NCBI RefSeq assembly: GCF_900101505.1
Contig: NZ_FMZI01000009.1
Span: 124,001-188,000, forward strand
From: Antarctobacter albus
Lineage (GTDB): Bacteria; Pseudomonadota; Alphaproteobacteria; Rhodobacterales; Rhodobacteraceae
Direction: 5' to 3'
Length of the DNA stretch: 64,000 nucleotides
The notes beneath the pieces were generated by a model that was given only the letters and a program-made list of their open reading frames with translations, did no database searches and was not told the origin of the DNA. This document shows, piece after piece, positions 1-64,000 of the stretch. A program made the translations under genes and the position numbers. Positions within the stretch are counted from its first letter, which is position 1, and every line of letters begins with the position of its first letter.

Positions 1-38
1 TCGGCCAGCAGGTGCTGGATGCGATCCTGCCCTTCTGA
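1..38 (+). CDS. C-terminal tail of a flagellar gene, probably flgH (L-ring protein)
   Basis: Only the last 11 codons and the TGA stop are inside the window, reading GQQVLDAILPF. FlgH proteins of alphaproteobacteria typically end in a similar short amphipathic tail, and the next gene downstream is fliL, so an L-ring lipoprotein is the best guess. The fragment is too short to prove the family; another flagellar gene upstream of fliL is possible. Confidence 0.4.
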   Translation, partial: GQQVLDAILPF

Positions 39-47
39 GGCCGGTTC

Positions 48-572
48 ATGCTCAAGAAACTCTTTCCCCTGATCCTGGCGCTGGTGGGAACCGGCGCCGG
101 CGTGGGCGCGGGGCTGTTCCTGGCGCCCACGGACGAGGATCCCAAACACGTCGCCGCGGATGCCCATGACGACGAACATGCCGACAAGGACCATGCAGAC
201 CCCCCGCCGGCGGACAGTCACAAGGACAATGGCCACGGTGGTAGCGGCAACGAATACGTCAAGATGAACAACCAGTTCGTCATCCCGATCATGAGCACCG
301 AGCGCGTCGAGGCGCTGGTCGTCGCCTCTTTGAGCATCGAGGTCTCGAGCGGCGGATCACAGGCGGTCTACGAAAGGGAACCCAAGCTGCGCGACGTCTT
401 TCTGCAAGTGATGTTCGACCATGCCAATATCGGCGGGTTCGAGGGAGCCTTCACCGCCGGGGAGCGCATGGATATCCTCCGGTCCGCCCTTCTGGACGCG
501 GCGCGTTCGGTTCTGGGGACCGACGTAAAAGACGTGCTGATCACAGAGATCGCCCGCCAGGACGCCGCCTGA
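48..572 (+). CDS. fliL: Flagellar basal body-associated protein FliL
   Basis: The 174-residue product has one N-terminal membrane anchor (about residues 5-26), a linker very rich in His, Asp and Ala (about residues 37-68) and a C-terminal periplasmic domain. That domain opens with YVKMNNQFVIPI and ends with a segment on the FliL pattern (KDVLITEIARQ). FliL surrounds the stator at the flagellar motor and supports torque and stator stability. The start ATG follows the upstream stop by 9 nt, so both genes are probably co-transcribed. The His-rich linker is longer and more charged than usual. The gene ends at a strong hairpin facing the convergent flhB operon. Confidence 0.85.
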   Translation: MLKKLFPLILALVGTGAGVGAGLFLAPTDEDPKHVAADAHDDEHADKDHADPPPADSHKDNGHGGSGNEYVKMNNQFVIPIMSTERVEALVVASLSIEVSSGGSQAVYEREPKLRDVFLQVMFDHANIGGFEGAFTAGERMDILRSALLDAARSVLGTDVKDVLITEIARQDAA

Positions 573-600
573 CACCAGGCACAGTTACGCTGATCGTCGA

Positions 601-626
601 AGACCCGCCCGGAACCGGGCGGGTCT
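601..626. terminator. Bidirectional terminator hairpin between fliL and the flhB operon
   Basis: A perfect 12-bp inverted repeat, AGACCCGCCCGG and its complement separated by AA, sits between two convergent genes, 28 nt after the fliL stop and 14 nt from the end of the leftward gene. It is followed on the + strand by TTGTC. The position and the GC-rich stem support a shared terminator. Confidence 0.85.
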
Positions 627-640
627 TGTCGTGCCTCCGG

Positions 641-1072
641 TCAGTCCAGACCGCGCGCCTTTGCCTCGCGCAGCACACCCAGGGCATCGATAGCCTCAGC
701 CTCGGCCTTGAGCCTGCGTCTTTTTCGGGCTTCCTTTTCGTCGTGGGCAAGCGCCTCTGCCGCCTGCGCACGGGAAAAGGCCGTGCGCGCGCGGGCAAGG
801 CTCTCGCCCTCGCGGGCGCGGGCAATCGCGCTCTGGCGCAGGGCCTCGGCCCGCTTGCCCACCAGCCACCCCTGCCAGAGCGTATCCGCCCCCAGCAACT
901 GGCGCGCGCCCACGGCCCCCTGGTCGGCCTGGGCGGCACGGCGCATGGCGTCGATCTGGGCCAGCTCCCCAGCAACCCGGGCGCTTTCGGACATGTTCCG
1001 GCGATGCGCCTCCAGCTCGCGTTCCAGCAAGAGATCCGTTGCAGCGATCAAGTCGTCGAATTTGCTGGTCAC
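641..1072 (-). CDS. Small coiled-coil protein downstream of flhB, FliJ-like candidate
   Basis: The product has 143 residues and is almost entirely Ala, Glu, Arg and Lys-rich helix, with no signal peptide or membrane segment. The start is a GTG that overlaps the flhB stop (GTGA), so translation is coupled to the export gate gene. The length, helical character and a Trp-containing central stretch (LWQGWLVGKRAEAL) resemble FliJ, the coiled-coil stalk of the FliI export ATPase, whose sequence is poorly conserved. This is an inference from size and context; no diagnostic FliJ motif is present. It is the last gene of the leftward flagellar run before the terminator. Confidence 0.6.
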   Translation of the reverse strand: MTSKFDDLIAATDLLLERELEAHRRNMSESARVAGELAQIDAMRRAAQADQGAVGARQLLGADTLWQGWLVGKRAEALRQSAIARAREGESLARARTAFSRAQAAEALAHDEKEARKRRRLKAEAEAIDALGVLREAKARGLD

Positions 1073-2157
1073 CAGCCTTTCTCCTTTGCTTTGCGCCGCA
1101 TGCTGTCCGCAAAGCGGATGGCCGCAGCGACAGGGCGGTAGTGATCCGGCGCGATTTCCTCGCCGATCTTGGTCGTGGCAAATAGCGCGCGGGCGGTGGG
1201 CGGATCCGAATGGATCGGGACACCCGCCTCTTTCGCGGTTTCGCGAATGCGCGCCGCCACCTCGTCGGTGCCCTTGGCAACGCAGACCGGGGCAGAGCCG
1301 GGCAGACGGCTCCAACTGAGGGCGATGGCATAATGGGTCGGGTTGACGATCACGACATCCGCCGTCGGCACATCGCCCATCATCTGGCTCAGCGCCATTT
1401 CCTGCGCCCGCATCCGGCGGTGTTGCTTGAGATGCGGATCACCCTCGGATTCCTTCATCTCGTCGCGAAGTTCCTTCTGGGTCATGCGGTTCTTGCGGAT
1501 ATGCTCTGCGCGCTGCCAGAACAGGTCGATCCCGCCGATCACGGCGGCGATCAGCACGACAATCAGCAGAAAATGCTTCATCAGGTCGGTCATGCGCAGT
1601 ACCGCCTCACCGGGGGTGGCCATCGCCGTGCCGACGATCAGGTCCAGCTGACCCCCAAGAAAGACCGCAAGCAGGACGGAATAGACGCTCAGCTTGACGA
1701 AACTCTTGAAGAACTCGAACAGCCCCCGGCGCCCGAACTTGTTCTTGGCATTCTCGATCGGATTGATGCGAGAGATCTTGGGCGCCAGTTTCGAGCCGGT
1801 AAAGACGATGCCCCGCGTGGCAAAGAGTGCCAGCAAGACCAGGACCCCCGGCGCAAAGAGAAAGGGCAACGCCGGGCCAAGGCTCTCCGAGATCAGGGAG
1901 CCGGCGATCGACGGTGCACCATCGCGGAAGAACAGGGATTCAAGGCGGTCGGGCTGTTCGATGAGCGGCAGGAGCGCCTCGGCGAAACTGGCCAGGCTGT
2001 ACCCGCCCGCCGCGGTCATGCAGACCAGCATCCCCAGGTAGGCCATCGCGGTGAGCAGGTCCGGGGCGCGGGCGATTTCACCTTTCTTGCGCGCCTCGTC
2101 GAGCTTGCGCTGGGATGGTTCGTGGCTCTTTTCAGAGGATTCGTCCTGCTCTGCCAT
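1069..2157 (-). CDS. flhB: Flagellar type III export gate switch protein FlhB
   Basis: The product has 362 residues from the ATG giving MAEQDESSEKSHEPS. It has the N-terminal signature (EPSQRKLDEARKKG), four membrane segments and a cytoplasmic C-terminal domain with the autocleavage motif NPTH near residue 273. FlhB sits at the cytoplasmic face of the export gate, and its self-cleavage after Asn switches export from hook to filament substrates. It follows fliR by 7 nt and overlaps the downstream coiled-coil gene by 4 nt. An in-frame extension to 2283 lies within fliR and lacks family similarity, so it was rejected. Confidence 0.95.
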   Translation of the reverse strand: MAEQDESSEKSHEPSQRKLDEARKKGEIARAPDLLTAMAYLGMLVCMTAAGGYSLASFAEALLPLIEQPDRLESLFFRDGAPSIAGSLISESLGPALPFLFAPGVLVLLALFATRGIVFTGSKLAPKISRINPIENAKNKFGRRGLFEFFKSFVKLSVYSVLLAVFLGGQLDLIVGTAMATPGEAVLRMTDLMKHFLLIVVLIAAVIGGIDLFWQRAEHIRKNRMTQKELRDEMKESEGDPHLKQHRRMRAQEMALSQMMGDVPTADVVIVNPTHYAIALSWSRLPGSAPVCVAKGTDEVAARIRETAKEAGVPIHSDPPTARALFATTKIGEEIAPDHYRPVAAAIRFADSMRRKAKEKGW

Positions 2158-2164
2158 CGCGCGC

Positions 2165-2932
2165 CTACCGGAAAGGTGCGGCCAGGAAGGCCTCGAAGGC
2201 CTGCAACCAGACCGAAAGCAGCAGTGGCGCCGAAACCAGCAGCAAGGCGATGGCGCCAAATGTGATGACCGGGGCGCCGACAAACGCCACCATGAGCTGT
2301 GGCATGGCCTTGTTGATGACGCCCAGCGTCAGGTTGTAGATCACCGACATCAGGACAAAGGGCGCCGCCAGGCTGAAGGCCAGCGCGAAGCTCTGCCCGA
2401 CGCGGTGGCGGCCGGCCTCGGCGACATCGGCCGGGTTGGGAAACTGCATCACCGGCAATAGGTCGTAGGACAGCACCAGGAAAGCGGCAGCCTTGACGTG
2501 AAACCCGGTCGCCATCATCAGCGCCAGGGCTGCGGTGGTCAGGATATGACCTATCGCCGGAAGCGGATCGAGGCCGGACTGCCCCATGAGTTGCGACAGT
2601 GACGTCGATTGCGCGGCGATGGCCCCGGCAGTCTGGATCGCAAGGATGAACAGGCGCAGCATGATGCCCAGAAACAGACCCGACAGGGTTTCTGTGGCCA
2701 GGGCACGCAGGAAACTGCCCAGCCCAGGGGGCGGCAGATCCAGCCCGGGGCCCACGGCAGGCACGACGACGGCCGTCAGCATCAGCGCCAGGATCAGCCG
2801 GACCCGGACAGAAATCACCTGTTCGCCCAGTCCGGGAAGGGCCGCCAGGGCCGCGCCGACCCGCAGGAAAACCACGAGCGCAGTCCAGAGCGTGCCACCC
2901 AGGAGATCCAGCAGGGGCTGAACCGCGATCAT
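2165..2932 (-). CDS. fliR: Flagellar export gate protein FliR
   Basis: The 255-residue product is strongly hydrophobic, with about six membrane helices and the FliR-type region around QTAGAIAAQSTSLSQLMG. FliR forms the export channel core with FliP and FliQ. The chosen ATG (MIAVQPLLDLLGG) overlaps the flhA stop in an ATGA, indicating translational coupling. flhB follows after 7 nt. The length matches the usual 250-260 residues. Confidence 0.93.
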   Translation of the reverse strand: MIAVQPLLDLLGGTLWTALVVFLRVGAALAALPGLGEQVISVRVRLILALMLTAVVVPAVGPGLDLPPPGLGSFLRALATETLSGLFLGIMLRLFILAIQTAGAIAAQSTSLSQLMGQSGLDPLPAIGHILTTAALALMMATGFHVKAAAFLVLSYDLLPVMQFPNPADVAEAGRHRVGQSFALAFSLAAPFVLMSVIYNLTLGVINKAMPQLMVAFVGAPVITFGAIALLLVSAPLLLSVWLQAFEAFLAAPFR

Positions 2933-5004
2933 GCGGCCACCACGCCAACCAGCGCCGGGCGCGCCTCCAGCCCGATTTCCTCGTAGGACATGACCGGATT
3001 GCTCAGCCCTTTGGCCACCATGACCGTGCGCAAGAAGCGGCGACGGCGGGCCGAAGTCACGACCGCGGGCGACACCCCACGCTGCCCGGCCTCGCCGATG
3101 GTGTCGGCCAGGCCGCTGGTCAGCGCCTCGAACTTTTCCGGCGGCAGGGCAACATCCAGCGCGCCCTGGCTGTTTTCCACCTGGTAAGAAATGAACGTCT
3201 CTTCCCATTCGGGTGCCAGTTGCACCAGAGGGATGGTGCCGTCGTCGCGCCGCATCCCGGCCACCAGCTGGAACCCCAGTCGCTGGCGCACGTGTTCGCA
3301 GACCACCTCGGGCTGGGTCTGCTGGCCGCGCATCTCGGCGATGGTTTCCAGGATCAGCGGCAGGTTGCGGATCGACACCTGTTCATCCAGCAAAAGCCGC
3401 AAAACCTGCAACAGCGTGTCGATCTGCACCTTGTCGGGGATGAGCTCGTCCAGCAATTTCTTGTTCGCTTCTGCCCGGCTCTGATTGCTGAGGGATACCA
3501 TCTCGTCCAGCAGGCGACGCAGGGCCTTGAGCGTCAACAACCGACCGAAGTTGCGCCTGATGACCTCTAGCAGATGCGTTGCCAGCACTTCCGTCGGGGC
3601 GACAATCGTGGCGCCGGTGATGGCCGCCTTGTCCTGATCCTCGGGACGAATCCAGCGCGCCGGCGCCCCGTAGACCGGTTCGGTCACATCCTTGCCGTTT
3701 GGCAGCGCGCCATTGTTCTCGGGCACAAGGGCCAGCACGAAATCCGGGTTTAGTTCACCGCGCGTCATCTCGACCCCGTGGATGCGGACGACATAGGTTC
3801 CGGTTGGCAGGGACGCCGCATCGGTCAGCCGGATCTCGGGCAGGATCAGCCCGAAATGCGCGGCGATGTGCCGGCGCATGTTTGCAATGCGGACGTCCAG
3901 GCCGGTTCCTGGGTCCAGCACCATGTTGACCAGGTCCGGTGCAAATTCGACATGGATGTCGTCGAGGTCGAGGACATCTCCCATGTGCTGAACCGGCATG
4001 GCCCTGTCTTCCTCATCCTCGTCATCCGTTTTTTCAGGTTCTGACGGGCGTTTGGCCAGCCACCATGCCGTCGCCCCGAGAACAGCCGCGCCGAGTATGA
4101 AGGGAACGAACGGCAGGCCCGGCACCAGCGCGAACAGGACCATGAGCACCGCAACCGCCAAAAGGGCGGACGGATGGCGCCCCAGCTGGGCCGCCAGCGC
4201 CACGTCGGTCGCGCCAGTCGCACCGCCACGGGCAAGCAGCAGGCCTGCGGCAATCGAGATGATGACCGCCGGGATCTGCGACACCAGACCGTCGCCAACT
4301 GTCAGGATGGCATAAGTCTCCAGCGCGTTGGCCAACTGCATGTCATGCACGACGACGCCCATGATGATCCCCATCACGAGGTTCAGGAGCGTAATCAGCA
4401 AACCCGCCACCGCGTCGCCCTTGACGAATTTCGACGCACCGTCGAGCGACCCGAAAAAGGTGGTTTCCTGCTGTTCGACTTCGCGGCGGCGCTTGGCCTC
4501 GGCATGGTCGATCGCACCTGCGGACATGTCAGCGTCGATGGCAAGCTGCTTGCCCGGCATGCCGTCCAGTGCAAACCGGGCGGACACTTCGGCCATCCGG
4601 GCCGACCCCTTGGTGATGACCGCGAAATTGACGATCATCAGAACGCCGAAGACGACAAGGCCCAGGAAGACACTGCCACCCATGACGAAGTTGGCGAATC
4701 CCTCGATCACCTCACCCGCCGCGTTAGTTCCGGTATGCCCCTGGCCGATGATCAGCTTGGTCGAGCTGACGTTGAGAGAGAGCCGCAGCATCAGCGAGGT
4801 CAGCAGGATCGTTGGAAAGGCGGAGAAATCCAGCGGCCGCTCGATGAAGAGCGTGACCGTGAAGATCAGGATCGCCAGCCCGAACGAGGCCGCCAGGCCC
4901 ACGTCCAGAACCCAGGATGGCATCGGCAGGATCATCATGACGATCACCGCCATGAGCGCCACGGCCATGAGGATCGTCGGTTTGAACAGGGTCGAGACCG
5001 ACAT
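2929..5004 (-). CDS. flhA: Flagellar export gate protein FlhA
   Basis: The 691-residue product has an N-terminal half with about eight membrane segments containing the conserved cytoplasmic FHIPEP loop region (RFALDGMPGKQLAIDADM). The C-terminal cytoplasmic half docks chaperone-substrate complexes. FlhA forms the nonameric ring below the export channel. The start MSVSTLFKP was chosen because a purine-rich AGGGGGG site lies just upstream, whereas the extension to 5043 has no support. A 187-nt gap separates it from the upstream gene, so an additional promoter here is possible. Confidence 0.96.
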   Translation of the reverse strand: MSVSTLFKPTILMAVALMAVIVMMILPMPSWVLDVGLAASFGLAILIFTVTLFIERPLDFSAFPTILLTSLMLRLSLNVSSTKLIIGQGHTGTNAAGEVIEGFANFVMGGSVFLGLVVFGVLMIVNFAVITKGSARMAEVSARFALDGMPGKQLAIDADMSAGAIDHAEAKRRREVEQQETTFFGSLDGASKFVKGDAVAGLLITLLNLVMGIIMGVVVHDMQLANALETYAILTVGDGLVSQIPAVIISIAAGLLLARGGATGATDVALAAQLGRHPSALLAVAVLMVLFALVPGLPFVPFILGAAVLGATAWWLAKRPSEPEKTDDEDEEDRAMPVQHMGDVLDLDDIHVEFAPDLVNMVLDPGTGLDVRIANMRRHIAAHFGLILPEIRLTDAASLPTGTYVVRIHGVEMTRGELNPDFVLALVPENNGALPNGKDVTEPVYGAPARWIRPEDQDKAAITGATIVAPTEVLATHLLEVIRRNFGRLLTLKALRRLLDEMVSLSNQSRAEANKKLLDELIPDKVQIDTLLQVLRLLLDEQVSIRNLPLILETIAEMRGQQTQPEVVCEHVRQRLGFQLVAGMRRDDGTIPLVQLAPEWEETFISYQVENSQGALDVALPPEKFEALTSGLADTIGEAGQRGVSPAVVTSARRRRFLRTVMVAKGLSNPVMSYEEIGLEARPALVGVVAA

Positions 5005-5191
5005 GATCAATGACCCCCCTGTTGCGACGAGGCACAAACGCAAGGCACCGGCCTTGCGCCGGTGCCGCGTTCAACGTCCGTGTCGGTTCGGTATTCTGCC
5101 AGCTTCCAAGAACGCGCCATCTTCCGGCCTCTCCAATCCGTCTGCCCTGCTAACTGGCTAAGGCAGAAGAATTTAGAAACCGTAACGAATT

Positions 5192-7462
5192 TTACGGGTT
5201 GGACGGGACGGCGGTTGCATCGAGAAGGGCGCGCAGGGTCTCACGCGAACGGGTACTGGCATCAAAGACAGCGTCGACACCGGCAAGACTGACCTGGGCC
5301 GGATCGAAGACCGGTGGCTCCTGCTGCATCAGATCGGCTGCCGGTGCCAGAACGGTGTCGCTTTCGGCGACGTCCTGCCAATCGCCGGAGAGCCAGGCCG
5401 AGGTCACCGCCTCGCTGGTCCTGCCCGCATCCGAGAAGATGGATTTTGCAAAGACATGGTCCCCCATCTGGCTGCGTGCCTCGGCCCGCAAGCGCCCCAC
5501 CTCGTCGCCGCGCTGGCCGATCAGGATGATTTCGGCCTCCTCGGGCCGGCCCAGCGCCAATAGGGCACGGGCTCGGGCGATTCGCGCCTCCGGTGCGCTT
5601 GTTGGCTCTGACAGGCTATCGAGTTGCTGCAGGGCAGACTCGGCCAGACCCAGGTTGAGAAATCTCTCGGCAATCGCAATCCCCAGGGCGTCCTGCCCGG
5701 GGTCATCCCCGTCGGCGAGTGCACGCGTCGCGAATTTCAGGAAGGTGACATCCTCACCCTTGTCGACAAGGAACCGCATCGCCGTCTGCCGCATCGTATC
5801 GGCAATCTCTTCTGGCATGCCGTGCGGCGAGTCCAATTCATCGAACGCGGTATCGAAATGCTCATTGATCAGTAGCGAACGCACATGGGCCTGCCAGAGT
5901 TTCGGCCCATCCTCACTGTTTCGCAGTTCGGTGGCGAAAGCATCCGAAAGTTCGACGATCCGTGTCGGAACCGGAGCATCCGTTGCCTCCGCAAGGTCAA
6001 TCGCCGCGGCTACTGCCTTTGCGGCCTCGGGTCCGCCGGCAATGGAAAGCTCCTGCAACCTTTTGCCCGCTTCCGCAGGATCGCCATCGCGCAGCGCAAG
6101 CTGCGCCTTGCCCAGCGCGATGCTGTCCGTCTCATATCCCTCCATGCGTTGCATCCGACGCAGGACATCGCGTGCGGTATCGGGATAACCCGCGGTGGCA
6201 AGATGCTCGACGAGGATCGGTCCCAGGTGGGTCCTGAGGTGTTTCGGCAATGCCTCGAAGCTGCGGAGAATCGCCGAATCCGCGATTTGGGGAGAACCAC
6301 TTGGCGGAGCAAGCGCGAGAACGGACCAGAGCGCTGCTGGTCCCTCGCAGTGCGCCTGCTGGGAGAAAAGTGACAGGGGATCTCCGTCGCCATCCACAAG
6401 ATGCGACAGAGCCATCACGACAGGCGCGTCCACCTCTGACTGCAGCGACAGGACGCTGCGCGCCTCGGCGCCGAACCCGTAGTAGATCAATGCCTTGGCA
6501 TAGCTCACCAGGGCCTCTTCCCCGATGCGATCAAACTCGCCGAAGACTGCGCTGCGGCGTTTGGCCAGCGCGAGGTTTGGATCGTCACCGGGCTTTCCCC
6601 AGGCCGCGATGGCAAGGCTGCCGGCCGCCACACAGGTGTCGCCACCGATGGAGATACGGCCATTCTGAAGGTCCATATGATCCAGTCCCGACATGCCGGC
6701 AGCCAACCGGCGCGCTGGTTGGTCGGGATCAATCGCGGGCGATAGGCTGGGGGACTTGAGCGCCGGCTCGGCAGGTGTCGGAGCAGGCGCCGGGGATGGT
6801 GTCAGCGCCGGGTCCAGCAGACCCTGGGTGGCCGCAATCGCCAGATCAGCCGCGATCTGGTTGCCCAAGTCACGCGCAACTGATGGATCGCGCGCTGCAT
6901 GATCAAGTCCGGCAGTTGTTGGGTCCACGTCGAGGCGCTGGGCAAGGTAGGGAAGACCAGGATCGTGCACCGGCTCCGGACCGATCCGGGGAACATCGGC
7001 AACGCGGACGCGGGAAAGATCCAGCACGACCGGCGACGGTCCAACGCCCCGAGGCTCCGCAGGTTTGGGCCCAGTTCGGACCGCCTGTGCAAGCGGCACC
7101 TCGGAAGCGGAGATATCGACGACCAACATGGTATTCCGCAGCACAAAGGCCTCGGCCGCGCACTGACAGGCAAGCGCAATGTCCAGCCGTCGCCCGCCCT
7201 CTGCCACAACGAGGTCACGGATACGACCGGTCCCGATCCGGTCAAAGACCGACGAAGTGTCGAATTCATAGGGACCACCGTCGATTTCCAGCCCCAGTTG
7301 GTTGCGTTCTGCATCCGGGGACAGCGCCCATGTCGTGCCGTCAGGCACCGTCAGCACCAGCCGTGTGAATTCTCCGTGTTCGCCGCTGCGCACTGTCACG
7401 GTCTGTGCTGACAGAAGCAGGGGCCAAACCGAAAGAAGGATCAGTAGCGCGATACGGATCAT
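5192..7462 (-). CDS. Large secreted TPR-like protein coupled to motA (MotC-like candidate)
   Basis: The product has 756 residues with a clear Sec signal peptide (MIRIALLILLSVWPLLLSAQ) and no other membrane segment. Residues about 20-120 form a beta-rich domain reminiscent of AMIN domains (TRLVLTVPDGTTWAL, MLVVDISASE). A Pro/Ala-rich linker follows, and residues about 280-740 are helical with TPR-like spacing. The ATG overlaps the motA stop (ATGA), so it should be made together with the stator protein. Rhizobia carry a periplasmic motility protein, MotC, next to motB, and this could be a functional analogue in the periplasm. No specific family is recognised with certainty. Confidence 0.6.
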   Translation of the reverse strand: MIRIALLILLSVWPLLLSAQTVTVRSGEHGEFTRLVLTVPDGTTWALSPDAERNQLGLEIDGGPYEFDTSSVFDRIGTGRIRDLVVAEGGRRLDIALACQCAAEAFVLRNTMLVVDISASEVPLAQAVRTGPKPAEPRGVGPSPVVLDLSRVRVADVPRIGPEPVHDPGLPYLAQRLDVDPTTAGLDHAARDPSVARDLGNQIAADLAIAATQGLLDPALTPSPAPAPTPAEPALKSPSLSPAIDPDQPARRLAAGMSGLDHMDLQNGRISIGGDTCVAAGSLAIAAWGKPGDDPNLALAKRRSAVFGEFDRIGEEALVSYAKALIYYGFGAEARSVLSLQSEVDAPVVMALSHLVDGDGDPLSLFSQQAHCEGPAALWSVLALAPPSGSPQIADSAILRSFEALPKHLRTHLGPILVEHLATAGYPDTARDVLRRMQRMEGYETDSIALGKAQLALRDGDPAEAGKRLQELSIAGGPEAAKAVAAAIDLAEATDAPVPTRIVELSDAFATELRNSEDGPKLWQAHVRSLLINEHFDTAFDELDSPHGMPEEIADTMRQTAMRFLVDKGEDVTFLKFATRALADGDDPGQDALGIAIAERFLNLGLAESALQQLDSLSEPTSAPEARIARARALLALGRPEEAEIILIGQRGDEVGRLRAEARSQMGDHVFAKSIFSDAGRTSEAVTSAWLSGDWQDVAESDTVLAPAADLMQQEPPVFDPAQVSLAGVDAVFDASTRSRETLRALLDATAVPSNP

Positions 7463-8328
7463 GCCGCCTCCTGTTTGACGGATTTCAGCGCATCCTCGAG
7501 ATCCTCGAAGCTGGGCCGGTAGTGATCCGGCGTGTTCTGGCGTCCGACCTCGATGCAGATGTTGGTTGCGTGGTTATGCAGGTTCGCGACCAGCACTTCG
7601 CGGATCAGGTGATAGAAATGCAGGTCCTCTTCGGCAACGGTCTTGACCTTGGCCGCGAACGGACCGACCAGGCCATAGGCCAGGAACACGCCCAGGAAGG
7701 TGCCGACCAGGGCGCCGCCAATGAGCTTGCCCAGCACTTCGGGCGGCTGATCGATCGAGGCCATCGTCTTGATCACCCCCAGAACCGCGGCGACGATGCC
7801 CAGCGCAGGCAGCGCGTCAGCCATGCTCTGCAGGGCGTGGCTGGGCATCAGGGCGTGGTGCTGCATCGCGTCCAGACGCTTGTCCAGCACCTCTTCGACC
7901 TGGTGGGGATCGTCGTAGTTCATCGAGACCGACCGCATCGTGTCGCAGATCAGTTCGATCGCGTGACTGTCGGCCAGGATCTTGGGATACTTGGCAAAGA
8001 TATTCGACTCAGAGGGCGATTCCACGTGTTCCTCGATGGCAACCGGGTTCTGCCGCGCAAGCCGGATCAGCTCGAACAGCAGGCACAGAAGATCGCGGTA
8101 GTCGTCGGGCTTCCACTTGGCACCCTTGAAGACCTTGGCGACATCCTTGATCGTGTGCTTGACCGTCGCCCCGTCATTGCTGATCAGGAAGGCACCGGTT
8201 GCCGCGCCTCCGATCATCATGAATTCGAACGGCAGCGCCTTGATGATGATCGCCAGCTTGCCGCCAGCCGCGAGATAGCCGCCGAAGACCATCGCAAAGA
8301 TCACAACGATACCAATGATTCCGAGCAT
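7459..8328 (-). CDS. motA: Flagellar motor stator protein MotA
   Basis: The 289-residue product has four membrane segments, a large cytoplasmic loop between the second and third, and the conserved segment with ALPALGIVAAVLGVIKTM. MotA forms a ring around the MotB dimer and contacts the FliG rotor, turning ion flow into torque. It lies between flgI and a secreted protein gene that overlaps its stop by 4 nt. Its partner motB is about 5 kb upstream in the same run, a separated arrangement found in this order. Confidence 0.95.
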   Translation of the reverse strand: MLGIIGIVVIFAMVFGGYLAAGGKLAIIIKALPFEFMMIGGAATGAFLISNDGATVKHTIKDVAKVFKGAKWKPDDYRDLLCLLFELIRLARQNPVAIEEHVESPSESNIFAKYPKILADSHAIELICDTMRSVSMNYDDPHQVEEVLDKRLDAMQHHALMPSHALQSMADALPALGIVAAVLGVIKTMASIDQPPEVLGKLIGGALVGTFLGVFLAYGLVGPFAAKVKTVAEEDLHFYHLIREVLVANLHNHATNICIEVGRQNTPDHYRPSFEDLEDALKSVKQEAA

Positions 8329-8396
8329 CTGCGCTCTCCCGCTCCTGTGCCGCCGCCAACCTGACAGCCAGCCGTTAAGAAAGCCTCAGCGGCTCT

Positions 8397-9503
8397 TCAC
8401 ATCACCACGAAATCCGCATGCAGGGCACCGGCGGCCTTGATGCTTTTCAGGATGTCGATCATGTCCCGCGGGCTGACACCCAGGGCGTTGAGGCCGGCGA
8501 TGACCTCCGACAGGTTGGTCCCGGTCGGCACTTCGGCGAGGCCGATGCCGGGGTCTTCCTCGATCAGGGCGCCGGTGCGCGGCACCACAACGGTATCACC
8601 GTCGCTGAAGGGGTTGGGCTGGATCGCAAGCGGCGCTTCCTCGATCCGAAGGGTCAGGTTGCCCTGCGATACCGCCACTCGGGAAATCCGCACATCCGCA
8701 CCCATCACGATGGTGCCCGAACGTTGATCGACAACGACACGCGCACGACGCTGTGGCTCGACCGCCAGGTTCTCGATGGCGACAACGGCCCGCGCCGGAG
8801 ACCGGGCGCCGCTGCGTTGAAGGTCGACCTGGACCGTGCCGGCGTCCAGCATGGTTGCCGCCCGGCGACCGACCGCCCGGTTGATCACGTCCTCGATCCG
8901 CGCGGCGGTGGTGAAATCCGGCTCGCGCAGGGCAAGGCGAAGTGTCGACAATTGCGTGAAATCAAAGGGCACTTCGCGCTCGACACGCGCGCCGGAGGGA
9001 ATGACACCCGCCGTCGGCACACCCTGCACAACGCGGGCCGCCTCGCCTTCGGCCTCGACACCGCCGGCGATGATCGTGCCTTGGGCCACGGCATAGATCT
9101 GACCGTCCGCCGCGTTCAGCGGGGTCATGATCAGCGTCCCGCCCAACAGGCTTTTGGCATCGCCAATCGCGGAAACCGTGATGTCGATCTGGCTGCCGAT
9201 CCGTGCGAAAGGCGGCAGCTTGCCCGTCACTAGAACCGCCGCAACGTTGCGCGGACGGAACTGCTCGCCCGTCACGTTCACGCCCAGCCTTTCCAGGATG
9301 TTGGACATGATCTCTTCGGTAAAGGGCGAGTTGCGCAGCCCGTCGCCCGTGCCGTTCAGGCCCACGACCAGACCATAGCCGACCAGATCGTTCGATCGTA
9401 CGCCGTCGACCTCGACTAGGTCCTTTATCCGGACCGATTGGGACGCCGCCGGAAGGGCACATGAAACAGCAAGCACAAGAGCGGTAAGGAAACGTGTCAA
9501 CAT
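8397..9503 (-). CDS. flgI: Flagellar P-ring protein FlgI
   Basis: The 368-residue product has a Sec signal peptide (about residues 1-21, ending in AAS) followed by the FlgI opening RIKDLVEVDGVRSNDLVGYG and the conserved GLNGTGD. FlgI forms the periplasmic P-ring bushing around the rod. The ATG overlaps the flgL stop by one base (TGATG), indicating coupling. The length agrees with the family. Confidence 0.97.
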   Translation of the reverse strand: MLTRFLTALVLAVSCALPAASQSVRIKDLVEVDGVRSNDLVGYGLVVGLNGTGDGLRNSPFTEEIMSNILERLGVNVTGEQFRPRNVAAVLVTGKLPPFARIGSQIDITVSAIGDAKSLLGGTLIMTPLNAADGQIYAVAQGTIIAGGVEAEGEAARVVQGVPTAGVIPSGARVEREVPFDFTQLSTLRLALREPDFTTAARIEDVINRAVGRRAATMLDAGTVQVDLQRSGARSPARAVVAIENLAVEPQRRARVVVDQRSGTIVMGADVRISRVAVSQGNLTLRIEEAPLAIQPNPFSDGDTVVVPRTGALIEEDPGIGLAEVPTGTNLSEVIAGLNALGVSPRDMIDILKSIKAAGALHADFVVM

Positions 9504-10501
9504 CAGAGGAACTCCGCAAGCGACAGTCGCTGTGACCGCGCGGTGATCGTGTAAAGGCTTTCAAGTTGAGTCCGAATGTTCTCGTAGCGCGACGCGGTGT
9601 AGTACTGGTCAGTCCCGACCAGATCGAGGCGCGCAATATTGGTGGCCGTATGCTCTGCAGAGTTGCGCGCCGTGGTCTCTTCGACGCGCGCCTCGAGCGC
9701 GCCGAGTCCGGCACGCAGTTCGACCACATCCTGCTGCGCGGCCAGCAGGTCCTGTCCGGCGGTTGTCAGCATCTCGATCTGCACGTCCTGTGACAGGCCC
9801 AGCGTGCCATCGGTGGCCAGGGCCGCCATGATCATCGGTTTCAGGACTTCGCGGAACACGGGATCGGTGGCCCGGATATCGAGGTTCGCACTCTCCGTCT
9901 CGCTCAGCTTCAGCGGGGCGAGGCCGGTGTTCGACCCCTGGTAGATGGTGGATTCATAGGTGCCGCCGGCGCCAAAGAAACTGTCCAGCGCTGCCTCGAT
10001 CCCGGCCATGTCGGTCTGACCTGCAAGCGCCGTGCGCGCAGCGTTCAGCACGTCATCGACGCCTTGCACCGCCTCGCGGTCGGTCGCCGTTCCGGAAAAC
10101 AGGAACCGCCCGGCAACCGAGCGGTTCAACCCGTTCAGAACCTGTCCCAATGCGTTTTCCGCATCGTCCGACATCGTGTTCAACAGGGCCGAGTTCGGCG
10201 TCAGCTCGGCGGCGATCAGCGATTGCGACAGGGTCTCGCTGCGATCCTGAATCTCGTCCAGGGCCGTTTGCATCGTTCCGGACAGAAAGGTCGCCTCTGT
10301 CGTATTGACCCTGTATGTGTCCAACCGCGCCAGGGACCGGTCGATGGATTGCAGGCCGGTCAGGTCGCCGTGCAGATGCTGTCCCGCGTCCTTGAAGAAC
10401 CCGGTGGCGACCTCGACTGCCAGTTGATCCATTTCTTGGCGCAGACGTACCTGGTTGGCACGCAGCACCAGCGCGCGCGCCATATCCCCGATAACTTCCA
10501 T
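9503..10501 (-). CDS. flgL: Flagellar hook-filament junction protein FlgL
   Basis: The 332-residue product has flagellin-like coiled N- and C-terminal segments. The C-terminal DQYYTASRYENIRTQLESLY resembles the D0 helix of FlgL, and the middle contains the SGTATDREAV segment typical of hook-associated protein 3. It joins hook and filament together with FlgK. flgK lies 12 nt upstream, and flgI overlaps its stop by one base. Confidence 0.9.
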   Translation of the reverse strand: MEVIGDMARALVLRANQVRLRQEMDQLAVEVATGFFKDAGQHLHGDLTGLQSIDRSLARLDTYRVNTTEATFLSGTMQTALDEIQDRSETLSQSLIAAELTPNSALLNTMSDDAENALGQVLNGLNRSVAGRFLFSGTATDREAVQGVDDVLNAARTALAGQTDMAGIEAALDSFFGAGGTYESTIYQGSNTGLAPLKLSETESANLDIRATDPVFREVLKPMIMAALATDGTLGLSQDVQIEMLTTAGQDLLAAQQDVVELRAGLGALEARVEETTARNSAEHTATNIARLDLVGTDQYYTASRYENIRTQLESLYTITARSQRLSLAEFL

Positions 10502-10513
10502 GTCGGGCCCTCC

Positions 10514-11962
10514 TTAAATGGACATCAACCGCTCAAGCAGGCTGTCGACCGTCGACATGACCTTTGCGTTGGCGGAGTAGTGTTGTTCGATCTGCATCAA
10601 CCGCTGCAGTTCCTGGTCCGTATCCACTCCCTTGGACAGTTCCATCTCGGACAGGGCCGTGTTCTGGATCGACACGAAGGTCCGGGCGTTTTCCGCCCGC
10701 ACCCGCTCTCCCACTGCGGAGGAGGCAAATTCCGAGATGTGGTCCGCAAAGCTGCGCGCGATGGCAGTCAGACCGCCGGAGGCCGGGACAGTCGAGGCGC
10801 TCAGAGCCTCCGAAACCTCCTGCAGCAGGTGGGCATCGCCCACGTCGCCCTGCGTGGCTGCGCCAAGCCCGTCCCGCAGGCGCCATGCCCCACCGCTGTC
10901 GGGTGCGACGAGGGCGTTGATCTCGATCCGGCCGGCAATACCGGTTTCATCCGCGGCCACGAAGGCACTGCCACCATCGGTGAACAGTCCCGGATCGGTC
11001 GCCGCCAGCGTCGTGTCCGGCCCGCCGGGACCAAGCCGTTCGATCAGGTCGCGGGCGATCCCGTCCAGTTGCGCTTGGCGTTCGACCGCGTCCACGTCGC
11101 GGATCTCGAACTGGGCGGCAAGGCTGCCACCGGCGAACATGCTCATGCCCTGGGTATCGACGGGAACGCCGTTCAGCGTCAGGCCCGACAAGTCGCCGTT
11201 GGCGAAGGTCATGCCCGGTCCGATGGCATGGTTCGGTTCGAACCCCACCTCGAACGGGCGCCCATCCAGCAGGACGGCGCCACCCCGGGTAAAGACCGCG
11301 ATGTCACCTTTTTCCCTTTCAACCACCCGCAAGGGCACGATTTCGGCGATGCTGTCGAGCACCCTTTGCCGTTCGTCATAGAAACTCGTCGGGTCGGTCC
11401 CGGTCGAGCCGGCCCGGACAATGTTGTCGTTCAGTGAATCCAGCCGCGAGAGAGCGGAATTCAGGGTTTCGACCTGTGCCGCGATCCGGTCATCGGCTGT
11501 CTGCCGGGCGGACTGGACCTCATCGCTGAGGCCGTTCAGCGCCCGCGCCAGCGAATCCGCCGTGTTTGCCACCAGTTCCAGCCGTTGTGTCGAGGCCGGG
11601 TTGGACGAGGCTGTCAGCAACGCGTTCTCGAAGGCGTTCACGCGGTCGGTCAGCGATCCCGGCGTGCCGGAATCGCCCACCAGGTCCTCGATCCGGCTGG
11701 CGAATTCGAACCCGGCCGTCGCATGGGCGAGGGTTGCGTCCGACATCATCCGGTCCCCGGTGAGGACCGGATCGGAATGACGCACCGTTCCGGTGATACG
11801 TACGCCGCCGGTGGTGCCGACGGCGCCGGGTGCAAGGCCCAGTGTCCGCCGGCCGTACCCCTCGGTGGTGGCGTTTGAGATATTCGTCGACACCAGGCCC
11901 GCGGCCCGGGAATTGGCCTTGAGCCCGCTGAAGGCATTGTACAGCGCACCGGAAAGAGACAT
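10514..11962 (-). CDS. flgK: Flagellar hook-associated protein FlgK
   Basis: The 482-residue product begins with the rod/hook family N-terminus (ALYNAFSGLKANSRAAGLVS and NISNATTEGYGRR) and ends with the matching C-terminal helix (DQELQRLMQIEQHYSANAKV). FlgK is the first hook-filament junction protein. It follows flgE after 34 nt and precedes flgL after 12 nt. At 482 residues it is a short to normal version for alphaproteobacteria. Confidence 0.95.
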   Translation of the reverse strand: MSLSGALYNAFSGLKANSRAAGLVSTNISNATTEGYGRRTLGLAPGAVGTTGGVRITGTVRHSDPVLTGDRMMSDATLAHATAGFEFASRIEDLVGDSGTPGSLTDRVNAFENALLTASSNPASTQRLELVANTADSLARALNGLSDEVQSARQTADDRIAAQVETLNSALSRLDSLNDNIVRAGSTGTDPTSFYDERQRVLDSIAEIVPLRVVEREKGDIAVFTRGGAVLLDGRPFEVGFEPNHAIGPGMTFANGDLSGLTLNGVPVDTQGMSMFAGGSLAAQFEIRDVDAVERQAQLDGIARDLIERLGPGGPDTTLAATDPGLFTDGGSAFVAADETGIAGRIEINALVAPDSGGAWRLRDGLGAATQGDVGDAHLLQEVSEALSASTVPASGGLTAIARSFADHISEFASSAVGERVRAENARTFVSIQNTALSEMELSKGVDTDQELQRLMQIEQHYSANAKVMSTVDSLLERLMSI

Positions 11963-11996
11963 CTAGCGACCCCCTGAAAAGCTGACGGATGAACCG

Positions 11997-13301
11997 TCAG
12001 CGCTTGATGTTGGTGGTTTCCTGCAGCATCTCGTCGACGGTCTGGATGACCTTGGCGTTCGACGAATAGGCCCGCTGGGTCTGGATCATCGCCGTCAGTT
12101 CGTTGGCCACGTCGGTCGAGCTTTCCTCGCGCGCGAAGGGCACGACGTCACCGACCGGCCCGTCTCCTGCATCCCAGAGGAAGAAACTGCCGCTTTCCGG
12201 CGAGGGCATGTAGATCTGCTTGTCCATCGAGATCAGCCCGTTGGGGTTCGGCACGTCGACCAGGGGCACCTGGTAGATCACGCGCGAGGCGCCGGTATCG
12301 AACAGCGCGTGGACAAAACCGTTCTCGTCGATCTCGACCGTGGTCATGGACCCGGCGGCGGACCCGTCCTTGGAGATGTTGAGCGCCTTGAAACTGTCGC
12401 CGACCTGGGTCAGCCCGCCGCTGGTGCCGGGCGCGCCGATGGTGATTTCGACCGGGCCACCATTGGTGGTGACGATGATCGTGCCATCGGTGGCATTGTA
12501 GGTGCCGCCCGTCGTGGTTGTCACCGTGGACAGCGTGCCGCCGTCTGCCGCGCCGGTGTTGAAGGTCACGGTATATTCGCCAACCGGGTTGCCGCCTGCA
12601 GAGGTGGCAGAATCGACGATGGTCATCGTCCATTCGTTCGACGAACCCGTGGCAGGGATCGTCGGCGTGAATGTCACCGTCAGGGTTTCGGACCGGCCCA
12701 GGTTGTCGATGTATTCGATCGGCAGGACTTCGGGTGCGCCGGTGGCATCGAAATCGGTCGCCGATGCCGCCAGGTTCGCGCCGAGCGTGATGGCCGTCGT
12801 CGGTTCCGAGGTGACCTGATTGCGGTTGATCCGCACGGGTTCCAGGCTTTCCGCCGTGTCGCGTGCGTAGGAGGCCAACGACCCATCGGAATTGGCCGGC
12901 CAGCCCATCAGCAGCAGTCCCGATTCAGTCCGCAGGTAGCCATCCGCGTCGACCCGGAAGGACCCCGTGGTGGTCAGGAACATCTGCGGATCGCCGGTTG
13001 CCGCGAATTCCGTCGCCTCGGCGACGGGGATGAACCCGTTGCCGCGCACGGCGATATCGGTTGCGTTGCTCGTGCCCACCAACGCGCCGCTCTGGTCGAT
13101 GATCCGCGTGGTGGTGGTGCGCACGCCGCCGGCGGTATAGCCGGACCCGTTCGACGCGATCACCATCGAGGAGAAATCCGTCTCGACCCGTTTGTACCCC
13201 TTGGTCGCGGAGTTCGCGATGTTGTCGGAAATGGTTCCCAGCCGCGTCGCATTGGCCGCGAGACCCGCAACACCTGCATTGAGGGAAGAGGAGATTGTCA
13301 T
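11997..13301 (-). CDS. flgE: Flagellar hook protein FlgE
   Basis: The 434-residue product has the N-terminal motif NIANSATKGYKRVETDFSS and the C-terminal TQRAYSSNAKVIQTVDEML shared by rod, hook and hook-associated proteins. The middle is Thr/Gly-rich and beta-structured, as in hook D1/D2 domains. FlgE polymerises into the hook that links rod and filament. A CtrA-like site lies about 56-70 nt before the ATG, so flgE may head a transcription unit running through flgK, flgL and flgI. Confidence 0.94.
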   Translation of the reverse strand: MTISSSLNAGVAGLAANATRLGTISDNIANSATKGYKRVETDFSSMVIASNGSGYTAGGVRTTTTRIIDQSGALVGTSNATDIAVRGNGFIPVAEATEFAATGDPQMFLTTTGSFRVDADGYLRTESGLLLMGWPANSDGSLASYARDTAESLEPVRINRNQVTSEPTTAITLGANLAASATDFDATGAPEVLPIEYIDNLGRSETLTVTFTPTIPATGSSNEWTMTIVDSATSAGGNPVGEYTVTFNTGAADGGTLSTVTTTTGGTYNATDGTIIVTTNGGPVEITIGAPGTSGGLTQVGDSFKALNISKDGSAAGSMTTVEIDENGFVHALFDTGASRVIYQVPLVDVPNPNGLISMDKQIYMPSPESGSFFLWDAGDGPVGDVVPFAREESSTDVANELTAMIQTQRAYSSNAKVIQTVDEMLQETTNIKR

Positions 13302-13356
13302 GGACTAGCCTTTCTGCTGTCGCTCCGAATTCACGACAACAGATAAAGGCGTGGGT

Positions 13357-13371
13357 TTAACGCGGGCCTAA
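13357..13371 (-). promoter_or_regulatory. CtrA-like site upstream of flgE
   Basis: The sequence TTAA-N7-CTAA differs by one base from the CtrA consensus TTAA-N7-TTAA and lies 56-70 nt upstream of the flgE start. CtrA is a known activator of motility genes in roseobacters. Short AT motifs can occur by chance, so this is a candidate only. Confidence 0.45.
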
Positions 13372-13396
13372 CAGGTAAAATCCCACGAAAACTGAG

Positions 13397-14227
13397 TCAG
13401 TTCCTGCGCAGAAAGACAACCTCGATCCGGCTGTTGCGCGGGTCCAGCAGGTTGGAGGTGCTGGGTTCCCGGTCCGCATAGGCCGTCAGGCGCTGCACCC
13501 GCGCTTCCTCCAGCCCACGGGCTATGACCAGTTCGCGAAAGACTTCTGCCCGGTCGCGCGATATCTGCCAGGCCGGGTTCTCGGCCAGGACAACCGGGTA
13601 GCTGGTCGTATGCGTCTCGATCGCAACCGGGTTGGACACGACATCGGATGCCCGGGCCAGGACCAACGCCAGATCCTTCAGCAGCTGTGTCGGCCGCGCC
13701 TCGTCATCGAAAAGCCGGGCCTGCGCGGTCTCGAAGAACTCGATCACCAGGCCTTCGTCCGTCACCTCGGTGACGATGTGTTCCAGCAGCTCGTCGGCAA
13801 CCATGCTTTCGCCGCCGCGGCCGATCAACAGCTCTTCGACCTTCTTGAATTCGGCGGTTTCCGGTCCTTCGGACACCTTGCTGTCCAGACCCGGGTCACG
13901 GCTGCTCTCGGCTTGCGGTCGCAGGCTCGTGGCCCCGGTTCCGACCCTAGGCAACGTGTTTTCCGCAAAGACGGACTCTCCGCCCAATGCGCCGCTGCCG
14001 CCACCCGAAACCCGGGCCACCGCGATCGTCGGACTGAAATAGTCCGCGATCCCCTTGCGTTGTTTTTCCGTTGTCGCGTTCAACAGCCACATCAACATGA
14101 AAAAGGCCATCATCGCGGTCACGAAGTCGGCATAGGCCACCTTCCAGGCACCGCCATGATGCCCTTCGCCCGCAATCACCTTTTTGCGTTTGATGATGAC
14201 TGGCGCGACATTGCTGTCGCCACTCAT
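13397..14227 (-). CDS. motB: Flagellar motor stator protein MotB
   Basis: The product has about 276 residues from MSGDSNVAP. It has one N-terminal membrane helix with the proton-carrying Asp (YADFVTAMMAFFMLMWLLN), a plug/linker region and a C-terminal OmpA-like peptidoglycan-binding domain (IETHTTSYP, WQISRDRAEVF). MotB anchors the stator to the cell wall. An ATG one codon earlier (14230) is equally usable; an AGG-rich site precedes both. The longer frame to 14281 lacks a ribosome-binding site. It heads the leftward flagellar run. Confidence 0.93.
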   Translation of the reverse strand: MSGDSNVAPVIIKRKKVIAGEGHHGGAWKVAYADFVTAMMAFFMLMWLLNATTEKQRKGIADYFSPTIAVARVSGGGSGALGGESVFAENTLPRVGTGATSLRPQAESSRDPGLDSKVSEGPETAEFKKVEELLIGRGGESMVADELLEHIVTEVTDEGLVIEFFETAQARLFDDEARPTQLLKDLALVLARASDVVSNPVAIETHTTSYPVVLAENPAWQISRDRAEVFRELVIARGLEEARVQRLTAYADREPSTSNLLDPRNSRIEVVFLRRN

Positions 14228-14274
14228 CATTCCCACCTTTCTCTCACCTGGGTACAGGTTTAGAGGCGGGCGGC

Positions 14275-14289
14275 TTACCACTCGATTAA
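14275..14289 (-). promoter_or_regulatory. CtrA-like site upstream of motB
   Basis: The sequence TTAC-N7-TTAA on the + strand (TTAA-N7-GTAA on the motB strand) has one mismatch to the CtrA consensus. It lies about 48-62 nt upstream of the motB start, a plausible promoter position. A second one-mismatch site precedes flgE in the same cluster. Confidence 0.45.
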
Positions 14290-14460
14290 CGTTTCAAAAT
14301 GTACCGTTAAAGCGCAGCGCACGCACATCTTGTGGACAAGACGGCAAGGGCGTGCCGATTTTCCCACAATATGGCCCTGGCCGCCGCCTTCGAATAGACA
14401 GGGCCAGACGAACACATTAGCAAGGGTCGGGAAACAGTGTTGGCAACGAGGTGGGGGACC

Positions 14461-16608
14461 ATGCCGGGTTTTCACAACGGAAAATCGGGCCTCGTACGGC
14501 GCGTCGCGCTTGCGGGCACCATTCTGTCCGCGCTCGGCGGCGCCGTCCGGGCAGAGGAGGGTGTGAACAGCCTTCCGTTCAACCTGTACGGCTCTCCCGG
14601 CCTGGTTGACATGCCCACCGCACAGGTGCCGCCAGACGCGACCCTTGCCGGGACCTATGCGCATTTCGGCGGCACATCGCGGACCACGCTCTATTTCCAG
14701 ATCCTCCCGCGGTTGTCCGGCACCTTCCGCTATTCCGCGATCGAGAACTTCACCGCCAATAATGGCACGCTCTTCGACCGCAGCTTTGACCTCCGCTACC
14801 AGCTCCTGACCGAAACCGAACGCCGCCCCTCGGTGGTCGTCGGCATCCAGGACTTCATCGGGACGGGCATCTACTCGGGCGAATACCTGGTCGCGTCGAA
14901 AACGGTGTATCCCGGCTTGACGCTGACCGGCGGTCTTGGCTGGGGGCGCTACGGGTCCTACCAGCCCTTTGGCAACATGGGCACGCGGCCGGGCAAGATC
15001 ACCAACCAGGGTGGCCTGCCCGAGATCGACCGTTTTTTCCGTGGCGACGTGGCCGCCTTTGGCGGGGTCTCCTACTCGCCCAACGACCGCTACACCTTCA
15101 AGGTGGAATACTCCTCTGACGACTATGTCGACGAGGTTCAGCGCGGCACATCGAAGAAATCCAGCCCCTGGAACTTCGGTGTCGACTACCGGTTCAAGAA
15201 TGGTGGGCAGCTTTCGCTATACCACGTCCTGGGCACGGAAATCGGCGCGCAGTTCACCTTTGTCACCAACCCCAAGACCCTGGGCGTGCCCGGCGGGACA
15301 GAGCCATCGGGCCTTCCGGTCGCGCCCCGCGCGCCCGGATCGGCTGCGGACCTTGGCTGGACGCTGGACTCCCAGCGCTCGGCTTCCGTCACGGCTTCGC
15401 TCAAGAACCTCGCCGCCAAGGAAGGGTTGGAGGTCGAGGGCATCGACCTGCAAAGCAACCGTGTCACCGTTCGTCTGGTGAATCCCAAATACGGCGCCCC
15501 GTCACAGGCCTTTGGCAGACTGGCCCGGGTCATGACCCGAGTCATGCCGGCCTCGGTCGAGGTGTTCGAGATCGTGCCCGTGGTCAACGGCATGGCGATG
15601 TCCGCCGTCACCTTCCGCCGGTCCGACCTCGAGCGGCTGGAACATGATGCCGCCAACGAGATGCTGGCCCGGACCAACTTCGGCGACGGCTTTGGCAAGG
15701 CGCCACCGCCGGATGACGGCATCTACCCGAAATTCACCTGGGCCATTTCACCGTTCGTGCAGCTCTCGGTCTTTGACCCGGACAACCCTGTGCGCTTCGA
15801 CGCGGGTCTGCGCGCCTCGGCGGAATACGAAATCACGCCGAACCTGATTGCCAGCGGGTCGATCACCAAGAAGCTCACCGGCAACCTCGACAAGGTGAAA
15901 CGCCTCGACAAGTCGAACCTGCCGCGCGTGCGCACCGACCACGCCCGCTACTCGGAAGAAGGCGATCCGGCGATCGAGTACCTGCAGCTGGCGCACTACG
16001 GACGCCCGGCCAAGAATGTCTATTCCCGCGTGACGCTGGGCTACCTTGAACAGATGTACGCCGGTGCCTCGGCCGAACTGTTGTGGAAACCGGTCAACAG
16101 CCGTCTCGCACTGGGGGCAGAGCTGAACTACATCCAGCGCCGTGACTTCGACCAGCTCTTTGGCCTGCAGTCCATGACGACGACGGACCCGGTGACAGGC
16201 GTCAAGCGCGAGATCCCCAACGTCAACGGCCATGTCTCGGCCTACTATGCCTTCGGCAACGGGTTCCACGGACAGCTTGACGTGGGCCGTTACCTGGCAG
16301 GCGACTATGGCGCGACGGTCGCTCTGGACCGCGAGTTCGCGAATGGCTGGCGCGTGGGTGCCTATGCCACCTTTACCGATGCCTCCTTCGAGGACTTCGG
16401 CGAAGGTTCGTTCGACAAAGGCATCCGTTTCACCATGCCGCTGGCCACCTTCTTCGGCCAACCGTCGCGGCGCCGGAACGATGTCCTGATCCAGTCGCTG
16501 TCGCGGGACGGTGGCGCGCGTCTGAACGTCAACGGGCGTCTCTACGAACAGGTCCGCGACTACCACAAACCGGACGCTGTCAATTCTTGGGGAAGGTTCT
16601 GGCGATGA
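14461..16608 (+). CDS. yjbH: YjbH-family exopolysaccharide outer-membrane protein
   Basis: The 715-residue product has a signal peptide (about residues 1-31, ending AVRA) followed by FNLYGSPGLVDMPTA, the typical YjbH/WbfB opening, and many alternating aromatic beta strands that suggest an outer-membrane barrel. In enterobacteria the yjbEFGH operon contributes to exopolysaccharide production. The ATG at 14461 was chosen over an upstream TTG because GAGGTGGGGG precedes it. Its stop overlaps the start of the YjbF-type lipoprotein gene (ATGA). No yjbE or yjbG homologue is seen next to it. Confidence 0.85.
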   Translation: MPGFHNGKSGLVRRVALAGTILSALGGAVRAEEGVNSLPFNLYGSPGLVDMPTAQVPPDATLAGTYAHFGGTSRTTLYFQILPRLSGTFRYSAIENFTANNGTLFDRSFDLRYQLLTETERRPSVVVGIQDFIGTGIYSGEYLVASKTVYPGLTLTGGLGWGRYGSYQPFGNMGTRPGKITNQGGLPEIDRFFRGDVAAFGGVSYSPNDRYTFKVEYSSDDYVDEVQRGTSKKSSPWNFGVDYRFKNGGQLSLYHVLGTEIGAQFTFVTNPKTLGVPGGTEPSGLPVAPRAPGSAADLGWTLDSQRSASVTASLKNLAAKEGLEVEGIDLQSNRVTVRLVNPKYGAPSQAFGRLARVMTRVMPASVEVFEIVPVVNGMAMSAVTFRRSDLERLEHDAANEMLARTNFGDGFGKAPPPDDGIYPKFTWAISPFVQLSVFDPDNPVRFDAGLRASAEYEITPNLIASGSITKKLTGNLDKVKRLDKSNLPRVRTDHARYSEEGDPAIEYLQLAHYGRPAKNVYSRVTLGYLEQMYAGASAELLWKPVNSRLALGAELNYIQRRDFDQLFGLQSMTTTDPVTGVKREIPNVNGHVSAYYAFGNGFHGQLDVGRYLAGDYGATVALDREFANGWRVGAYATFTDASFEDFGEGSFDKGIRFTMPLATFFGQPSRRRNDVLIQSLSRDGGARLNVNGRLYEQVRDYHKPDAVNSWGRFWR

Positions 16609-17288
16609 CCCGGCGCAGCATTACACGCATCGGCCTGGCCCTGACGGCGGCCCTGGCCCTGGTTTCCTGCGGCAACGCGAACAAGGACACGGCAGCTATT
16701 CTCAAGCAGTTGCCCAAGGCGATCTTTTCAAAGAAGGAAGCGCCGAAGCCGCTGACACCGCAGCAGATCGCCAAGGCACTGGGGGCCACAACGGATTCCG
16801 TCTACCTGTTCGAACTGGAAAGCCGTGACAAGGTTCAGGTTCTTCTGCAGAACATCCAGCGCAATGGTCCCTACCAGACCTACGGCAACCCGGCCCGCCA
16901 GGTGATCGTCCTGCGCGATGGCATGATCACCTCGACCCGTGGCCTGGGCGGCGACCTGATGTCCTCGGAAGAGGACCAGTTGCTTTCCTACGTCAAGGCA
17001 CGCCGTGAAGGCCGGGTCAGCTATGACCAGCGTTTCCTCACGCCCGAGGACGTGACCGAGGTACATCGCTACACCTGCTACCTGACGACAGGTGGCACCG
17101 TGCCCGTGGCAGCCGGGCTCGTCCGCGCCAGCGGGCAGCTTGTGACCGCCAAGTGTACCGCCGCCGACGGCATGTCGCGCGATTTCACCAATGCCTACGT
17201 TGTCGGTTCTGATGGTTACATCTACAGCGGCAAGCACTGGCTGGGCAGCTATATCGGCTATGTGAACTCGCAGGTTCTGCGCCGCTGA
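16605..17288 (+). CDS. yjbF: YjbF/GfcB-family lipoprotein, polysaccharide-associated
   Basis: The product has 227 residues with a lipoprotein signal peptide and a lipobox LVSC at about residue 20. The body is beta-rich (IVLRDGMITSTRGLGGDLMS is characteristic of YjbF/GfcB proteins), with a conserved Cys pair. It is probably anchored in the outer membrane and works with YjbH. The start overlaps the yjbH stop by 4 nt, so the two are coupled. The next gene converges on it with only 3 nt between stops. Confidence 0.85.
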   Translation: MTRRSITRIGLALTAALALVSCGNANKDTAAILKQLPKAIFSKKEAPKPLTPQQIAKALGATTDSVYLFELESRDKVQVLLQNIQRNGPYQTYGNPARQVIVLRDGMITSTRGLGGDLMSSEEDQLLSYVKARREGRVSYDQRFLTPEDVTEVHRYTCYLTTGGTVPVAAGLVRASGQLVTAKCTAADGMSRDFTNAYVVGSDGYIYSGKHWLGSYIGYVNSQVLRR

Positions 17289-17291
17289 TCC

Positions 17292-17921
17292 TCAGCGGCG
17301 CCGGTGCATGGACACCCGCCGGAACACCGTCGCCCACATCAGCCGTTGATCCGTGCAGGGATTACGCCGCGCCGCGTACAGGCGATCCAGGCGCGCCTTG
17401 CGCGGGATGCAGCGGCGACAATAGACCTCTTCGGTTTCTTCCGCACTCTCGGTCCGCGCCAGAAGACGCTCCTCTGTCTTGTGATAGGCCATCGACGCCA
17501 TCCCCGTGATCCCGGGCCGTTCCTTCAGCACCTCTGCATAGATCTCGGGGTATTTCTCGACGTAACGGCGCAGCGGCGCGCGGGGGCCGACAAAGCCCAT
17601 GTCTCCTCTCAGGATATTCCAGAGCTGCGGGAGTTCATCCAGCCGTTTGCGCCGCAACCAGGCACCTGTCGGCGTGATGCGGCCGGACTTGGACGGACCG
17701 GTGACGCCGGCATCGGCCGGGTCATTCTTCATCGTCCGGAACTTCCACAGCAAGAAGGACCGCGTCGGGCTTTTCATCCGTTCGGAGCGATAGATGATTG
17801 GCCAGCCATCGTTGCGCCAGACCACGACCGCCACGTAAAGAATGAGTGGTGAGAGCAGCACCGTCATCCCGATTGCATAAAGGAAATCAAGCGTATGCAG
17901 CAGGGGCCGCCGCGTCCTCAT
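17292..17921 (-). CDS. Undecaprenyl-phosphate sugar phosphotransferase (monotopic, PglC/WcaJ-like)
   Basis: The 209-residue product has one N-terminal hydrophobic segment (about residues 12-34) and the bacterial sugar transferase core: WKFRTM, the catalytic Asp-Glu in DELPQLWNILRGDMGFVGPR and RPGITGMASM. Such enzymes move a sugar-phosphate onto the lipid carrier to start a polysaccharide repeat unit at the inner membrane. The short form without extra membrane helices is of the PglC type. Its start overlaps the upstream epimerase gene by 4 nt. Confidence 0.88.
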   Translation of the reverse strand: MRTRRPLLHTLDFLYAIGMTVLLSPLILYVAVVVWRNDGWPIIYRSERMKSPTRSFLLWKFRTMKNDPADAGVTGPSKSGRITPTGAWLRRKRLDELPQLWNILRGDMGFVGPRAPLRRYVEKYPEIYAEVLKERPGITGMASMAYHKTEERLLARTESAEETEEVYCRRCIPRKARLDRLYAARRNPCTDQRLMWATVFRRVSMHRRR

Positions 17922-18757
17922 GGCCAGGTGCCCCCCGCTTGGGCGCCCTTGACCAAGTGATCCGCTGCAGCCGCCCCAGATGGCAGAGCAAGGATCCGAG
18001 ACAGCCGGGACGTGTCCAGCCAGACCTTCGGCACCGCCGTCTCGGGGGCGACGCGCCAGTCGATGGTGCAGCCGGCGGCGCGGGCAATTTCCCCCATTTC
18101 CGTCGGCAGGGGCGCGGCAACATTGTACGTGCCCTCGGCGGTAACGTCTTCGACCAGCGCCTCGATCACGCGCACAAGGTCGGGCGGGGCGATATAACTG
18201 CGCGCCGGGCTTGACCCGTCAGGAAAGCGATCCAGCGTGATCCGCCCTCCGGGGCGCAGATTGGCAAAGAGACTGTCAGCCCCCGCGACGTTCCCGATCC
18301 GCAGGATGATATTGCGCGGCCCCTCGCCACTGGCGCTGTCCTCGATGGCCTTTTCCATCGCCAGCTTGGCACGGCCATAGTCCGAACCGGGACAGGCCGG
18401 GTCAGCTTCCGAAACCGGGCTTGTCCCCGGCCTATAAACCGCGGCACTCGAGCAATGCACCACCACCCCTGCGCCCATTGACTTACCCAGGTCCAAGGCC
18501 GCCAAGGCAAGTCGGGAATTATCGTCTAAGTTGCATCCAGGCCGCGGTGTCACACCCCAAAAGGCAATCACTGCAGCCACGTCTTCGATCATCGGCAGAG
18601 GTCCGCCGACCTGCCAGACAAGGCCCCCATGCCCTTCCGAACGGTAGACCGGAACCAGAGAAAACCTGTTGAATTGCCATAAAGAGCACAGCATTCGGCC
18701 AAGTTTTCCACTGGCACCCATCAGCAGGACCTTGCGGGATTGCTGTGTTCCTGCCAC
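17918..18757 (-). CDS. NAD(P)-dependent epimerase/dehydratase (extended SDR)
   Basis: The 279-residue product has an N-terminal nucleotide-binding motif MGASGKLGR and the extended SDR pattern with Ser (HCSSAAVY) and YGRAKLAME (YxxxK). It probably modifies a nucleotide sugar for the adjacent sugar transferase, with which it overlaps by 4 nt. The actual substrate cannot be read from the sequence. It is divergent from the Wza-type gene, sharing a roughly 94-nt intergenic region. Confidence 0.75.
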   Translation of the reverse strand: MAGTQQSRKVLLMGASGKLGRMLCSLWQFNRFSLVPVYRSEGHGGLVWQVGGPLPMIEDVAAVIAFWGVTPRPGCNLDDNSRLALAALDLGKSMGAGVVVHCSSAAVYRPGTSPVSEADPACPGSDYGRAKLAMEKAIEDSASGEGPRNIILRIGNVAGADSLFANLRPGGRITLDRFPDGSSPARSYIAPPDLVRVIEALVEDVTAEGTYNVAAPLPTEMGEIARAAGCTIDWRVAPETAVPKVWLDTSRLSRILALPSGAAAADHLVKGAQAGGTWP

Positions 18758-18851
18758 GGTTTGACCCTCAATTCGCTTTCAATCGACCGTCAGACTGTCT
18801 ATCAGCGGATTGAACCGCTAGAAAGTGTCAAACACCGGTTGGGGGACTGGA

Positions 18852-19970
18852 GTGTCTGCAAAACTGAGACTTATCACCCTGTTGGCCGCCGTTCTTGCCT
18901 TGGCGGCGTGCAGCCTGCCGCGCGGCGCGGCGATCCAGTCCGAGGTACTCAACCAGAAGGACGCGGAAAAACCGACTTTCCAGGTGATCGAAGTCACCCG
19001 TGAAAATGTTCCCGGTCTTGCCACATGGTCCGCCAGCGGCTGGCACGGGCACTACCATTGGCCGAATACCAGCCACGGCAGCAGTTCCTCGGTCATCCGA
19101 ACCGGCGACCGCATCGACATCATCATCTGGGACAGCCAGGATAACTCCCTGCTGACCAGCCCCGGCGAACGCTTTGCCGAGATCAAGGGTGTCGAGGTCG
19201 ACTCGCAGGGATCGATCTTTCTGCCCTACGTCAACAAGGTTGGCGTGCGCGGCCTGACCGCGACCGGCGCCCGTGCCAAGATCCAGGAACGGCTTGCACC
19301 GATCCTGCCGTCGGCACAGGTTCAGCTTAACCTGCAGCAGGGCCGTGATCACACGGTTGACGTGGTCGGCGGCGTCGGCAAACCCGGTGCCTACCCCCTT
19401 CCGTCGAGAAATTACAAGGTTCTCAACTTGTTGGCGGATTCCGGCGGCGTGATGCCGGATCTGCGCAACCCCCGAATCCGCCTGCTGCGCGGCTCCAAGA
19501 CCTACGAGATCTCGGTGTCGCAACTGCTGTCGGACGGTTCCAAGAACGCGCTTCTCCTGCCCCGAGACACGGTTGTCATCGAACAGGATGACCGCAGCTT
19601 TACCGCCCTTGGCGCCAGCGGGATCGAGAACCTGATCTATTTCCCCAAGGATTACGTCACCGCGCTTGAGGCCGTTTCGCTGATGGGCGGCCTGTCCGAT
19701 ACCCGTGCAGATCCCAAGGGTGTCCTGGTTCTGCGGGAGTATCCCGCCAAGGCCATCAGTCCCACGGGGCATGGCCCCAGGATGCAGCAAGTCGTATTCA
19801 CGCTGGACCTGACCACCGCCGACGGTCTCTTTGCCGCGCGCAAGTTCCAGATCCAGCCCGATGACACCGTGCTTGCCACGGAAAGCCCGATCACCTCGGC
19901 GCAGACAATCTTTGGCATGGTCGGGGCGGTGCTGGGCGTGTCAGCCCAGGCGAACGCCATTTCGAACTGA
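18852..19970 (+). CDS. Wza-type polysaccharide export outer-membrane lipoprotein
   Basis: The product has 372 residues from a GTG start preceded by GGGGGA; a GTG nine codons earlier has no such site. The signal peptide ends in a lipobox LAAC. A polysaccharide export domain (VIRTGDRIDIIIWD, VDSQGSIFLPYV) is followed by SLBB-like domains (VDVVGGVGKPGAYPLP). Proteins of this family form the outer-membrane pore for capsule or exopolysaccharide. No Wzc tyrosine kinase or Wzy polymerase is encoded next to it, so partners must be elsewhere. A clear terminator follows. Confidence 0.88.
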   Translation: MSAKLRLITLLAAVLALAACSLPRGAAIQSEVLNQKDAEKPTFQVIEVTRENVPGLATWSASGWHGHYHWPNTSHGSSSSVIRTGDRIDIIIWDSQDNSLLTSPGERFAEIKGVEVDSQGSIFLPYVNKVGVRGLTATGARAKIQERLAPILPSAQVQLNLQQGRDHTVDVVGGVGKPGAYPLPSRNYKVLNLLADSGGVMPDLRNPRIRLLRGSKTYEISVSQLLSDGSKNALLLPRDTVVIEQDDRSFTALGASGIENLIYFPKDYVTALEAVSLMGGLSDTRADPKGVLVLREYPAKAISPTGHGPRMQQVVFTLDLTTADGLFAARKFQIQPDDTVLATESPITSAQTIFGMVGAVLGVSAQANAISN

Positions 19971-19976
19971 CCTCTG

Positions 19977-19997
19977 GCGGACGCGTTCAGCGTCCGC
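19977..19997 (+). terminator. Intrinsic terminator after the Wza-type gene
   Basis: A perfect 8-bp stem (GCGGACGC with its complement) closes a GTTCA loop and is followed by ATTTTC, starting 7 nt after the stop codon. Confidence 0.75.
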
Positions 19998-20028
19998 ATT
20001 TTCACACATCGCGGGACAAGGGCGGGAC

Positions 20029-21240
20029 ATGGGTCTCATTCGCTTTCTCGCCGAAAACGCGCGCTGGCTGTCCGCCGGCGCGCTGCTCACGTTTCTGTCG
20101 AGCTTCGGCCAGACCTTCTTTATTTCGATCTTTGCAGGTGAAATCCGCGAAGGATTCGACCTCAGCCACGGGCAATGGGGTGGGATCTACACGATTGGGA
20201 CCAGCGCCTCGGCGGTGGTCATGGTCTGGGCAGGCGCGCTGACGGATCGGTTCCGCACCCGCGTGATCGGGTCTATCGTATTGATCTTGCTGGCAAGTTC
20301 CTGCCTTTTCATGGCCTTGAACGCCTGGGCGGCGCTGCTGCCCCTGGTGATCTTCGCGCTGCGGTTCTGCGGCCAGGGCATGGCCAGCCACACCGCCGTC
20401 GTCTCGATGTCGCGCTGGTTCGTTGCGACGCGGGGCAAGGCGCTTTCGGTCGCTGGCCTCGGCTTCGCCCTGGGTGAGGCGCTGCTGCCGGTCAGTTTCG
20501 TCTCGCTCATGCTGGTGATGGACTGGCGCTGGCTTTGGGTGGCGGTGGCCTGTGTCAGCTTGGCGGCGGTCCCGGTCCTGCTGTTGCTACTGAGGAAAGA
20601 ACGGACGCCGCAGAGCCATGCGGAAACCGATCATTCCGTGGGCATGGACCAAAGGCACTGGGCCCGGCCCGAGGTGCTGAAACACTGGCTGTTCTGGTTC
20701 ATGGTGCCGGCCTTGCTGGGGCCGCCGGCCTTCAACACCGCATTTTTCTTTCAGCAGGTGCACTTCGCAGAGGTCAAGGGATGGTCCCACCTGGAGCTGA
20801 CCGCCCTGTTCCCGATCTACACGGCGGCGGCGGTCGGCGCGATGGTCATGGCGGGCGGGCTGCTGGACCGGCTGGGCACCGGGCGGCTGATCCCCTGGTC
20901 GCAACTGCCCATGTTCGTTGGGTTTTTCTGTTTCGCCCTGGGTGATAGCCTAGGCTGGACCCTGGTCGGGCTGTTGTTCGTGGCGATGACCACGGGGGCG
21001 ACACATACCCTGCCCAATGCCTTCTGGGCAGAGTTCTACGGCACCCGCAGCCTGGGCGCGATCAAGGCGATGGCGGCGGCGGTGATGGTCTTCGGCTCTG
21101 CCATCGGGCCGGGGATCACCGGCTACCTGATCGACTTCGGCGTGGGGATCGAGACGCAGTATATCGGCGTCGCGCTCTATTTCCTCTTTGCCACGGCGAT
21201 GATGTGGGTGGGGGTTTCGCGGGCACGGAAGATGCTGTGA
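20029..21240 (+). CDS. MFS transporter
   Basis: The 403-residue product has twelve predicted membrane segments in two sets of six and a major facilitator loop signature after the second helix (GALTDRFRTRVIG). The ATG (MGLIRFLAEN) lies 31 nt after the preceding terminator hairpin and has GGCGGG upstream. Substrate is not evident. It stands alone between a terminator and convergent genes. A strong palindrome follows its stop. Confidence 0.85.
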   Translation: MGLIRFLAENARWLSAGALLTFLSSFGQTFFISIFAGEIREGFDLSHGQWGGIYTIGTSASAVVMVWAGALTDRFRTRVIGSIVLILLASSCLFMALNAWAALLPLVIFALRFCGQGMASHTAVVSMSRWFVATRGKALSVAGLGFALGEALLPVSFVSLMLVMDWRWLWVAVACVSLAAVPVLLLLLRKERTPQSHAETDHSVGMDQRHWARPEVLKHWLFWFMVPALLGPPAFNTAFFFQQVHFAEVKGWSHLELTALFPIYTAAAVGAMVMAGGLLDRLGTGRLIPWSQLPMFVGFFCFALGDSLGWTLVGLLFVAMTTGATHTLPNAFWAEFYGTRSLGAIKAMAAAVMVFGSAIGPGITGYLIDFGVGIETQYIGVALYFLFATAMMWVGVSRARKML

Positions 21241-21256
21241 CGCGGCCCCGAAGTTT

Positions 21257-21278
21257 GTACAAAACGTACGTTTTGTAC
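21257..21278. promoter_or_regulatory. Perfect 22-bp palindrome, orphan operator-like site
   Basis: A perfect palindrome made of GTACAAAACGT and its exact reverse complement is centred between the convergent MFS and smr genes, 16 nt after the MFS stop. An extra half-site CGTACAAA lies at about 21295-21302. The stem is not GC-rich and no T-run follows, so it looks more like a dimeric regulator site than an intrinsic terminator. No regulator gene is adjacent. Confidence 0.5.
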
Positions 21279-21350
21279 GTCGTTTCCGGCATTTCGTACA
21301 AAGCGGCAAGACATCGTTAACCCGGCATCCACGCAGGGCCCGGAACAAGC

Positions 21351-21950
21351 TCAGCGGCGGCGCTTGAGATAGACGTAATAGGCGCCCTCGCCGCCGTGTT
21401 TGCGGTGCGATTGCGAGACCTGTAGGACAGCCCCCGCCAAGGGCGGCATCTGCAACCACATCGGCACCTGCGTCTTCAGGACACCGCGGCGGCGGGGCAT
21501 GGGGTCATAGGGGTCTTCACGCTGGCCCTTGCCCGTGATGACCAGCACCAGCCGAAATCCCCGGGCATGGGCATTCAGGATGAACTGCGCCAGGGCGCCA
21601 TGCGCGCGGTCCACGGTCATCCCGTGCAGGTCGATGCGGGCCTCGGGCACCAGCTTGCCACGCTTGAGCCGGGTAAAGGCCTTGGCGTCCATACGCACCG
21701 GCGCCTCGTGCAAATGGTCGGCGGTGGTTTTCGGAAAGACATGGGTCTGGGTCCGCGGCGCGGATTTGTCCCCCATCGTAAAGGGCGACAGCGGATCGCG
21801 CGGCGTCTCCTTTCCGGAGGACAGCGGTTTTGGCGCGGGTTTGGCCTCTTCCGTCTTGCGGGCGGGCCGCTTGTGCAGCGGATCTGCGGTTCGGGCGACC
21901 TGTTGCCAGAGCTCCTGCTCTTCGGGCCGTAGCTTGCGCCGCCGGGTCAT
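21351..21950 (-). CDS. Smr domain protein
   Basis: The 199-residue product has a charged, disordered N-terminal half and a C-terminal Smr domain (about residues 98-195) with the hallmark LHG motif (ARIDLHGMTVDRAH), LVITGKGQ and a C-terminal GGEGAYYVYLK. Smr domains are endonuclease modules found in MutS2 and as stand-alone proteins; in bacteria some act on stalled ribosomes or nucleic-acid junctions. Its start overlaps the mltA stop by 4 nt. Confidence 0.88.
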   Translation of the reverse strand: MTRRRKLRPEEQELWQQVARTADPLHKRPARKTEEAKPAPKPLSSGKETPRDPLSPFTMGDKSAPRTQTHVFPKTTADHLHEAPVRMDAKAFTRLKRGKLVPEARIDLHGMTVDRAHGALAQFILNAHARGFRLVLVITGKGQREDPYDPMPRRRGVLKTQVPMWLQMPPLAGAVLQVSQSHRKHGGEGAYYVYLKRRR

Positions 21951-22987
21951 TGCACCGGTTCGGGCAAGAGCGCATAGGCACGCTGGATCGGCATGAGAAC
22001 GATCATGCGCCCGCCGTCCTTGGTGCGCCCGGCGATGCGGCCGGCCTCGTCACCCGTTCCATAGAAAATATCGGCCCGCTGCGCCCCCTTGATGGCAGAG
22101 CCGGTGTCCTGGGCGATCATCAGCCGGTTCATCGGGTCGGCGCCCGCCTTTTCGATCCAGACCGGCGCACCCAGCGGCGTATAGCGGGGATCGACGGCGA
22201 TCGAGCGCAGCGGCGTGATCGAGCGGTTCATCGCGCCCAGCGGTCCTTTTTCCGGCGGCACCTCGCTGACCTCTCGGAAAAAGACATAAGCCGCGTTGTG
22301 ATAGAGCAGTTCGCGCCCCGCGACCGGGTTGCGCCGCACCCAGTTGGCGATGACCTGCATCGAGACCTGGTGCGCGGTATAGACACCGCGCCGCACCAGT
22401 TCCCGGCCGACGGACCGATAAGGGTGGCCATTGGCGCCGCCGTAGCCCACGCGGATCATCCGCCCGTCCGGAAAGCGGATACGGCCAGAACCCTGGATTT
22501 GCAGGAAAAACAGCTCGACCGGATCATCGACCCAGGCGATTTCAAGGCCCCTGCCCTCCATCACCCCGGAGGTGAGCAACTGGCGCCGGGTGAGCCAGGG
22601 ACGGCTCGCGCGCGCCTCGGGCGGCATCTTGTAGACCGGGTATCGGTAGGTGCTGCTGCGGTAGGGCGCGCCGTTCAGTTCCGGTTCGAAATAGCCGGTG
22701 AACAGCATTTCCGCCTCATCCCGGATCAGGACCGGGCGGAACAGCAGTTCGAAGAATCCGCGCGCATCGTCGGTTTCGCGGGCCAGGCCGCACAGCGCGG
22801 ACCAGTCCGGATCGTCGAGATCGCCGCAGGTTTCCAGAAAGGCGGCAAGGGCCGCGGCATGGTCATCCTCGGCCCATCCCTGCAGATCGGCAAAATCCAG
22901 GATGTCATAACGCGGCCCCGTCTCTGCGGAGGCGGGGCCGGTCATGAGGGATATCGCAAATGTGATCGCAAGGAGAAGGCGCGTCAT
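21947..22987 (-). CDS. mltA: Membrane-bound lytic murein transglycosylase A
   Basis: The 346-residue product has a Sec signal peptide (about residues 1-21, ending ASA) and the MltA core (FTGYFEPELNG, FFLQIQGSGRI). The C-terminal 3D domain carries the catalytic Asp in MIAQDTGSAIKGAQRADIF. It cleaves peptidoglycan with formation of 1,6-anhydromuramic acid. There is no lipobox, so it may be soluble in the periplasm. It overlaps both neighbours by 4 nt (Tim44-like upstream, smr downstream), forming a three-gene coupled unit. Confidence 0.93.
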   Translation of the reverse strand: MTRLLLAITFAISLMTGPASAETGPRYDILDFADLQGWAEDDHAAALAAFLETCGDLDDPDWSALCGLARETDDARGFFELLFRPVLIRDEAEMLFTGYFEPELNGAPYRSSTYRYPVYKMPPEARASRPWLTRRQLLTSGVMEGRGLEIAWVDDPVELFFLQIQGSGRIRFPDGRMIRVGYGGANGHPYRSVGRELVRRGVYTAHQVSMQVIANWVRRNPVAGRELLYHNAAYVFFREVSEVPPEKGPLGAMNRSITPLRSIAVDPRYTPLGAPVWIEKAGADPMNRLMIAQDTGSAIKGAQRADIFYGTGDEAGRIAGRTKDGGRMIVLMPIQRAYALLPEPVQ

Positions 22988-23646
22988 TCGTCCGTGGCGA
23001 CAAGCTGCCAGTTGGGGTCATCGCTGCCCATGTTGCGGGCATAGGTCCAGACGTCTTTCTGACGCTTGACCGCGGTGGGCGATCCTTCGATCACCTCGCC
23101 CGTCGCATCTTTGACGACCGAGGTCAGCTCGCCGACATAGCGCACGGAAATCTCGGCCAGTCGCGAACCTTCGTCAAAGGTGGCATCGGCGAGCGTCAGT
23201 TCACGGACACCGATGAATTCGGCCTCGATGGTCAGGCCCTGCTGTTCACGCTGTTCCACGACCTCGGCAAAGGTTTGATAGACGTCATCCGCGAGAAATG
23301 GCCGCAGGTCTTCGATATTGCCGCGTTCAAAGCCCATGAGGATCATTTCATAGGCCCCGCGGGCCCCCGAAAGGAACTCGGACACCGAGAAATGCGGTTC
23401 GATCCGTTTCATCGCGGCGAGGGCCTTGGCGGCGTCGCTGTCCTCGGCGACGTGGTCGATGATGTCATGGTCCGGGCCGCCCTCGATCACCTCGAAGTCG
23501 CGTGCGGAACGGCGGCGATCGTCGTTTGGCGCCGGTGCTGGCGGCTTTTCGAACCCCTCCCGGGTGCCCAGCACGCTCCGCAGGCGCAGAACGAGAAAAA
23601 TGGCGATTCCGGCCAGGACCAGAAGCTGGAGGATGGGAGAGTTCAT
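22984..23646 (-). CDS. Tim44-domain inner-membrane protein (TimA-like)
   Basis: The 220-residue product has one N-terminal membrane segment (about residues 4-22), a charged linker and a C-terminal Tim44-like domain (FLSGARGAYEMILMGFERGNIEDLRPFLADDVY). Alphaproteobacterial Tim44-like proteins are inner-membrane anchored and of uncertain function. The gene heads an overlapping unit with mltA and smr and is divergent from fxsA, which precedes secB; this is the usual setting near the origin in this class. Confidence 0.88.
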   Translation of the reverse strand: MNSPILQLLVLAGIAIFLVLRLRSVLGTREGFEKPPAPAPNDDRRRSARDFEVIEGGPDHDIIDHVAEDSDAAKALAAMKRIEPHFSVSEFLSGARGAYEMILMGFERGNIEDLRPFLADDVYQTFAEVVEQREQQGLTIEAEFIGVRELTLADATFDEGSRLAEISVRYVGELTSVVKDATGEVIEGSPTAVKRQKDVWTYARNMGSDDPNWQLVATDE

Positions 23647-23751
23647 CGGCACCTCTTTGCAGGCAGCGTTTAAAGATCTTGCTTGCATCCTTATGTAGGT
23701 GAGGCGTTGGGGTGAGTCTACCTGCCCCGCCCTGATATGGAGGATCTTCCC

Positions 23752-24252
23752 ATGTGGCTGTTCCTGGCCTTTCTCATGGTCCCGCTGATCGAAATCGCCC
23801 TGTTCATCCAGGTGGGCGGGTTGATCGGCCTGTGGCCGACGCTGGCGGTGGTCGTCCTGACGGCGGTGATCGGGACCTGGCTGGTCAAGGCGCAGGGGCG
23901 GCTGGCGATGGACAACCTGCGCCGCAGCTTTTCCGACCTGGACGATCCCAGCGAGCCGCTGGCGCATGGGGCGATGATCCTTGTATCGGGTGCGCTGCTG
24001 CTGACGCCGGGGTTCTTTACCGATGCGGTGGGCTTTGCCCTGCTGGCGCCGCCGGTGCGTACGGCGGTCTTTGCCTGGCTGCGTCGACGGGTGCATGTGA
24101 CCCGGTTCCAGATGGGACCGGACCCGCGCGGCCCGGTTTATCCCGATCCCCGTGCCGGATCCGGCCAGGGCGACGTGATCGACGGCGAGTTCACCGAGGT
24201 TCCCAAGGAGAAGGCCCCCAATCACCCCGGTTCGGGCTGGACGAGGCATTGA
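23752..24252 (+). CDS. fxsA: FxsA family membrane protein
   Basis: The 166-residue product has an N-terminal FxsA domain with membrane segments (PLIEIALFIQVGG, TLAVVVLTAVIGTWLVKAQG) and a charged C-terminal tail. The family was named for suppressing F-plasmid exclusion of phage T7; its normal role is unknown. The ATG giving MWLFLAF was chosen because GGAGGA lies 8 nt before it; the ATG five codons earlier overlaps that site. secB follows after 55 nt. Confidence 0.85.
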   Translation: MWLFLAFLMVPLIEIALFIQVGGLIGLWPTLAVVVLTAVIGTWLVKAQGRLAMDNLRRSFSDLDDPSEPLAHGAMILVSGALLLTPGFFTDAVGFALLAPPVRTAVFAWLRRRVHVTRFQMGPDPRGPVYPDPRAGSGQGDVIDGEFTEVPKEKAPNHPGSGWTRH

Positions 24253-24307
24253 GGCTTTGCGCGGGCGCTGCTATGCCTCGCGCTGAGATTTTCACGGGAG
24301 ACCCGAC

Positions 24308-24796
24308 ATGGCAGATACCAACGGCAACGGGCAGGCGCCTCAGCCGCCCAAGATGAGCATTCTGGCCCAATTCATTCGCGACCTGTCCTTTGAGAACATC
24401 CTTTCCCAGAAAGGTGTCAGCGGCGAGGTGCAGCCCGATGTGCAGGTGCAGGTCAACCTGGACGCCAAGAAGCGCACGGCCGACAACCAGTACGAAGTGG
24501 TGATGAAGCTGAAGATCGAGTCGAAGGCCAAATCGACCGGCGACATGCTGTTCCTGCTGGAACTGGACTATGCCGGTGTCTTCTCGATCGAGAACGTCCC
24601 CGAGGACCAGCTGCACCCCTTCCTGCTGATCGAGTGCCCGCGGATGCTGTTCCCCTTCGTGCGCCGGATCGTTTCGGACGTGTCGCGCGACGGTGGTTTC
24701 CCGCCGCTGAACCTGGAAACGATCGACTTCCTGGCACTGTACCGCAACGAGATCGCGCGTCGCCAGGCGGCACAGGGCGACCAGGCCCCGGCCTGA
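24308..24796 (+). CDS. secB: Protein-export chaperone SecB
   Basis: The 162-residue product matches SecB: QFIRDLSFENIL near the start, the peptide-binding core (YAGVFSIENVPED, LIECPRMLFPF) and PPLNLETIDFLALY near the C-terminus. SecB keeps preproteins unfolded and delivers them to SecA. The gene converges on dnaQ with 13 nt between stops. Confidence 0.97.
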   Translation: MADTNGNGQAPQPPKMSILAQFIRDLSFENILSQKGVSGEVQPDVQVQVNLDAKKRTADNQYEVVMKLKIESKAKSTGDMLFLLELDYAGVFSIENVPEDQLHPFLLIECPRMLFPFVRRIVSDVSRDGGFPPLNLETIDFLALYRNEIARRQAAQGDQAPA

Positions 24797-24809
24797 GGGT
24801 TTCCGGCGC

Positions 24810-25541
24810 TCAGCTTTTCAGCCAGAGCGCCTCTTCCCCAAGCGTTTCGACAAAGGCGGCGTGAGCCGCCTTTTCCTTTTCCGTCAGTCGGCTGGGCAGC
24901 GGATTGCTGCGCGGACGCGGACGCCAGAGCGGTTCGGCCCCGGCTCCGCCACCGCCCGATCCTTGGGACGACAGGCCGAAGTCCGGCTGCTTTCCCCCGA
25001 TCAGTTCAAGGTAGACCTCGGCCAGGATTTCGGAGTCGAGAAGCGCCCCGTGCAACGTCCGCGAGGAGTTGTCGATGCTGAACCGGCGGCAGAGCGCGTC
25101 GAGCGAGGCAGGTGAGCCGGGAAAGCGGCGCCGTGCCATGTCCAGCGTGTCGATGGCGCAATCCTTGGCCAGGGGCGGGCGGTTGGCCCAGCGCAATTCG
25201 GCATTCAGGAACTTCACGTCGAAGCTGGCGTTGTGGATGACCAGCTTGGCATCCTCACCGATGAAGGCGCGGAATTCGTCCACGATCTTGGCGAAGACCG
25301 GCTTGTCGCGCAGGGTGATTTCGCCCGGCTTGGCCGGGCGCGGCGGTTCCAGCAGGTCGGGCCCGATGCCATGCACGCCAAAGGCCTCGTCCGGCATCCC
25401 GCGTTCGGGGTTGATGTACTGGTGATAAGTGCGCCCGGTGGGCACGTGGTTGTACAGTTCCAGCGCCCCGATTTCGACGATGCGGTCGCCCTGTTCCGGC
25501 TCGAACCCGGTGGTTTCCGTATCGAGAACAATCTCACGCAT
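24810..25541 (-). CDS. dnaQ: DNA polymerase III subunit epsilon (proofreading 3'-5' exonuclease)
   Basis: The 243-residue product has the DEDDh exonuclease motifs: Asp7/Glu9 in [20 protein letters not shown] and the His-Asp motif [17 protein letters not shown] hexamer after the domain resembles a sliding-clamp binding motif; that is an inference. A Gly/Pro-rich linker and a short C-terminal segment would contact the polymerase subunit. It overlaps coaE by 8 nt. The dnaQ-coaE-aroE-maf order is typical beside alphaproteobacterial origins. Confidence 0.95.
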
Positions 25542-26127
25542 GTTGCAACCTTTGTTCGATGTCCTTCAGCACATCCTGCACCTGGGCGCGGGCATGCTCA
25601 AGCGTGTCGGTTTCGATGACATAGGTGGCGCGAGCGCATTTTTCCGCGTTGGGCATCTGGCGGGCGAGGATGCGGGCCAGGTCCTCGGCACTCATGGTGC
25701 CCCGGGCAAGCACGCGCCCCTCTTGCGTTTCACGGGAAACATTCACGCAGGCGGTGGCGTCCATTTGCGCATCGCCGCCGGTTTCGAACAACAAGGGGAT
25801 GTCGAAAACGCCGATGGCCTGCGGATGGGCAGCGATGAAAGCCTCCCGGTCCTCTTGCACAAGCGGATGCACGATCTCTTCGATCCGTTTCAGCGCAGTG
25901 GCATCATCAGCGATGATCCTGCGCAGCGCGTCGCGGGAAACCTGATCGTTTTCAATGGCTTGGGGAAAGATTTTCCCGATGGGTGCAACCGCGGCACCCT
26001 TTGGTCCATAAAGCCGGTGCACGGCCGCATCCGCGTCCCAGACGGCGCATCCCGCATCCGCGAACATCTGTGCGGTGGTCGATTTGCCCATGCCGATGGA
26101 GCCGGTCAGGCCAAGCTTGAACCTCAT
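25534..26127 (-). CDS. coaE: Dephospho-CoA kinase
   Basis: The 197-residue product has the P-loop [16 protein letters not shown] and the family segments [13 protein letters not shown] and [10 protein letters not shown]. It phosphorylates dephospho-CoA at the 3'-hydroxyl, the last step of CoA synthesis. It overlaps aroE (upstream) by 4 nt and dnaQ (downstream) by 8 nt. A degenerate parS copy is embedded in its coding sequence at VSRET. Confidence 0.95.
25726..25741 (-). other. Degenerate parS-like site inside coaE
   Basis: The 16-mer differs from the perfect parS sequence found at 30636 and 32538 at two positions. It is about 4.9 kb from the nearest perfect copy and encodes VSRET in coaE, the same peptide that the perfect site encodes in rsmG. 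Confidence 0.5.
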
Positions 26128-26957
26128 GCCAGGACGATCTGGCGCGTCGCCTCGTCAACCTCGGGGCGGGCGCCGAACCAGCGTTCGAAACCGGGCACCG
26201 CCTGGTGCAGGAGCATCCCCAGCCCATCGACGACAGTACAGCCCTGCGCGCGCGCCTCTGCCAGCAGGCGGGTTTCCAGCGGCGCATAGACGAGGTCCGT
26301 CACCAACATATCGGGCGTCAGCGCGTCCAGCGGCACGCGGAACCGGGGTTTGCCGGTCATGCCCAGCGAGGTGGTGTTCACAACGGTGGCACAGTCCTCG
26401 ACGATGTTCCCGGCCTGCACCCAGTCGAAGACCTGGAGCTTGTCGCCGAAATCCTCGCGCAGCGTTTCGGCCCGAGGGCGGGTGCGGTTGGTCAGCCGGA
26501 TCTCCGGCACACCCACATCAAGCAGGGAGGCGATCACGGCGCGGGCCGCGCCCCCTGCCCCGAAGACCGTGGCCGGCCCCGAGGCCGGATCCCAGTCCGG
26601 CGCGTTTTGCTGCAGGTTCTGCATGAAGCCGTAGCCATCGGTGTTGTCGGCGTGGATGCGCCCGTCCTCGCGGAAGATCAGCGTGTTCGCGGCCCCGATC
26701 AGCCGGGCGCGGTCGGAGACGCTGTCGGCGATCTGCAACACCTTTTCCTTGTAGGGCACGGTGACATTGAGGCCGACAAAGCCAAGCTGCGGCAGGAGTC
26801 GCAGGGTGTCCGCCAGCTTGTCTTCGGGCACGTCGATGGGCACGTAATGCCCGGGCAGACCGTGCGCCTGCAGCCAATGTGAGAACAGGCGCGGAGAGCG
26901 GGAATGGGCCACTGGGGACCCGATGACGGCGGCAAGCGGAATGCGTGCGAGGCTCAT
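26124..26957 (-). CDS. aroE: Shikimate dehydrogenase (NADP+)
   Basis: The 277-residue product has the shikimate-binding SPVAHSRSP, the catalytic Lys in NVTVPYKEKV, NTDGYGFM, the NADP-binding GAGGAARAV and NRTRPRAE. It reduces 3-dehydroshikimate in the aromatic amino-acid pathway. It overlaps maf and coaE by 4 nt each, so the dnaQ-coaE-aroE-maf unit is tightly coupled. Confidence 0.96.
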   Translation of the reverse strand: MSLARIPLAAVIGSPVAHSRSPRLFSHWLQAHGLPGHYVPIDVPEDKLADTLRLLPQLGFVGLNVTVPYKEKVLQIADSVSDRARLIGAANTLIFREDGRIHADNTDGYGFMQNLQQNAPDWDPASGPATVFGAGGAARAVIASLLDVGVPEIRLTNRTRPRAETLREDFGDKLQVFDWVQAGNIVEDCATVVNTTSLGMTGKPRFRVPLDALTPDMLVTDLVYAPLETRLLAEARAQGCTVVDGLGMLLHQAVPGFERWFGARPEVDEATRQIVLA

Positions 26958-27553
26958 GCGGCGATGGTTCCTCTGTTCGTCAGGTAGGCCAGCAGTTCCA
27001 GCAACGGCAGACCCAGAATGTTGAAATGGTTGCCCTCGACCCGGGCAAAGAGGCGGACACCTTCGGATTCGAGTTTGTAGCCCCCAACCGAAGTACCGAC
27101 ATCCGGCCAGTTCCGGTCGAGGTAGTCGTCGAGGTAGCTGTCCGAGAAAGGCCGCATGGTCAACCGGGCTGTGCCGACGTGGCGCCAGACAGGCTGGGCC
27201 TCGTGATAGAGGACGGCGGCGGAGAGAAGACGGTGGGTTTCCCCGCGCAACCGACAGAGCTGGTCCCGCGCCTCCTCGCGGCTTTGCGGCTTGGACAGGG
27301 TGGTGCCCTTGGCGTCGAGCACCTGGTCACAGCCAAGCACCAGTTTTTCCGGGTAGCGCTGCCCCAGCTTGCGCGCCTTGGCCTCTGCCAGGGTGTCGGC
27401 AATGTCGCGCGGGCTGGCCTCTTCGAGGGTGAGGGCAGCCTTGAGGCTGTCCTCATCCACGCGCGGCGATTCGGTTTCGATCACGAGTCCGGCGGCGCGG
27501 AGCATGTCGGCCCGGATCGCGGAGCTGGAGGCGAGAAGAAGATCGGCAGGCAT
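26954..27553 (-). CDS. maf: Maf-family nucleotide pyrophosphatase
   Basis: The 199-residue product has the Maf opening LLLASSSAIRADMLRAAG, a central acidic motif LGCDQVLDAKG and the C-terminal block VGGYKLESEGVRLFARVEGNHFNILGLPL. Maf proteins hydrolyse modified or canonical nucleoside triphosphates to monophosphates. The start MPADLLLASSS was chosen at the conserved N-terminus; the longer frame to 27667 is unlike the family. It is the first gene to the left of the candidate origin. Confidence 0.92.
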   Translation of the reverse strand: MPADLLLASSSAIRADMLRAAGLVIETESPRVDEDSLKAALTLEEASPRDIADTLAEAKARKLGQRYPEKLVLGCDQVLDAKGTTLSKPQSREEARDQLCRLRGETHRLLSAAVLYHEAQPVWRHVGTARLTMRPFSDSYLDDYLDRNWPDVGTSVGGYKLESEGVRLFARVEGNHFNILGLPLLELLAYLTNRGTIAA

Positions 27554-28074
27554 GGGGATGAAACCGGGGAAAATTCGGTGTGCAGGCTTGTCGATGTTTC
27601 TGAGGAAAAAGCGCGGCACATGCAAGGCTGGGGGCGAACCAGGCGGTCTTCCCCCGCAGTGCAGCACTCATCAGGCTGTGAGAAAGAACAAGAGGTGCCC
27701 GGTGCGAAGATGGCCAGAGAATGGTTTGTCAGAAGAGTTATCCCGAACGGGGAGTTTATGGAAGTTGCGAGCTAACCATCTGAAAACAGGTACACTATCG
27801 AAAGATGTTCGAAACCGTCACGGTGCTATCCCGCGAGTTTTCCCGAGGTCTTTCCCTGTTTGGAAGGCTGGGGACAAACCGATAATCCACAGATCGGGGA
27901 GCCCCTAACACTTCATAAACCTTTTCTTTTATCTATTTATTAAAGAAAGGGTGTTCCGCGATCTTCATTGACGGGAAGCCCTGCAATGCGATACGCACCG
28001 TCAGCCTTCGTCCGAAGGCGATCTTTCCCGTTAGACAAAGGATGTGTGGGCCTCCGGGCACCACGTTATGTGCC
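27554..28074. other. Candidate chromosomal replication origin (oriC) and rho leader
   Basis: This is the largest gene-free interval of the window, between the divergent maf and rho genes. It has an AT-rich stretch at about 27907-27951, a one-mismatch DnaA box TAATCCACA at 27883-27891 and looser TTATCC-type boxes at 27738-27746 (TTATCCCGA), 27826-27834 and 27838-27846 (TTTTCCCGA). A small hairpin, GCCTTC-N4-GAAGGC at 28004-28019, lies in the rho leader. Genes point away on both sides and parS sites and parAB lie within 7 kb. No perfect DnaA box was found, so the assignment rests on context plus partial motifs. Confidence 0.6.
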
Positions 28075-29346
<1,272 letters not shown>

Positions 29347-29353
29347 TCCTGTC

Positions 29354-30631
29354 ATGGACACGATCTTTGCCCTGGCGAGCGCGGTCGGGAAAGCGGGCGT
29401 TTCGGTTGTGCGCGTGTCCGGACCCCTTGCCTGGGCGGCAGTGGAACGGCTGGGTGGACCCCTGCCCCGCCCGCGCATGGCCTCTGTCCGGCGGTTGATT
29501 TCGGCGGGCGGGGATTTCCTGGATGAGGCTCTGATCCTGATCTTCGAGGACGGGGCGAGCTTTACCGGGGAACGCGTGGCCGAGTTCCAAGTGCATGGCA
29601 GTGTGGCCGTGGTTCAGGCGCTGTTGCGGGAGCTAGGCGAAATGCCGGGTCTGCGCGGGGCGGAACCGGGGGAATTCACCCGGCGAGCCTTGGAAAACGA
29701 GCGTCTGGACCTGAGTCAGGTCGAGGCATTGGCGGACCTGATCGACTCGGAGACCGAGCAGCAGAGACGGCAGGCCTTGAGGATGCTGACCGGGGCGCTG
29801 GGGACCCGCGTGGGAGAATGGCGCGAGAAGATCCTGCGCGCCGTGTCTTTGTTGGAAGTGACGATCGACTTTGTCGATGAAGAGGTGCCGGTGGATGTCT
29901 CGGACGAAGTTCGGGATCTCCTGCAATTTGTCAGCGAAGATATCCGGCGTGAGCTGCGCGGATTGGAATCGGCAGAGCGGGTGCGGCTGGGGTTCGAGGT
30001 GGCGATTGTTGGTCCGCCGAATGCGGGCAAGTCGACGCTGTTGAATTACCTCGCCGGTCGTGATGCGGCGATCACCTCTGACGTCGCGGGCACCACGCGG
30101 GACGTGATCGAGGTGCGTATGGATATTGGAGGCCTGGCCGTGACCCTGCTGGACACGGCCGGTCTGCGCGACTCGGATGACAGTGTCGAACAGATTGGCG
30201 TGGCGCGGGCCCGGGAACGGGCCGGTGCGGCCGACCTGAGGGTTCACCTTGTGCCCGAGGGGGACACCCCCATGCTGGCGGTTGCCGAGGGCGACATCGT
30301 CGTCACCGCAAAGGGGGACAAGGCTGGCCAGGGTGTGTCCGGACTGACGGGTCTTGGCGTACCCGAGCTTTTGTCGCGGATCGAAGCGCGTCTGGTCGAA
30401 AAGGTGCAAGGCGCCGGGCTGGCCTCGCGCGAACGGCACAGGGTTGCGCTGGCCGAGGGTCTGACCCATCTGGAACAGGCGCAGGTGCTTTTGAATGATG
30501 GTCTCGACGTGTACGATGTGACCAGCGAGGAAGTCCGTATCGCCTTGCGGGCTTTGGAACAGCTGGTGGGTCACGTGGATGTCGAACAGGTTCTTGACCA
30601 GATCTTTTCCAGCTTCTGCATTGGCAAGTGA
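29354..30631 (+). CDS. mnmE: tRNA uridine-34 modification GTPase MnmE
   Basis: The 425-residue product has an N-terminal tetrahydrofolate-binding domain, a helical domain and an inserted GTPase with G1 GPPNAGKST at about residue 219 and G3 DTAGLRDS. The catalytic C-terminal FCIGK motif is present. With MnmG it makes the cmnm5 modification at the tRNA wobble uridine. The usual G4 NKxD reads AKGD (about residues 317-320), a deviation in guanine recognition. mnmG follows after 3 nt. Confidence 0.95.
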   Translation: MDTIFALASAVGKAGVSVVRVSGPLAWAAVERLGGPLPRPRMASVRRLISAGGDFLDEALILIFEDGASFTGERVAEFQVHGSVAVVQALLRELGEMPGLRGAEPGEFTRRALENERLDLSQVEALADLIDSETEQQRRQALRMLTGALGTRVGEWREKILRAVSLLEVTIDFVDEEVPVDVSDEVRDLLQFVSEDIRRELRGLESAERVRLGFEVAIVGPPNAGKSTLLNYLAGRDAAITSDVAGTTRDVIEVRMDIGGLAVTLLDTAGLRDSDDSVEQIGVARARERAGAADLRVHLVPEGDTPMLAVAEGDIVVTAKGDKAGQGVSGLTGLGVPELLSRIEARLVEKVQGAGLASRERHRVALAEGLTHLEQAQVLLNDGLDVYDVTSEEVRIALRALEQLVGHVDVEQVLDQIFSSFCIGK

Positions 30632-30634
30632 GGA

Positions 30635-32512
30635 GTGTTTCACGTGAAACATGAGGCCTTTGATGTTGTCGTCGTCGGTGGCGGCCATGCTGGAACCGAG
30701 GCTTCCGCGGCCTCGGCCCGGATGGGTGCACGCACGGCGCTTGTGACCCTGCGCCTCCAAGATCTTGGGGTCATGTCCTGCAACCCGGCGATTGGTGGTT
30801 TGGGCAAGGGGCATCTTGTCCGCGAAATCGACGCGATGGACGGGATCATGGGGCGGATTGCCGATGCAGCGGGAATCCAGTTTCGCCTGTTGAACCGACG
30901 CAAGGGGCCGGCGGTGCAAGGCCCCCGTGCCCAGGCGGATCGCCGGTTATATGCCGAGGCAATGCAGGCCGAGATCGCGGGTACGGAAAACCTGCAGGTC
31001 ATCGAGGGTGAAGTCGTCGACTTCCTGATGTCCGGTGGCCGCGTCGAGGGCGTAGCGCTGGCGGATGGCTCTGAGATCCGGGCGGTGTCGACGGTGCTGA
31101 CAAGTGGCACCTTTCTGCGCGGAATCATTCATATCGGCGATGTTCAGAAGCCGGGTGGCCGGATGGGTGATCGCCCGTCGGTCCGTCTTGCCGATCGTAT
31201 CAAAGAGATGGACCTGCCGATTGGCCGGTTGAAGACGGGGACGCCCCCGCGTCTCGACGGGCGCACCATTGACTGGAGCGGCCTCGACATGCAGCCGGGC
31301 GACGATGACCCGGTGATGTTCTCCTTCCTCTCCCCTGCCCCGCAGGCGCGGCAGATTTCCTGTGGCATCACGCATACCACGGAACGCACTCATGAAATCA
31401 TCCGGGACAACCTGTCCCGCTCTGCAATGTACGGCGGGCATATCGAAGGGGTTGGCCCGCGCTATTGCCCCTCGATCGAGGACAAGGTGGTGCGGTTCGC
31501 GGACAAGACCTCTCACCAGGTTTTCCTGGAGCCGGAAGGTCTGGATGTTCCGACGATCTATCCGAACGGGATTTCGACCTCCCTGCCCCAGGATATCCAG
31601 GAGGCCTATGTCCGGAGCATTCCCGGTCTTGAACGGGTCGAGATCATGCAGCCCGGCTATGCCATCGAATATGACTATGTCGATCCCCGCGCGCTGGCGG
31701 CGACATTGCGCTTGCGTGACGTCGAGGGGCTGTACCTGGCCGGGCAGATCAACGGAACAACGGGTTATGAGGAAGCAGCCGCCCAGGGTCTTGTCGCCGG
31801 TCTGAACGCGGCGGCTCAAGCGCAAGGCCGAGAGGCGATCAAGTTCTCGCGGACGGAAAGCTATATCGGGGTGATGCTGGATGACCTGACCACGCGGGGC
31901 GTCAGCGAACCCTACCGCATGTTCACCAGCCGGGCGGAATTCCGTTTATCCTTGCGTGCGGATAACGCGGATCAGCGCCTGACGCCCAAGGCAATTGCAC
32001 TTGGCACCGTGGCCGCCGGGCGGCGGAGTGCCTATGATGATAAGATGGAGCGTCTTGCGGCGGGTCGGGAGAAACTGGATGCGCTGTCGTTCAGCCCTAA
32101 CCAGTTGAGATCCATCGGGATCAACGTCAACCAAGATGGCGTGGGCAGAAGCGGGTTCCAGATGCTGTCGTTTAAGGATGTTTCCCTGCAGACCCTTGTG
32201 CAGCTGGACGAGGGTCTGGGGGTTCTGGATTCGGAAACAGCCGCGCAGCTGGAGCGGGAGGCGTTGTACGCGAATTACCTGGAACGCCAGGCGCGGGACG
32301 TGGAAGTTCTCAAGAAGGATGAAGCTGTTGAAATCCCCCTGGGATTCGATTTTGAATCCCTGCAGGGTCTGTCCAACGAGTTGAAGATGAAGCTGACGCG
32401 GACACGGCCTGAAACGATTGCCCAGGCGGGTCGAATCGACGGGATGACACCGGCGGCCTTGACCTTGATTCTTGCCAAGTTGCGTCAGCATTTGCGTAAA
32501 GACGCGGTATGA
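30635..32512 (+). CDS. mnmG: tRNA uridine-34 modification enzyme MnmG (GidA)
   Basis: The 625-residue product has the FAD-binding motif [12 protein letters not shown] near its N-terminus, the MnmG signatures [12 protein letters not shown] and GTFLRG, and the C-terminal helical domain that binds MnmE. The likely start is a GTG whose following codons spell FHVKH because a perfect parS site covers them, so the N-terminus appears shaped by the DNA site. The stop overlaps the rsmG start by 4 nt. Confidence 0.96.
30636..30651. other. parS centromere site (perfect, at the mnmG start)
   Basis: The 16-bp palindrome TGTTTCACGTGAAACA is identical to the classical ParB-binding parS sequence. It begins one base into the mnmG GTG start codon and encodes FHVKH. 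It lies 3.3 kb upstream of parB. Confidence 0.95.
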
Positions 32513-33126
32513 TCACGTCTGAAACGCTTGGCTTCGATGTTTCACGTGAAACACTGGAGCGCCTGAATCACTACTTGGCACTACTGAACAAGTGGAATCC
32601 GCGCATCAACCTGGTCGCGCGGGCCACGCTGGCAGAGGCTGTCGACCGGCATTTCGCGGATTCCGCCCAATTGGTGATGGTCCTCCCCCGGCCTTTGGGC
32701 CATTGGGTCGATATCGGCAGCGGCGGTGGTTTTCCCGGGCTTGTTGTTGCAACCCTGCTGGCGGAACGCGCGCCGGATATGTCCGTCAGCCTGATCGAAT
32801 CGGACACCCGCAAGGCGACCTTCCTGCGCAGTGTCATCCGTGAAACCGGTCTTTCGGCCAAAGTCCACGCGCAGAGGATAGAGGCCTGTGCACCCCAAGA
32901 GGCGACAGTCCTTTCGGCACGTGCCCTCGCCCCTTTGCCGAAGCTGATGGAATTTGCGGCACGCCACCTTGCCCCGGGGGGGATTGCATTGTTCATGAAG
33001 GGCGAAAGCTGGGGAAAAGAGCTCGAAGACGCACGCAGCCAATGGCAATTCTCCTGCACCCCGCATACAAGTAGAACCAACCCCAACGCAGTTGTCCTGG
33101 AAATCGGAGACCTCGTCCATGTCTGA
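32509..33126 (+). CDS. rsmG: 16S rRNA (guanine-527-N7)-methyltransferase RsmG (GidB)
   Basis: The 205-residue product has the SAM-binding motif [12 protein letters not shown], the family segment [12 protein letters not shown] and [15 protein letters not shown]. It methylates G527 of 16S rRNA. The ATG overlaps the mnmG stop (ATGA) and its 3' end overlaps the parA start by 8 nt, so the whole mnmE-parB stretch reads as one coupled unit. A perfect parS site sits in codons about 10-15 (VSRET). Confidence 0.95.
32538..32553. other. parS centromere site (perfect, inside rsmG)
   Basis: A second exact copy of TGTTTCACGTGAAACA lies 1.9 kb from the first, inside the 5' end of rsmG in a frame that gives VSRET. 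Two identical palindromes next to parAB make chance very unlikely. Confidence 0.95.
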
Positions 33127-33928
33127 TCCGACTCGCCCCCCGGGTCCGAAAATCATCGCCATCGCCAACCAGAAAGGCGGCGTGGGCAAGACCACGACGA
33201 CGATCAACCTCGGGGCCGCGCTGTGCGAACAAGGGCACAAGGTTCTCGTGGTGGATCTCGATCCACAGGGGAACGCCTCGACCGGACTGGGGATCGAGCC
33301 CGAAGACCGAGAGTTGACGACCTACGATCTGCTTCTGGGCGATGTTTCCCCGGCGGACGTGATCCTCAAGACCTCGACCGATAACCTTTCCCTCATCCCC
33401 GCCACGGTGGACCTCAGCTCGGCAGATATCGAGCTGTATTCCAACGAAAAACGCAGCTTTCTGCTGCATGACGCGCTGCGTCAACCCGCACTGGATGACT
33501 TTGGATTCGACGTGATCCTGGTGGATTGTCCGCCCTCGCTGAACCTGCTGACGGTCAATGCGATGGTCGCCGCGCATTCCGTCCTGGTCCCCCTGCAAAG
33601 TGAGTTCTTTGCGCTCGAAGGCCTGTCGCAACTCATGCTGACGATCCGTGAAGTCCGCCAAAGCGCCAATCCATCGCTGCGGATCGAGGGCATCGTCCTG
33701 ACGATGTACGACGCCCGCAACAACCTCTCCCAACATGTCGAGGCGGATGCGCGGGCCAACCTCGGGGACCTCGTGTTCTCGACAGTGATCCCCCGCAATG
33801 TGCGCGTTTCCGAGGCGCCCTCCTACGCGTTGCCGGTGCTGGCCTACGACACGTCTTCGAAAGGGGCGCAGGCCTATCGCGCCCTGGCCGAGGAACTGCT
33901 GAAGAAAAACGACAAACGGGCGGCCTGA
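33119..33928 (+). CDS. parA: Chromosome partitioning ATPase ParA
   Basis: The 269-residue product has the deviant Walker A QKGGVGKTTTTINLG (about residues 16-30), VDLDPQGNAST and VDCPPSLN, all typical of chromosomal ParA/Soj. It forms an ATP-dependent gradient on the nucleoid that moves ParB-parS complexes. The ATG giving MSDPTRPPG was chosen; it overlaps rsmG by 8 nt and sits after GGAGA. parB follows after 22 nt. Confidence 0.96.
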   Translation: MSDPTRPPGPKIIAIANQKGGVGKTTTTINLGAALCEQGHKVLVVDLDPQGNASTGLGIEPEDRELTTYDLLLGDVSPADVILKTSTDNLSLIPATVDLSSADIELYSNEKRSFLLHDALRQPALDDFGFDVILVDCPPSLNLLTVNAMVAAHSVLVPLQSEFFALEGLSQLMLTIREVRQSANPSLRIEGIVLTMYDARNNLSQHVEADARANLGDLVFSTVIPRNVRVSEAPSYALPVLAYDTSSKGAQAYRALAEELLKKNDKRAA

Positions 33929-33950
33929 ACGGCGGTCAAAGAGGACGGGC

Positions 33951-34865
33951 ATGGCAGAGAAACCCAAGAAAGACACCCGCCGCGGCCTGGGCCGCGGCCT
34001 TTCGGCACTCATGGCAGACGTGGGTCCGGCGCAGGAAACCACTCAGGCGGAAAGCCCCCGCCGGGCAGACCGCATGGTGCCGATCGAATCGCTGATCCCC
34101 AACCCGGACCAGCCCCGGCGCAGCTTTACCCAGGCCCAGCTGGATGAACTCGCCGCCTCGATCCGGACCAAGGGCGTGTTGCAACCGCTGATCGTGCGTC
34201 CCTCTCCGCATGAAGACGGCAAGTTCGAAATCGTCGCGGGTGAACGTCGCTGGCGCGCTTCGCAAATGGCGCAGCGGCATGAAATCCCGGTTCTCGTGCG
34301 GGATTTCGACGATACCGAAGTGCTCGAAGTTGCCATCATCGAGAACATCCAGCGGGCAGACCTGAACGCCATCGAAGAGGCCGCGGGCTATCGTCAGCTG
34401 ATGTTCAAGTTCGGTCACACTCAGGAAAAACTGGCCGAGGCCCTGGGCAAGAGCCGCAGCCACATCGCCAACCTGATGCGCCTTTTGAACCTGCCCGAAG
34501 GCGTGCAGGAGATGGTTTCCGAGGGCCAGCTGAGCGCAGGTCACGCCCGGGCGCTGATCACGGCGACCGATCCCGACGCATTGGCAAAGACGGTCTTGGC
34601 CAAGGGCCTGTCGGTGCGCGAGACCGAGAAGCTGGCCAAGCAGATGAACCCGGAGGCCAAGCCGCGCAAGAAGGCGCCCGAGGGGGCGTTCCAGGTGGAC
34701 AAGGATGCCGACACGCGCGCCCTCGAGGGGGATCTTAGCGCTGCGCTTGGCATGAAGGTGCGGATCGACCACAAGCCCGGCGATGACGCGGGGCGCCTGA
34801 CGATCTCCTACGATACACTGGAACAGCTGGACGCGCTCTGCGGCTTGCTCAGCACCTCGCGCTAG
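33951..34865 (+). CDS. parB: Chromosome partitioning protein ParB
   Basis: The 304-residue product has the N-terminal ParA-interacting stretch (RRGLGRGLSALMAD), the CTP-binding GERRWRAS box at about residue 97, ENIQRADLNAIEEA and a helix-turn-helix (EKLAEALGKSRSHIANLMRLL) that recognises parS. The C-terminal domain mediates dimerisation. It loads at parS and spreads as a CTP-dependent clamp. Its stop is 3 nt from that of the convergent hemW; the holA gene often found after parB in other alphaproteobacteria is absent. Confidence 0.96.
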   Translation: MAEKPKKDTRRGLGRGLSALMADVGPAQETTQAESPRRADRMVPIESLIPNPDQPRRSFTQAQLDELAASIRTKGVLQPLIVRPSPHEDGKFEIVAGERRWRASQMAQRHEIPVLVRDFDDTEVLEVAIIENIQRADLNAIEEAAGYRQLMFKFGHTQEKLAEALGKSRSHIANLMRLLNLPEGVQEMVSEGQLSAGHARALITATDPDALAKTVLAKGLSVRETEKLAKQMNPEAKPRKKAPEGAFQVDKDADTRALEGDLSAALGMKVRIDHKPGDDAGRLTISYDTLEQLDALCGLLSTSR

Positions 34866-34868
34866 GCG

Positions 34869-36035
34869 TCAGGGCAGGAGGGCGGCAATCACCGAGTTGA
34901 GCACAAGCCGCCCCTGCCCCGTTGCCCGCAGCATCGGGCCGTTCTGCTCGACAAGACCCAGTCCCTGCAGGTCTCGGATCGCGGCATCAGGCGCGATCCC
35001 ATAGTCCAGGGCCCGCAATCTCTCAACATCTAGTCCTTCAGTCAGGCGCAACCCCATCATGAGGTATTCTCCAGCCTGATCTTCCAGGGACAGGAGATCC
35101 CGGCTTTCCAGCCCGCTCCCGGCCTCGGCCTGCTCCAGCCATTTGCCCGGCGCGGACCAGGCCACAGTGGATTGCCGCGTGGCACCGCTGCCGATTCGCC
35201 CATGTGCGCCGGGCCCGACACCCACCCAGTCGCCGTAGTGCCAATACACCAGGTTGTGCCGCGACTGCGCCCCGGGCCGGGCATGGTTGGACACCTCGTA
35301 GGCCTCGTATCCGGCGGCCTGGCACAGCTCCTGGGTCAGTTCGAACATGTCCGCCGCCAGGTCCTCTTCCGGCAGTCCACGCAGGCCCCCGGCCCGCGCC
35401 CGGTCCCAGAAGGCGGTGCCTTCCTCGACCGTCAACTGGTACAGCGACATATGATCGACGGCCATTTCCAGCGCCTCTGACAGTTCCGCGCGCCAGTCCT
35501 CAAGCGTCTGGTTCTGGCGGGCATAGATCAGGTCGAAACTGACCCGGTCAAAGACCGACCGCGCGACGCCAAAGGCCGCGCGCGCTTCGTCGACGTCGTG
35601 CAAACGTCCCAACCGCTTCAAATCCTCGGCCCGCAGGGACTGCACGCCCAGCGACACGCGGTTCACCCCGGCGCGGGCGTAGCCTTCAAAGCGCCCCGCC
35701 TCGACGGACCGCGGATTGGCCTCCAGCGTGATCTCGATGTCATTGGCAAAGGTCCACCAGTCGCGCGCCGCCTCAATCACGGCGGCCACCGTTTCCGGCG
35801 CCATCAGCGAAGGCGTTCCGCCACCGAAAAAGATCGAACTGAGCACCCGACCCTGGGTCTCGGCTCCCGCCCGGCGGATCTCCTCCGCCAATGCCCTGGC
35901 CCAACGGGCCTGGTCGATGCCCTTCACGACATGGCTGTTGAAGTCACAATAGGGGCATTTCGCCTCGCAGAACGGCCAGTGGACATAAAGCCCGAACCCG
36001 CCGATCTGCCAGTTTTCCGGGGCTTTACGCGTCAA
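34869..36035 (-). CDS. hemW: Radical SAM family heme chaperone HemW
   Basis: The product has about 388 residues with the radical SAM cysteines in HWPFCEAKCPYCDFNSH, FFGGGTPSL and the C-terminal HemW domain (YWHYGDWVGVGPGAHGR). HemW is a heme-binding chaperone related to, but distinct from, coproporphyrinogen oxidase HemN. The likely start is a TTG that overlaps the end of rdgB by 11 nt; an ATG at 36065 is possible but lies further inside rdgB. rph-rdgB-hemW form an overlapping leftward unit. Confidence 0.9.
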   Translation of the reverse strand: MTRKAPENWQIGGFGLYVHWPFCEAKCPYCDFNSHVVKGIDQARWARALAEEIRRAGAETQGRVLSSIFFGGGTPSLMAPETVAAVIEAARDWWTFANDIEITLEANPRSVEAGRFEGYARAGVNRVSLGVQSLRAEDLKRLGRLHDVDEARAAFGVARSVFDRVSFDLIYARQNQTLEDWRAELSEALEMAVDHMSLYQLTVEEGTAFWDRARAGGLRGLPEEDLAADMFELTQELCQAAGYEAYEVSNHARPGAQSRHNLVYWHYGDWVGVGPGAHGRIGSGATRQSTVAWSAPGKWLEQAEAGSGLESRDLLSLEDQAGEYLMMGLRLTEGLDVERLRALDYGIAPDAAIRDLQGLGLVEQNGPMLRATGQGRLVLNSVIAALLP

Positions 36036-36642
36036 AACATCCCGCCACGAATTTGCGGAAAGCATCCGCCCGGTGGGAAATCTTGTTCTTTTCCCAGCGG
36101 TCCATCTCGCCAAAGGTCACGTCATAGCCTTGCGGCTGAAAGATCGGGTCATAGCCATGCCCCTGCGATCCGCGCATGGGCCAGACCACCCTGCCCTCCA
36201 TCACGCCGGGAAAGACCAGGTCTTCGCCATCCGGCCAGGCCAGCACCAGCGTACAGCAGAACCGCGCGGTCCAGGGTTGCGGTATACCGCTCTCCTGCAG
36301 CCGGTCATGGGTTTTTCCCATCGCCATGATGAAATCGCGGCCGCCATGCGGGGTTTCGGCCCAATCGGCGGTATAGACACCGGGCGCCTTGTCCAGGGCG
36401 TCGATCTCGATACCGCTGTCATCGGCCAGGGCCGGCAGGCCGGTGGCCTTGGCTGCGGCGTGGGCCTTGATCCGTGCGTTCTCGACAAATGTCGTCCCGG
36501 TCTCATCGGGCTCCGGCAGGCCCATCTCGGCGGCCCCCACGCAGGTCACGCCATAGGGGTCCAGCAGATGCGCGATCTCGTCCAGCTTGCCCTGGTTGTG
36601 CGTGGCCACCAGCAGCTTGTCGCCCTCGAACCGTCGGGTCAT
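36025..36642 (-). CDS. rdgB: XTP/dITP pyrophosphatase RdgB
   Basis: The 205-residue product has the Ham1-family opening [14 protein letters not shown], the metal-binding [11 protein letters not shown] and the C-terminal [19 protein letters not shown]. It removes deaminated purine nucleotides from the pool. It overlaps rph by 4 nt upstream and the hemW start downstream. Confidence 0.96.
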
Positions 36643-37352
36643 GCCACGGCGGCCCGCTGGGCTGCCACCAGTTCCGAGACGCCCTTTTCCGCCAGGTCCA
36701 TCAGGCGGCCCATCTCGTCGCGGGAAAAGGTCGATCCCTCGGCGCTCATCTGCACCTCGATCAGGCGCCCGTCACCGCGCAGGATGAAATTGCCGTCGGT
36801 GCCGGCCTCGCTGTCTTCGGGGTAATCCAGGTCCAGCACCGGCTGCCCGGCGTAGATCCCGCAGCTGATGGCGGCCACTTCGGACACCAGCGGATCGGTG
36901 ATCACGTCCCCGGCCTTCATCAGCTTGTTGACTGCCAGCCGCAGGGCCACCCAACCGCCGGTGATCGAGGCACAGCGCGTGCCACCATCGGCCTGGATCA
37001 CGTCGCAGTCCACGGTGATCTGGCGTTCGCCCAGGGCGTTGCGGTCAACACCCGCACGCAGCGCGCGTCCGATCAGCCGCTGGATTTCCACGGTGCGGCC
37101 GCCCTGTTTGCCGGCCTGTGCCTCGCGCCGCATCCGGCTCGAGGTCGAGCGCGGCAGCATGCCGTATTCCGCTGTCACCCAGCCCTGCCCCGAGCCCTTG
37201 ATAAAGGGAGGCACACGCTCCTCCAGCGAGGCGGTGCAGAGCACATGGGTGTCGCCCATGCGGATCAGGCACGATCCTTCGGCATGTTTGGTTACACCCG
37301 TTTCGATTGAAACGGCGCGCATTTCGCTTAAATCTCGTCCCGACGGTCGCAT
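36639..37352 (-). CDS. rph: Ribonuclease PH
   Basis: The 237-residue product begins MRPSGR and closely follows the RNase PH pattern: [46 protein letters not shown] and [14 protein letters not shown]. It trims tRNA 3' ends by phosphorolysis. An ATG two codons earlier (37358) is also possible, but it sits almost on the AGGAAGGG ribosome-binding site. It is divergent from hrcA across about 112 nt. Confidence 0.96.
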
Positions 37353-37415
37353 TGTCATCCCTTCCTGATGGTCACGCAGGGGATAGACAGCGGCAGCCCA
37401 CGGATGCAACCCCGA

Positions 37416-37443
37416 TTGACGTTCCGGCCAGAGGCTCTTTAAT
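37416..37443 (+). promoter_or_regulatory. Candidate promoter for hrcA-grpE
   Basis: TTGACG and TTTAAT are separated by 16 nt, ending 21 nt before the hrcA ATG. This fits a housekeeping sigma-70-type promoter. No CIRCE inverted repeat (TTAGCACTC-N9-GAGTGCTAA) is visible in this region, so HrcA autoregulation through CIRCE is not supported here. Confidence 0.5.
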
Positions 37444-37464
37444 GGCGCCGCAGAGGGCAAGAAG

Positions 37465-38529
37465 ATGAATGAGGCACGCGAACTCCTGTCCCAGATGAAC
37501 GACCGCTCGCGCGAGGTATTCCGGCGCGTGGTCGAGGGATACCTGGCCAGCGGCGAACCCGTCGGGTCCCGCACGCTGACCCGTACCCTGTCGGAAAAGG
37601 TCTCGGCGGCGACGATCCGCAACGTGATGCAGGACCTGGAATACCTGGGCCTGCTGGACAGCCCACATGTGTCTGCCGGACGAATCCCGACGCAGCAGGG
37701 ATTGCGGATGTTCGTCGACGGCTTGCTGGAGGTGCGCGACCTCGACGATCAGGACCGCGAGAAGCTGGATGCGACTCTGGGGCGCAACGCTGGCGATGTC
37801 TCGGGGCTGCTGGATGCGGTGGGATCGGCCCTGTCGGGGGTGACGCATGGGGCCTCGCTGGTACTGACACCCAAGCACGAGGCGCCGCTGAAACATATCG
37901 AGTTCGTCAGCCTGGCGCAGGACCGTGCGCTGGTGGTGATCGTCTTTGCCGATGGTCACGTCGAGAACCGGGTTTTCACCCCGCCGCCGGGTCTGACCCC
38001 CAGCGCGATGCGCGAGGCGGCGAATTTCACCAACGCCCTGGCCGAGGGCCGCACCCTGACCGAGTTGCGCAAGGCGATGCAGGCCGAGATTTCCAAGCGC
38101 CGTCAGGAGATCGACGGCCTGGCCGCCGCGCTGATCGATGCGGGCATCGCCGTCTGGGATGGCAGCGGCGACAGCAGCGAACGGCTGATCGTGCGCGGAC
38201 GGGCGAATCTGCTCGAAGAGGATTCGGCCCAGGAGGAACTGGAACGCATCCGCAGCCTGTTCGACGACCTCGAACGCAAGCGCGACATCGCCGAGTTCCT
38301 CGAACTGACCGACGAAGGCGAAGGGGTGCGCATTTTTATCGGCTCCGAGAACAAACTTTTCTCACTTTCGGGTTCCTCTCTGGTGGTCTCTCCATATATG
38401 AACGCGGACCGAAAGATCATTGGCGCGGTGGGCGTGATCGGCCCGACCCGGCTGAACTATGGCCGGATCGTTCCGATCGTGGATTACACGGCGCAGCTGG
38501 TCGGGCGGATGATCGCCGACCGGAGTTAG
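37465..38529 (+). CDS. hrcA: Heat-inducible transcription repressor HrcA
   Basis: The 354-residue product has the N-terminal winged helix ([46 protein letters not shown]) and the C-terminal GAF-like domain ending with [17 protein letters not shown]. HrcA represses chaperonin genes by binding CIRCE and is itself kept active by GroEL. grpE follows after 11 nt, the usual pairing. Confidence 0.96.
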
Positions 38530-38540
38530 AGGTGGAAGGC

Positions 38541-39101
38541 ATGGCAGACCCGAAAAAGGATGATTTTCTCGACGATATCGACGCGGCCGAAGCCGAGGAG
38601 CAGGCCGGGTTGAACGAGGAAATCGACGATATCGCGATGGAAATTGACGCACTGCGCGCCGAGCGGGACGACTACAAGGACAAGTTCATGCGGGCGCTGG
38701 CGGATGCCGAAAACGCCCGCAAGCGCGCCGACAAGGACCGTCGCGAGGCGCAGGCCTATGGCGGCACTCGCATCGCGCGCGACCTGCTGCCGGTCTATGA
38801 CAACCTCAACCGGGCGCTGACCGCGGCGCAGGAATCCGAAGGCGCCTCGACCGCGCTGGTAGAAGGCGTCGAACTGACGCTGAAAGAGCTGCTGAAGGTG
38901 TTCGAGCGTCATGGCGTGACCCGGATCACCCCCGAGGTCGGCGAGCGCTTCGACCCGCAACAGCACGAGGCCATGTTCGAGGCCCCGGTGCCGGGCACCA
39001 AGGCGGGCGAGATTATCCAGGTCTCTGCCGAGGGGTTCATGCTGTACGACCGGCTGTTGCGGCCCGCACAGGTCGGCGTCAGCTCGATGCCCGCGTCCTG
39101 A
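38541..39101 (+). CDS. grpE: DnaK nucleotide exchange factor GrpE
   Basis: The 186-residue product has an acidic N-terminal region, a long coiled coil (FMRALADAENARKRADKD) and the C-terminal beta domain (HGVTRITPEVGERFDPQQHEA). It releases ADP from DnaK. The ATG giving MADPKK was chosen because AGGTGGAAGG precedes it. A hairpin follows the stop. Confidence 0.95.
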   Translation: MADPKKDDFLDDIDAAEAEEQAGLNEEIDDIAMEIDALRAERDDYKDKFMRALADAENARKRADKDRREAQAYGGTRIARDLLPVYDNLNRALTAAQESEGASTALVEGVELTLKELLKVFERHGVTRITPEVGERFDPQQHEAMFEAPVPGTKAGEIIQVSAEGFMLYDRLLRPAQVGVSSMPAS

Positions 39102-39111
39102 ACCGGTGAAT

Positions 39112-39127
39112 GGCGGGTTTTCCCGCC
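39112..39127 (+). terminator. Hairpin after grpE, possible terminator
   Basis: GGCGGG and CCCGCC flank a TTTT loop, 11 nt after the grpE stop. There is no T-run after the stem, so termination strength is uncertain. Confidence 0.45.
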
Positions 39128-39163
39128 CTGCGCATCAAGACCGCGTGGCGCCGGTGGCACGCG

Positions 39164-39183
39164 CTGGGGGGCCAGCCCCCCAG
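39164..39183. repeat. REP-like GC-rich palindrome between grpE and mutS
   Basis: CTGGGGGGC and GCCCCCCAG flank only CA, giving a perfect 9-bp stem in the convergent grpE-mutS gap. It is followed by a second run of C and G and by TATTTCGACCAAGAAGAAG. From memory, similar G-run palindromes followed by such a tail recur between genes in Rhodobacteraceae genomes; only one copy was seen in this window. Confidence 0.5.
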
Positions 39184-39234
39184 ACCCCCCGGGGCTATTT
39201 CGACCAAGAAGAAGCGCAGCCGCCGGACAGGGTG

Positions 39235-41904
39235 TCAGCCTTTGTCCAGCAGTGCCTTGAGATCATAAAGCGCATCCAGGGCCTGGCGTGGGCTCAGGTC
39301 GTCCAGCGTCATGTCGCGCAGCTGTTCCTCGATCTTTGACGTTTGCCGTGACACCGGCGGTTCCGATGCGCGGGCGGCGGCAGAGAAGAGCGGCAGGTCG
39401 TCGATCAGCGCCTTGGGCGAGGCGCGTTCCCGTTCGCCCTTTTCCAGCGCCTCGAGAACGTCGCGGGCGCGGGTGATGACCGCGGCAGGCAGGCCGGCCA
39501 GTTGAGCGACCTGCACGCCGTAAGAGCGGTCGGCAGCGCCTTCATGGACCTCGTGCAGGAAGATCACCTCGCCGTCCCATTCCTTGACCGCCACGGTGGC
39601 GTTCCGGACCCCGTCCAGCTTTCCCGCCAGTGCGGTAAGTTCATGATAATGCGTGGCAAACAGGCCACGGACGCGGTTGACCGCCTGCAGGTGTTCCAGC
39701 GTCGCCCAGGCGATCGACAAGCCGTCGTAGGTGGCGGTGCCACGACCGATCTCGTCGAGGATCACCAGCGCGCAGTCATCGGCCTGATTCAGGATCGTGG
39801 CCGTTTCGACCATTTCGACCATGAAGGTTGATCGTCCGCGCGCCAGGTCGTCGCTGGCGCCAACGCGGCTGAAGATCTGGCTGACCAGCCCGACGTGCGC
39901 CGATTGCGCCGGGACGTAAGAGCCGATCTGGGCCAGGAGGGCGATCAATGCGTTCTGCCGCAGGTAGGTCGATTTACCGGCCATGTTCGGCCCGGTCAGC
40001 AGGGTGACGGCCGCCCCCTGCCCGTCCGCGCTGAGATTGCAGTCATTGGCGATGAAGGGTTCGCCGGCCACGGCCAGCGCTGCCTCGACCACCGGGTGCC
40101 GTCCGCCTTCGATGGCAAAGGCGCGGCTGTCATCGACCCTTGGCAGGCACCAGTCCCGCTGCCGGGCCAGCTCCGCCAGGGCCAGCGCCAGGTCGATCTC
40201 GGCCAGGGCCAGCGCCAGGTCGGACAGCGCGGGCGCCTGGTCCATGATCTCGGCCCGCAGGTCCTCGTAGATGCGGCGCTCGATCTCCAGCGCCTCGTTG
40301 CCGGCGTTCAGGATGCGGCGTTCGAGTTCCGACAGTTCGACGGTGGTGAACCGGACCTGGTTCGCCGTGGTCTGGCGGTGGATGAAACGCTCTGACAGGG
40401 CGAACATCTTGTCCGCATGTACCGCCGTCGTCTCGATGAAATACCCCAGCACGTTGTTGTGCTTGATCTTGAGCGAGGTGACGCCGGTTTCCTGCGCGTA
40501 TTCCCCCTGCATCCGGGCAATGACGCCCCTGCCCTCGTCGCGCAGCGTGCGCGCCTCGTCCAGCGCGGCGTCGAACCCCGGCGCGACAAAGCCGCCGTCG
40601 CTGACGCGCAGGCCCGGTTCTGCCACCAGCGCCTCGTCCAGCCTGTCCAGAAGCGCCTCCTGCCCGGTCAGCGCAGCGCTGGACCGGGCCACCAGGTCCG
40701 GCAAGTCGACACCCGACAGCCGGTCCGCGATCTGCCCGGCTTGCGCCAGCGCGGTGCGCACCGCTGCCAGGTCACGCGGGCCGCCCCGGTCCAGCCCCAG
40801 CCGCGACAGCGCCCGGTCGACGTCAGGCACCTCTTTCAAGGCGCCGCGCAGCATGTCGGCCATCGGTCCCTCGACGCCCCAGCGCACCGCCTCCAGCCGC
40901 TCGTGGATGACTGCCAGATCGCGTGAGGGCGAGGCGACGCGCCGTTCCAGAAGGCGCGCACCGGCGGAGGTCACGGTCATGTCGATCACCGACAGGAGAG
41001 AGCCCTTGCGCCCGCCCTGCAGGCTTTCGGTCAGTTCCAGGTTGCGCCGGGTGGCCGCGTCGATCTGCAGGATGCGGCTGACCTGCTCCTGCCGGGGCGG
41101 TCGCAGCAGCGGCAGGCGGCCTTTCTGGGTGATGTCCAGGTAATCGACAAGCGCGCCCATCGCGGACAGTTCGGCCCGGTCGAAGCTGCCGAAGCCGGTC
41201 AGCGTCTGCACCTTGAACAGCTTGCACAGCCGCCCTTCGGCGGCGCCGGATTCGAAGCTTGCGGCGCCCAGCACCGTGGGGTCGATCCCGAGGTCGCCCA
41301 GCACCTCGCGCAGGGTGTCCCCTGTCGCGTCGGAACACAGCAGTTCCGAGGGGGCCAGCCGGGCCAGTTCGGCGCCGATGCGCGCCCGGCCCAGGGGCAT
41401 CACGTGAAACGCGCCGGTCGAGATATCCGCCCAGGCCAGCGCCCATTCCCCGCGCACGTGGCCAAGAGCGGCCAGGAAATTGTGCCGCCGTGCCTCCAGC
41501 AGCGAATCTTCGATCAACGTGCCCGGCGTGACCAGCCGCACCACGTCGCGTTTGACCACGGATTTCGAGCCGCGTTTCTTGGCCTCTTCGGGGGTTTCCA
41601 TCTGTTCGCCCACGGCGACGCGGAATCCCTTGCGGATCAGGGTCAGCAGATAGCCTTCGGCGGCATGCACCGGAACGCCGCACATCGGGATGTCGTCCCC
41701 GGCGTGTTTGCCGCGTTTGGTCAGCGCGATGTCCAGCGCCGCGCTGGCCGCCACCGCGTCGTCGAAGAACAGTTCGTAGAAATCCCCCATGCGGTAGAAC
41801 AGCAGCGCATCGGGATGGTTTGCCTTGATCTCGAGGTACTGCGCCATCATCGGCGTGACAGCGGTATCCCGTGGTGTACTCTTTCCCGCGTTGTTAGCGC
41901 TCAC
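39235..41904 (-). CDS. mutS: DNA mismatch repair protein MutS
   Basis: The 889-residue product has the N-terminal mismatch-recognition domain with the Phe-x-Glu type motif ([11 protein letters not shown]), connector, lever and clamp domains, and the ATPase with Walker [10 protein letters not shown] near residue 637, followed by [13 protein letters not shown]. It recognises base mismatches and starts repair. The C-terminal tail ends in [18 protein letters not shown], the usual tetramerisation-type tail. It is divergent from maeB across 83 nt. Confidence 0.97.
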
Positions 41905-41987
41905 GTAGCTTCCCCCCGGCGATTTCGCGTGACATTAAGACGGGTAAAGAGCGGGGAAAACCGCAAATTCTGCCGGATGGAGGGGAC

Positions 41988-44243
41988 ATGTCCAAAGCCA
42001 GATTCACCCGCGAAGAGGCCCTTGCCTTTCACCTCGAACCGACGCCCGGCAAATGGGAGGTGCAGGCCACCGTCCCGATGACCACGCAGCGTGATCTCAG
42101 CCTGGCCTATTCGCCCGGTGTGGCCGTGCCTTGCGAGGATATCGCCGCGAACCCGGAACTGGCCTACGACTATACCAACAAGGGCAACCTCGTCGCCGTG
42201 ATCTCGAACGGGACGGCGGTCCTGGGTCTGGGAAACCTTGGCGCCCTGGGGTCGAAGCCGGTGATGGAAGGCAAATCGGTGCTGTTCAAGCGCTTTGCCG
42301 ACGTGAACAGCATCGACATCGAGCTGGACACCGAGGATCCGGACGAATTCTGCAAGGCGGTCAAGCTGATGGGGCCGACGTTCGGCGGCATCAACCTTGA
42401 GGACATCAAGGCGCCGGAATGTTTCATCATCGAGCAGCGGCTCAAGGAAGAGATGGACATTCCCGTCTTTCACGACGACCAGCACGGCACGGCGGTGATC
42501 TGCGCGGCGGGTCTGATCAATGCTCTGCACCTGTCGGGGAAAAAGATCGAGGATTGCCGAATTGTCCTGAACGGTGCCGGGGCGGCGGGGATTGCCTGCC
42601 TCGAGTTGATCAAGTCGATGGGCGCGCGGCACGAAAACTGCATCATGTGCGACACCAAGGGCGTGATCTACCAGGGCCGCACCGAGGGCATGAACCAGTG
42701 GAAATCCGCGCATGCTGTCGTGACCGAGGCGCGCTCGCTGGAGGATGCCATGAAAGGCGCCGATGTCTTCCTGGGCGTGTCGGCCAAGGGGGCGGTCACT
42801 CAGGACATGGTCGCCAGCATGGCCGACAACCCGGTGATCTTTGCCATGGCGAACCCCGACCCCGAAATCACGCCGGAGGACGCGCATGAGGTGCGGGTGG
42901 ATGCCATCGTTGCCACCGGGCGCAGCGACTACCCCAACCAGGTCAACAACGTGCTGGGCTTTCCCTATCTCTTCCGGGGCGCGCTGGACATCCACGCCCG
43001 CGCCATCAACGACGAGATGAAGATCGCCTGCGCGCAGGCCCTGGCCGAACTGGCGCGCGAGGACGTGCCCGACGAGGTGGCGCTGGCCTATGGCAAGACG
43101 CTGACCTTTGGCCGCGACTACATCATTCCCACGCCCTTCGACCCCCGCCTGATCCACCGGATTCCGCCTGCCGTGGCCAAGGCGGGCATGGACACGGGCG
43201 CGGCGCGGCGGCCCATCGTCGACATGGAAGCCTATGAGCACATGCTGCAGACGCGCATGGACCCGACCGCCTCGATCCTGCGGTCGATCAACGCGCGGGC
43301 GCGGTCGGCGCAGGCGCGGATGATCTTTGCCGAGGGCGACGATCCGCGCGTGCTGCGCGCGGCGGTGATGTACCAGCGGTCCGGCCTGGGCAAGGCGCTG
43401 GTTGTCGGGCGCGACGCGGACGTGAAACAGAAACTCGAAGAGGCGGGCCTGCACGACGCGGTGCGCGAGCTGGAGGTGGTGAACGCCGCCAACACGCGCC
43501 ACCTGGAGACCTACAAGACCTTTCTTTACGAGCGCCTGCAGCGGCGCGGCATGGACCGGCAGGACATCCACCGGCTTGCGGCGCGCGACCGGCATGTCTT
43601 TGCCTCGTTGATGCTGGCGCACGGGCATGGCGATGGGCTGGTCACCGGGGCAACGCGGAAATCGGCGCATGTGATGCAGCTGATCAACCATGTGTTCGAC
43701 GCCGATGCGGCGCATGGGGCAGCGGGTGTCACCGCTCTCTTGCACAAGGGGCGGATCGTGATGATTGCCGATACCCTGGTGCATGAATGGCCCAACGAGG
43801 AAGACCTGGCCACCATCGCCGAACGCGCGGCGGGCGTGGCGCGGCACCTGGGGCTGGAACCGCGTGTGGCCTTTGTCAGCTTTTCGACCTTCGGTTACCC
43901 GGTGTCGGAACGGGCCGAAAAGATGCACCTGGCGCCGCGCGTGCTGGACCGGCGCGGGGTCAGTTTCGAATACGAAGGCGAGATGACCGTGGACGTGGCG
44001 CTGAACGTCAAGGCGCAGGAGCATTACCCGTTCCAGCGCCTGACCGGCCCGGCCAACATCCTGGTGGTGCCGGCGCGGCACTCGGCCTCGATCTCGGTCA
44101 AGCTGATGCAGGAGATGGCGGGGGCGACGGTGATCGGGCCGATCCTGGCCGGTGTCGACAAGTCGATCCAGATCTGTTCGACCTCGATGACCGCGAATGA
44201 CATCCTGAACATGGCGGTGCTCGCCGCCGCCAAGATCAGCTAG
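41988..44243 (+). CDS. maeB: NADP-dependent malic enzyme with C-terminal phosphotransacetylase-like domain
   Basis: The 751-residue product has an N-terminal malic enzyme part (about residues 1-425) with the catalytic Tyr-Lys region (YSPGVAVPCEDIA, VISNGTAVLGLGNLG), FHDDQHGTA and the nucleotide-binding NGAGAAGIACLEL. The C-terminal part (about residues 430-751) resembles phosphotransacetylase (FAEGDDPRVLRAA, ILAGVDKSIQICS) and usually has a regulatory, acetyl-CoA-sensing role. It decarboxylates malate to pyruvate and gives NADPH. The start follows GGAGGGGAC. Confidence 0.95.
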   Translation: MSKARFTREEALAFHLEPTPGKWEVQATVPMTTQRDLSLAYSPGVAVPCEDIAANPELAYDYTNKGNLVAVISNGTAVLGLGNLGALGSKPVMEGKSVLFKRFADVNSIDIELDTEDPDEFCKAVKLMGPTFGGINLEDIKAPECFIIEQRLKEEMDIPVFHDDQHGTAVICAAGLINALHLSGKKIEDCRIVLNGAGAAGIACLELIKSMGARHENCIMCDTKGVIYQGRTEGMNQWKSAHAVVTEARSLEDAMKGADVFLGVSAKGAVTQDMVASMADNPVIFAMANPDPEITPEDAHEVRVDAIVATGRSDYPNQVNNVLGFPYLFRGALDIHARAINDEMKIACAQALAELAREDVPDEVALAYGKTLTFGRDYIIPTPFDPRLIHRIPPAVAKAGMDTGAARRPIVDMEAYEHMLQTRMDPTASILRSINARARSAQARMIFAEGDDPRVLRAAVMYQRSGLGKALVVGRDADVKQKLEEAGLHDAVRELEVVNAANTRHLETYKTFLYERLQRRGMDRQDIHRLAARDRHVFASLMLAHGHGDGLVTGATRKSAHVMQLINHVFDADAAHGAAGVTALLHKGRIVMIADTLVHEWPNEEDLATIAERAAGVARHLGLEPRVAFVSFSTFGYPVSERAEKMHLAPRVLDRRGVSFEYEGEMTVDVALNVKAQEHYPFQRLTGPANILVVPARHSASISVKLMQEMAGATVIGPILAGVDKSIQICSTSMTANDILNMAVLAAAKIS

Positions 44244-44293
44244 ACAGGGCAGGGGGCGGTCGCCCGGCAAGAGACCGGCATGGGAGGTGCCTG

Positions 44294-45166
44294 ATGACGA
44301 TCTTCAATCTCGGCTCTATCAACGCGGACCTGTTCTATCACGTCCCGCACCTGCCCGCTCCGGGCGAAACCCTGGCCGCGCGGTCCTTTACCCGGGGGCT
44401 GGGCGGCAAGGGCGCCAACATGTCGGTGGCCGCCGCCCGCGCGGCGGCGCGCTGCGTACACATCGGCGCGGTGGGGGCGGATGGCGCCTGGGCAGTTGAC
44501 CGGCTGATGGAATATGGGGTGTATACACAGTTTATTTCGACTGTATCCGAGGACACGGGAAACGCCCTGATCGCCGTCGATGACGCCGGAGAGAACACGA
44601 TCATCCTGTATCCCGGCGCCAACCATGCCATTTCGACCGATCACCTGGCAGAGGCACTGGACGGGGCAGGGGCCTCTGACATCTTCCTGACCCAGAACGA
44701 GACCAACGCCCAGCGCGCGGCGGCGGAGCTGGCCTCTGCCAAGGGGATGCGGGTGGCCTATGCGGCCGCGCCCTTTGACGCCAAGGCGGTGCAGGCGGTT
44801 CTGCCGCTTCTGGACCTTCTGTTCCTGAACGCGGTCGAGGCGCGGCAGTTGCAAGAGGCGACCGGCCTGGCGCCCGAGGCGTTGCCGGTGCGCGACGTCA
44901 TCGTGACATTGGGCGGGGACGGCGCGTGCTGGCACAACACCGACACCGGGGAAACGCGCGAATTCCCGGCGGTGCCGGTCACGCCGGTGGACACGACCGG
45001 GGCAGGGGACACCTTTACCGGCTATGTCCTTGCCGGGCTGGACCGGGGCCTGCCGATGGAACAGGCCATCGGTCAGGCGATGATCGCCGGGGCGATCATG
45101 GTCACGCGCGAAGGCACGGCGGACGTGATCCCCGACCTCCGCGACGTTCAGGACTTCGGCGGTTAA
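44294..45166 (+). CDS. PfkB-family carbohydrate kinase (ribokinase-like)
   Basis: The 290-residue product has the PfkB opening (NLGSINADLFYHVPHLPAPGE), GLGGKGANMSVAAARA (the ribokinase signature) and the catalytic DTTGAGDTFTGY with the Asp base. These features point to ribokinase, but no ribose transport genes are near, so the sugar is uncertain. The stop overlaps that of the convergent RTX gene by sharing a TTAA. Confidence 0.85.
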   Translation: MTIFNLGSINADLFYHVPHLPAPGETLAARSFTRGLGGKGANMSVAAARAAARCVHIGAVGADGAWAVDRLMEYGVYTQFISTVSEDTGNALIAVDDAGENTIILYPGANHAISTDHLAEALDGAGASDIFLTQNETNAQRAAAELASAKGMRVAYAAAPFDAKAVQAVLPLLDLLFLNAVEARQLQEATGLAPEALPVRDVIVTLGGDGACWHNTDTGETREFPAVPVTPVDTTGAGDTFTGYVLAGLDRGLPMEQAIGQAMIAGAIMVTREGTADVIPDLRDVQDFGG

Positions 45167-46803
45167 AGCGCAAAGTCATCTTCTGTCAGCCCGGTCACAC
45201 CGGCGACACGGATCTCGGCCTCGGCGGCCAGGTCGGCGTCGGTGTTGAACTGCACGATGCTGGATCCGGCGGCCGTCTCGATCACCCGGATCTGGTTGGC
45301 GCCAGTAAACGGCCCGGTGCCGACAAAGGTGAAGACACCGGGGATCATCGAGACCACGTTGATGATGTCGATCCCCTGTTCGAAATCCAGGATCTGGTCA
45401 CGCTGGGCACCCAGACCGGCCTGGGCGGTGGTGCGGAACAGGAAGACATCCGCATCCTGTCCCCCGGTCAGGAAGTCGAGGCCAAGCCCGCCGGCCAGCT
45501 CATCCTCGCCATCGCGGCCGCGCAGGACGTCGGTGCCATCGCTGCCTTCCAGCACATCGTTGCCCGACCCGCCGTCCAGCGTGTCGTTGCCCTCGCCGCC
45601 GTCCAGTTCGTCGGCACCATCGCGACCGTTCAGCAGGTCGTTGCCGTTCTGGCCCCGCAGGGTGTCATTGCCCGCCTGGCCGCGCAGGATGTCGTTGTCA
45701 TCGCCGCCTTCCAGGACGTCGTCGTCGCTGCCCCCGTCCAGCGTGTCGTCCCCGATGCCGCCATACAGGCTGTCGCTGCCCGCCTGACCGACCAGAACGT
45801 CGTTGCCATCATCCCCCGAGATCAGGTCGTCGCCCGCGTTGCCGTTGAGGGTGTCATTGTCGCTCTGTCCACGGAGGTCGTCGTCTCCGTCGCCGCCAAA
45901 GGCGATGTCGTCGCCCGATCCCGCGCTCAACGTGTCGTTGCCGCCGCGCCCGATCAGCAGGTCGTCGTCGTTGCCGCCCGACAGGAAATCGGGAAAGTTG
46001 CCGCCCTTGAGCGTGTCGTTCCCGTTGCCGCCGCTGACCGTTCCGGAAAAGTTCGCCTGGACAACCTGACCTGTGCCCATGCCGTCATAAAGATCGAAAC
46101 CGTCGCCAAGGTTGACGGTGCCGGTGATCGTCCCGGTGTTGATCATGCGGTCGTTTTCATTGCTGAACTCGATCTGGGCCGACATGCCGTTCTTGCCGAT
46201 GATCGTTCCGTGGTTGACGAAGACCCCCGGAAGGAAGGCGCTGCTGGTGGTGGCAAAGATGATGCGGTCCACCGCGAGTGTGCCCAGGTTGGTCAGGCGA
46301 CCGCCGGAATCGGACGACAGGTCCAGTATAGAACCGCGCATCTCTCCGTAGTTCACGATGATCGCGTTCGACAGGTTGCCGCCGCCGGGCAGCAGATCGC
46401 CCAGTCGCGTTGCGCTCATCAATCCGTGATTCACCACCTGCAGGTCCACCGAGGATCGCGCGCCGGAGGGGTCGATCACGTCATCGGCGGCGATCACGCT
46501 GCCGTAGTTGTAGATGTGCAGCCGCGCCCCCGGCTCTGACGAGGGCGTATCCAGGACAAAGGCGCTGTCGATACCGGCCTGGATGGTGCCGTTGTTGACG
46601 ATCTCGGCGTAAGCCGTGTTGATCTGGACCGTCCCGAAAAGATCGCCGTTGTTGAAAAGCCGCGTCTGGGTCGACGAACCATCGGCCATTTGCACCGCGA
46701 CGGCGCTGGGTGTGACCTGTACACCTTCGAGAATTGTCAGTGTGTCGCCATTGGTGGCGGTCACGGTCGCGCTGGTATCGGTCGTCTGGAAAATCTGGGC
46801 CAT
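45163..46803 (-). CDS. RTX calcium-binding repeat protein with beta-helix-like N-terminus (B)
   Basis: The product has 546 residues and no Sec signal peptide. The N-terminal half carries about ten imperfect NxGxI/VNHGTI repeats, suggesting a right-handed beta-helix. Roughly residues 250-440 hold glycine-rich nonapeptides of the type GGxGNDTLx that bind calcium. The C-terminal ~100 residues (RDQILDFEQGIDIINV to TGLTEDDFAL) are shared with the next gene and probably include the type I secretion signal. It is likely exported by an ABC/HlyD/TolC system not encoded here. The start ATG follows AGGA. Confidence 0.8.
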   Translation of the reverse strand: MAQIFQTTDTSATVTATNGDTLTILEGVQVTPSAVAVQMADGSSTQTRLFNNGDLFGTVQINTAYAEIVNNGTIQAGIDSAFVLDTPSSEPGARLHIYNYGSVIAADDVIDPSGARSSVDLQVVNHGLMSATRLGDLLPGGGNLSNAIIVNYGEMRGSILDLSSDSGGRLTNLGTLAVDRIIFATTSSAFLPGVFVNHGTIIGKNGMSAQIEFSNENDRMINTGTITGTVNLGDGFDLYDGMGTGQVVQANFSGTVSGGNGNDTLKGGNFPDFLSGGNDDDLLIGRGGNDTLSAGSGDDIAFGGDGDDDLRGQSDNDTLNGNAGDDLISGDDGNDVLVGQAGSDSLYGGIGDDTLDGGSDDDVLEGGDDNDILRGQAGNDTLRGQNGNDLLNGRDGADELDGGEGNDTLDGGSGNDVLEGSDGTDVLRGRDGEDELAGGLGLDFLTGGQDADVFLFRTTAQAGLGAQRDQILDFEQGIDIINVVSMIPGVFTFVGTGPFTGANQIRVIETAAGSSIVQFNTDADLAAEAEIRVAGVTGLTEDDFAL

Positions 46804-46921
46804 GAAATCCTGTCCTGTCGCGTCAATGCTTGTGTCTACAACCAGACTGTCTAGCGCATGGCCCGAAATCTTCAATGATACCAAGGGGGCGTACAGCGCC
46901 CCCTGGCTCGTGTGCCCAATG

Positions 46922-48328
46922 TCACAGCACGAAATCATCCGCCGTCAGCCCGGTGACATTCGCCACGCGGATCTCGGCATCGGCGATGCCGTCGCCATCG
47001 TTGTCGAGCTGCACGATGGTCGAGCCGGTGGCGGTTTCCAGCAGACGCAGTTCGGGATTGCCCGAGGGCGCAAACCCGGCCGTGCCACGGAACTCGAAAA
47101 CGCCGGGGGACAGGCCGGCGACGACGATCAGATCGATGCCCGGCTCAAAGTCCAGAATCTGGTCGCGGTTGGCACCGGGCACCGTATTGGCCGCCGCGCG
47201 GAACACGAATTGGTCCGCCCCGGTGCCTCCCGTCAGAAAATCGCGCCCCGGACCCCCGGCCAGTTCATCCTCGCCGGAGCGGCCTCGCAGGATGTCGTTG
47301 CCATCATCCCCTTCCAGCGTGTCATTCCCGGCGCCGCCGTCCATCGTGTCGTTCTGGCTGCCGCCTTCGAGCCGGTCAGAGCCGTCCTGTCCCACCAGGA
47401 TGTCATCGCCGATGCCGCCTGCCATCGTGTCGTCGCCCGCGTTGCCGGTGATCACGTCGTCATCTGAACCGCCATCCAGCAGATCGTTGCCGTCGCCGCC
47501 CAAGAGCGTGTCGTTGCCGTTGTCGCCGGACAGGTTGTCATCCCCGCCGCGCCCGACCAGCAGGTCGTCTTCCGTGCCGCCCTCCATCGTGTCCGGAGCG
47601 TCCCCGCCGGCGATGGTATCCTCTCCGCTGTCACCTTCGATCACCCCGGTCGCGACTCCGGCGCCGCCTTCGTAACGGTCATTTCCGCTGAACAGCAGGA
47701 TGTCGCCATCGAAGGTGCCGCTGTTGAAAATCCAATCAGCGCCTTCGCCACCCAGGAAGGCCCTTGATGACCCATAGATATAGCCGGCATTGTTTATGAC
47801 AGAGCCGCCTGTCTGGCCCACGTTGGCGTTGACGATGATACCGGTTCCCGTTGTCCCGATGATTTCGCCGGTGTTCACGACACGTACCGTCGTGTTGCCG
47901 GATGCCAGGATGATTCCGCTGCCGTCGGCATGAATGCGCCCGCTGTTCGAGATCCGACTGGCTATGCTTCCATCTGACTCGGTGACGATGATGCCGCTGC
48001 TGCCCGCAAGGATCGTACCTGCATTGTCCAGCTCGAAGTTTTCTGACACGTCGCCGGCCACGGCGTTTCCGTTCAACGAAATGATCGTCGCATTCGGACC
48101 AAACAGCATGATGCTGCCTTCTCCGGACATCTCGATGGCCGTCAAGGAAGCGTTGGAAACGGTCTGGACCGACCCGTTGACAGACAGGTAGTTGAGCCCG
48201 ACTCCGGACAGGGTGATGGCCTCGTCGTTCGTGATGATCAGCTCACCGTCCTTGGTGACGACGCCAAGTTCCGCCCCGGTCAATGTTCTTGCGGTCGTGT
48301 TGTAGCCTGTAATGGTGAAATTCGCCAT
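46922..48328 (-). CDS. RTX calcium-binding repeat protein with beta-helix-like N-terminus (A)
   Basis: The 468-residue product has the same three-part design as its neighbour. The N-terminal region has short beta repeats (NSGRIHADGSG, VNTGEIIG), RTX nonapeptides lie at about residues 215-365, and the conserved C-terminal domain ends TGLTADDFVL. The shared C-terminus and a gap of only 118 nt suggest a tandem duplication, while the N-terminal halves have diverged. The start ATG (MANFTITGY) follows GGAGAGAAGG. No enzyme motif is visible, so an adhesive or surface-layer role is a guess. Confidence 0.8.
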   Translation of the reverse strand: MANFTITGYNTTARTLTGAELGVVTKDGELIITNDEAITLSGVGLNYLSVNGSVQTVSNASLTAIEMSGEGSIMLFGPNATIISLNGNAVAGDVSENFELDNAGTILAGSSGIIVTESDGSIASRISNSGRIHADGSGIILASGNTTVRVVNTGEIIGTTGTGIIVNANVGQTGGSVINNAGYIYGSSRAFLGGEGADWIFNSGTFDGDILLFSGNDRYEGGAGVATGVIEGDSGEDTIAGGDAPDTMEGGTEDDLLVGRGGDDNLSGDNGNDTLLGGDGNDLLDGGSDDDVITGNAGDDTMAGGIGDDILVGQDGSDRLEGGSQNDTMDGGAGNDTLEGDDGNDILRGRSGEDELAGGPGRDFLTGGTGADQFVFRAAANTVPGANRDQILDFEPGIDLIVVAGLSPGVFEFRGTAGFAPSGNPELRLLETATGSTIVQLDNDGDGIADAEIRVANVTGLTADDFVL

Positions 48329-48365
48329 TTTGCCTTCTCTCCAATTCGCTCTTCAATACATGCAA

Positions 48366-48391
48366 GGACCGGATCGCTGCCGATCCGGTCC
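48366..48391 (-). terminator. Hairpin downstream of msrA
   Basis: GGACCGGATC and its complement form a perfect 10-bp stem with a six-base loop, followed on the - strand by TTGCATG. It lies between the msrA stop and the RTX A start and would separate their transcripts. A smaller inverted repeat, AATGCA-N5-TGCATT, lies at 48401-48417. Confidence 0.65.
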
Positions 48392-48464
48392 ATCCAGCTT
48401 AATGCAGGCCGTGCATTGCGTCATGTGAGCGGGGGAAAGCGGCCGATTGATGCCCATCCTCGGG

Positions 48465-49115
48465 TCAGTTCACGAAAGGTGCGGCGTTGCCCCAAAGCTG
48501 TTTCACACGCTGGTCTCGGCCGCATCCGTCGCGGTAGCGTTTGTAGGCGTCGCGTTGCTTGACGATGCCAAACCGGGTGACGATGCGCTGGCTGCCCTTG
48601 TAGTAGTCCTGATGATAATCCTCGGCCCGGTAAAAGCGTTTGGCGGGCAGGATCGGGGTGACGATCCGCTGGCCCAGCGCCTTTTCCGCCTCTGCCTTGG
48701 CGGCTTCGGCGGCGGATTTCTGGGCGGCATCCGTGTAGAAGATCGCGGTGCGATAGCTTTCGCCACGGTCACAGAACTGGCCCCCTGCGTCGGTCGGATC
48801 GACCGAGCGGAAGAACATGTCGTACAGCTGGCGGACAGAGACCGAGCCGGGATTGAAACTGATCCTGACGGCCTCGTAATGGCCGGTTCCGCCCCGGCTG
48901 ACCTGCTTGTAGGTCGGGTTGGCGGTGCGCCCGCCGGTGTAGCCTGACACCGCCTCGCTTACGCCGCGGACTTTCTCGAAATCCGCCTCGACGCACCAGA
49001 AGCAGCCGCCGGCCACGATGATCTCGGCGGCGCGGGCGGTCTGGGCCGTTGTTCCCAGGCCAAGTGCGAGAAGAAGGCAGAGCAGGGCGGGACGGATGGA
49101 TACGAGACGGGGCAT
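48465..49115 (-). CDS. msrA: Peptide methionine sulfoxide reductase MsrA, secreted form
   Basis: The product has 216 residues. The MsrA active site GGCFWCVEADFEKV is preceded by a Sec signal peptide (about residues 1-30, ending ARA), so the enzyme should work in the periplasm, repairing oxidised methionines there. YTGGRTANPTY, GHYEAV and EDYHQDYY follow as in the family. The start was chosen by AGGAGGACC; the extension to 49187 has no support. Confidence 0.93.
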   Translation of the reverse strand: MPRLVSIRPALLCLLLALGLGTTAQTARAAEIIVAGGCFWCVEADFEKVRGVSEAVSGYTGGRTANPTYKQVSRGGTGHYEAVRISFNPGSVSVRQLYDMFFRSVDPTDAGGQFCDRGESYRTAIFYTDAAQKSAAEAAKAEAEKALGQRIVTPILPAKRFYRAEDYHQDYYKGSQRIVTRFGIVKQRDAYKRYRDGCGRDQRVKQLWGNAAPFVN

Positions 49116-49323
49116 GGCGGGTCCTCCTTTTCCCAAAGCCTGCCCCGGTGCCCCCCTGCCTGGCAATCCACCCCGAGAGGGTCTCACCCGAAGGTGAGCG
49201 AGACGTGACTTTTCTCGAAAAAATTCATCCGTGCTGAAACTTTTTCGGAGAGGGTTCGTGATTCAGGGCACCACACGCCGAAAAACAACTTTGTCGGCGT
49301 AGAGTAGAACTGGGAGAAAATGT

Positions 49324-49737
49324 ATGAATTTCAAGATTATGACCGCCGCTCTCATCTGTGTCGCAGGCACTGCCTTTGCCGGCGGCCACGGCATGGCCCC
49401 GATGGTCGAAGCCGCTGACCAGAGCGTTGCAGAGGGCACCGTTTCCGCGTCCAAGGTTGTCGCGCCCGCCAACGGCTGGCTGGTGGTGCACCGTACCGGC
49501 GAAGACATGAAACCGGGCCCGGTTGTCGGCCATGCGCCGCTGCGCAAGGGCGAGAACATGGATGTCGCCGCGATCCTGACCGAGGAAGTCGCCGCCGGTG
49601 ACATGCTGATGCTCATGGTTCACGGCGAAGACGGTGGCATGACCACCGGTATCTTCGAATACACGCTGGGCGCCAAGGAAGACGGCCCGATCCGCATGGA
49701 CGGCAACCTGGTGATGACCACCATCACCGCCCAGTAA
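49324..49737 (+). CDS. Small secreted DUF7282-like protein
   Basis: The 137-residue product has a signal peptide (about residues 1-19, ending AFA) and one beta-rich domain. Segments such as ANGWLVVHRTGED and the acidic, Met-rich GDMLMLMVHGEDGG resemble the DUF7282 family, whose function is unknown. The upstream 208 nt (49116-49323) hold the divergent promoter region with msrA, a small CTCACC-CGAA-GGTGAG hairpin at 49083-49098 of the next hundred (49183-49198) and a T/A-rich segment. The context with periplasmic MsrA may hint at envelope stress, but that is speculation. Confidence 0.7.
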   Translation: MNFKIMTAALICVAGTAFAGGHGMAPMVEAADQSVAEGTVSASKVVAPANGWLVVHRTGEDMKPGPVVGHAPLRKGENMDVAAILTEEVAAGDMLMLMVHGEDGGMTTGIFEYTLGAKEDGPIRMDGNLVMTTITAQ

Positions 49738-49830
49738 GGGCTTTCGCCGGGTCACCTCGTCTCAACCCCGGCCCGGCACCTGCCGCAGGTTACACGGCAG
49801 GCACGTGCCTGCGTATTTGGGCACGGTGAA

Positions 49831-49869
49831 CGGCCGCCCAGGTCCCGGTTTCCCGGACCTGGGCGGCCG
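49831..49869. terminator. Bidirectional terminator between the DUF7282 and DUF1810 genes
   Basis: A perfect 15-bp stem beginning CGGCCGCCCAGG with a nine-base loop CGGTTTCCC sits between two convergent genes, ending 9 nt before the stop of the leftward gene. It is the strongest hairpin in this part of the window. Confidence 0.85.
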
Positions 49870-49878
49870 CCATGCATT

Positions 49879-50304
49879 TCAGGATGCGTTTCCGCCGATC
49901 GCCTCGCGCGTGATCGGACAGCGGGCGCCGTCATACATGCGGTCCAGTACCTCGGCAAAGACCTCCGGCGCGCCGGGAACCGCCTCGAACAGGGTCATGC
50001 AGGACCGCACCTTGAGCGCATCGACAGCGCCAAGGATCGTTTCCGGATCCGTCTCCGCATGGGTCAGAAGGATCTGCGAAACCTCGACCAGCCGGGGGCC
50101 AAGTACCGGGTGGGCAAGATAGGATGCAGCCTCGTCCAGCCCGGACAGCCCGAAATGCCGCGCCCGATGCGAGCGGCCCAGGATGGCCAGCTGCGGAAAG
50201 ACCCACCAGATCCAGTGCGAGGTCTTCCGGCCCGCGCGCAACTCGCGCAGCACGTCGTCCCAGACCGGGGCCTGGGACGTGACGAACTCGGATAGCTCAG
50301 CCAA
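49879..50304 (-). CDS. DUF1810 family protein
   Basis: The product has about 141 residues. It contains the DUF1810 core: [20 protein letters not shown], then [14 protein letters not shown] and [10 protein letters not shown], ending with [13 protein letters not shown] and a calpastatin-like tail. The function is unknown; calpastatin-like naming in databases is not supported by data here. The likely start is a TTG overlapping the argG stop by 8 nt, since the conserved region begins there; an ATG at 50397 lies inside argG. Confidence 0.85.
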
Positions 50305-51520
50305 GACGCCGCTTGCGTGCCGCCAGCAGGCGCAGGCGCAGGGCGTTGAGGGTGATGAAGCCCTCGGCGTCCTTCTGGTCGTAGGCGCCGGCATCATCCT
50401 CGAAGGTTACATGGGCTTCGGAGTAGAGCGAGTTCTCGGACCAGCGACCGATGCAGCGGACCGAGCCCTTGTAGAGCTTCAGACGCACGGTGCCCGAGAC
50501 CAATTGCTGCGAGGTGTCGATGGCCGCCTGCAACATCTCGCGTTCCGGCGAGTACCAGAAACCGTTGTAGATCAGTTCCGCGTAGCGCGGCATCAGGCTG
50601 TCCTTGAGGTGGCCCGCGCCGCTGTCCAGCGTGATCTGTTCGATGCCGCGGTGTGCCTCGAGCAGGATGGTGCCGCCGGGGGTTTCGTAGATGCCGCGCG
50701 ACTTCATGCCGACAAAGCGGTTCTCGACGAAATCCAGCCGCCCGATGCCGTGGGTGCGACCATAGTCGTTCAGCTTGGTCAGGATCGTGGCGGGGGACAT
50801 GGCCTCGCCGTTGATGGCCACGGCGTCGCCCTTTTCAAAGGTGATCTCGATCACCTCGGGCGTGTCGGGCGCGTCCTCGGGGTTCACGGTGCGCAGGTGG
50901 ACGTATTCGGGTGCCTCTTCTGCCGGGTCTTCCAGCACGCGGCCCTCCGACGAGGTGTGCAGCAGGTTCGCATCGACAGAGAAGGGCGCCTCGCCGCGCT
51001 TGTCCTTGGCGATCGGGATCTGGTTCTTCTCGGCAAAGTCCAGCAGCGCGGTGCGCGAGTTCAGGTCCCACTCGCGCCAGGGCGCGATCACCTTGATGTC
51101 GGGGTTCAGCGCGGCGGCGCTCAGTTCAAAACGCACCTGGTCATTGCCCTTGCCGGTGGCACCGTGGGCGACGGCGTCGGCACCGGTTTCCTCAGCGATC
51201 TCGACCAGCCGCTTGGAAATCAGCGGGCGGGCGATGGAGGTGCCCAGCAGGTACAGCCCCTCGTAGACGGCGTTGGCGCGGAACATCGGAAAGACGAAAT
51301 CCCGCACGAATTCCTCGCGCACGTCCTCGATGTAGATGTTCTCGGGCTTGATCCCCAGCATCAGCGCCTTTTCGCGGGCGGGCTCCAGCTCTTCGCCCTG
51401 ACCGAGGTCCGCGGTAAAGGTCACCACTTCGCAGCCGTATTCCGTCTGCAGCCATTTCAGGATGATCGAGGTGTCGAGGCCGCCGGAATAGGCGAGCACA
51501 ACTTTCTTGGGCGCTGTCAT
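50297..51520 (-). CDS. argG: Argininosuccinate synthase
   Basis: The 407-residue product has the N-type ATP pyrophosphatase motif [29 protein letters not shown] and the C-terminal [13 protein letters not shown], all conserved in ArgG. It joins citrulline and aspartate in arginine synthesis. The downstream DUF1810 gene overlaps its end, and the membrane protein gene diverges from it across 128 nt. Confidence 0.97.
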
Positions 51521-51648
51521 GGATCATGTCCTTTGGGGCAGTTTGGCGGGCGGATTAGCCTGTTTTCAGGGAGCCTGCAAGGAAGGGGCGTTGACGCCAC
51601 CTCTCGGCGTGCTACCCCCTGACCCGGATTATTTCGGAAAGGTGCGCG

Positions 51649-52389
51649 ATGCGCGGCTGGCAGATTTTCAGACATTCGTTCCGCATGGTGCTCAACAACC
51701 TCGAAGCGGCCTTTCGCCTGTCGGCGGTCCTGTACGCCGTGCAGGCGCTGAACCAGGTGCTGGTGCTGCTGGCCGCCCCGGCCGAGGGGTCGGCCGCGAC
51801 GGTGATCAACCCGGGCATGGCGATGATGGTTCTCGCGACCTCGATCCTGGCGATTGTCGCCAGCCTGTGGATCGCCGTGGCCTGGCACCGCTATGTCCTG
51901 ACCGGAGAGGAACCCGACGGTGCGGTGCCGCCCTGGCACGGCGGGCTGGTGCTGGCCTACCTGGGCCGGTCGGTGATGATCGCCCTGCTGGTGGTCGTTG
52001 CGCTGGTGGCCGCGCTGATCCCGGTGACGGCGGTCATGGCGATGGCGCCCGCGCTGGGCCTGCCGCTGATGTTGATGGTCGTGGCGCTGGCGGTCTACCT
52101 GTTCTTCCGCTTCGGGGTGATGCTGCCCGCCGGCGCCATCGACCGCAAGATGACCCTGCGCGAGGCCTGGGCCGCGACCGGCAAGGACCAGGAGGCGATG
52201 GTGGTGCTGACGCTGCTGGTGACGGGTATGGTGGTGGCGGTGCAACTGCCCGCGATGCTGAACCCCGACCCGCATTCGCTGATCAACCTTGTCTACAGCG
52301 TCGTTGTCGGCTGGTTCGCGACGATGATCGGGATCTCGGTCCTGACCACGCTCTACGGTGTCTGCGTCGAGGGCCGCGACATCGACTGA
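51649..52389 (+). CDS. Multi-spanning membrane protein of unknown function
   Basis: The 246-residue product has five or six hydrophobic segments (for example AVLYAVQALNQVLVLLAAP, VMIALLVVVALVAALIP) and an amphipathic N-terminal helix. No catalytic or transport motif is visible. It lies 36 nt before ilvA and may be co-transcribed with it. Confidence 0.6.
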   Translation: MRGWQIFRHSFRMVLNNLEAAFRLSAVLYAVQALNQVLVLLAAPAEGSAATVINPGMAMMVLATSILAIVASLWIAVAWHRYVLTGEEPDGAVPPWHGGLVLAYLGRSVMIALLVVVALVAALIPVTAVMAMAPALGLPLMLMVVALAVYLFFRFGVMLPAGAIDRKMTLREAWAATGKDQEAMVVLTLLVTGMVVAVQLPAMLNPDPHSLINLVYSVVVGWFATMIGISVLTTLYGVCVEGRDID

Positions 52390-52425
52390 CTTGCGCAGGC
52401 GCTGGGCTTGGGTCACTTCTGGGCC

Positions 52426-53652
52426 ATGACACGTTTCCAGGACCAGGCCCGCGCCGCCGAGGCCGCCATGCGCGACGTCTTTCCGCCGACGCCGCTCTTG
52501 CGCAATGCCCATCTTTCCGAACGGTTCGGCGCCGAGGTGCTGCTGAAACGCGAGGATCTCAGCCCCGTCCGCAGCTACAAGCTGCGCGGGGCCTTCAACG
52601 CCATGCGCAAGGCGGAGGGGGAAATCCTCTTCGTCTGTGCCTCTGCCGGCAACCACGCGCAGGGCGTGGCCTACATGTGCCGGCATTTCGGGGTGACGGG
52701 CGTGATCTTCATGCCCGTGACGACGCCACAGCAGAAGATCCAGAAGACGCGGATGTTCGGCGGCGACAGTATCGAGATCCGCCTGATCGGGGATTATTTC
52801 GACGATTGCCTGAAGGCGGCGCAGGCGTTCTGCGCGCAGGAGGGTGGGCATTTCCTGTCTCCCTTCGACGATGACGACGTGATCGAGGGGCAGGCCAGCG
52901 TCGCGGTCGAGATTGAACAGCAGCTGGGCCGCGCGCCCGACCACCTGGTGATTCCGGTGGGCGGCGGCGGCTTGTCCTCGGGCGTGCTCAGCTATTTCGG
53001 CAATTCGGTGCAATATACCTTTGTCGAGCCCTCGGGCGGGGCCTGCCTGCGCGCGGCGCTGCAGGCCGGGCGGCCCGTGGCCCTGCCACAGGTGAACACC
53101 TTTGCCGATGGCGCCGCTGTGGCCCGGATTGGTGAGCGGACCTTTGACCGGCTCAAGGGCGTGGGCCTGGCCAATACCCTGACGATCAACGAGGACAGGC
53201 TTTGCCTGACCATCCTGGAAATGCTGAACGTCGAGGGAATCGTTCTGGAACCCGCCGGGGCGCTCTCGGTCGATGCGCTGCAGGACCTCGGCCAGGGGAT
53301 CTCCGGGCGGACGGTGGTCTGTATCACCTCGGGCGGGAATTTCGATTTCGAACGCCTGCCAGAGGTCAAGGAACGCGGGCAGCGCTATTCGGGGGTCAAG
53401 AAGTACTTCATCCTGCGCCTGCCGCAGCGGCCCGGTGCGCTCAAGGATTTCCTGGGCCTGTTGGGTCCCGAGGATGACATCGCGCGATTCGAATACCTCA
53501 AGAAATCCGCGCGCAACTTTGGTTCTGTCCTGATCGGGATCGAGACCTCGGCGCCCGAGAATTTCGCCAAGCTGTTTGCCCAGCTGGATGCGCAGGGGTT
53601 CACCTACCAGGACATCACCGAGGACGAGATCCTCGCCCAGTTCGTGATCTGA
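52426..53652 (+). CDS. ilvA: Threonine dehydratase (ammonia-lyase), biosynthetic
   Basis: The 408-residue product has the PLP-binding Lys in SYKLRGAFNAM, ASAGNHAQGVAY and the glycine loop VGGGGLSSG. A C-terminal ACT-like regulatory domain begins near KKYFILRLPQRPGAL. It deaminates threonine to 2-oxobutyrate for isoleucine synthesis. The single ACT-like domain is the short form. The ATG lacks a strong ribosome-binding site; a TTG six codons upstream is an alternative. Its stop overlaps the next start by one base (TGATG). Confidence 0.93.
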   Translation: MTRFQDQARAAEAAMRDVFPPTPLLRNAHLSERFGAEVLLKREDLSPVRSYKLRGAFNAMRKAEGEILFVCASAGNHAQGVAYMCRHFGVTGVIFMPVTTPQQKIQKTRMFGGDSIEIRLIGDYFDDCLKAAQAFCAQEGGHFLSPFDDDDVIEGQASVAVEIEQQLGRAPDHLVIPVGGGGLSSGVLSYFGNSVQYTFVEPSGGACLRAALQAGRPVALPQVNTFADGAAVARIGERTFDRLKGVGLANTLTINEDRLCLTILEMLNVEGIVLEPAGALSVDALQDLGQGISGRTVVCITSGGNFDFERLPEVKERGQRYSGVKKYFILRLPQRPGALKDFLGLLGPEDDIARFEYLKKSARNFGSVLIGIETSAPENFAKLFAQLDAQGFTYQDITEDEILAQFVI

Positions 53653-54461
53653 TGTTTGCCGGGCGGCGCGTTCTGCTGACCGGCGCGGCACAGGGGATCG
53701 GCCTTGCGCTGGCCCGCGCCCTGGCGGCAGAGAGCGCGCGGCTTTTCCTGACCGACAGGGCCGGGCCGGATCTGGACAGGGTCGCGCGGGACCTGGGGGT
53801 CGAGGCCTTTGCCGCCGATCTGCGTGACCCCGGGCAGATCGCTGCGCTTGTCGCGGGCGCGCAGGCGGCGATGGGCAGGGTCGACATGCTGATCTCGAAC
53901 GCGGGCTTTTCGCGGGGCGCGATGGAGGGGCCTTGCAGCGCGCCGGATGACCAGTGGCAGGACAGTTGGGATCTGCATGTCATGGCGCATCTGCGGGCCG
54001 CGCGGCTTGTCCTGCCCGGTATGCGGGAACGGGGCGAGGGCTGGCTGGTCAATGTTGCCTCGGCGGCGGGGCTGTTGTCGCAGATCGGCGATGCACCCTA
54101 TTCGGCCAGCAAACATGCCGCCGTCAGCCTGGCGCAATCCCTGGCGATCGAACATGGCGACGAGGGTATCCGCGTCGCTGTCGTCTGTCCGCTGTATGTC
54201 GCGACTCCGCTTTTGGGGTACGGGGTTGGGGAAGAGGACCGGCCCGAGGGCGTCCTGACACCCGAAACGGTTGCGGACCGTGTGTTGCAGGGGCTGAGAG
54301 AGCAGCGGTTCCTGATCCTGCCGCATCCGGAGGCGGCGGAGTTTGCACGGCGCCGGGCCGCGGACATGGACCGTTGGATAGACGGCATGCGCCGCTTGCG
54401 GCGCGGGGCCTTTGCCGACGGTGCGCCGCGTGACCTGTCAGAACTGCACCGCCGCATCTGA
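53652..54461 (+). CDS. Short-chain dehydrogenase/reductase
   Basis: The 269-residue product is a classical SDR with TGAAQGIGLAL at the N-terminus, ISNAGFSRG, a Ser in VASAAGLLS and the catalytic YSASKHA. The start overlaps the ilvA stop by one base, so it is translated after it. Substrate is unknown; the C-terminal 40 residues are Arg-rich. The convergent Hpt gene ends 38 nt away. Confidence 0.85.
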   Translation: MFAGRRVLLTGAAQGIGLALARALAAESARLFLTDRAGPDLDRVARDLGVEAFAADLRDPGQIAALVAGAQAAMGRVDMLISNAGFSRGAMEGPCSAPDDQWQDSWDLHVMAHLRAARLVLPGMRERGEGWLVNVASAAGLLSQIGDAPYSASKHAAVSLAQSLAIEHGDEGIRVAVVCPLYVATPLLGYGVGEEDRPEGVLTPETVADRVLQGLREQRFLILPHPEAAEFARRRAADMDRWIDGMRRLRRGAFADGAPRDLSELHRRI

Positions 54462-54499
54462 GCAGCCGGGATTCGCTGTGTCGGGTTGCGCTTTGCCTG

Positions 54500-54835
54500 T
54501 CAGGCGGCAAGTCGACCGGGCAGATCCTGTTCGAACTTGCGCCGCGAGGATTCGAACGTGTCGCGGACCTGTGCCGGGCTGACGGTGTCCGACGCGCCCG
54601 AGGCGGCGGATTTTTCTCCCTTCAGGCACAGTTGGGCCAGTTCCGCGAACCCAAGGTTCAGCGAAGCGCCCTTGAGGAAGTGCATCTGTTCCTCTGTCAC
54701 CACCGGATTCCCTTCGCATTTCTCCAGCGCGACGATGGCGATTTCAACCTCGTCCAGGAACAGGTCGACAACCTCGGCAAAATCCTCGGCGCCGATTTCA
54801 TCGACCAGCTCGTCGACACGCGACCAATCAATCAT
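54500..54835 (-). CDS. Histidine phosphotransfer (Hpt) protein
   Basis: The 111-residue, all-helical product carries the Hpt motif with His52 in HFLKGASLNLGF. Hpt proteins pass a phosphoryl group between histidine kinase receivers and response regulators. The start MIDWSRV was chosen for the GGAGG just upstream. It diverges from a receiver-phosphatase gene across about 198 nt, so these two are likely partners. Confidence 0.9.
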   Translation of the reverse strand: MIDWSRVDELVDEIGAEDFAEVVDLFLDEVEIAIVALEKCEGNPVVTEEQMHFLKGASLNLGFAELAQLCLKGEKSAASGASDTVSPAQVRDTFESSRRKFEQDLPGRLAA

Positions 54836-55033
54836 TCCCTGACCTCCTGCGGAAAACACGCCGGTGAAAGAGGCCGTGGCCCCTTTGTGCGCCCTGTCTA
54901 ATCTGCGCAGGTAAAGGCTGCCTTTCCGTTTGTGCCGGGGCGGCGAAGGAATACGGCGCATTTTATCGTTCAGGCCGCGTTAAGGAACGGAGCTTAGAAA
55001 CCGCGGCATTGGAAACGCCAACAGGGGCACGAA

Positions 55034-56314
55034 TTGCAGACCCAGAGCACCAGTATCCCGTCCGGGCTGACAGGCGCTATTCAGCGCGTGCTGGTGGTCG
55101 ATGACAGCCGCGCCCAGCTGAAGATGGTCGAGACGATGGTCCGCCGCTGGGGGTACGAGGTGATGACCGCCGACTCCGGGCACCAGGCGCTGGAAATCGT
55201 GCGCCGGACGCCGCCGGATCTGATCCTTTCGGACTGGATGATGCCGGGCATGACGGGGTTGGAATTCTGTCGCCATTTCAGGGGCCTGTCCCAGAATGGA
55301 TACGGTTATTTCATCCTGCTCACCTCCAAGAGCGAGAAAGGCGACATTGCCAAGGGGCTGGACGCGGGCGCCGATGATTTCCTGACCAAGCCGGTCAACG
55401 CGCACGAATTGCGCGCGCGGATCAAGGCTGGAGAACGCATCGTGTCGATGGAACGGCAGCTGTCGGAAAAGAACCGCCAGGTCTCGGATGCGCTGGAGGA
55501 GTTGCGTGAGATCCACACCGCCATAGACAACGACCTGCGCCAGGCGCGCACGATCCAGCAATCGCTGGTCCCCGAACGTATCTGCGAGGTCCTGACGTCT
55601 CGCGTCAGCCTGCTGCTCAGGCCCTGCGGTCATGTCGGCGGTGACCTGGTGGGCGTGTTCAAGCCGGGGTTCGGGCGGCTGGGTCTCTACAGTATCGACG
55701 TCTCGGGCCACGGCATCACCTCGGCGATGGTGACGGCGCGGGTGGCGGGCTATCTGTCGTCGACCTTTCCGGAACAGAATGTTGCCCTGGAACGCCGGTT
55801 CGATCGGTTCTACGCCATGCGCGAACCGGCAGAGACGGCGCAGATGCTGAACCAGAGGCTGGCCGCCGATCCCGGGGTCGAAGAATACCTGACGATGGCC
55901 TATGTCGCGGCCGATCTTGCCTCGGGCCGGATGCGCATGGTGCAGGCCGGGCATTCGCCGCCGCTTTTGCTGCGGGCGGATGGCAGCCATGACTTCATCG
56001 GGGATGGCGGGCTGCCCATCGGCCTGGTCGACGAGGTCAGCTATGACCAGCACGATTTCCAGCTGCAGTCCGGGGACCGCCTGCTGCTTTATTCCGACGG
56101 GTTCACCGAGGCGGTGATGAAGAACGGCGAGATGCTGGGCGACGATGGCCTGGTCGAGATCTTTCGCGAAAGCGCCCGCACCGGCAGTGGGCCGGACCTG
56201 CTGGAGGACATGTTCTGGCGCCTGACACAGCAGATGGAAAGCGCCGCGAAACTGGGCGATGACGTTTCTGCCGCGCTGCTGGAATACGACGTTCTCAGGG
56301 ACGCCAGGGCCTGA
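55034..56314 (+). CDS. Response regulator with SpoIIE/PP2C-type serine phosphatase output
   Basis: The product has about 426 residues from a TTG start preceded by AGGGG. The N-terminal receiver domain has DD at 23-24, the phospho-acceptor Asp67 in LSDWMMPG and Lys in FLTKPV. A coiled coil (about residues 140-175) leads to a PP2C/SpoIIE domain with GGDLVGVF, DVSGHGITSAM, SDGFTEA and GDDVSAALL. Such RsbU-like proteins dephosphorylate an anti-sigma antagonist in general stress control. No anti-sigma kinase or antagonist gene is adjacent. Its 3' end overlaps the convergent NUDIX gene by 20 nt. Confidence 0.92.
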   Translation: MQTQSTSIPSGLTGAIQRVLVVDDSRAQLKMVETMVRRWGYEVMTADSGHQALEIVRRTPPDLILSDWMMPGMTGLEFCRHFRGLSQNGYGYFILLTSKSEKGDIAKGLDAGADDFLTKPVNAHELRARIKAGERIVSMERQLSEKNRQVSDALEELREIHTAIDNDLRQARTIQQSLVPERICEVLTSRVSLLLRPCGHVGGDLVGVFKPGFGRLGLYSIDVSGHGITSAMVTARVAGYLSSTFPEQNVALERRFDRFYAMREPAETAQMLNQRLAADPGVEEYLTMAYVAADLASGRMRMVQAGHSPPLLLRADGSHDFIGDGGLPIGLVDEVSYDQHDFQLQSGDRLLLYSDGFTEAVMKNGEMLGDDGLVEIFRESARTGSGPDLLEDMFWRLTQQMESAAKLGDDVSAALLEYDVLRDARA

Positions 56315-56756
56315 CGTTCCGCAGGCAGAATTCCCGGACAAAGCTGCTGTCGCCGCGATTGCCAAGCTCTTGCACCGCCATCTCGGGGCTGCGCCAGATC
56401 GCGGTATGCCCGGCTTCTGTCGGGGGGCCGTGCGGTCGCACCGGCTGCGCCGTGTAGATCACGCAGAGCTTTTCCGCCCAGAGATCGTATTCCGGCATGA
56501 AGGTGAACCGCCGGAAGGCACCCAGCCGGCGCGGCCGGGCGATTCGCCAGCCGGTTTCCTCGAACACCTCGCGGTGCAGGGCGGTCAGCGGATGTTCCCC
56601 CGGGTCGATGCCGCCGCCGGGCAGTTGCACCTCTGGTCCCGGGTCGGCCTGCAGCGTCAGCAACAGGCGCCCGGCGCGGGGCAGGATGGCATAGACGCCG
56701 GGCCGCAGAGTATAGCGCCGACCGGGTTCCGGCGGCGTGCCGATCCTGGGTGTCAT
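56295..56756 (-). CDS. NUDIX hydrolase
   Basis: The 153-residue product has a complete NUDIX box, beginning GGGIDPGEHPLTALHREVF and ending EETGW. Substrate specificity is not evident. It overlaps the 3' end of the phosphatase gene by 20 nt in convergent orientation and is divergent from hslO. Confidence 0.88.
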   Translation of the reverse strand: MTPRIGTPPEPGRRYTLRPGVYAILPRAGRLLLTLQADPGPEVQLPGGGIDPGEHPLTALHREVFEETGWRIARPRRLGAFRRFTFMPEYDLWAEKLCVIYTAQPVRPHGPPTEAGHTAIWRSPEMAVQELGNRGDSSFVREFCLRNVRPWRP

Positions 56757-56834
56757 CCCTGGCCCCCTTTGCGTCCGGGTTCATTCCTCTTATATGGTCG
56801 CGATATGCCAGCCAAAGGCAGACAAGGAAACCCC

Positions 56835-57842
56835 ATGAGCATCGGCAACAAACTCGCCTGGGACGACACCGTCCTACCCTTTCAGCTTGACCGTTCGGAC
56901 ATGCGCGGCCGGGTCGCCCGGCTTGACGGCGTGCTGTCCGGCGTTCTGAGACAGCACGATTACCCCGCCCCGGTCGAGGCACTGGTGGCCGAGATGGCAC
57001 TGTTGACCGCGCTGATCGGCCAAACCATCAAGCTGCGCTGGAAACTGTCGCTGCAGGTGCAGACGAACGGCCCGGTGCGGATGATCGCCACCGATTACTT
57101 CGGCCCCGAGGAAGAAGGCCAGCCGGCGCGTATCCGGGCCTATGCCAGTTTCGACCGGGACCGGATCACCGACGCGCCGCCGTTCCAGCAGCTTGGCTCG
57201 GGCTATTTCGCGATCCTGATCGACCAGGGCAAGGGGATGCAACCCTACCAGGGCATCACCCCCATCGCGGGCAGCAGCCTGTCGGATTGCGCCGCCGCCT
57301 ATTTCGCGCAGTCCGAACAGCTGCCCACCACCTTTGCGCTGTCCTATGGCCGGTCGACCGAACCGGGCGTGGCCGAACATTGGCGTGCGGGGGGCATCAT
57401 GCTGCAGCACATGCCCAAGGCCTCGCCTTTTGCCAGCGGCGAAGGCGGGTCGGGTGACGAAGGGTTGCTGCAGGCCGAGGATCTGCTCAGCGGCGACAAC
57501 GAGGAAAACTGGAACCGGGTCAACAGCCACCTGCATACGCTGGAGGAAATGGAGCTGATCGGCCCGACCGTGCCGCCGACAGAGCTGTTGTTGCGCCTGT
57601 TCCACGAGGAACAGCCGCGGGTCTACGATGCGCAGCCGGTGCGTTTCGGCTGTACCTGCTCCGAGGATCGCGTGCGCCAGAGCCTGTCGATCTACTCGGC
57701 CCGGGACATCGAGAAGATGACCACGGACGAAGGGCTGGTGACGGCGGATTGCCAGTTCTGCGGCGCACATTACACGCTGGACCCTGCCAGCGTAGGGTTC
57801 GAGGCCGATGGGTCCGATGACACGGCCAATGACACGGAATGA
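56835..57842 (+). CDS. hslO: Redox-regulated chaperone Hsp33
   Basis: The 335-residue product has an N-terminal substrate-binding domain (MALLTALIGQTIKLRWKLSLQ, GVAEHWRAGGIMLQHMP) and the C-terminal zinc switch with CxC (CTCSEDRV) and CxxC (CQFCGAHY). Oxidation of these cysteines releases zinc and activates the chaperone. The ATG giving MSIGNK was chosen because AAGGAA precedes it. It overlaps the following NUDIX gene. Confidence 0.95.
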   Translation: MSIGNKLAWDDTVLPFQLDRSDMRGRVARLDGVLSGVLRQHDYPAPVEALVAEMALLTALIGQTIKLRWKLSLQVQTNGPVRMIATDYFGPEEEGQPARIRAYASFDRDRITDAPPFQQLGSGYFAILIDQGKGMQPYQGITPIAGSSLSDCAAAYFAQSEQLPTTFALSYGRSTEPGVAEHWRAGGIMLQHMPKASPFASGEGGSGDEGLLQAEDLLSGDNEENWNRVNSHLHTLEEMELIGPTVPPTELLLRLFHEEQPRVYDAQPVRFGCTCSEDRVRQSLSIYSARDIEKMTTDEGLVTADCQFCGAHYTLDPASVGFEADGSDDTANDTE

Positions 57843-58431
57843 ACAGGAAGCGCGGTTGCGCCGGGCGCCGGATGCGCCCGGGGCGCCCTCGTCGGATTTC
57901 GACCTGAACCCCAAGATTGTCCTTCCCGAGGACCGCAAGCTGCGCCCGGCGGGCGTGCTGGCGGCCTTTCGCCCCGGCGCGAAGGGGCTGGACCTGATCC
58001 TGACCAAACGCTCCAGCCGGTTGAAACACCATCCCGGCCAGATCGCCTTTCCGGGCGGCAAGGTCGATCCGGGCGATGCCGACGAGGTGGCGGCCGCCCT
58101 GCGCGAGGCGCAGGAGGAAGTGGCGCTGGACCCCGGCCAGGTCGAGGTGCTGGGCACGTTGCCGCCGCATGAGACGGTGACCGGCTTCGTGGTGACGCCG
58201 GTCATCGGGCTGGTGCATGGTGATTTCACGCCGGTGCCGGAACCCGGCGAGGTCGACGAGGTCTTTGCCGTGCCTTACGCCCATGTCACTGATCCCGAAC
58301 GCTATTCCGTGCAGTGGCGGCGCTGGCGCGGGCAAAGGCGGCTGTACTACACGGTGCCGTTTGGGCCTTATTACATCTGGGGCGCCACGGCGCGGATGCT
58401 GCGGGCGCTGGCGGAAAGGGTACAGCCATGA
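57808..58431 (+). CDS. CoA pyrophosphatase (NUDIX, NudL-like)
   Basis: The product has about 207 residues with the CoA-specific motif around LILTKRSSRLKHHPGQ followed by the NUDIX box FPGGKVDPGD...ALREAQEEVAL. It would cleave CoA to phosphopantetheine and adenosine bisphosphate. Starts at 57808, 57817 and 57829 are possible; the first has GAGG upstream. It overlaps hslO by 35 nt and cca by 4 nt. Confidence 0.88.
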   Translation: MGPMTRPMTRNEQEARLRRAPDAPGAPSSDFDLNPKIVLPEDRKLRPAGVLAAFRPGAKGLDLILTKRSSRLKHHPGQIAFPGGKVDPGDADEVAAALREAQEEVALDPGQVEVLGTLPPHETVTGFVVTPVIGLVHGDFTPVPEPGEVDEVFAVPYAHVTDPERYSVQWRRWRGQRRLYYTVPFGPYYIWGATARMLRALAERVQP

Positions 58432-59591
58432 CCCGTGTCACCGGCGACTGGCTGGACTCGCCCGCAACGCAGGTGGTCATGGGGCTGCTCGAAGACGGGG
58501 GGCACCTTGCCTATGCGGTCGGTGGCTGCGTGCGCAACGCGCTCTTGGCTGTGCCGGTCAGCGACGTGGACATTTCCACGGACGCGCGCCCGGAACGGGT
58601 GATGGAACTCGCGCGGGCCGCCGGGCTGAAGGTCGTACCGACGGGGATCGACCACGGCACGGTGACGGTGGTCGCCGATGGCGAGGGGTTCGAGGTCACG
58701 ACATTCCGCGCCGATGTGGAAACCGATGGCCGGCGGGCCGTGGTGCGCTTTGCCGATGACGTGCACGAGGATGCCGTGCGGCGCGACTTTACCATGAACG
58801 CGCTTTACGCCGATCGGCGCGGCACGCTGGTCGATCCGCTGGGCGGCTTGCCGGACCTCGAGGCGCGGCACTTCCGCTTTATCCTGGATGCCGACACCCG
58901 CATTCGCGAGGATTACCTGCGCATTTTGCGTTTTTTCCGGTTCACTGCCTGGTACGGCGATCCCGAGGCCGGGATGGACCCCGAGGCGCTGGCCGCCATT
59001 GCTGCCAATCTCGATGGGCTGGACGTGCTGTCGCGCGAACGGGTCGGCGTGGAACTGGTCAAGCTGCTCAAGGCGCCCGATCCGCTGGTGTCCGTCTCGG
59101 TGATGGAGCGGCTGGGCGTGCTGGCCCATGTCCTTCCCGGGGCGAGTATCACGGCGCTGGGCCCCTACCTGCTGCTTGAGGCGGAACAGGGCATGCCGCC
59201 CGATCCGATGGCCCGCATGGCGGTCATGGGATATTTCGACGGGGCCGCGTTGCGCCTGTCGAGGTCGCAGCAGCGCGAGCTGGAGCTGTTCCGCGCACTG
59301 ATGTCCGGGACCGAGGGCCCGGCAGAGCTTGCCTACCGCCACGGCAGCCAGGCGGCTCAGATCGTGATGGTCCTGCGGGCCGCCAGCCTGGGGATGCCGG
59401 TGCCGCCCGAACTGGCGGCAGAGCTGTCGCGCGGGGCGCAGGCCAAATTCCCCTTGAAAGCCAAGCATTTGATGCCAGCCTACCAGGGCGCCGCGCTGGG
59501 CGATGCGCTGCGCCGGGCCGAGGATCACTGGATTGCGCAGGATTTTGCGCCCGATGGCGCCGTCCTGCGGAACTGGCTCGACGAGGGGTGA
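58428..59591 (+). CDS. cca: CCA-adding enzyme / tRNA nucleotidyltransferase family protein
   Basis: The 387-residue product has the class II nucleotidyltransferase core: YAVGGCVRNALLAVPVSDVDIST, the second motif RRDFTMNALY, and an RNA-binding helix pair (REDYLRILRFFRFTAWYG). It adds or repairs the CCA end of tRNA. The ATG overlaps the NUDIX stop (ATGA), so hslO-NUDIX-cca form a coupled group. Confidence 0.93.
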   Translation: MTRVTGDWLDSPATQVVMGLLEDGGHLAYAVGGCVRNALLAVPVSDVDISTDARPERVMELARAAGLKVVPTGIDHGTVTVVADGEGFEVTTFRADVETDGRRAVVRFADDVHEDAVRRDFTMNALYADRRGTLVDPLGGLPDLEARHFRFILDADTRIREDYLRILRFFRFTAWYGDPEAGMDPEALAAIAANLDGLDVLSRERVGVELVKLLKAPDPLVSVSVMERLGVLAHVLPGASITALGPYLLLEAEQGMPPDPMARMAVMGYFDGAALRLSRSQQRELELFRALMSGTEGPAELAYRHGSQAAQIVMVLRAASLGMPVPPELAAELSRGAQAKFPLKAKHLMPAYQGAALGDALRRAEDHWIAQDFAPDGAVLRNWLDEG

Positions 59592-59595
59592 CAGG

Positions 59596-59640
59596 CCGGG
59601 AATTCTGGCCTAATACATGTTCGACTCATGTAATTCCCGG
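59596..59640. promoter_or_regulatory. Nested inverted repeat between cca and the ABC genes
   Basis: CCGGGAATT (59596-59604) pairs perfectly with AATTCCCGG (59632-59640). Inside it, ACATG (59615-59619) pairs with CATGT (59627-59631) around a seven-base loop, leaving a ten-base bulge on one side only. It starts 5 nt after the cca stop. It could end the cca transcript or act in the leader of the ABC operon; there is no T-run. Confidence 0.5.
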
Positions 59641-59765
59641 GAGACATGATGGTGCGTGACAGGATCCTGATCAGCTTCGCCTGAGCCGGTCTGCACGCGC
59701 GGGTCGGCCACTGGCAGCCCCGCTTTACCCTTATCATTGTCAAAATGCTCCAAGGAGCGCCCGGT

Positions 59766-61613
59766 ATGTTCCGTTTCTTTGAAAACCTCGTCGATCCCTA
59801 TCTTGACTACACGCCGACCGATCGGCCGCCCACGCGCCTGTGGCCCTTTATGCGCGAGTACCTTTACCCTTTCCGCCGGATCATGGCCGTGGCCGTCCTG
59901 TTCAAGATGGTTGTCGCCGCCAGCGAGGTCCTTCTGATCTGGTATATGGCCCGGATCGTCGATCTCCTGGCGCAGGGCACGCCCGACCAGATCCTGCCGC
60001 AATACGGGATGGAATTCGCGCTGGCCGCGCTTTGGGTGCTGGTGCTGCGCACCATCGTCTCGGGCGTGGACATGGCGTTCCTGCACAACACGATCCTGCC
60101 CAACCTGGGGACGTTGATCCGCTGGCGGTCGCACCGGCACGTCCTGCGGCAGTCGGTTGGCTGGTTCGAAAACGATTTCGCGGGCCGCATCGCCAACCGT
60201 ATCATGCAGACGCCCCCCGCCGCGGGCGAGGCGGCCTTTCAGGTGCTGGATGCCGCCGCCTTCTTCGTTTCGACACTGATCGGCGCGTTGATCATGCTGT
60301 CGGGGTTCGATGTGCGGCTGGCTATCCCGCTGGTCCTCTGGATCGCGGGATATCTTTGGCTGATGCGCTGGACGATCACGCGGGCCGGTCCCGCCTCCAA
60401 GGCCAGTTCCGATGCCCGCAGCGCGATCACCGGGCGGGTGGTGGACAGCTACACAAACATCCATTCGGTCAAGATGTTCGCCCATCACGACCGCGAGGTG
60501 GATTATGCCCGCGAGGCCATCGAAACGGCGCGCAAGACCTTCATGCGGGAAATGCGGATCGTCACGATCATGGACTTCTCGCTGACCTTCCTGAACGGGG
60601 CGATGATCGTGGCGGTGGCCTCGCTTGCGGTCTGGCTCTGGATCGCCGGGTTGACGACAGAGGGGATGGTGGCCGCCGCGCTGGCCATGGTGCTGCGGCT
60701 GAACAACATGACCTACTGGATCATGTGGGCGATGACGAACCTGGTTCAGAACCTTGGTGTCGTGGCCGAGGGGATGGAAACGATCGCCCAGCCGGTGACA
60801 TTGGTAGATGACAACGACGCAAAGCCGCTGGTGATGGACACGGGCGCCATCGAGATCCGCAACCTGTCGCATCACTACGGACGCGACGCGGGCGGGCTGG
60901 ACCGTGTATCGCTGAATATCGCACCGGGCGAAAAGATCGGCCTCGTTGGCCGGTCGGGCGCGGGCAAGACGACACTGGTCAAGCTGCTGTTGCGGTTCTA
61001 CGACGCCGAAAAGGGCGAGATCCTGATCGACGGTCAGAACATCGCCCGCGTCACGCAGGACAGCCTGCGGCTGAACATCGGCATGGTACAGCAGGATTCG
61101 GCGCTGCTGCACCGCTCGGTCCGCGACAACATCCTGTACGGTCGCCCCGACGCCAGCGAGGCCGAGATGCTGGAGGCGGCGAAACAGGCGCAGGCGCATG
61201 AGTTCATCCTGGATCTCGAAGATCCGCAGGGGCGCACCGGCTATGACGCCCATGTGGGGGAACGGGGCGTGAAACTCTCCGGCGGGCAGCGGCAGCGGGT
61301 GACGCTGGCGCGGGTGATCCTCAAGGACGCGCCGATCCTGCTGCTGGACGAGGCGACCAGCGCGCTGGACTCCGAGGTCGAGGCCGCGATCCAGGACACG
61401 CTTTACGGCATGATGCAGGGCAAGACGGTGATCGCCATCGCGCACCGCCTGTCGACCATCGCCCAGATGGACCGCATCCTGGTCATGGACGAGGGGCGGA
61501 TCGCCGAAGAGGGCAGCCATGACGCGCTTTTGGCCAAGGGCGGGCTATATGCCAGTTTCTGGGCACGCCAATCGGGCGGTTTCCTTGATCCGGACACGCA
61601 GGCGGCAGAGTAA
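59766..61613 (+). CDS. ABC half-exporter (membrane plus ATPase), first of three
   Basis: The 615-residue product has six membrane segments in its N-terminal half and an ATPase with Walker A GRSGAGKTT (about residue 395), signature LSGGQRQRV and Walker B ILLLDEATSALD. The type IV exporter fold suggests lipid, peptide or drug export; substrate is unknown. The ATG follows AAGGAG with 8 nt spacing. The stop overlaps the start of the second half-exporter gene by one base (TAATG). Confidence 0.9.
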   Translation: MFRFFENLVDPYLDYTPTDRPPTRLWPFMREYLYPFRRIMAVAVLFKMVVAASEVLLIWYMARIVDLLAQGTPDQILPQYGMEFALAALWVLVLRTIVSGVDMAFLHNTILPNLGTLIRWRSHRHVLRQSVGWFENDFAGRIANRIMQTPPAAGEAAFQVLDAAAFFVSTLIGALIMLSGFDVRLAIPLVLWIAGYLWLMRWTITRAGPASKASSDARSAITGRVVDSYTNIHSVKMFAHHDREVDYAREAIETARKTFMREMRIVTIMDFSLTFLNGAMIVAVASLAVWLWIAGLTTEGMVAAALAMVLRLNNMTYWIMWAMTNLVQNLGVVAEGMETIAQPVTLVDDNDAKPLVMDTGAIEIRNLSHHYGRDAGGLDRVSLNIAPGEKIGLVGRSGAGKTTLVKLLLRFYDAEKGEILIDGQNIARVTQDSLRLNIGMVQQDSALLHRSVRDNILYGRPDASEAEMLEAAKQAQAHEFILDLEDPQGRTGYDAHVGERGVKLSGGQRQRVTLARVILKDAPILLLDEATSALDSEVEAAIQDTLYGMMQGKTVIAIAHRLSTIAQMDRILVMDEGRIAEEGSHDALLAKGGLYASFWARQSGGFLDPDTQAAE

Positions 61614-63475
61614 TGCAGGCACTTTTCCAGAAACTGATCGCACGCGCGGGCAACATGATCGACCCGGAGCGGCAGGCCGAAGGCATGCCGCCCGACCGGC
61701 TGCGCGCCTTCATGACCTGGGCCTTGCAGGGCGGCTGGTTGATCATCTGGCTGGGGGTGGCGATCTCGGCCCTGGCGGGCGTGACAGAGGTGCTGTCGAT
61801 GTACCTTCTGGGCCGCGTGGTCGATGCGGTTGGCGGGCCGGTGCAGGACGGTTTCCTCTCCGACCACATGGGGCTGATCGCCTTGGCGGTCGGCATCCTG
61901 CTGGTCGCACGCCCGCTGCTGTTCGGTGGTCTGGCGCTGACCCAATCGGTGATGATCGGGCCGAATATCTTCAAGCTGGTGCTGGCACGGCTCTACCGCT
62001 GGACCATCGGCCAGTCCGTTACCTTTTTCGATGACGATTACGCGGGCCGCATCGCGCAGAAGATGGTGCAGGCCGCGCGATCCTTGACCGAAATCGTGAT
62101 CGAGACGGTCAACGCCGTCACCTTCGGGCTGGCGACCATCATCGGCACTGCCGTTCTGCTGGCCGCGATCCACCCGGGGATGCTCTTGCTGCTGGCGGGG
62201 TGGTTTGCGCTTTACCTGGCCTTCCTGCGGGTGATGTTGCCGATCATTCGCCGCCGTTCCGCCGCCCGGGCAGAGGCGCAGGCGATGGTGACGGGCCAGG
62301 TCGTCGACACGATTTCCAACATCAAGACGGTCAAGCTGTTCGCCGGCGACATGCACGAGGACCGCCGCGCGCTGGGCGAAATGGAAAACCTGCGCGGCAA
62401 GACGCTGGACTTCGGCGAGGCGACCACGGCCTTTCGCCTTGGCCTGATCTTCATTGCTGGAATGCTGCCCGTCATCATGGTGGGCATGGCCATCGCCATG
62501 CGCAGCGCGGGCGTGTCGCCGGGCGACATCGCCGCCGTGGGCGCGGTCACGATCCGGCTGGCGCAGATGACCGGCTGGATCAGCTTTACCCTGATGGTGA
62601 TCTACGGCCACGTCGGCGAGGTCGAGGACGGGATGACAACGCTCAGCGTGTCGCACGCACTGACCGACAAGCCCGGCGCCACCGACCTGCAGGTGAGCGA
62701 GGGCGAGATCACCTTTGACAATGTGCATTTTGCCTATGGCGGGCGGACCGGCGGTGTGTCCGGCATCGACCTGACCATCCATCCGGGCGAAAAGCTGGCC
62801 ATCGTCGGGGCCTCGGGCGCGGGCAAGTCGACGCTCTTGTCGCTGCTTTTGCGGCTCTACGACAGCGAAAGCGGGCAGGTGCGGATCGACGGCACCGACG
62901 TTTCGGGGGTCACGCAAACCAGCCTGCGCAGCCAGATCGGCATGGTCACGCAGGAAACCGCGATGTTCAACCGCTCGGCGCTGGACAATATCCGCTATGG
63001 CCGTCCCGGCGCGACAGAGGCCGAGGTGATCGAGGCCGCGAAACGGGCCGAGGCACATGAGTTCATCCTGGAACTGGAGGATTTTCGGGGCCGCACCGGC
63101 TATGGCGCCTACCTGGGTGAACGCGGCGTCAAGCTGTCCGGTGGCCAGCGCCAGCGGATCGCGCTGGCCCGTGCCATTCTCAAGGATGCGCCGATCCTGG
63201 TGCTGGATGAGGCGACAAGCGCGCTCGACAGCGAGGTCGAGGCGGCGATCCAGGAGGCGCTTGGCCGGGTGATGGAGGGCAAGACCGTTCTGGCCATCGC
63301 GCACCGGCTGTCGACCATTTCCAGCATGGACCGGATCGTTGTCCTGCATGAGGGCCGCATCGCCGAACAGGGCACCCATGACGAGCTGCTGGAGAAGAAG
63401 GGCCTTTATGCCCGCTACTGGGACCGGCAATCCGGCGGATTCCTGGGTGAGGACGCGGTGGAGGCGGCGGAATGA
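61613..63475 (+). CDS. ABC half-exporter, second of three
   Basis: The 620-residue product has the same design: six membrane helices, Walker A GASGAGKST (about residue 399), LSGGQRQRIALARA and ILVLDEATSALD. It is clearly related to the first gene (for example the segment FDDDYAGRIAQKM matches FENDFAGRIANRI there). The two may form a heterodimer. Its stop overlaps the third gene's start (ATGA). Confidence 0.9.
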   Translation: MQALFQKLIARAGNMIDPERQAEGMPPDRLRAFMTWALQGGWLIIWLGVAISALAGVTEVLSMYLLGRVVDAVGGPVQDGFLSDHMGLIALAVGILLVARPLLFGGLALTQSVMIGPNIFKLVLARLYRWTIGQSVTFFDDDYAGRIAQKMVQAARSLTEIVIETVNAVTFGLATIIGTAVLLAAIHPGMLLLLAGWFALYLAFLRVMLPIIRRRSAARAEAQAMVTGQVVDTISNIKTVKLFAGDMHEDRRALGEMENLRGKTLDFGEATTAFRLGLIFIAGMLPVIMVGMAIAMRSAGVSPGDIAAVGAVTIRLAQMTGWISFTLMVIYGHVGEVEDGMTTLSVSHALTDKPGATDLQVSEGEITFDNVHFAYGGRTGGVSGIDLTIHPGEKLAIVGASGAGKSTLLSLLLRLYDSESGQVRIDGTDVSGVTQTSLRSQIGMVTQETAMFNRSALDNIRYGRPGATEAEVIEAAKRAEAHEFILELEDFRGRTGYGAYLGERGVKLSGGQRQRIALARAILKDAPILVLDEATSALDSEVEAAIQEALGRVMEGKTVLAIAHRLSTISSMDRIVVLHEGRIAEQGTHDELLEKKGLYARYWDRQSGGFLGEDAVEAAE

Positions 63476-64000
63476 TCCGACGCCTGCTGCCGAAGATCGA
63501 CCCGTTCCAGCCTGCGGACGGTGCGCCGCCGCAGGGCCTGTGGGCCTTTGCATGCTGGGCGCTGAAGGGCGCGGAAAAGCCGATCCTGCTGGCGGTCTTC
63601 GTCACCGCGATGACCGGGATTTCCGAACTGGTCGCGGCGCGCTTTACCGGCTGGGTGATCGACGGCGCCGAGGCCACCGGCCCCGGCGCCTTCTGGGAGC
63701 CGTTCTGGTGGCTGATCCTGTTCGGGCTGGCCTTCTTCCTGCTGATCCGCCCGCTGATTTTCGTCTTTGACGCGGGCGTGTCGGGCGTGATGCTGGGGCC
63801 GAACCTGTTTCCGATGGTCCTGCAACGGCTGAACAGCCATGTCCTTGGCCATTCGATGCGCTTCTTCGAGAACGATTTTGCCGGACGGCTCAGCCAGAAA
63901 GCGCTGCAGGTGTCGCGCGCGCTGACCGACCTTGTGCTGGAAACCACGGATGTGGTCGTCTACGCGCTGGCGATGTTCGTGGGGGCCTTTTTCCTGCTGG
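63472..64000 (+). CDS. ABC half-exporter, third of three (3' end outside window)
   Basis: The 176 codons visible encode the N-terminal membrane domain of a third related exporter: LWAFACWALKGAEKPILL is followed by hydrophobic helices and FFENDFAGRLSQKALQ, the coupling region shared with the two preceding genes. The start overlaps the stop of the second gene by 4 nt. The ATPase half lies beyond the window edge. Confidence 0.88.
   Translation, partial: MIRRLLPKIDPFQPADGAPPQGLWAFACWALKGAEKPILLAVFVTAMTGISELVAARFTGWVIDGAEATGPGAFWEPFWWLILFGLAFFLLIRPLIFVFDAGVSGVMLGPNLFPMVLQRLNSHVLGHSMRFFENDFAGRLSQKALQVSRALTDLVLETTDVVVYALAMFVGAFFLL

Follow-up and report, generated by a model that had tools for sequence, protein, structure and literature searches.

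Two perfect parS palindromes at mnmG and rsmG of Antarctobacter albus and the protein sequence they appear to dictate

Genes and palindromes at the locus

We analyzed a window of 64,000 nucleotides of A. albus DNA, in which five genes, mnmE-mnmG-rsmG-parA-parB, stand in a row according to profile models and gene order (Table 1). The genes adjoining the sites described below include parA and parB. The ParB domain scored over the cut-off of its model, and the top-scoring model for this gene, nucleoid_noc, reached 238.8 bits, under its own cut-off of 315. ParA stayed below the cut-offs, with a top match of 102.3 bits among the ParA-family models and 0 of the 25 models listed reaching its own cut-off, so its assignment combines family similarity with gene order. 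The nearest named relatives found were Mameliella (RsmG identity of 91, 91, and 78%) and Antarctobacter heliothermus (72%).

The preliminary description of this DNA had reported two identical, perfect parS sites, and both are indeed there. The exact 16-mer TGTTTCACGTGAAACA, a 16-bp palindrome that we take to be the parS consensus, occurs once against the Shine-Dalgarno sequence of mnmG (site 1) and once inside rsmG (site 2). The second copy had been read as the peptide VSRET, and this reading holds: rsmG bases 32539-32553 are GTT TCA CGT GAA ACA, encoding V11-S12-R13-E14-T15. The 5.26-Mb genome has no further perfect copy, and these two are clustered in one region, 1.9 kb apart, with less than 2.5 kb separating either from the downstream parA. 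At a tolerance of up to 3 mismatches, the window held 4 matches versus a mean of 0.05 in 100 shuffles. With up to 2 mismatches, the whole genome held 3 matches (the perfect pair and the site at 25726-25741), and a reversed-pattern control gave 2; thus, only the perfect pair is clear of chance genome-wide. From the motif, the neighborhood, and the conservation described below, we infer that both sites function as parS. In a search for the replication origin, GC skew changed from positive to negative near 32.5 kb of the window, with fluctuation, and neither an exact DnaA box TTATCCACA nor its complement was found in the window.

Table 1. Coordinates of genes, palindromes, and translation signals in the window
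Feature	Position	Strand	Basis or remark
coaE, dephospho-CoA kinase	25534..26127	-	TIGR00152, 114 bits (cut-off 65.55); hosts the degenerate third site
Degenerate third parS-like site	25726..25741		2 mismatches; inside coaE (minus strand), reads VSRETQ
mnmE (trmE)	29354..30631	+	NF003661, 506.6 bits (cut-off 380); stop codon just 5' of parS site 1
Shine-Dalgarno AGGAG	30631..30635	+	Directly precedes parS site 1; spacing to the core GTG, 8 bases
GTG taken as mnmG start in the preliminary description	30635..30637	+	Unlikely start; overlaps the Shine-Dalgarno
parS site 1 (putative)	30636..30651		Perfect 16-bp palindrome TGTTTCACGTGAAACA; abuts the mnmG Shine-Dalgarno
mnmG (gidA)	30644..32512	+	TIGR00136, 795.7 bits (cut-off 524.85); start revised to the parS core GTG (probable)
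rsmG (gidB), 16S rRNA G527 methyltransferase	32509..33126	+	TIGR00138, 115.5 bits (cut-off 99.5)
parS site 2 (putative)	32538..32553		Perfect 16-bp palindrome TGTTTCACGTGAAACA; inside rsmG
parA, partition ATPase	33119..33928	+	Family similarity below cut-offs, and gene order
parB, presumed parS-binding protein	33951..34865	+	TIGR00180 ParB/RepB/Spo0J, 203.7 bits (cut-off 58.45)
Decayed parS-like counterpart	39340..39355		5 mismatches (counted by hand); near the 3' end of a mutS-like ORF

The match inside coaE retains one intact GTTTCAC half-site. All six genomes of the genus carried it at up to 2 mismatches, 4.91 to 4.92 kb from site 1, with letters differing between species. Across the family, only 3 of the 30 best coaE matches had it at up to 2 mismatches, the window itself being among these 3. 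We therefore rejected it as a full, family-wide third parS and classed it as a degenerate, genus-level site. A further counterpart lies in the ORF at 39235-41904, presumably mutS. It was within 3 mismatches in 5/5 genus relatives, 8.65 to 8.73 kb from site 1, and the copy in the window has decayed. As a separate observation, the palindrome-like TGTTCCACGAGGAACA at 57598-57613 has 3 mismatches to parS and lies inside ORF 56259-57842, whose C-terminal part, we assume, resembles Hsp33.

Conservation, codon usage, and the mnmG start in Rhodobacteraceae

The exact 16-mer was present in 278 of 284 Rhodobacteraceae genomes, with a reversed-pattern control of 0 in each row. By row count, 232 genomes carried two perfect copies, 30 carried one, 16 carried three, and 6 carried none. 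Our main family set consisted of 79 stretches from 74 genera (counted by hand); these are the best rsmG matches of a list and hence no random sample, and one of them, L087, is cut off at a contig end. A selected set comprised 20 stretches from the genomes with no or one perfect copy (20 of 36). Adding the window to the fetched family stretches, we could read the mnmG start in 99 sequences and the rsmG site in 99.

All 99 sequences that show the mnmG start carried site 1 at up to 2 mismatches from the consensus. For site 2, mismatches did not exceed 1 across the 79 sequences of the main set and 3 across the 20 of the selected set, and the rsmG codon register was identical throughout (99/99, up to 3 mismatches). 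Both sites were within 3 mismatches in 99/99 readable family sequences, though such counts are not independent events because the sequences are phylogenetically related. Conservation dropped abruptly at the edges of both palindromes: the commonest base had a frequency of 0.91 to 1.00 inside the 16 bases versus 0.33 to 0.88 at the tabulated flanks (99 sequences per site). The flanks exceeded this range only at positions 30-31 after the start of the mnmG site (0.92 and 1.00) and, for rsmG, at position 27 (0.95). In the six genomes of the genus, both sites were invariant at 16/16 bases, versus 54% invariant bases in mnmG or rsmG. Fully invariant 16-base windows made up 92 of 17,485 in this region, so that invariance at genus level alone is rare, yet not unique.

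Additional perfect parS copies were seen near mnmG or rsmG in three stretches: L056 (323 bases past the start of rsmG), L084 (294 bases before that start), and L108 (position 5153). Genomes G008, G142, and G272 carried perfect copies 37 to 80 bp apart.

Depressed synonymous variation at the motif had been proposed as a check in the preliminary description, and it was borne out by codon entropy as well as by the sharp edges of conservation. We anchored codon alignments on a parS-like site with up to 3 mismatches, so that those of RsmG begin with V of VSRET and those of MnmG with the core GTG; anchoring lost no stretch except the cut-off L087. The test covered 79 sequences (the window plus 78) and columns of at least 90% occupancy and at least 90% amino acid identity, with Met and Trp excluded. 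In RsmG, the VSRET codons gave the five lowest relative codon entropies of 49 columns (0, 0, 0, 0, and 0.12), the next lowest being 0.43 and the median 0.94. In MnmG, where the start GTG was scored against valine codons, the first two codons, GTG and AAA, were the lowest of 284 columns (both 0; next 0.52; median 0.96). The suppression of synonymous variation coincided exactly with the 16-bp element.

Site 1 had been described as beginning inside the mnmG start codon and as dictating the N-terminal peptide FHVKH. This is doubtful, as the first G of the GTG chosen there (30635) is also the last base of the AGGAG Shine-Dalgarno sequence, and the parS core codon (30644-30646) is GTG in 99/99 family sequences. 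GGAG stood at the exact 8-base spacing from the core GTG in 64/99 family sequences; in 10/99, the scan found no Shine-Dalgarno-like 4-mer. The codon nine bases upstream of the core was GTG in 74, ATG in 12, TTG in 2, and another codon in 11 of the 99; translation in those 11 must begin at the core GTG or at some other place. The core GTG is more probably the start of mnmG than the upstream GTG; it gives M-K-H, and FHVKH is probably untranslated as such. The first half of site 1 would then be ribosome-binding spacer, and the second half (8 of 16 bases) would be coding, as M-K-(H/Q). Of 79 sequences, 65 have G immediately before parS and 10 have A, so that an upstream GTG or ATG start is also possible in most species, and some species may possess an additional upstream start (dual starts). 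Four loci outside Rhodobacteraceae (L157, L165, L185, and L188) have a parS with no or one mismatch whose core GTG is likewise a possible MnmG start.

The rsmG register across the class

Of 240 genomes searched in the class Alphaproteobacteria, 215 had an rsmG match, and we retrieved 80 loci that lie outside Rhodobacteraceae and represent about 67 families (counted by hand). At the VSRET codon register, 57/80 loci were within 3 mismatches of parS and 23/80 had at least 6, with none in between. Those with the site read VSRET in 50 cases, VSCET, VPRET, and VSHET in 2 each, and VPRGT in 1. The 23 that lack parS at the register also lack VSRET there without exception, the nearest peptide being VASET (L189). 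In 19 of these 23, another part of the fetched stretch held a site with up to 1 mismatch, which in five (L113, L120, L132, L147, and L149) lay at a different place inside rsmG. Thus, the centromere is apparently still present in these loci and the peptide at the register is gone; the 23/80 without the rsmG site also indicate that this place is not indispensable. In other classes of the phylum, 143 genomes gave a match, and VSRET was absent from all of the 30 best loci among them. Upstream of mnmG, a site with up to 2 mismatches was found in 51/80 class loci, at varying distance, and was absent in 19/80; the MnmG motif was not found in 10.

Where the motif changes, further peptides appear: VPRGT, ASREA, VSCET, VSHET, and VPRET. 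Locus L115 carries TGTTCCACGTGGAACA at both positions, and its rsmG thereby reads VPRGT. The change to TGTTTCGCGCGAAACA at both positions in L151 is silent, leaving the amino acids as they were, and RsmG of L220 reads ASREA because its rsmG palindrome is TGCTTCACGTGAAGCA. The paired changes in these three preserve the palindrome, and of the 9 class sites that differ from parS at exactly two bases, 7 remain perfectly palindromic, although several of these palindromic double changes affect the outermost T1/A16 pair, where GC bias by itself could produce them. A general co-variation of the parS copies of a genome was not borne out. The rsmG site is a variant in 22 class loci; its letters recur at another site of the stretch in 5 of these and as the reverse complement in 1, and in 16 the other sites show only different letters.

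The preliminary description had seen in the palindromes a dual constraint to which mnmG and rsmG, both conserved, are subject. The bases do serve twice, but the constraint is not an equal one: the peptide is lost without the site, and the amino acids follow changes in the motif. This pattern suggests that the constraint runs from DNA to protein, parS deciding what is written, and RsmG seems to tolerate parS rather than to need the peptide.

Structure prediction from 7 sequences placed the first long helix of RsmG at residues 13-33, with S12 immediately before it. The serine of VSRET would be at the helix N-cap, which may make the frame tolerable. The second residue of the register was S, T, D, or N in 14/23 class loci without the site and in 25/30 loci of other classes (counted by hand).

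Explanations and biological meaning

We consider it highly probable that the palindromes are chromosomal parS sites of the neighboring ParAB, held by selection for ParB binding, and that the genes adapt. Selection would fix the parS sequence to which ParB is predicted to bind, and the surrounding genes would adjust to the spelling of the DNA. The motif is stop-free in two of three frames (V-S-R-E-T and F-H-V-K), the third holding TGA. In rsmG, parS is read as V-S-R-E-T; its serine would cap the N-terminal end of the first long helix, and the frequency of S, T, D, or N at this position in RsmG proteins without parS would explain how the centromere could last there so long. The spacer after mnmE is very short in Rhodobacteraceae, with parS lying between the Shine-Dalgarno sequence and the mnmG coding sequence; owing to this short spacer, the central CACGTG would supply the GTG start codon, and AAACA of parS would give Lys and the first two bases of His or Gln. 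For this explanation, the sites would not have to influence how mnmG or rsmG is expressed.

Such an influence would exist if the mnmG copy were also an operator, at which ParB represses or tunes mnmG-rsmG-parAB from the start region. In favor of this, ribosome-binding spacer and probable start codon both fall within the site in 99/99 family sequences, and the available text of a P. aeruginosa study describes ParB at intergenic parS3/parS4 repressing adjacent genes, although other genes of that region were unchanged (PMC7022226). However, mnmG follows directly after mnmE, hence with little promoter space, and the rsmG copy is intragenic, so we regard an operator as improbable. The family-wide version, in which ParB loading on a Rhodobacteraceae centromere in the mnmG translation start would also tune the expression of mnmG and rsmG-parA-parB, seems to us just as improbable. 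If true, it would hard-wire the occupancy of the partition complex to the dose of its own operon.

It is very unlikely that RsmG and MnmG require the peptides VSRET and FHVKH and that the palindromes are a by-product of protein conservation. VSRET is invariant in 79/79 readable sequences of the main set, yet its codons are frozen far more than those of other conserved residues, it occurs in 0/23 class loci without parS at the register and 0/30 loci of other classes, and changes in the palindrome alter amino acids. Peptide-driven conservation was thus rejected on account of the codon test and of the peptide disappearing together with the site. We give equally little credence to an mRNA hairpin around the mnmG start codon that conserves the palindrome through translation control. 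Within a 33-base stretch, the palindrome can fold as a stem with an ACGU loop, but the predicted energies are ordinary (z of -1.22 and -1.12 for the mnmG stretches and -1.20 for rsmG), and a hairpin would leave unexplained the identical sequence in rsmG and the class copies farther upstream. That the palindromes arose by chance or from repeats, without centromere function, is scarcely credible: nothing favors it for the perfect pair, even if the coaE site, as a single match at up to 2 mismatches against 2 in the reversed control, is unremarkable taken alone, and perfect copies are rare genome-wide and fixed in position in the family and most of the class sample.

For other partition systems, the presence of parS inside genes is published already. 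The original Bacillus parS sites are largely intragenic too. In P. aeruginosa PAO1, according to the available part of one study, 9 of 10 parS sites are predicted within coding sequences, and intragenic parS was mutated with the coding sequence unaltered (PMC4368675). The P. aeruginosa ParABS system is therefore alike in having 16-bp parS inside coding sequence, and differs in that the same part of the study makes no mention of a codon register fixed across a class or of a start codon within parS (PMC4368675). In Caulobacter crescentus, parS sites are described, in the portion of the paper available, within essential or high-fitness-cost genes, and the five strongest lie within 5 kb, compared with our two perfect sites 1.9 kb apart (PMC5815017); gidA and gidB have 0 occurrences in the main text of that paper.

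Half-sites offer a parallel for the degenerate copy. The accessible text of a further study states that P. aeruginosa ParB binds half-parS and that ParBs of several other species bind GTTCCAC and GTTTCAC (PMC7022226). The coaE site of the window resembles these in its one intact GTTTCAC half and differs from the numerous P. aeruginosa half-sites in being a near-full, putative ParB site that is fixed within the genus. In those parts of the literature available to us, neither a parS start codon nor a fixed rsmG register is recognised, and the survey of Livny and others (2007) may mention gidA/gidB. Against these partial sources, the fixed rsmG codon register and the probable use of a centromere core as a start codon look new. 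The sites themselves look functional and are mostly explained, as ordinary parS in an unusual and very stable embedding.

The locus provides an unusually clean case of a DNA-binding site dictating protein sequence, at one codon in 57/80 sampled alphaproteobacterial loci. Embedded parS would explain the recurring MKH/MKQ and VSRET peptides in these bacteria, and MnmG annotated from the upstream GTG (MFHVKH) would probably be wrong. The results also suggest that RsmG N-terminal peptides could serve to spot variant parS sites. Finally, a deletion of mnmG or rsmG in these organisms would take out centromere sites along with the gene.
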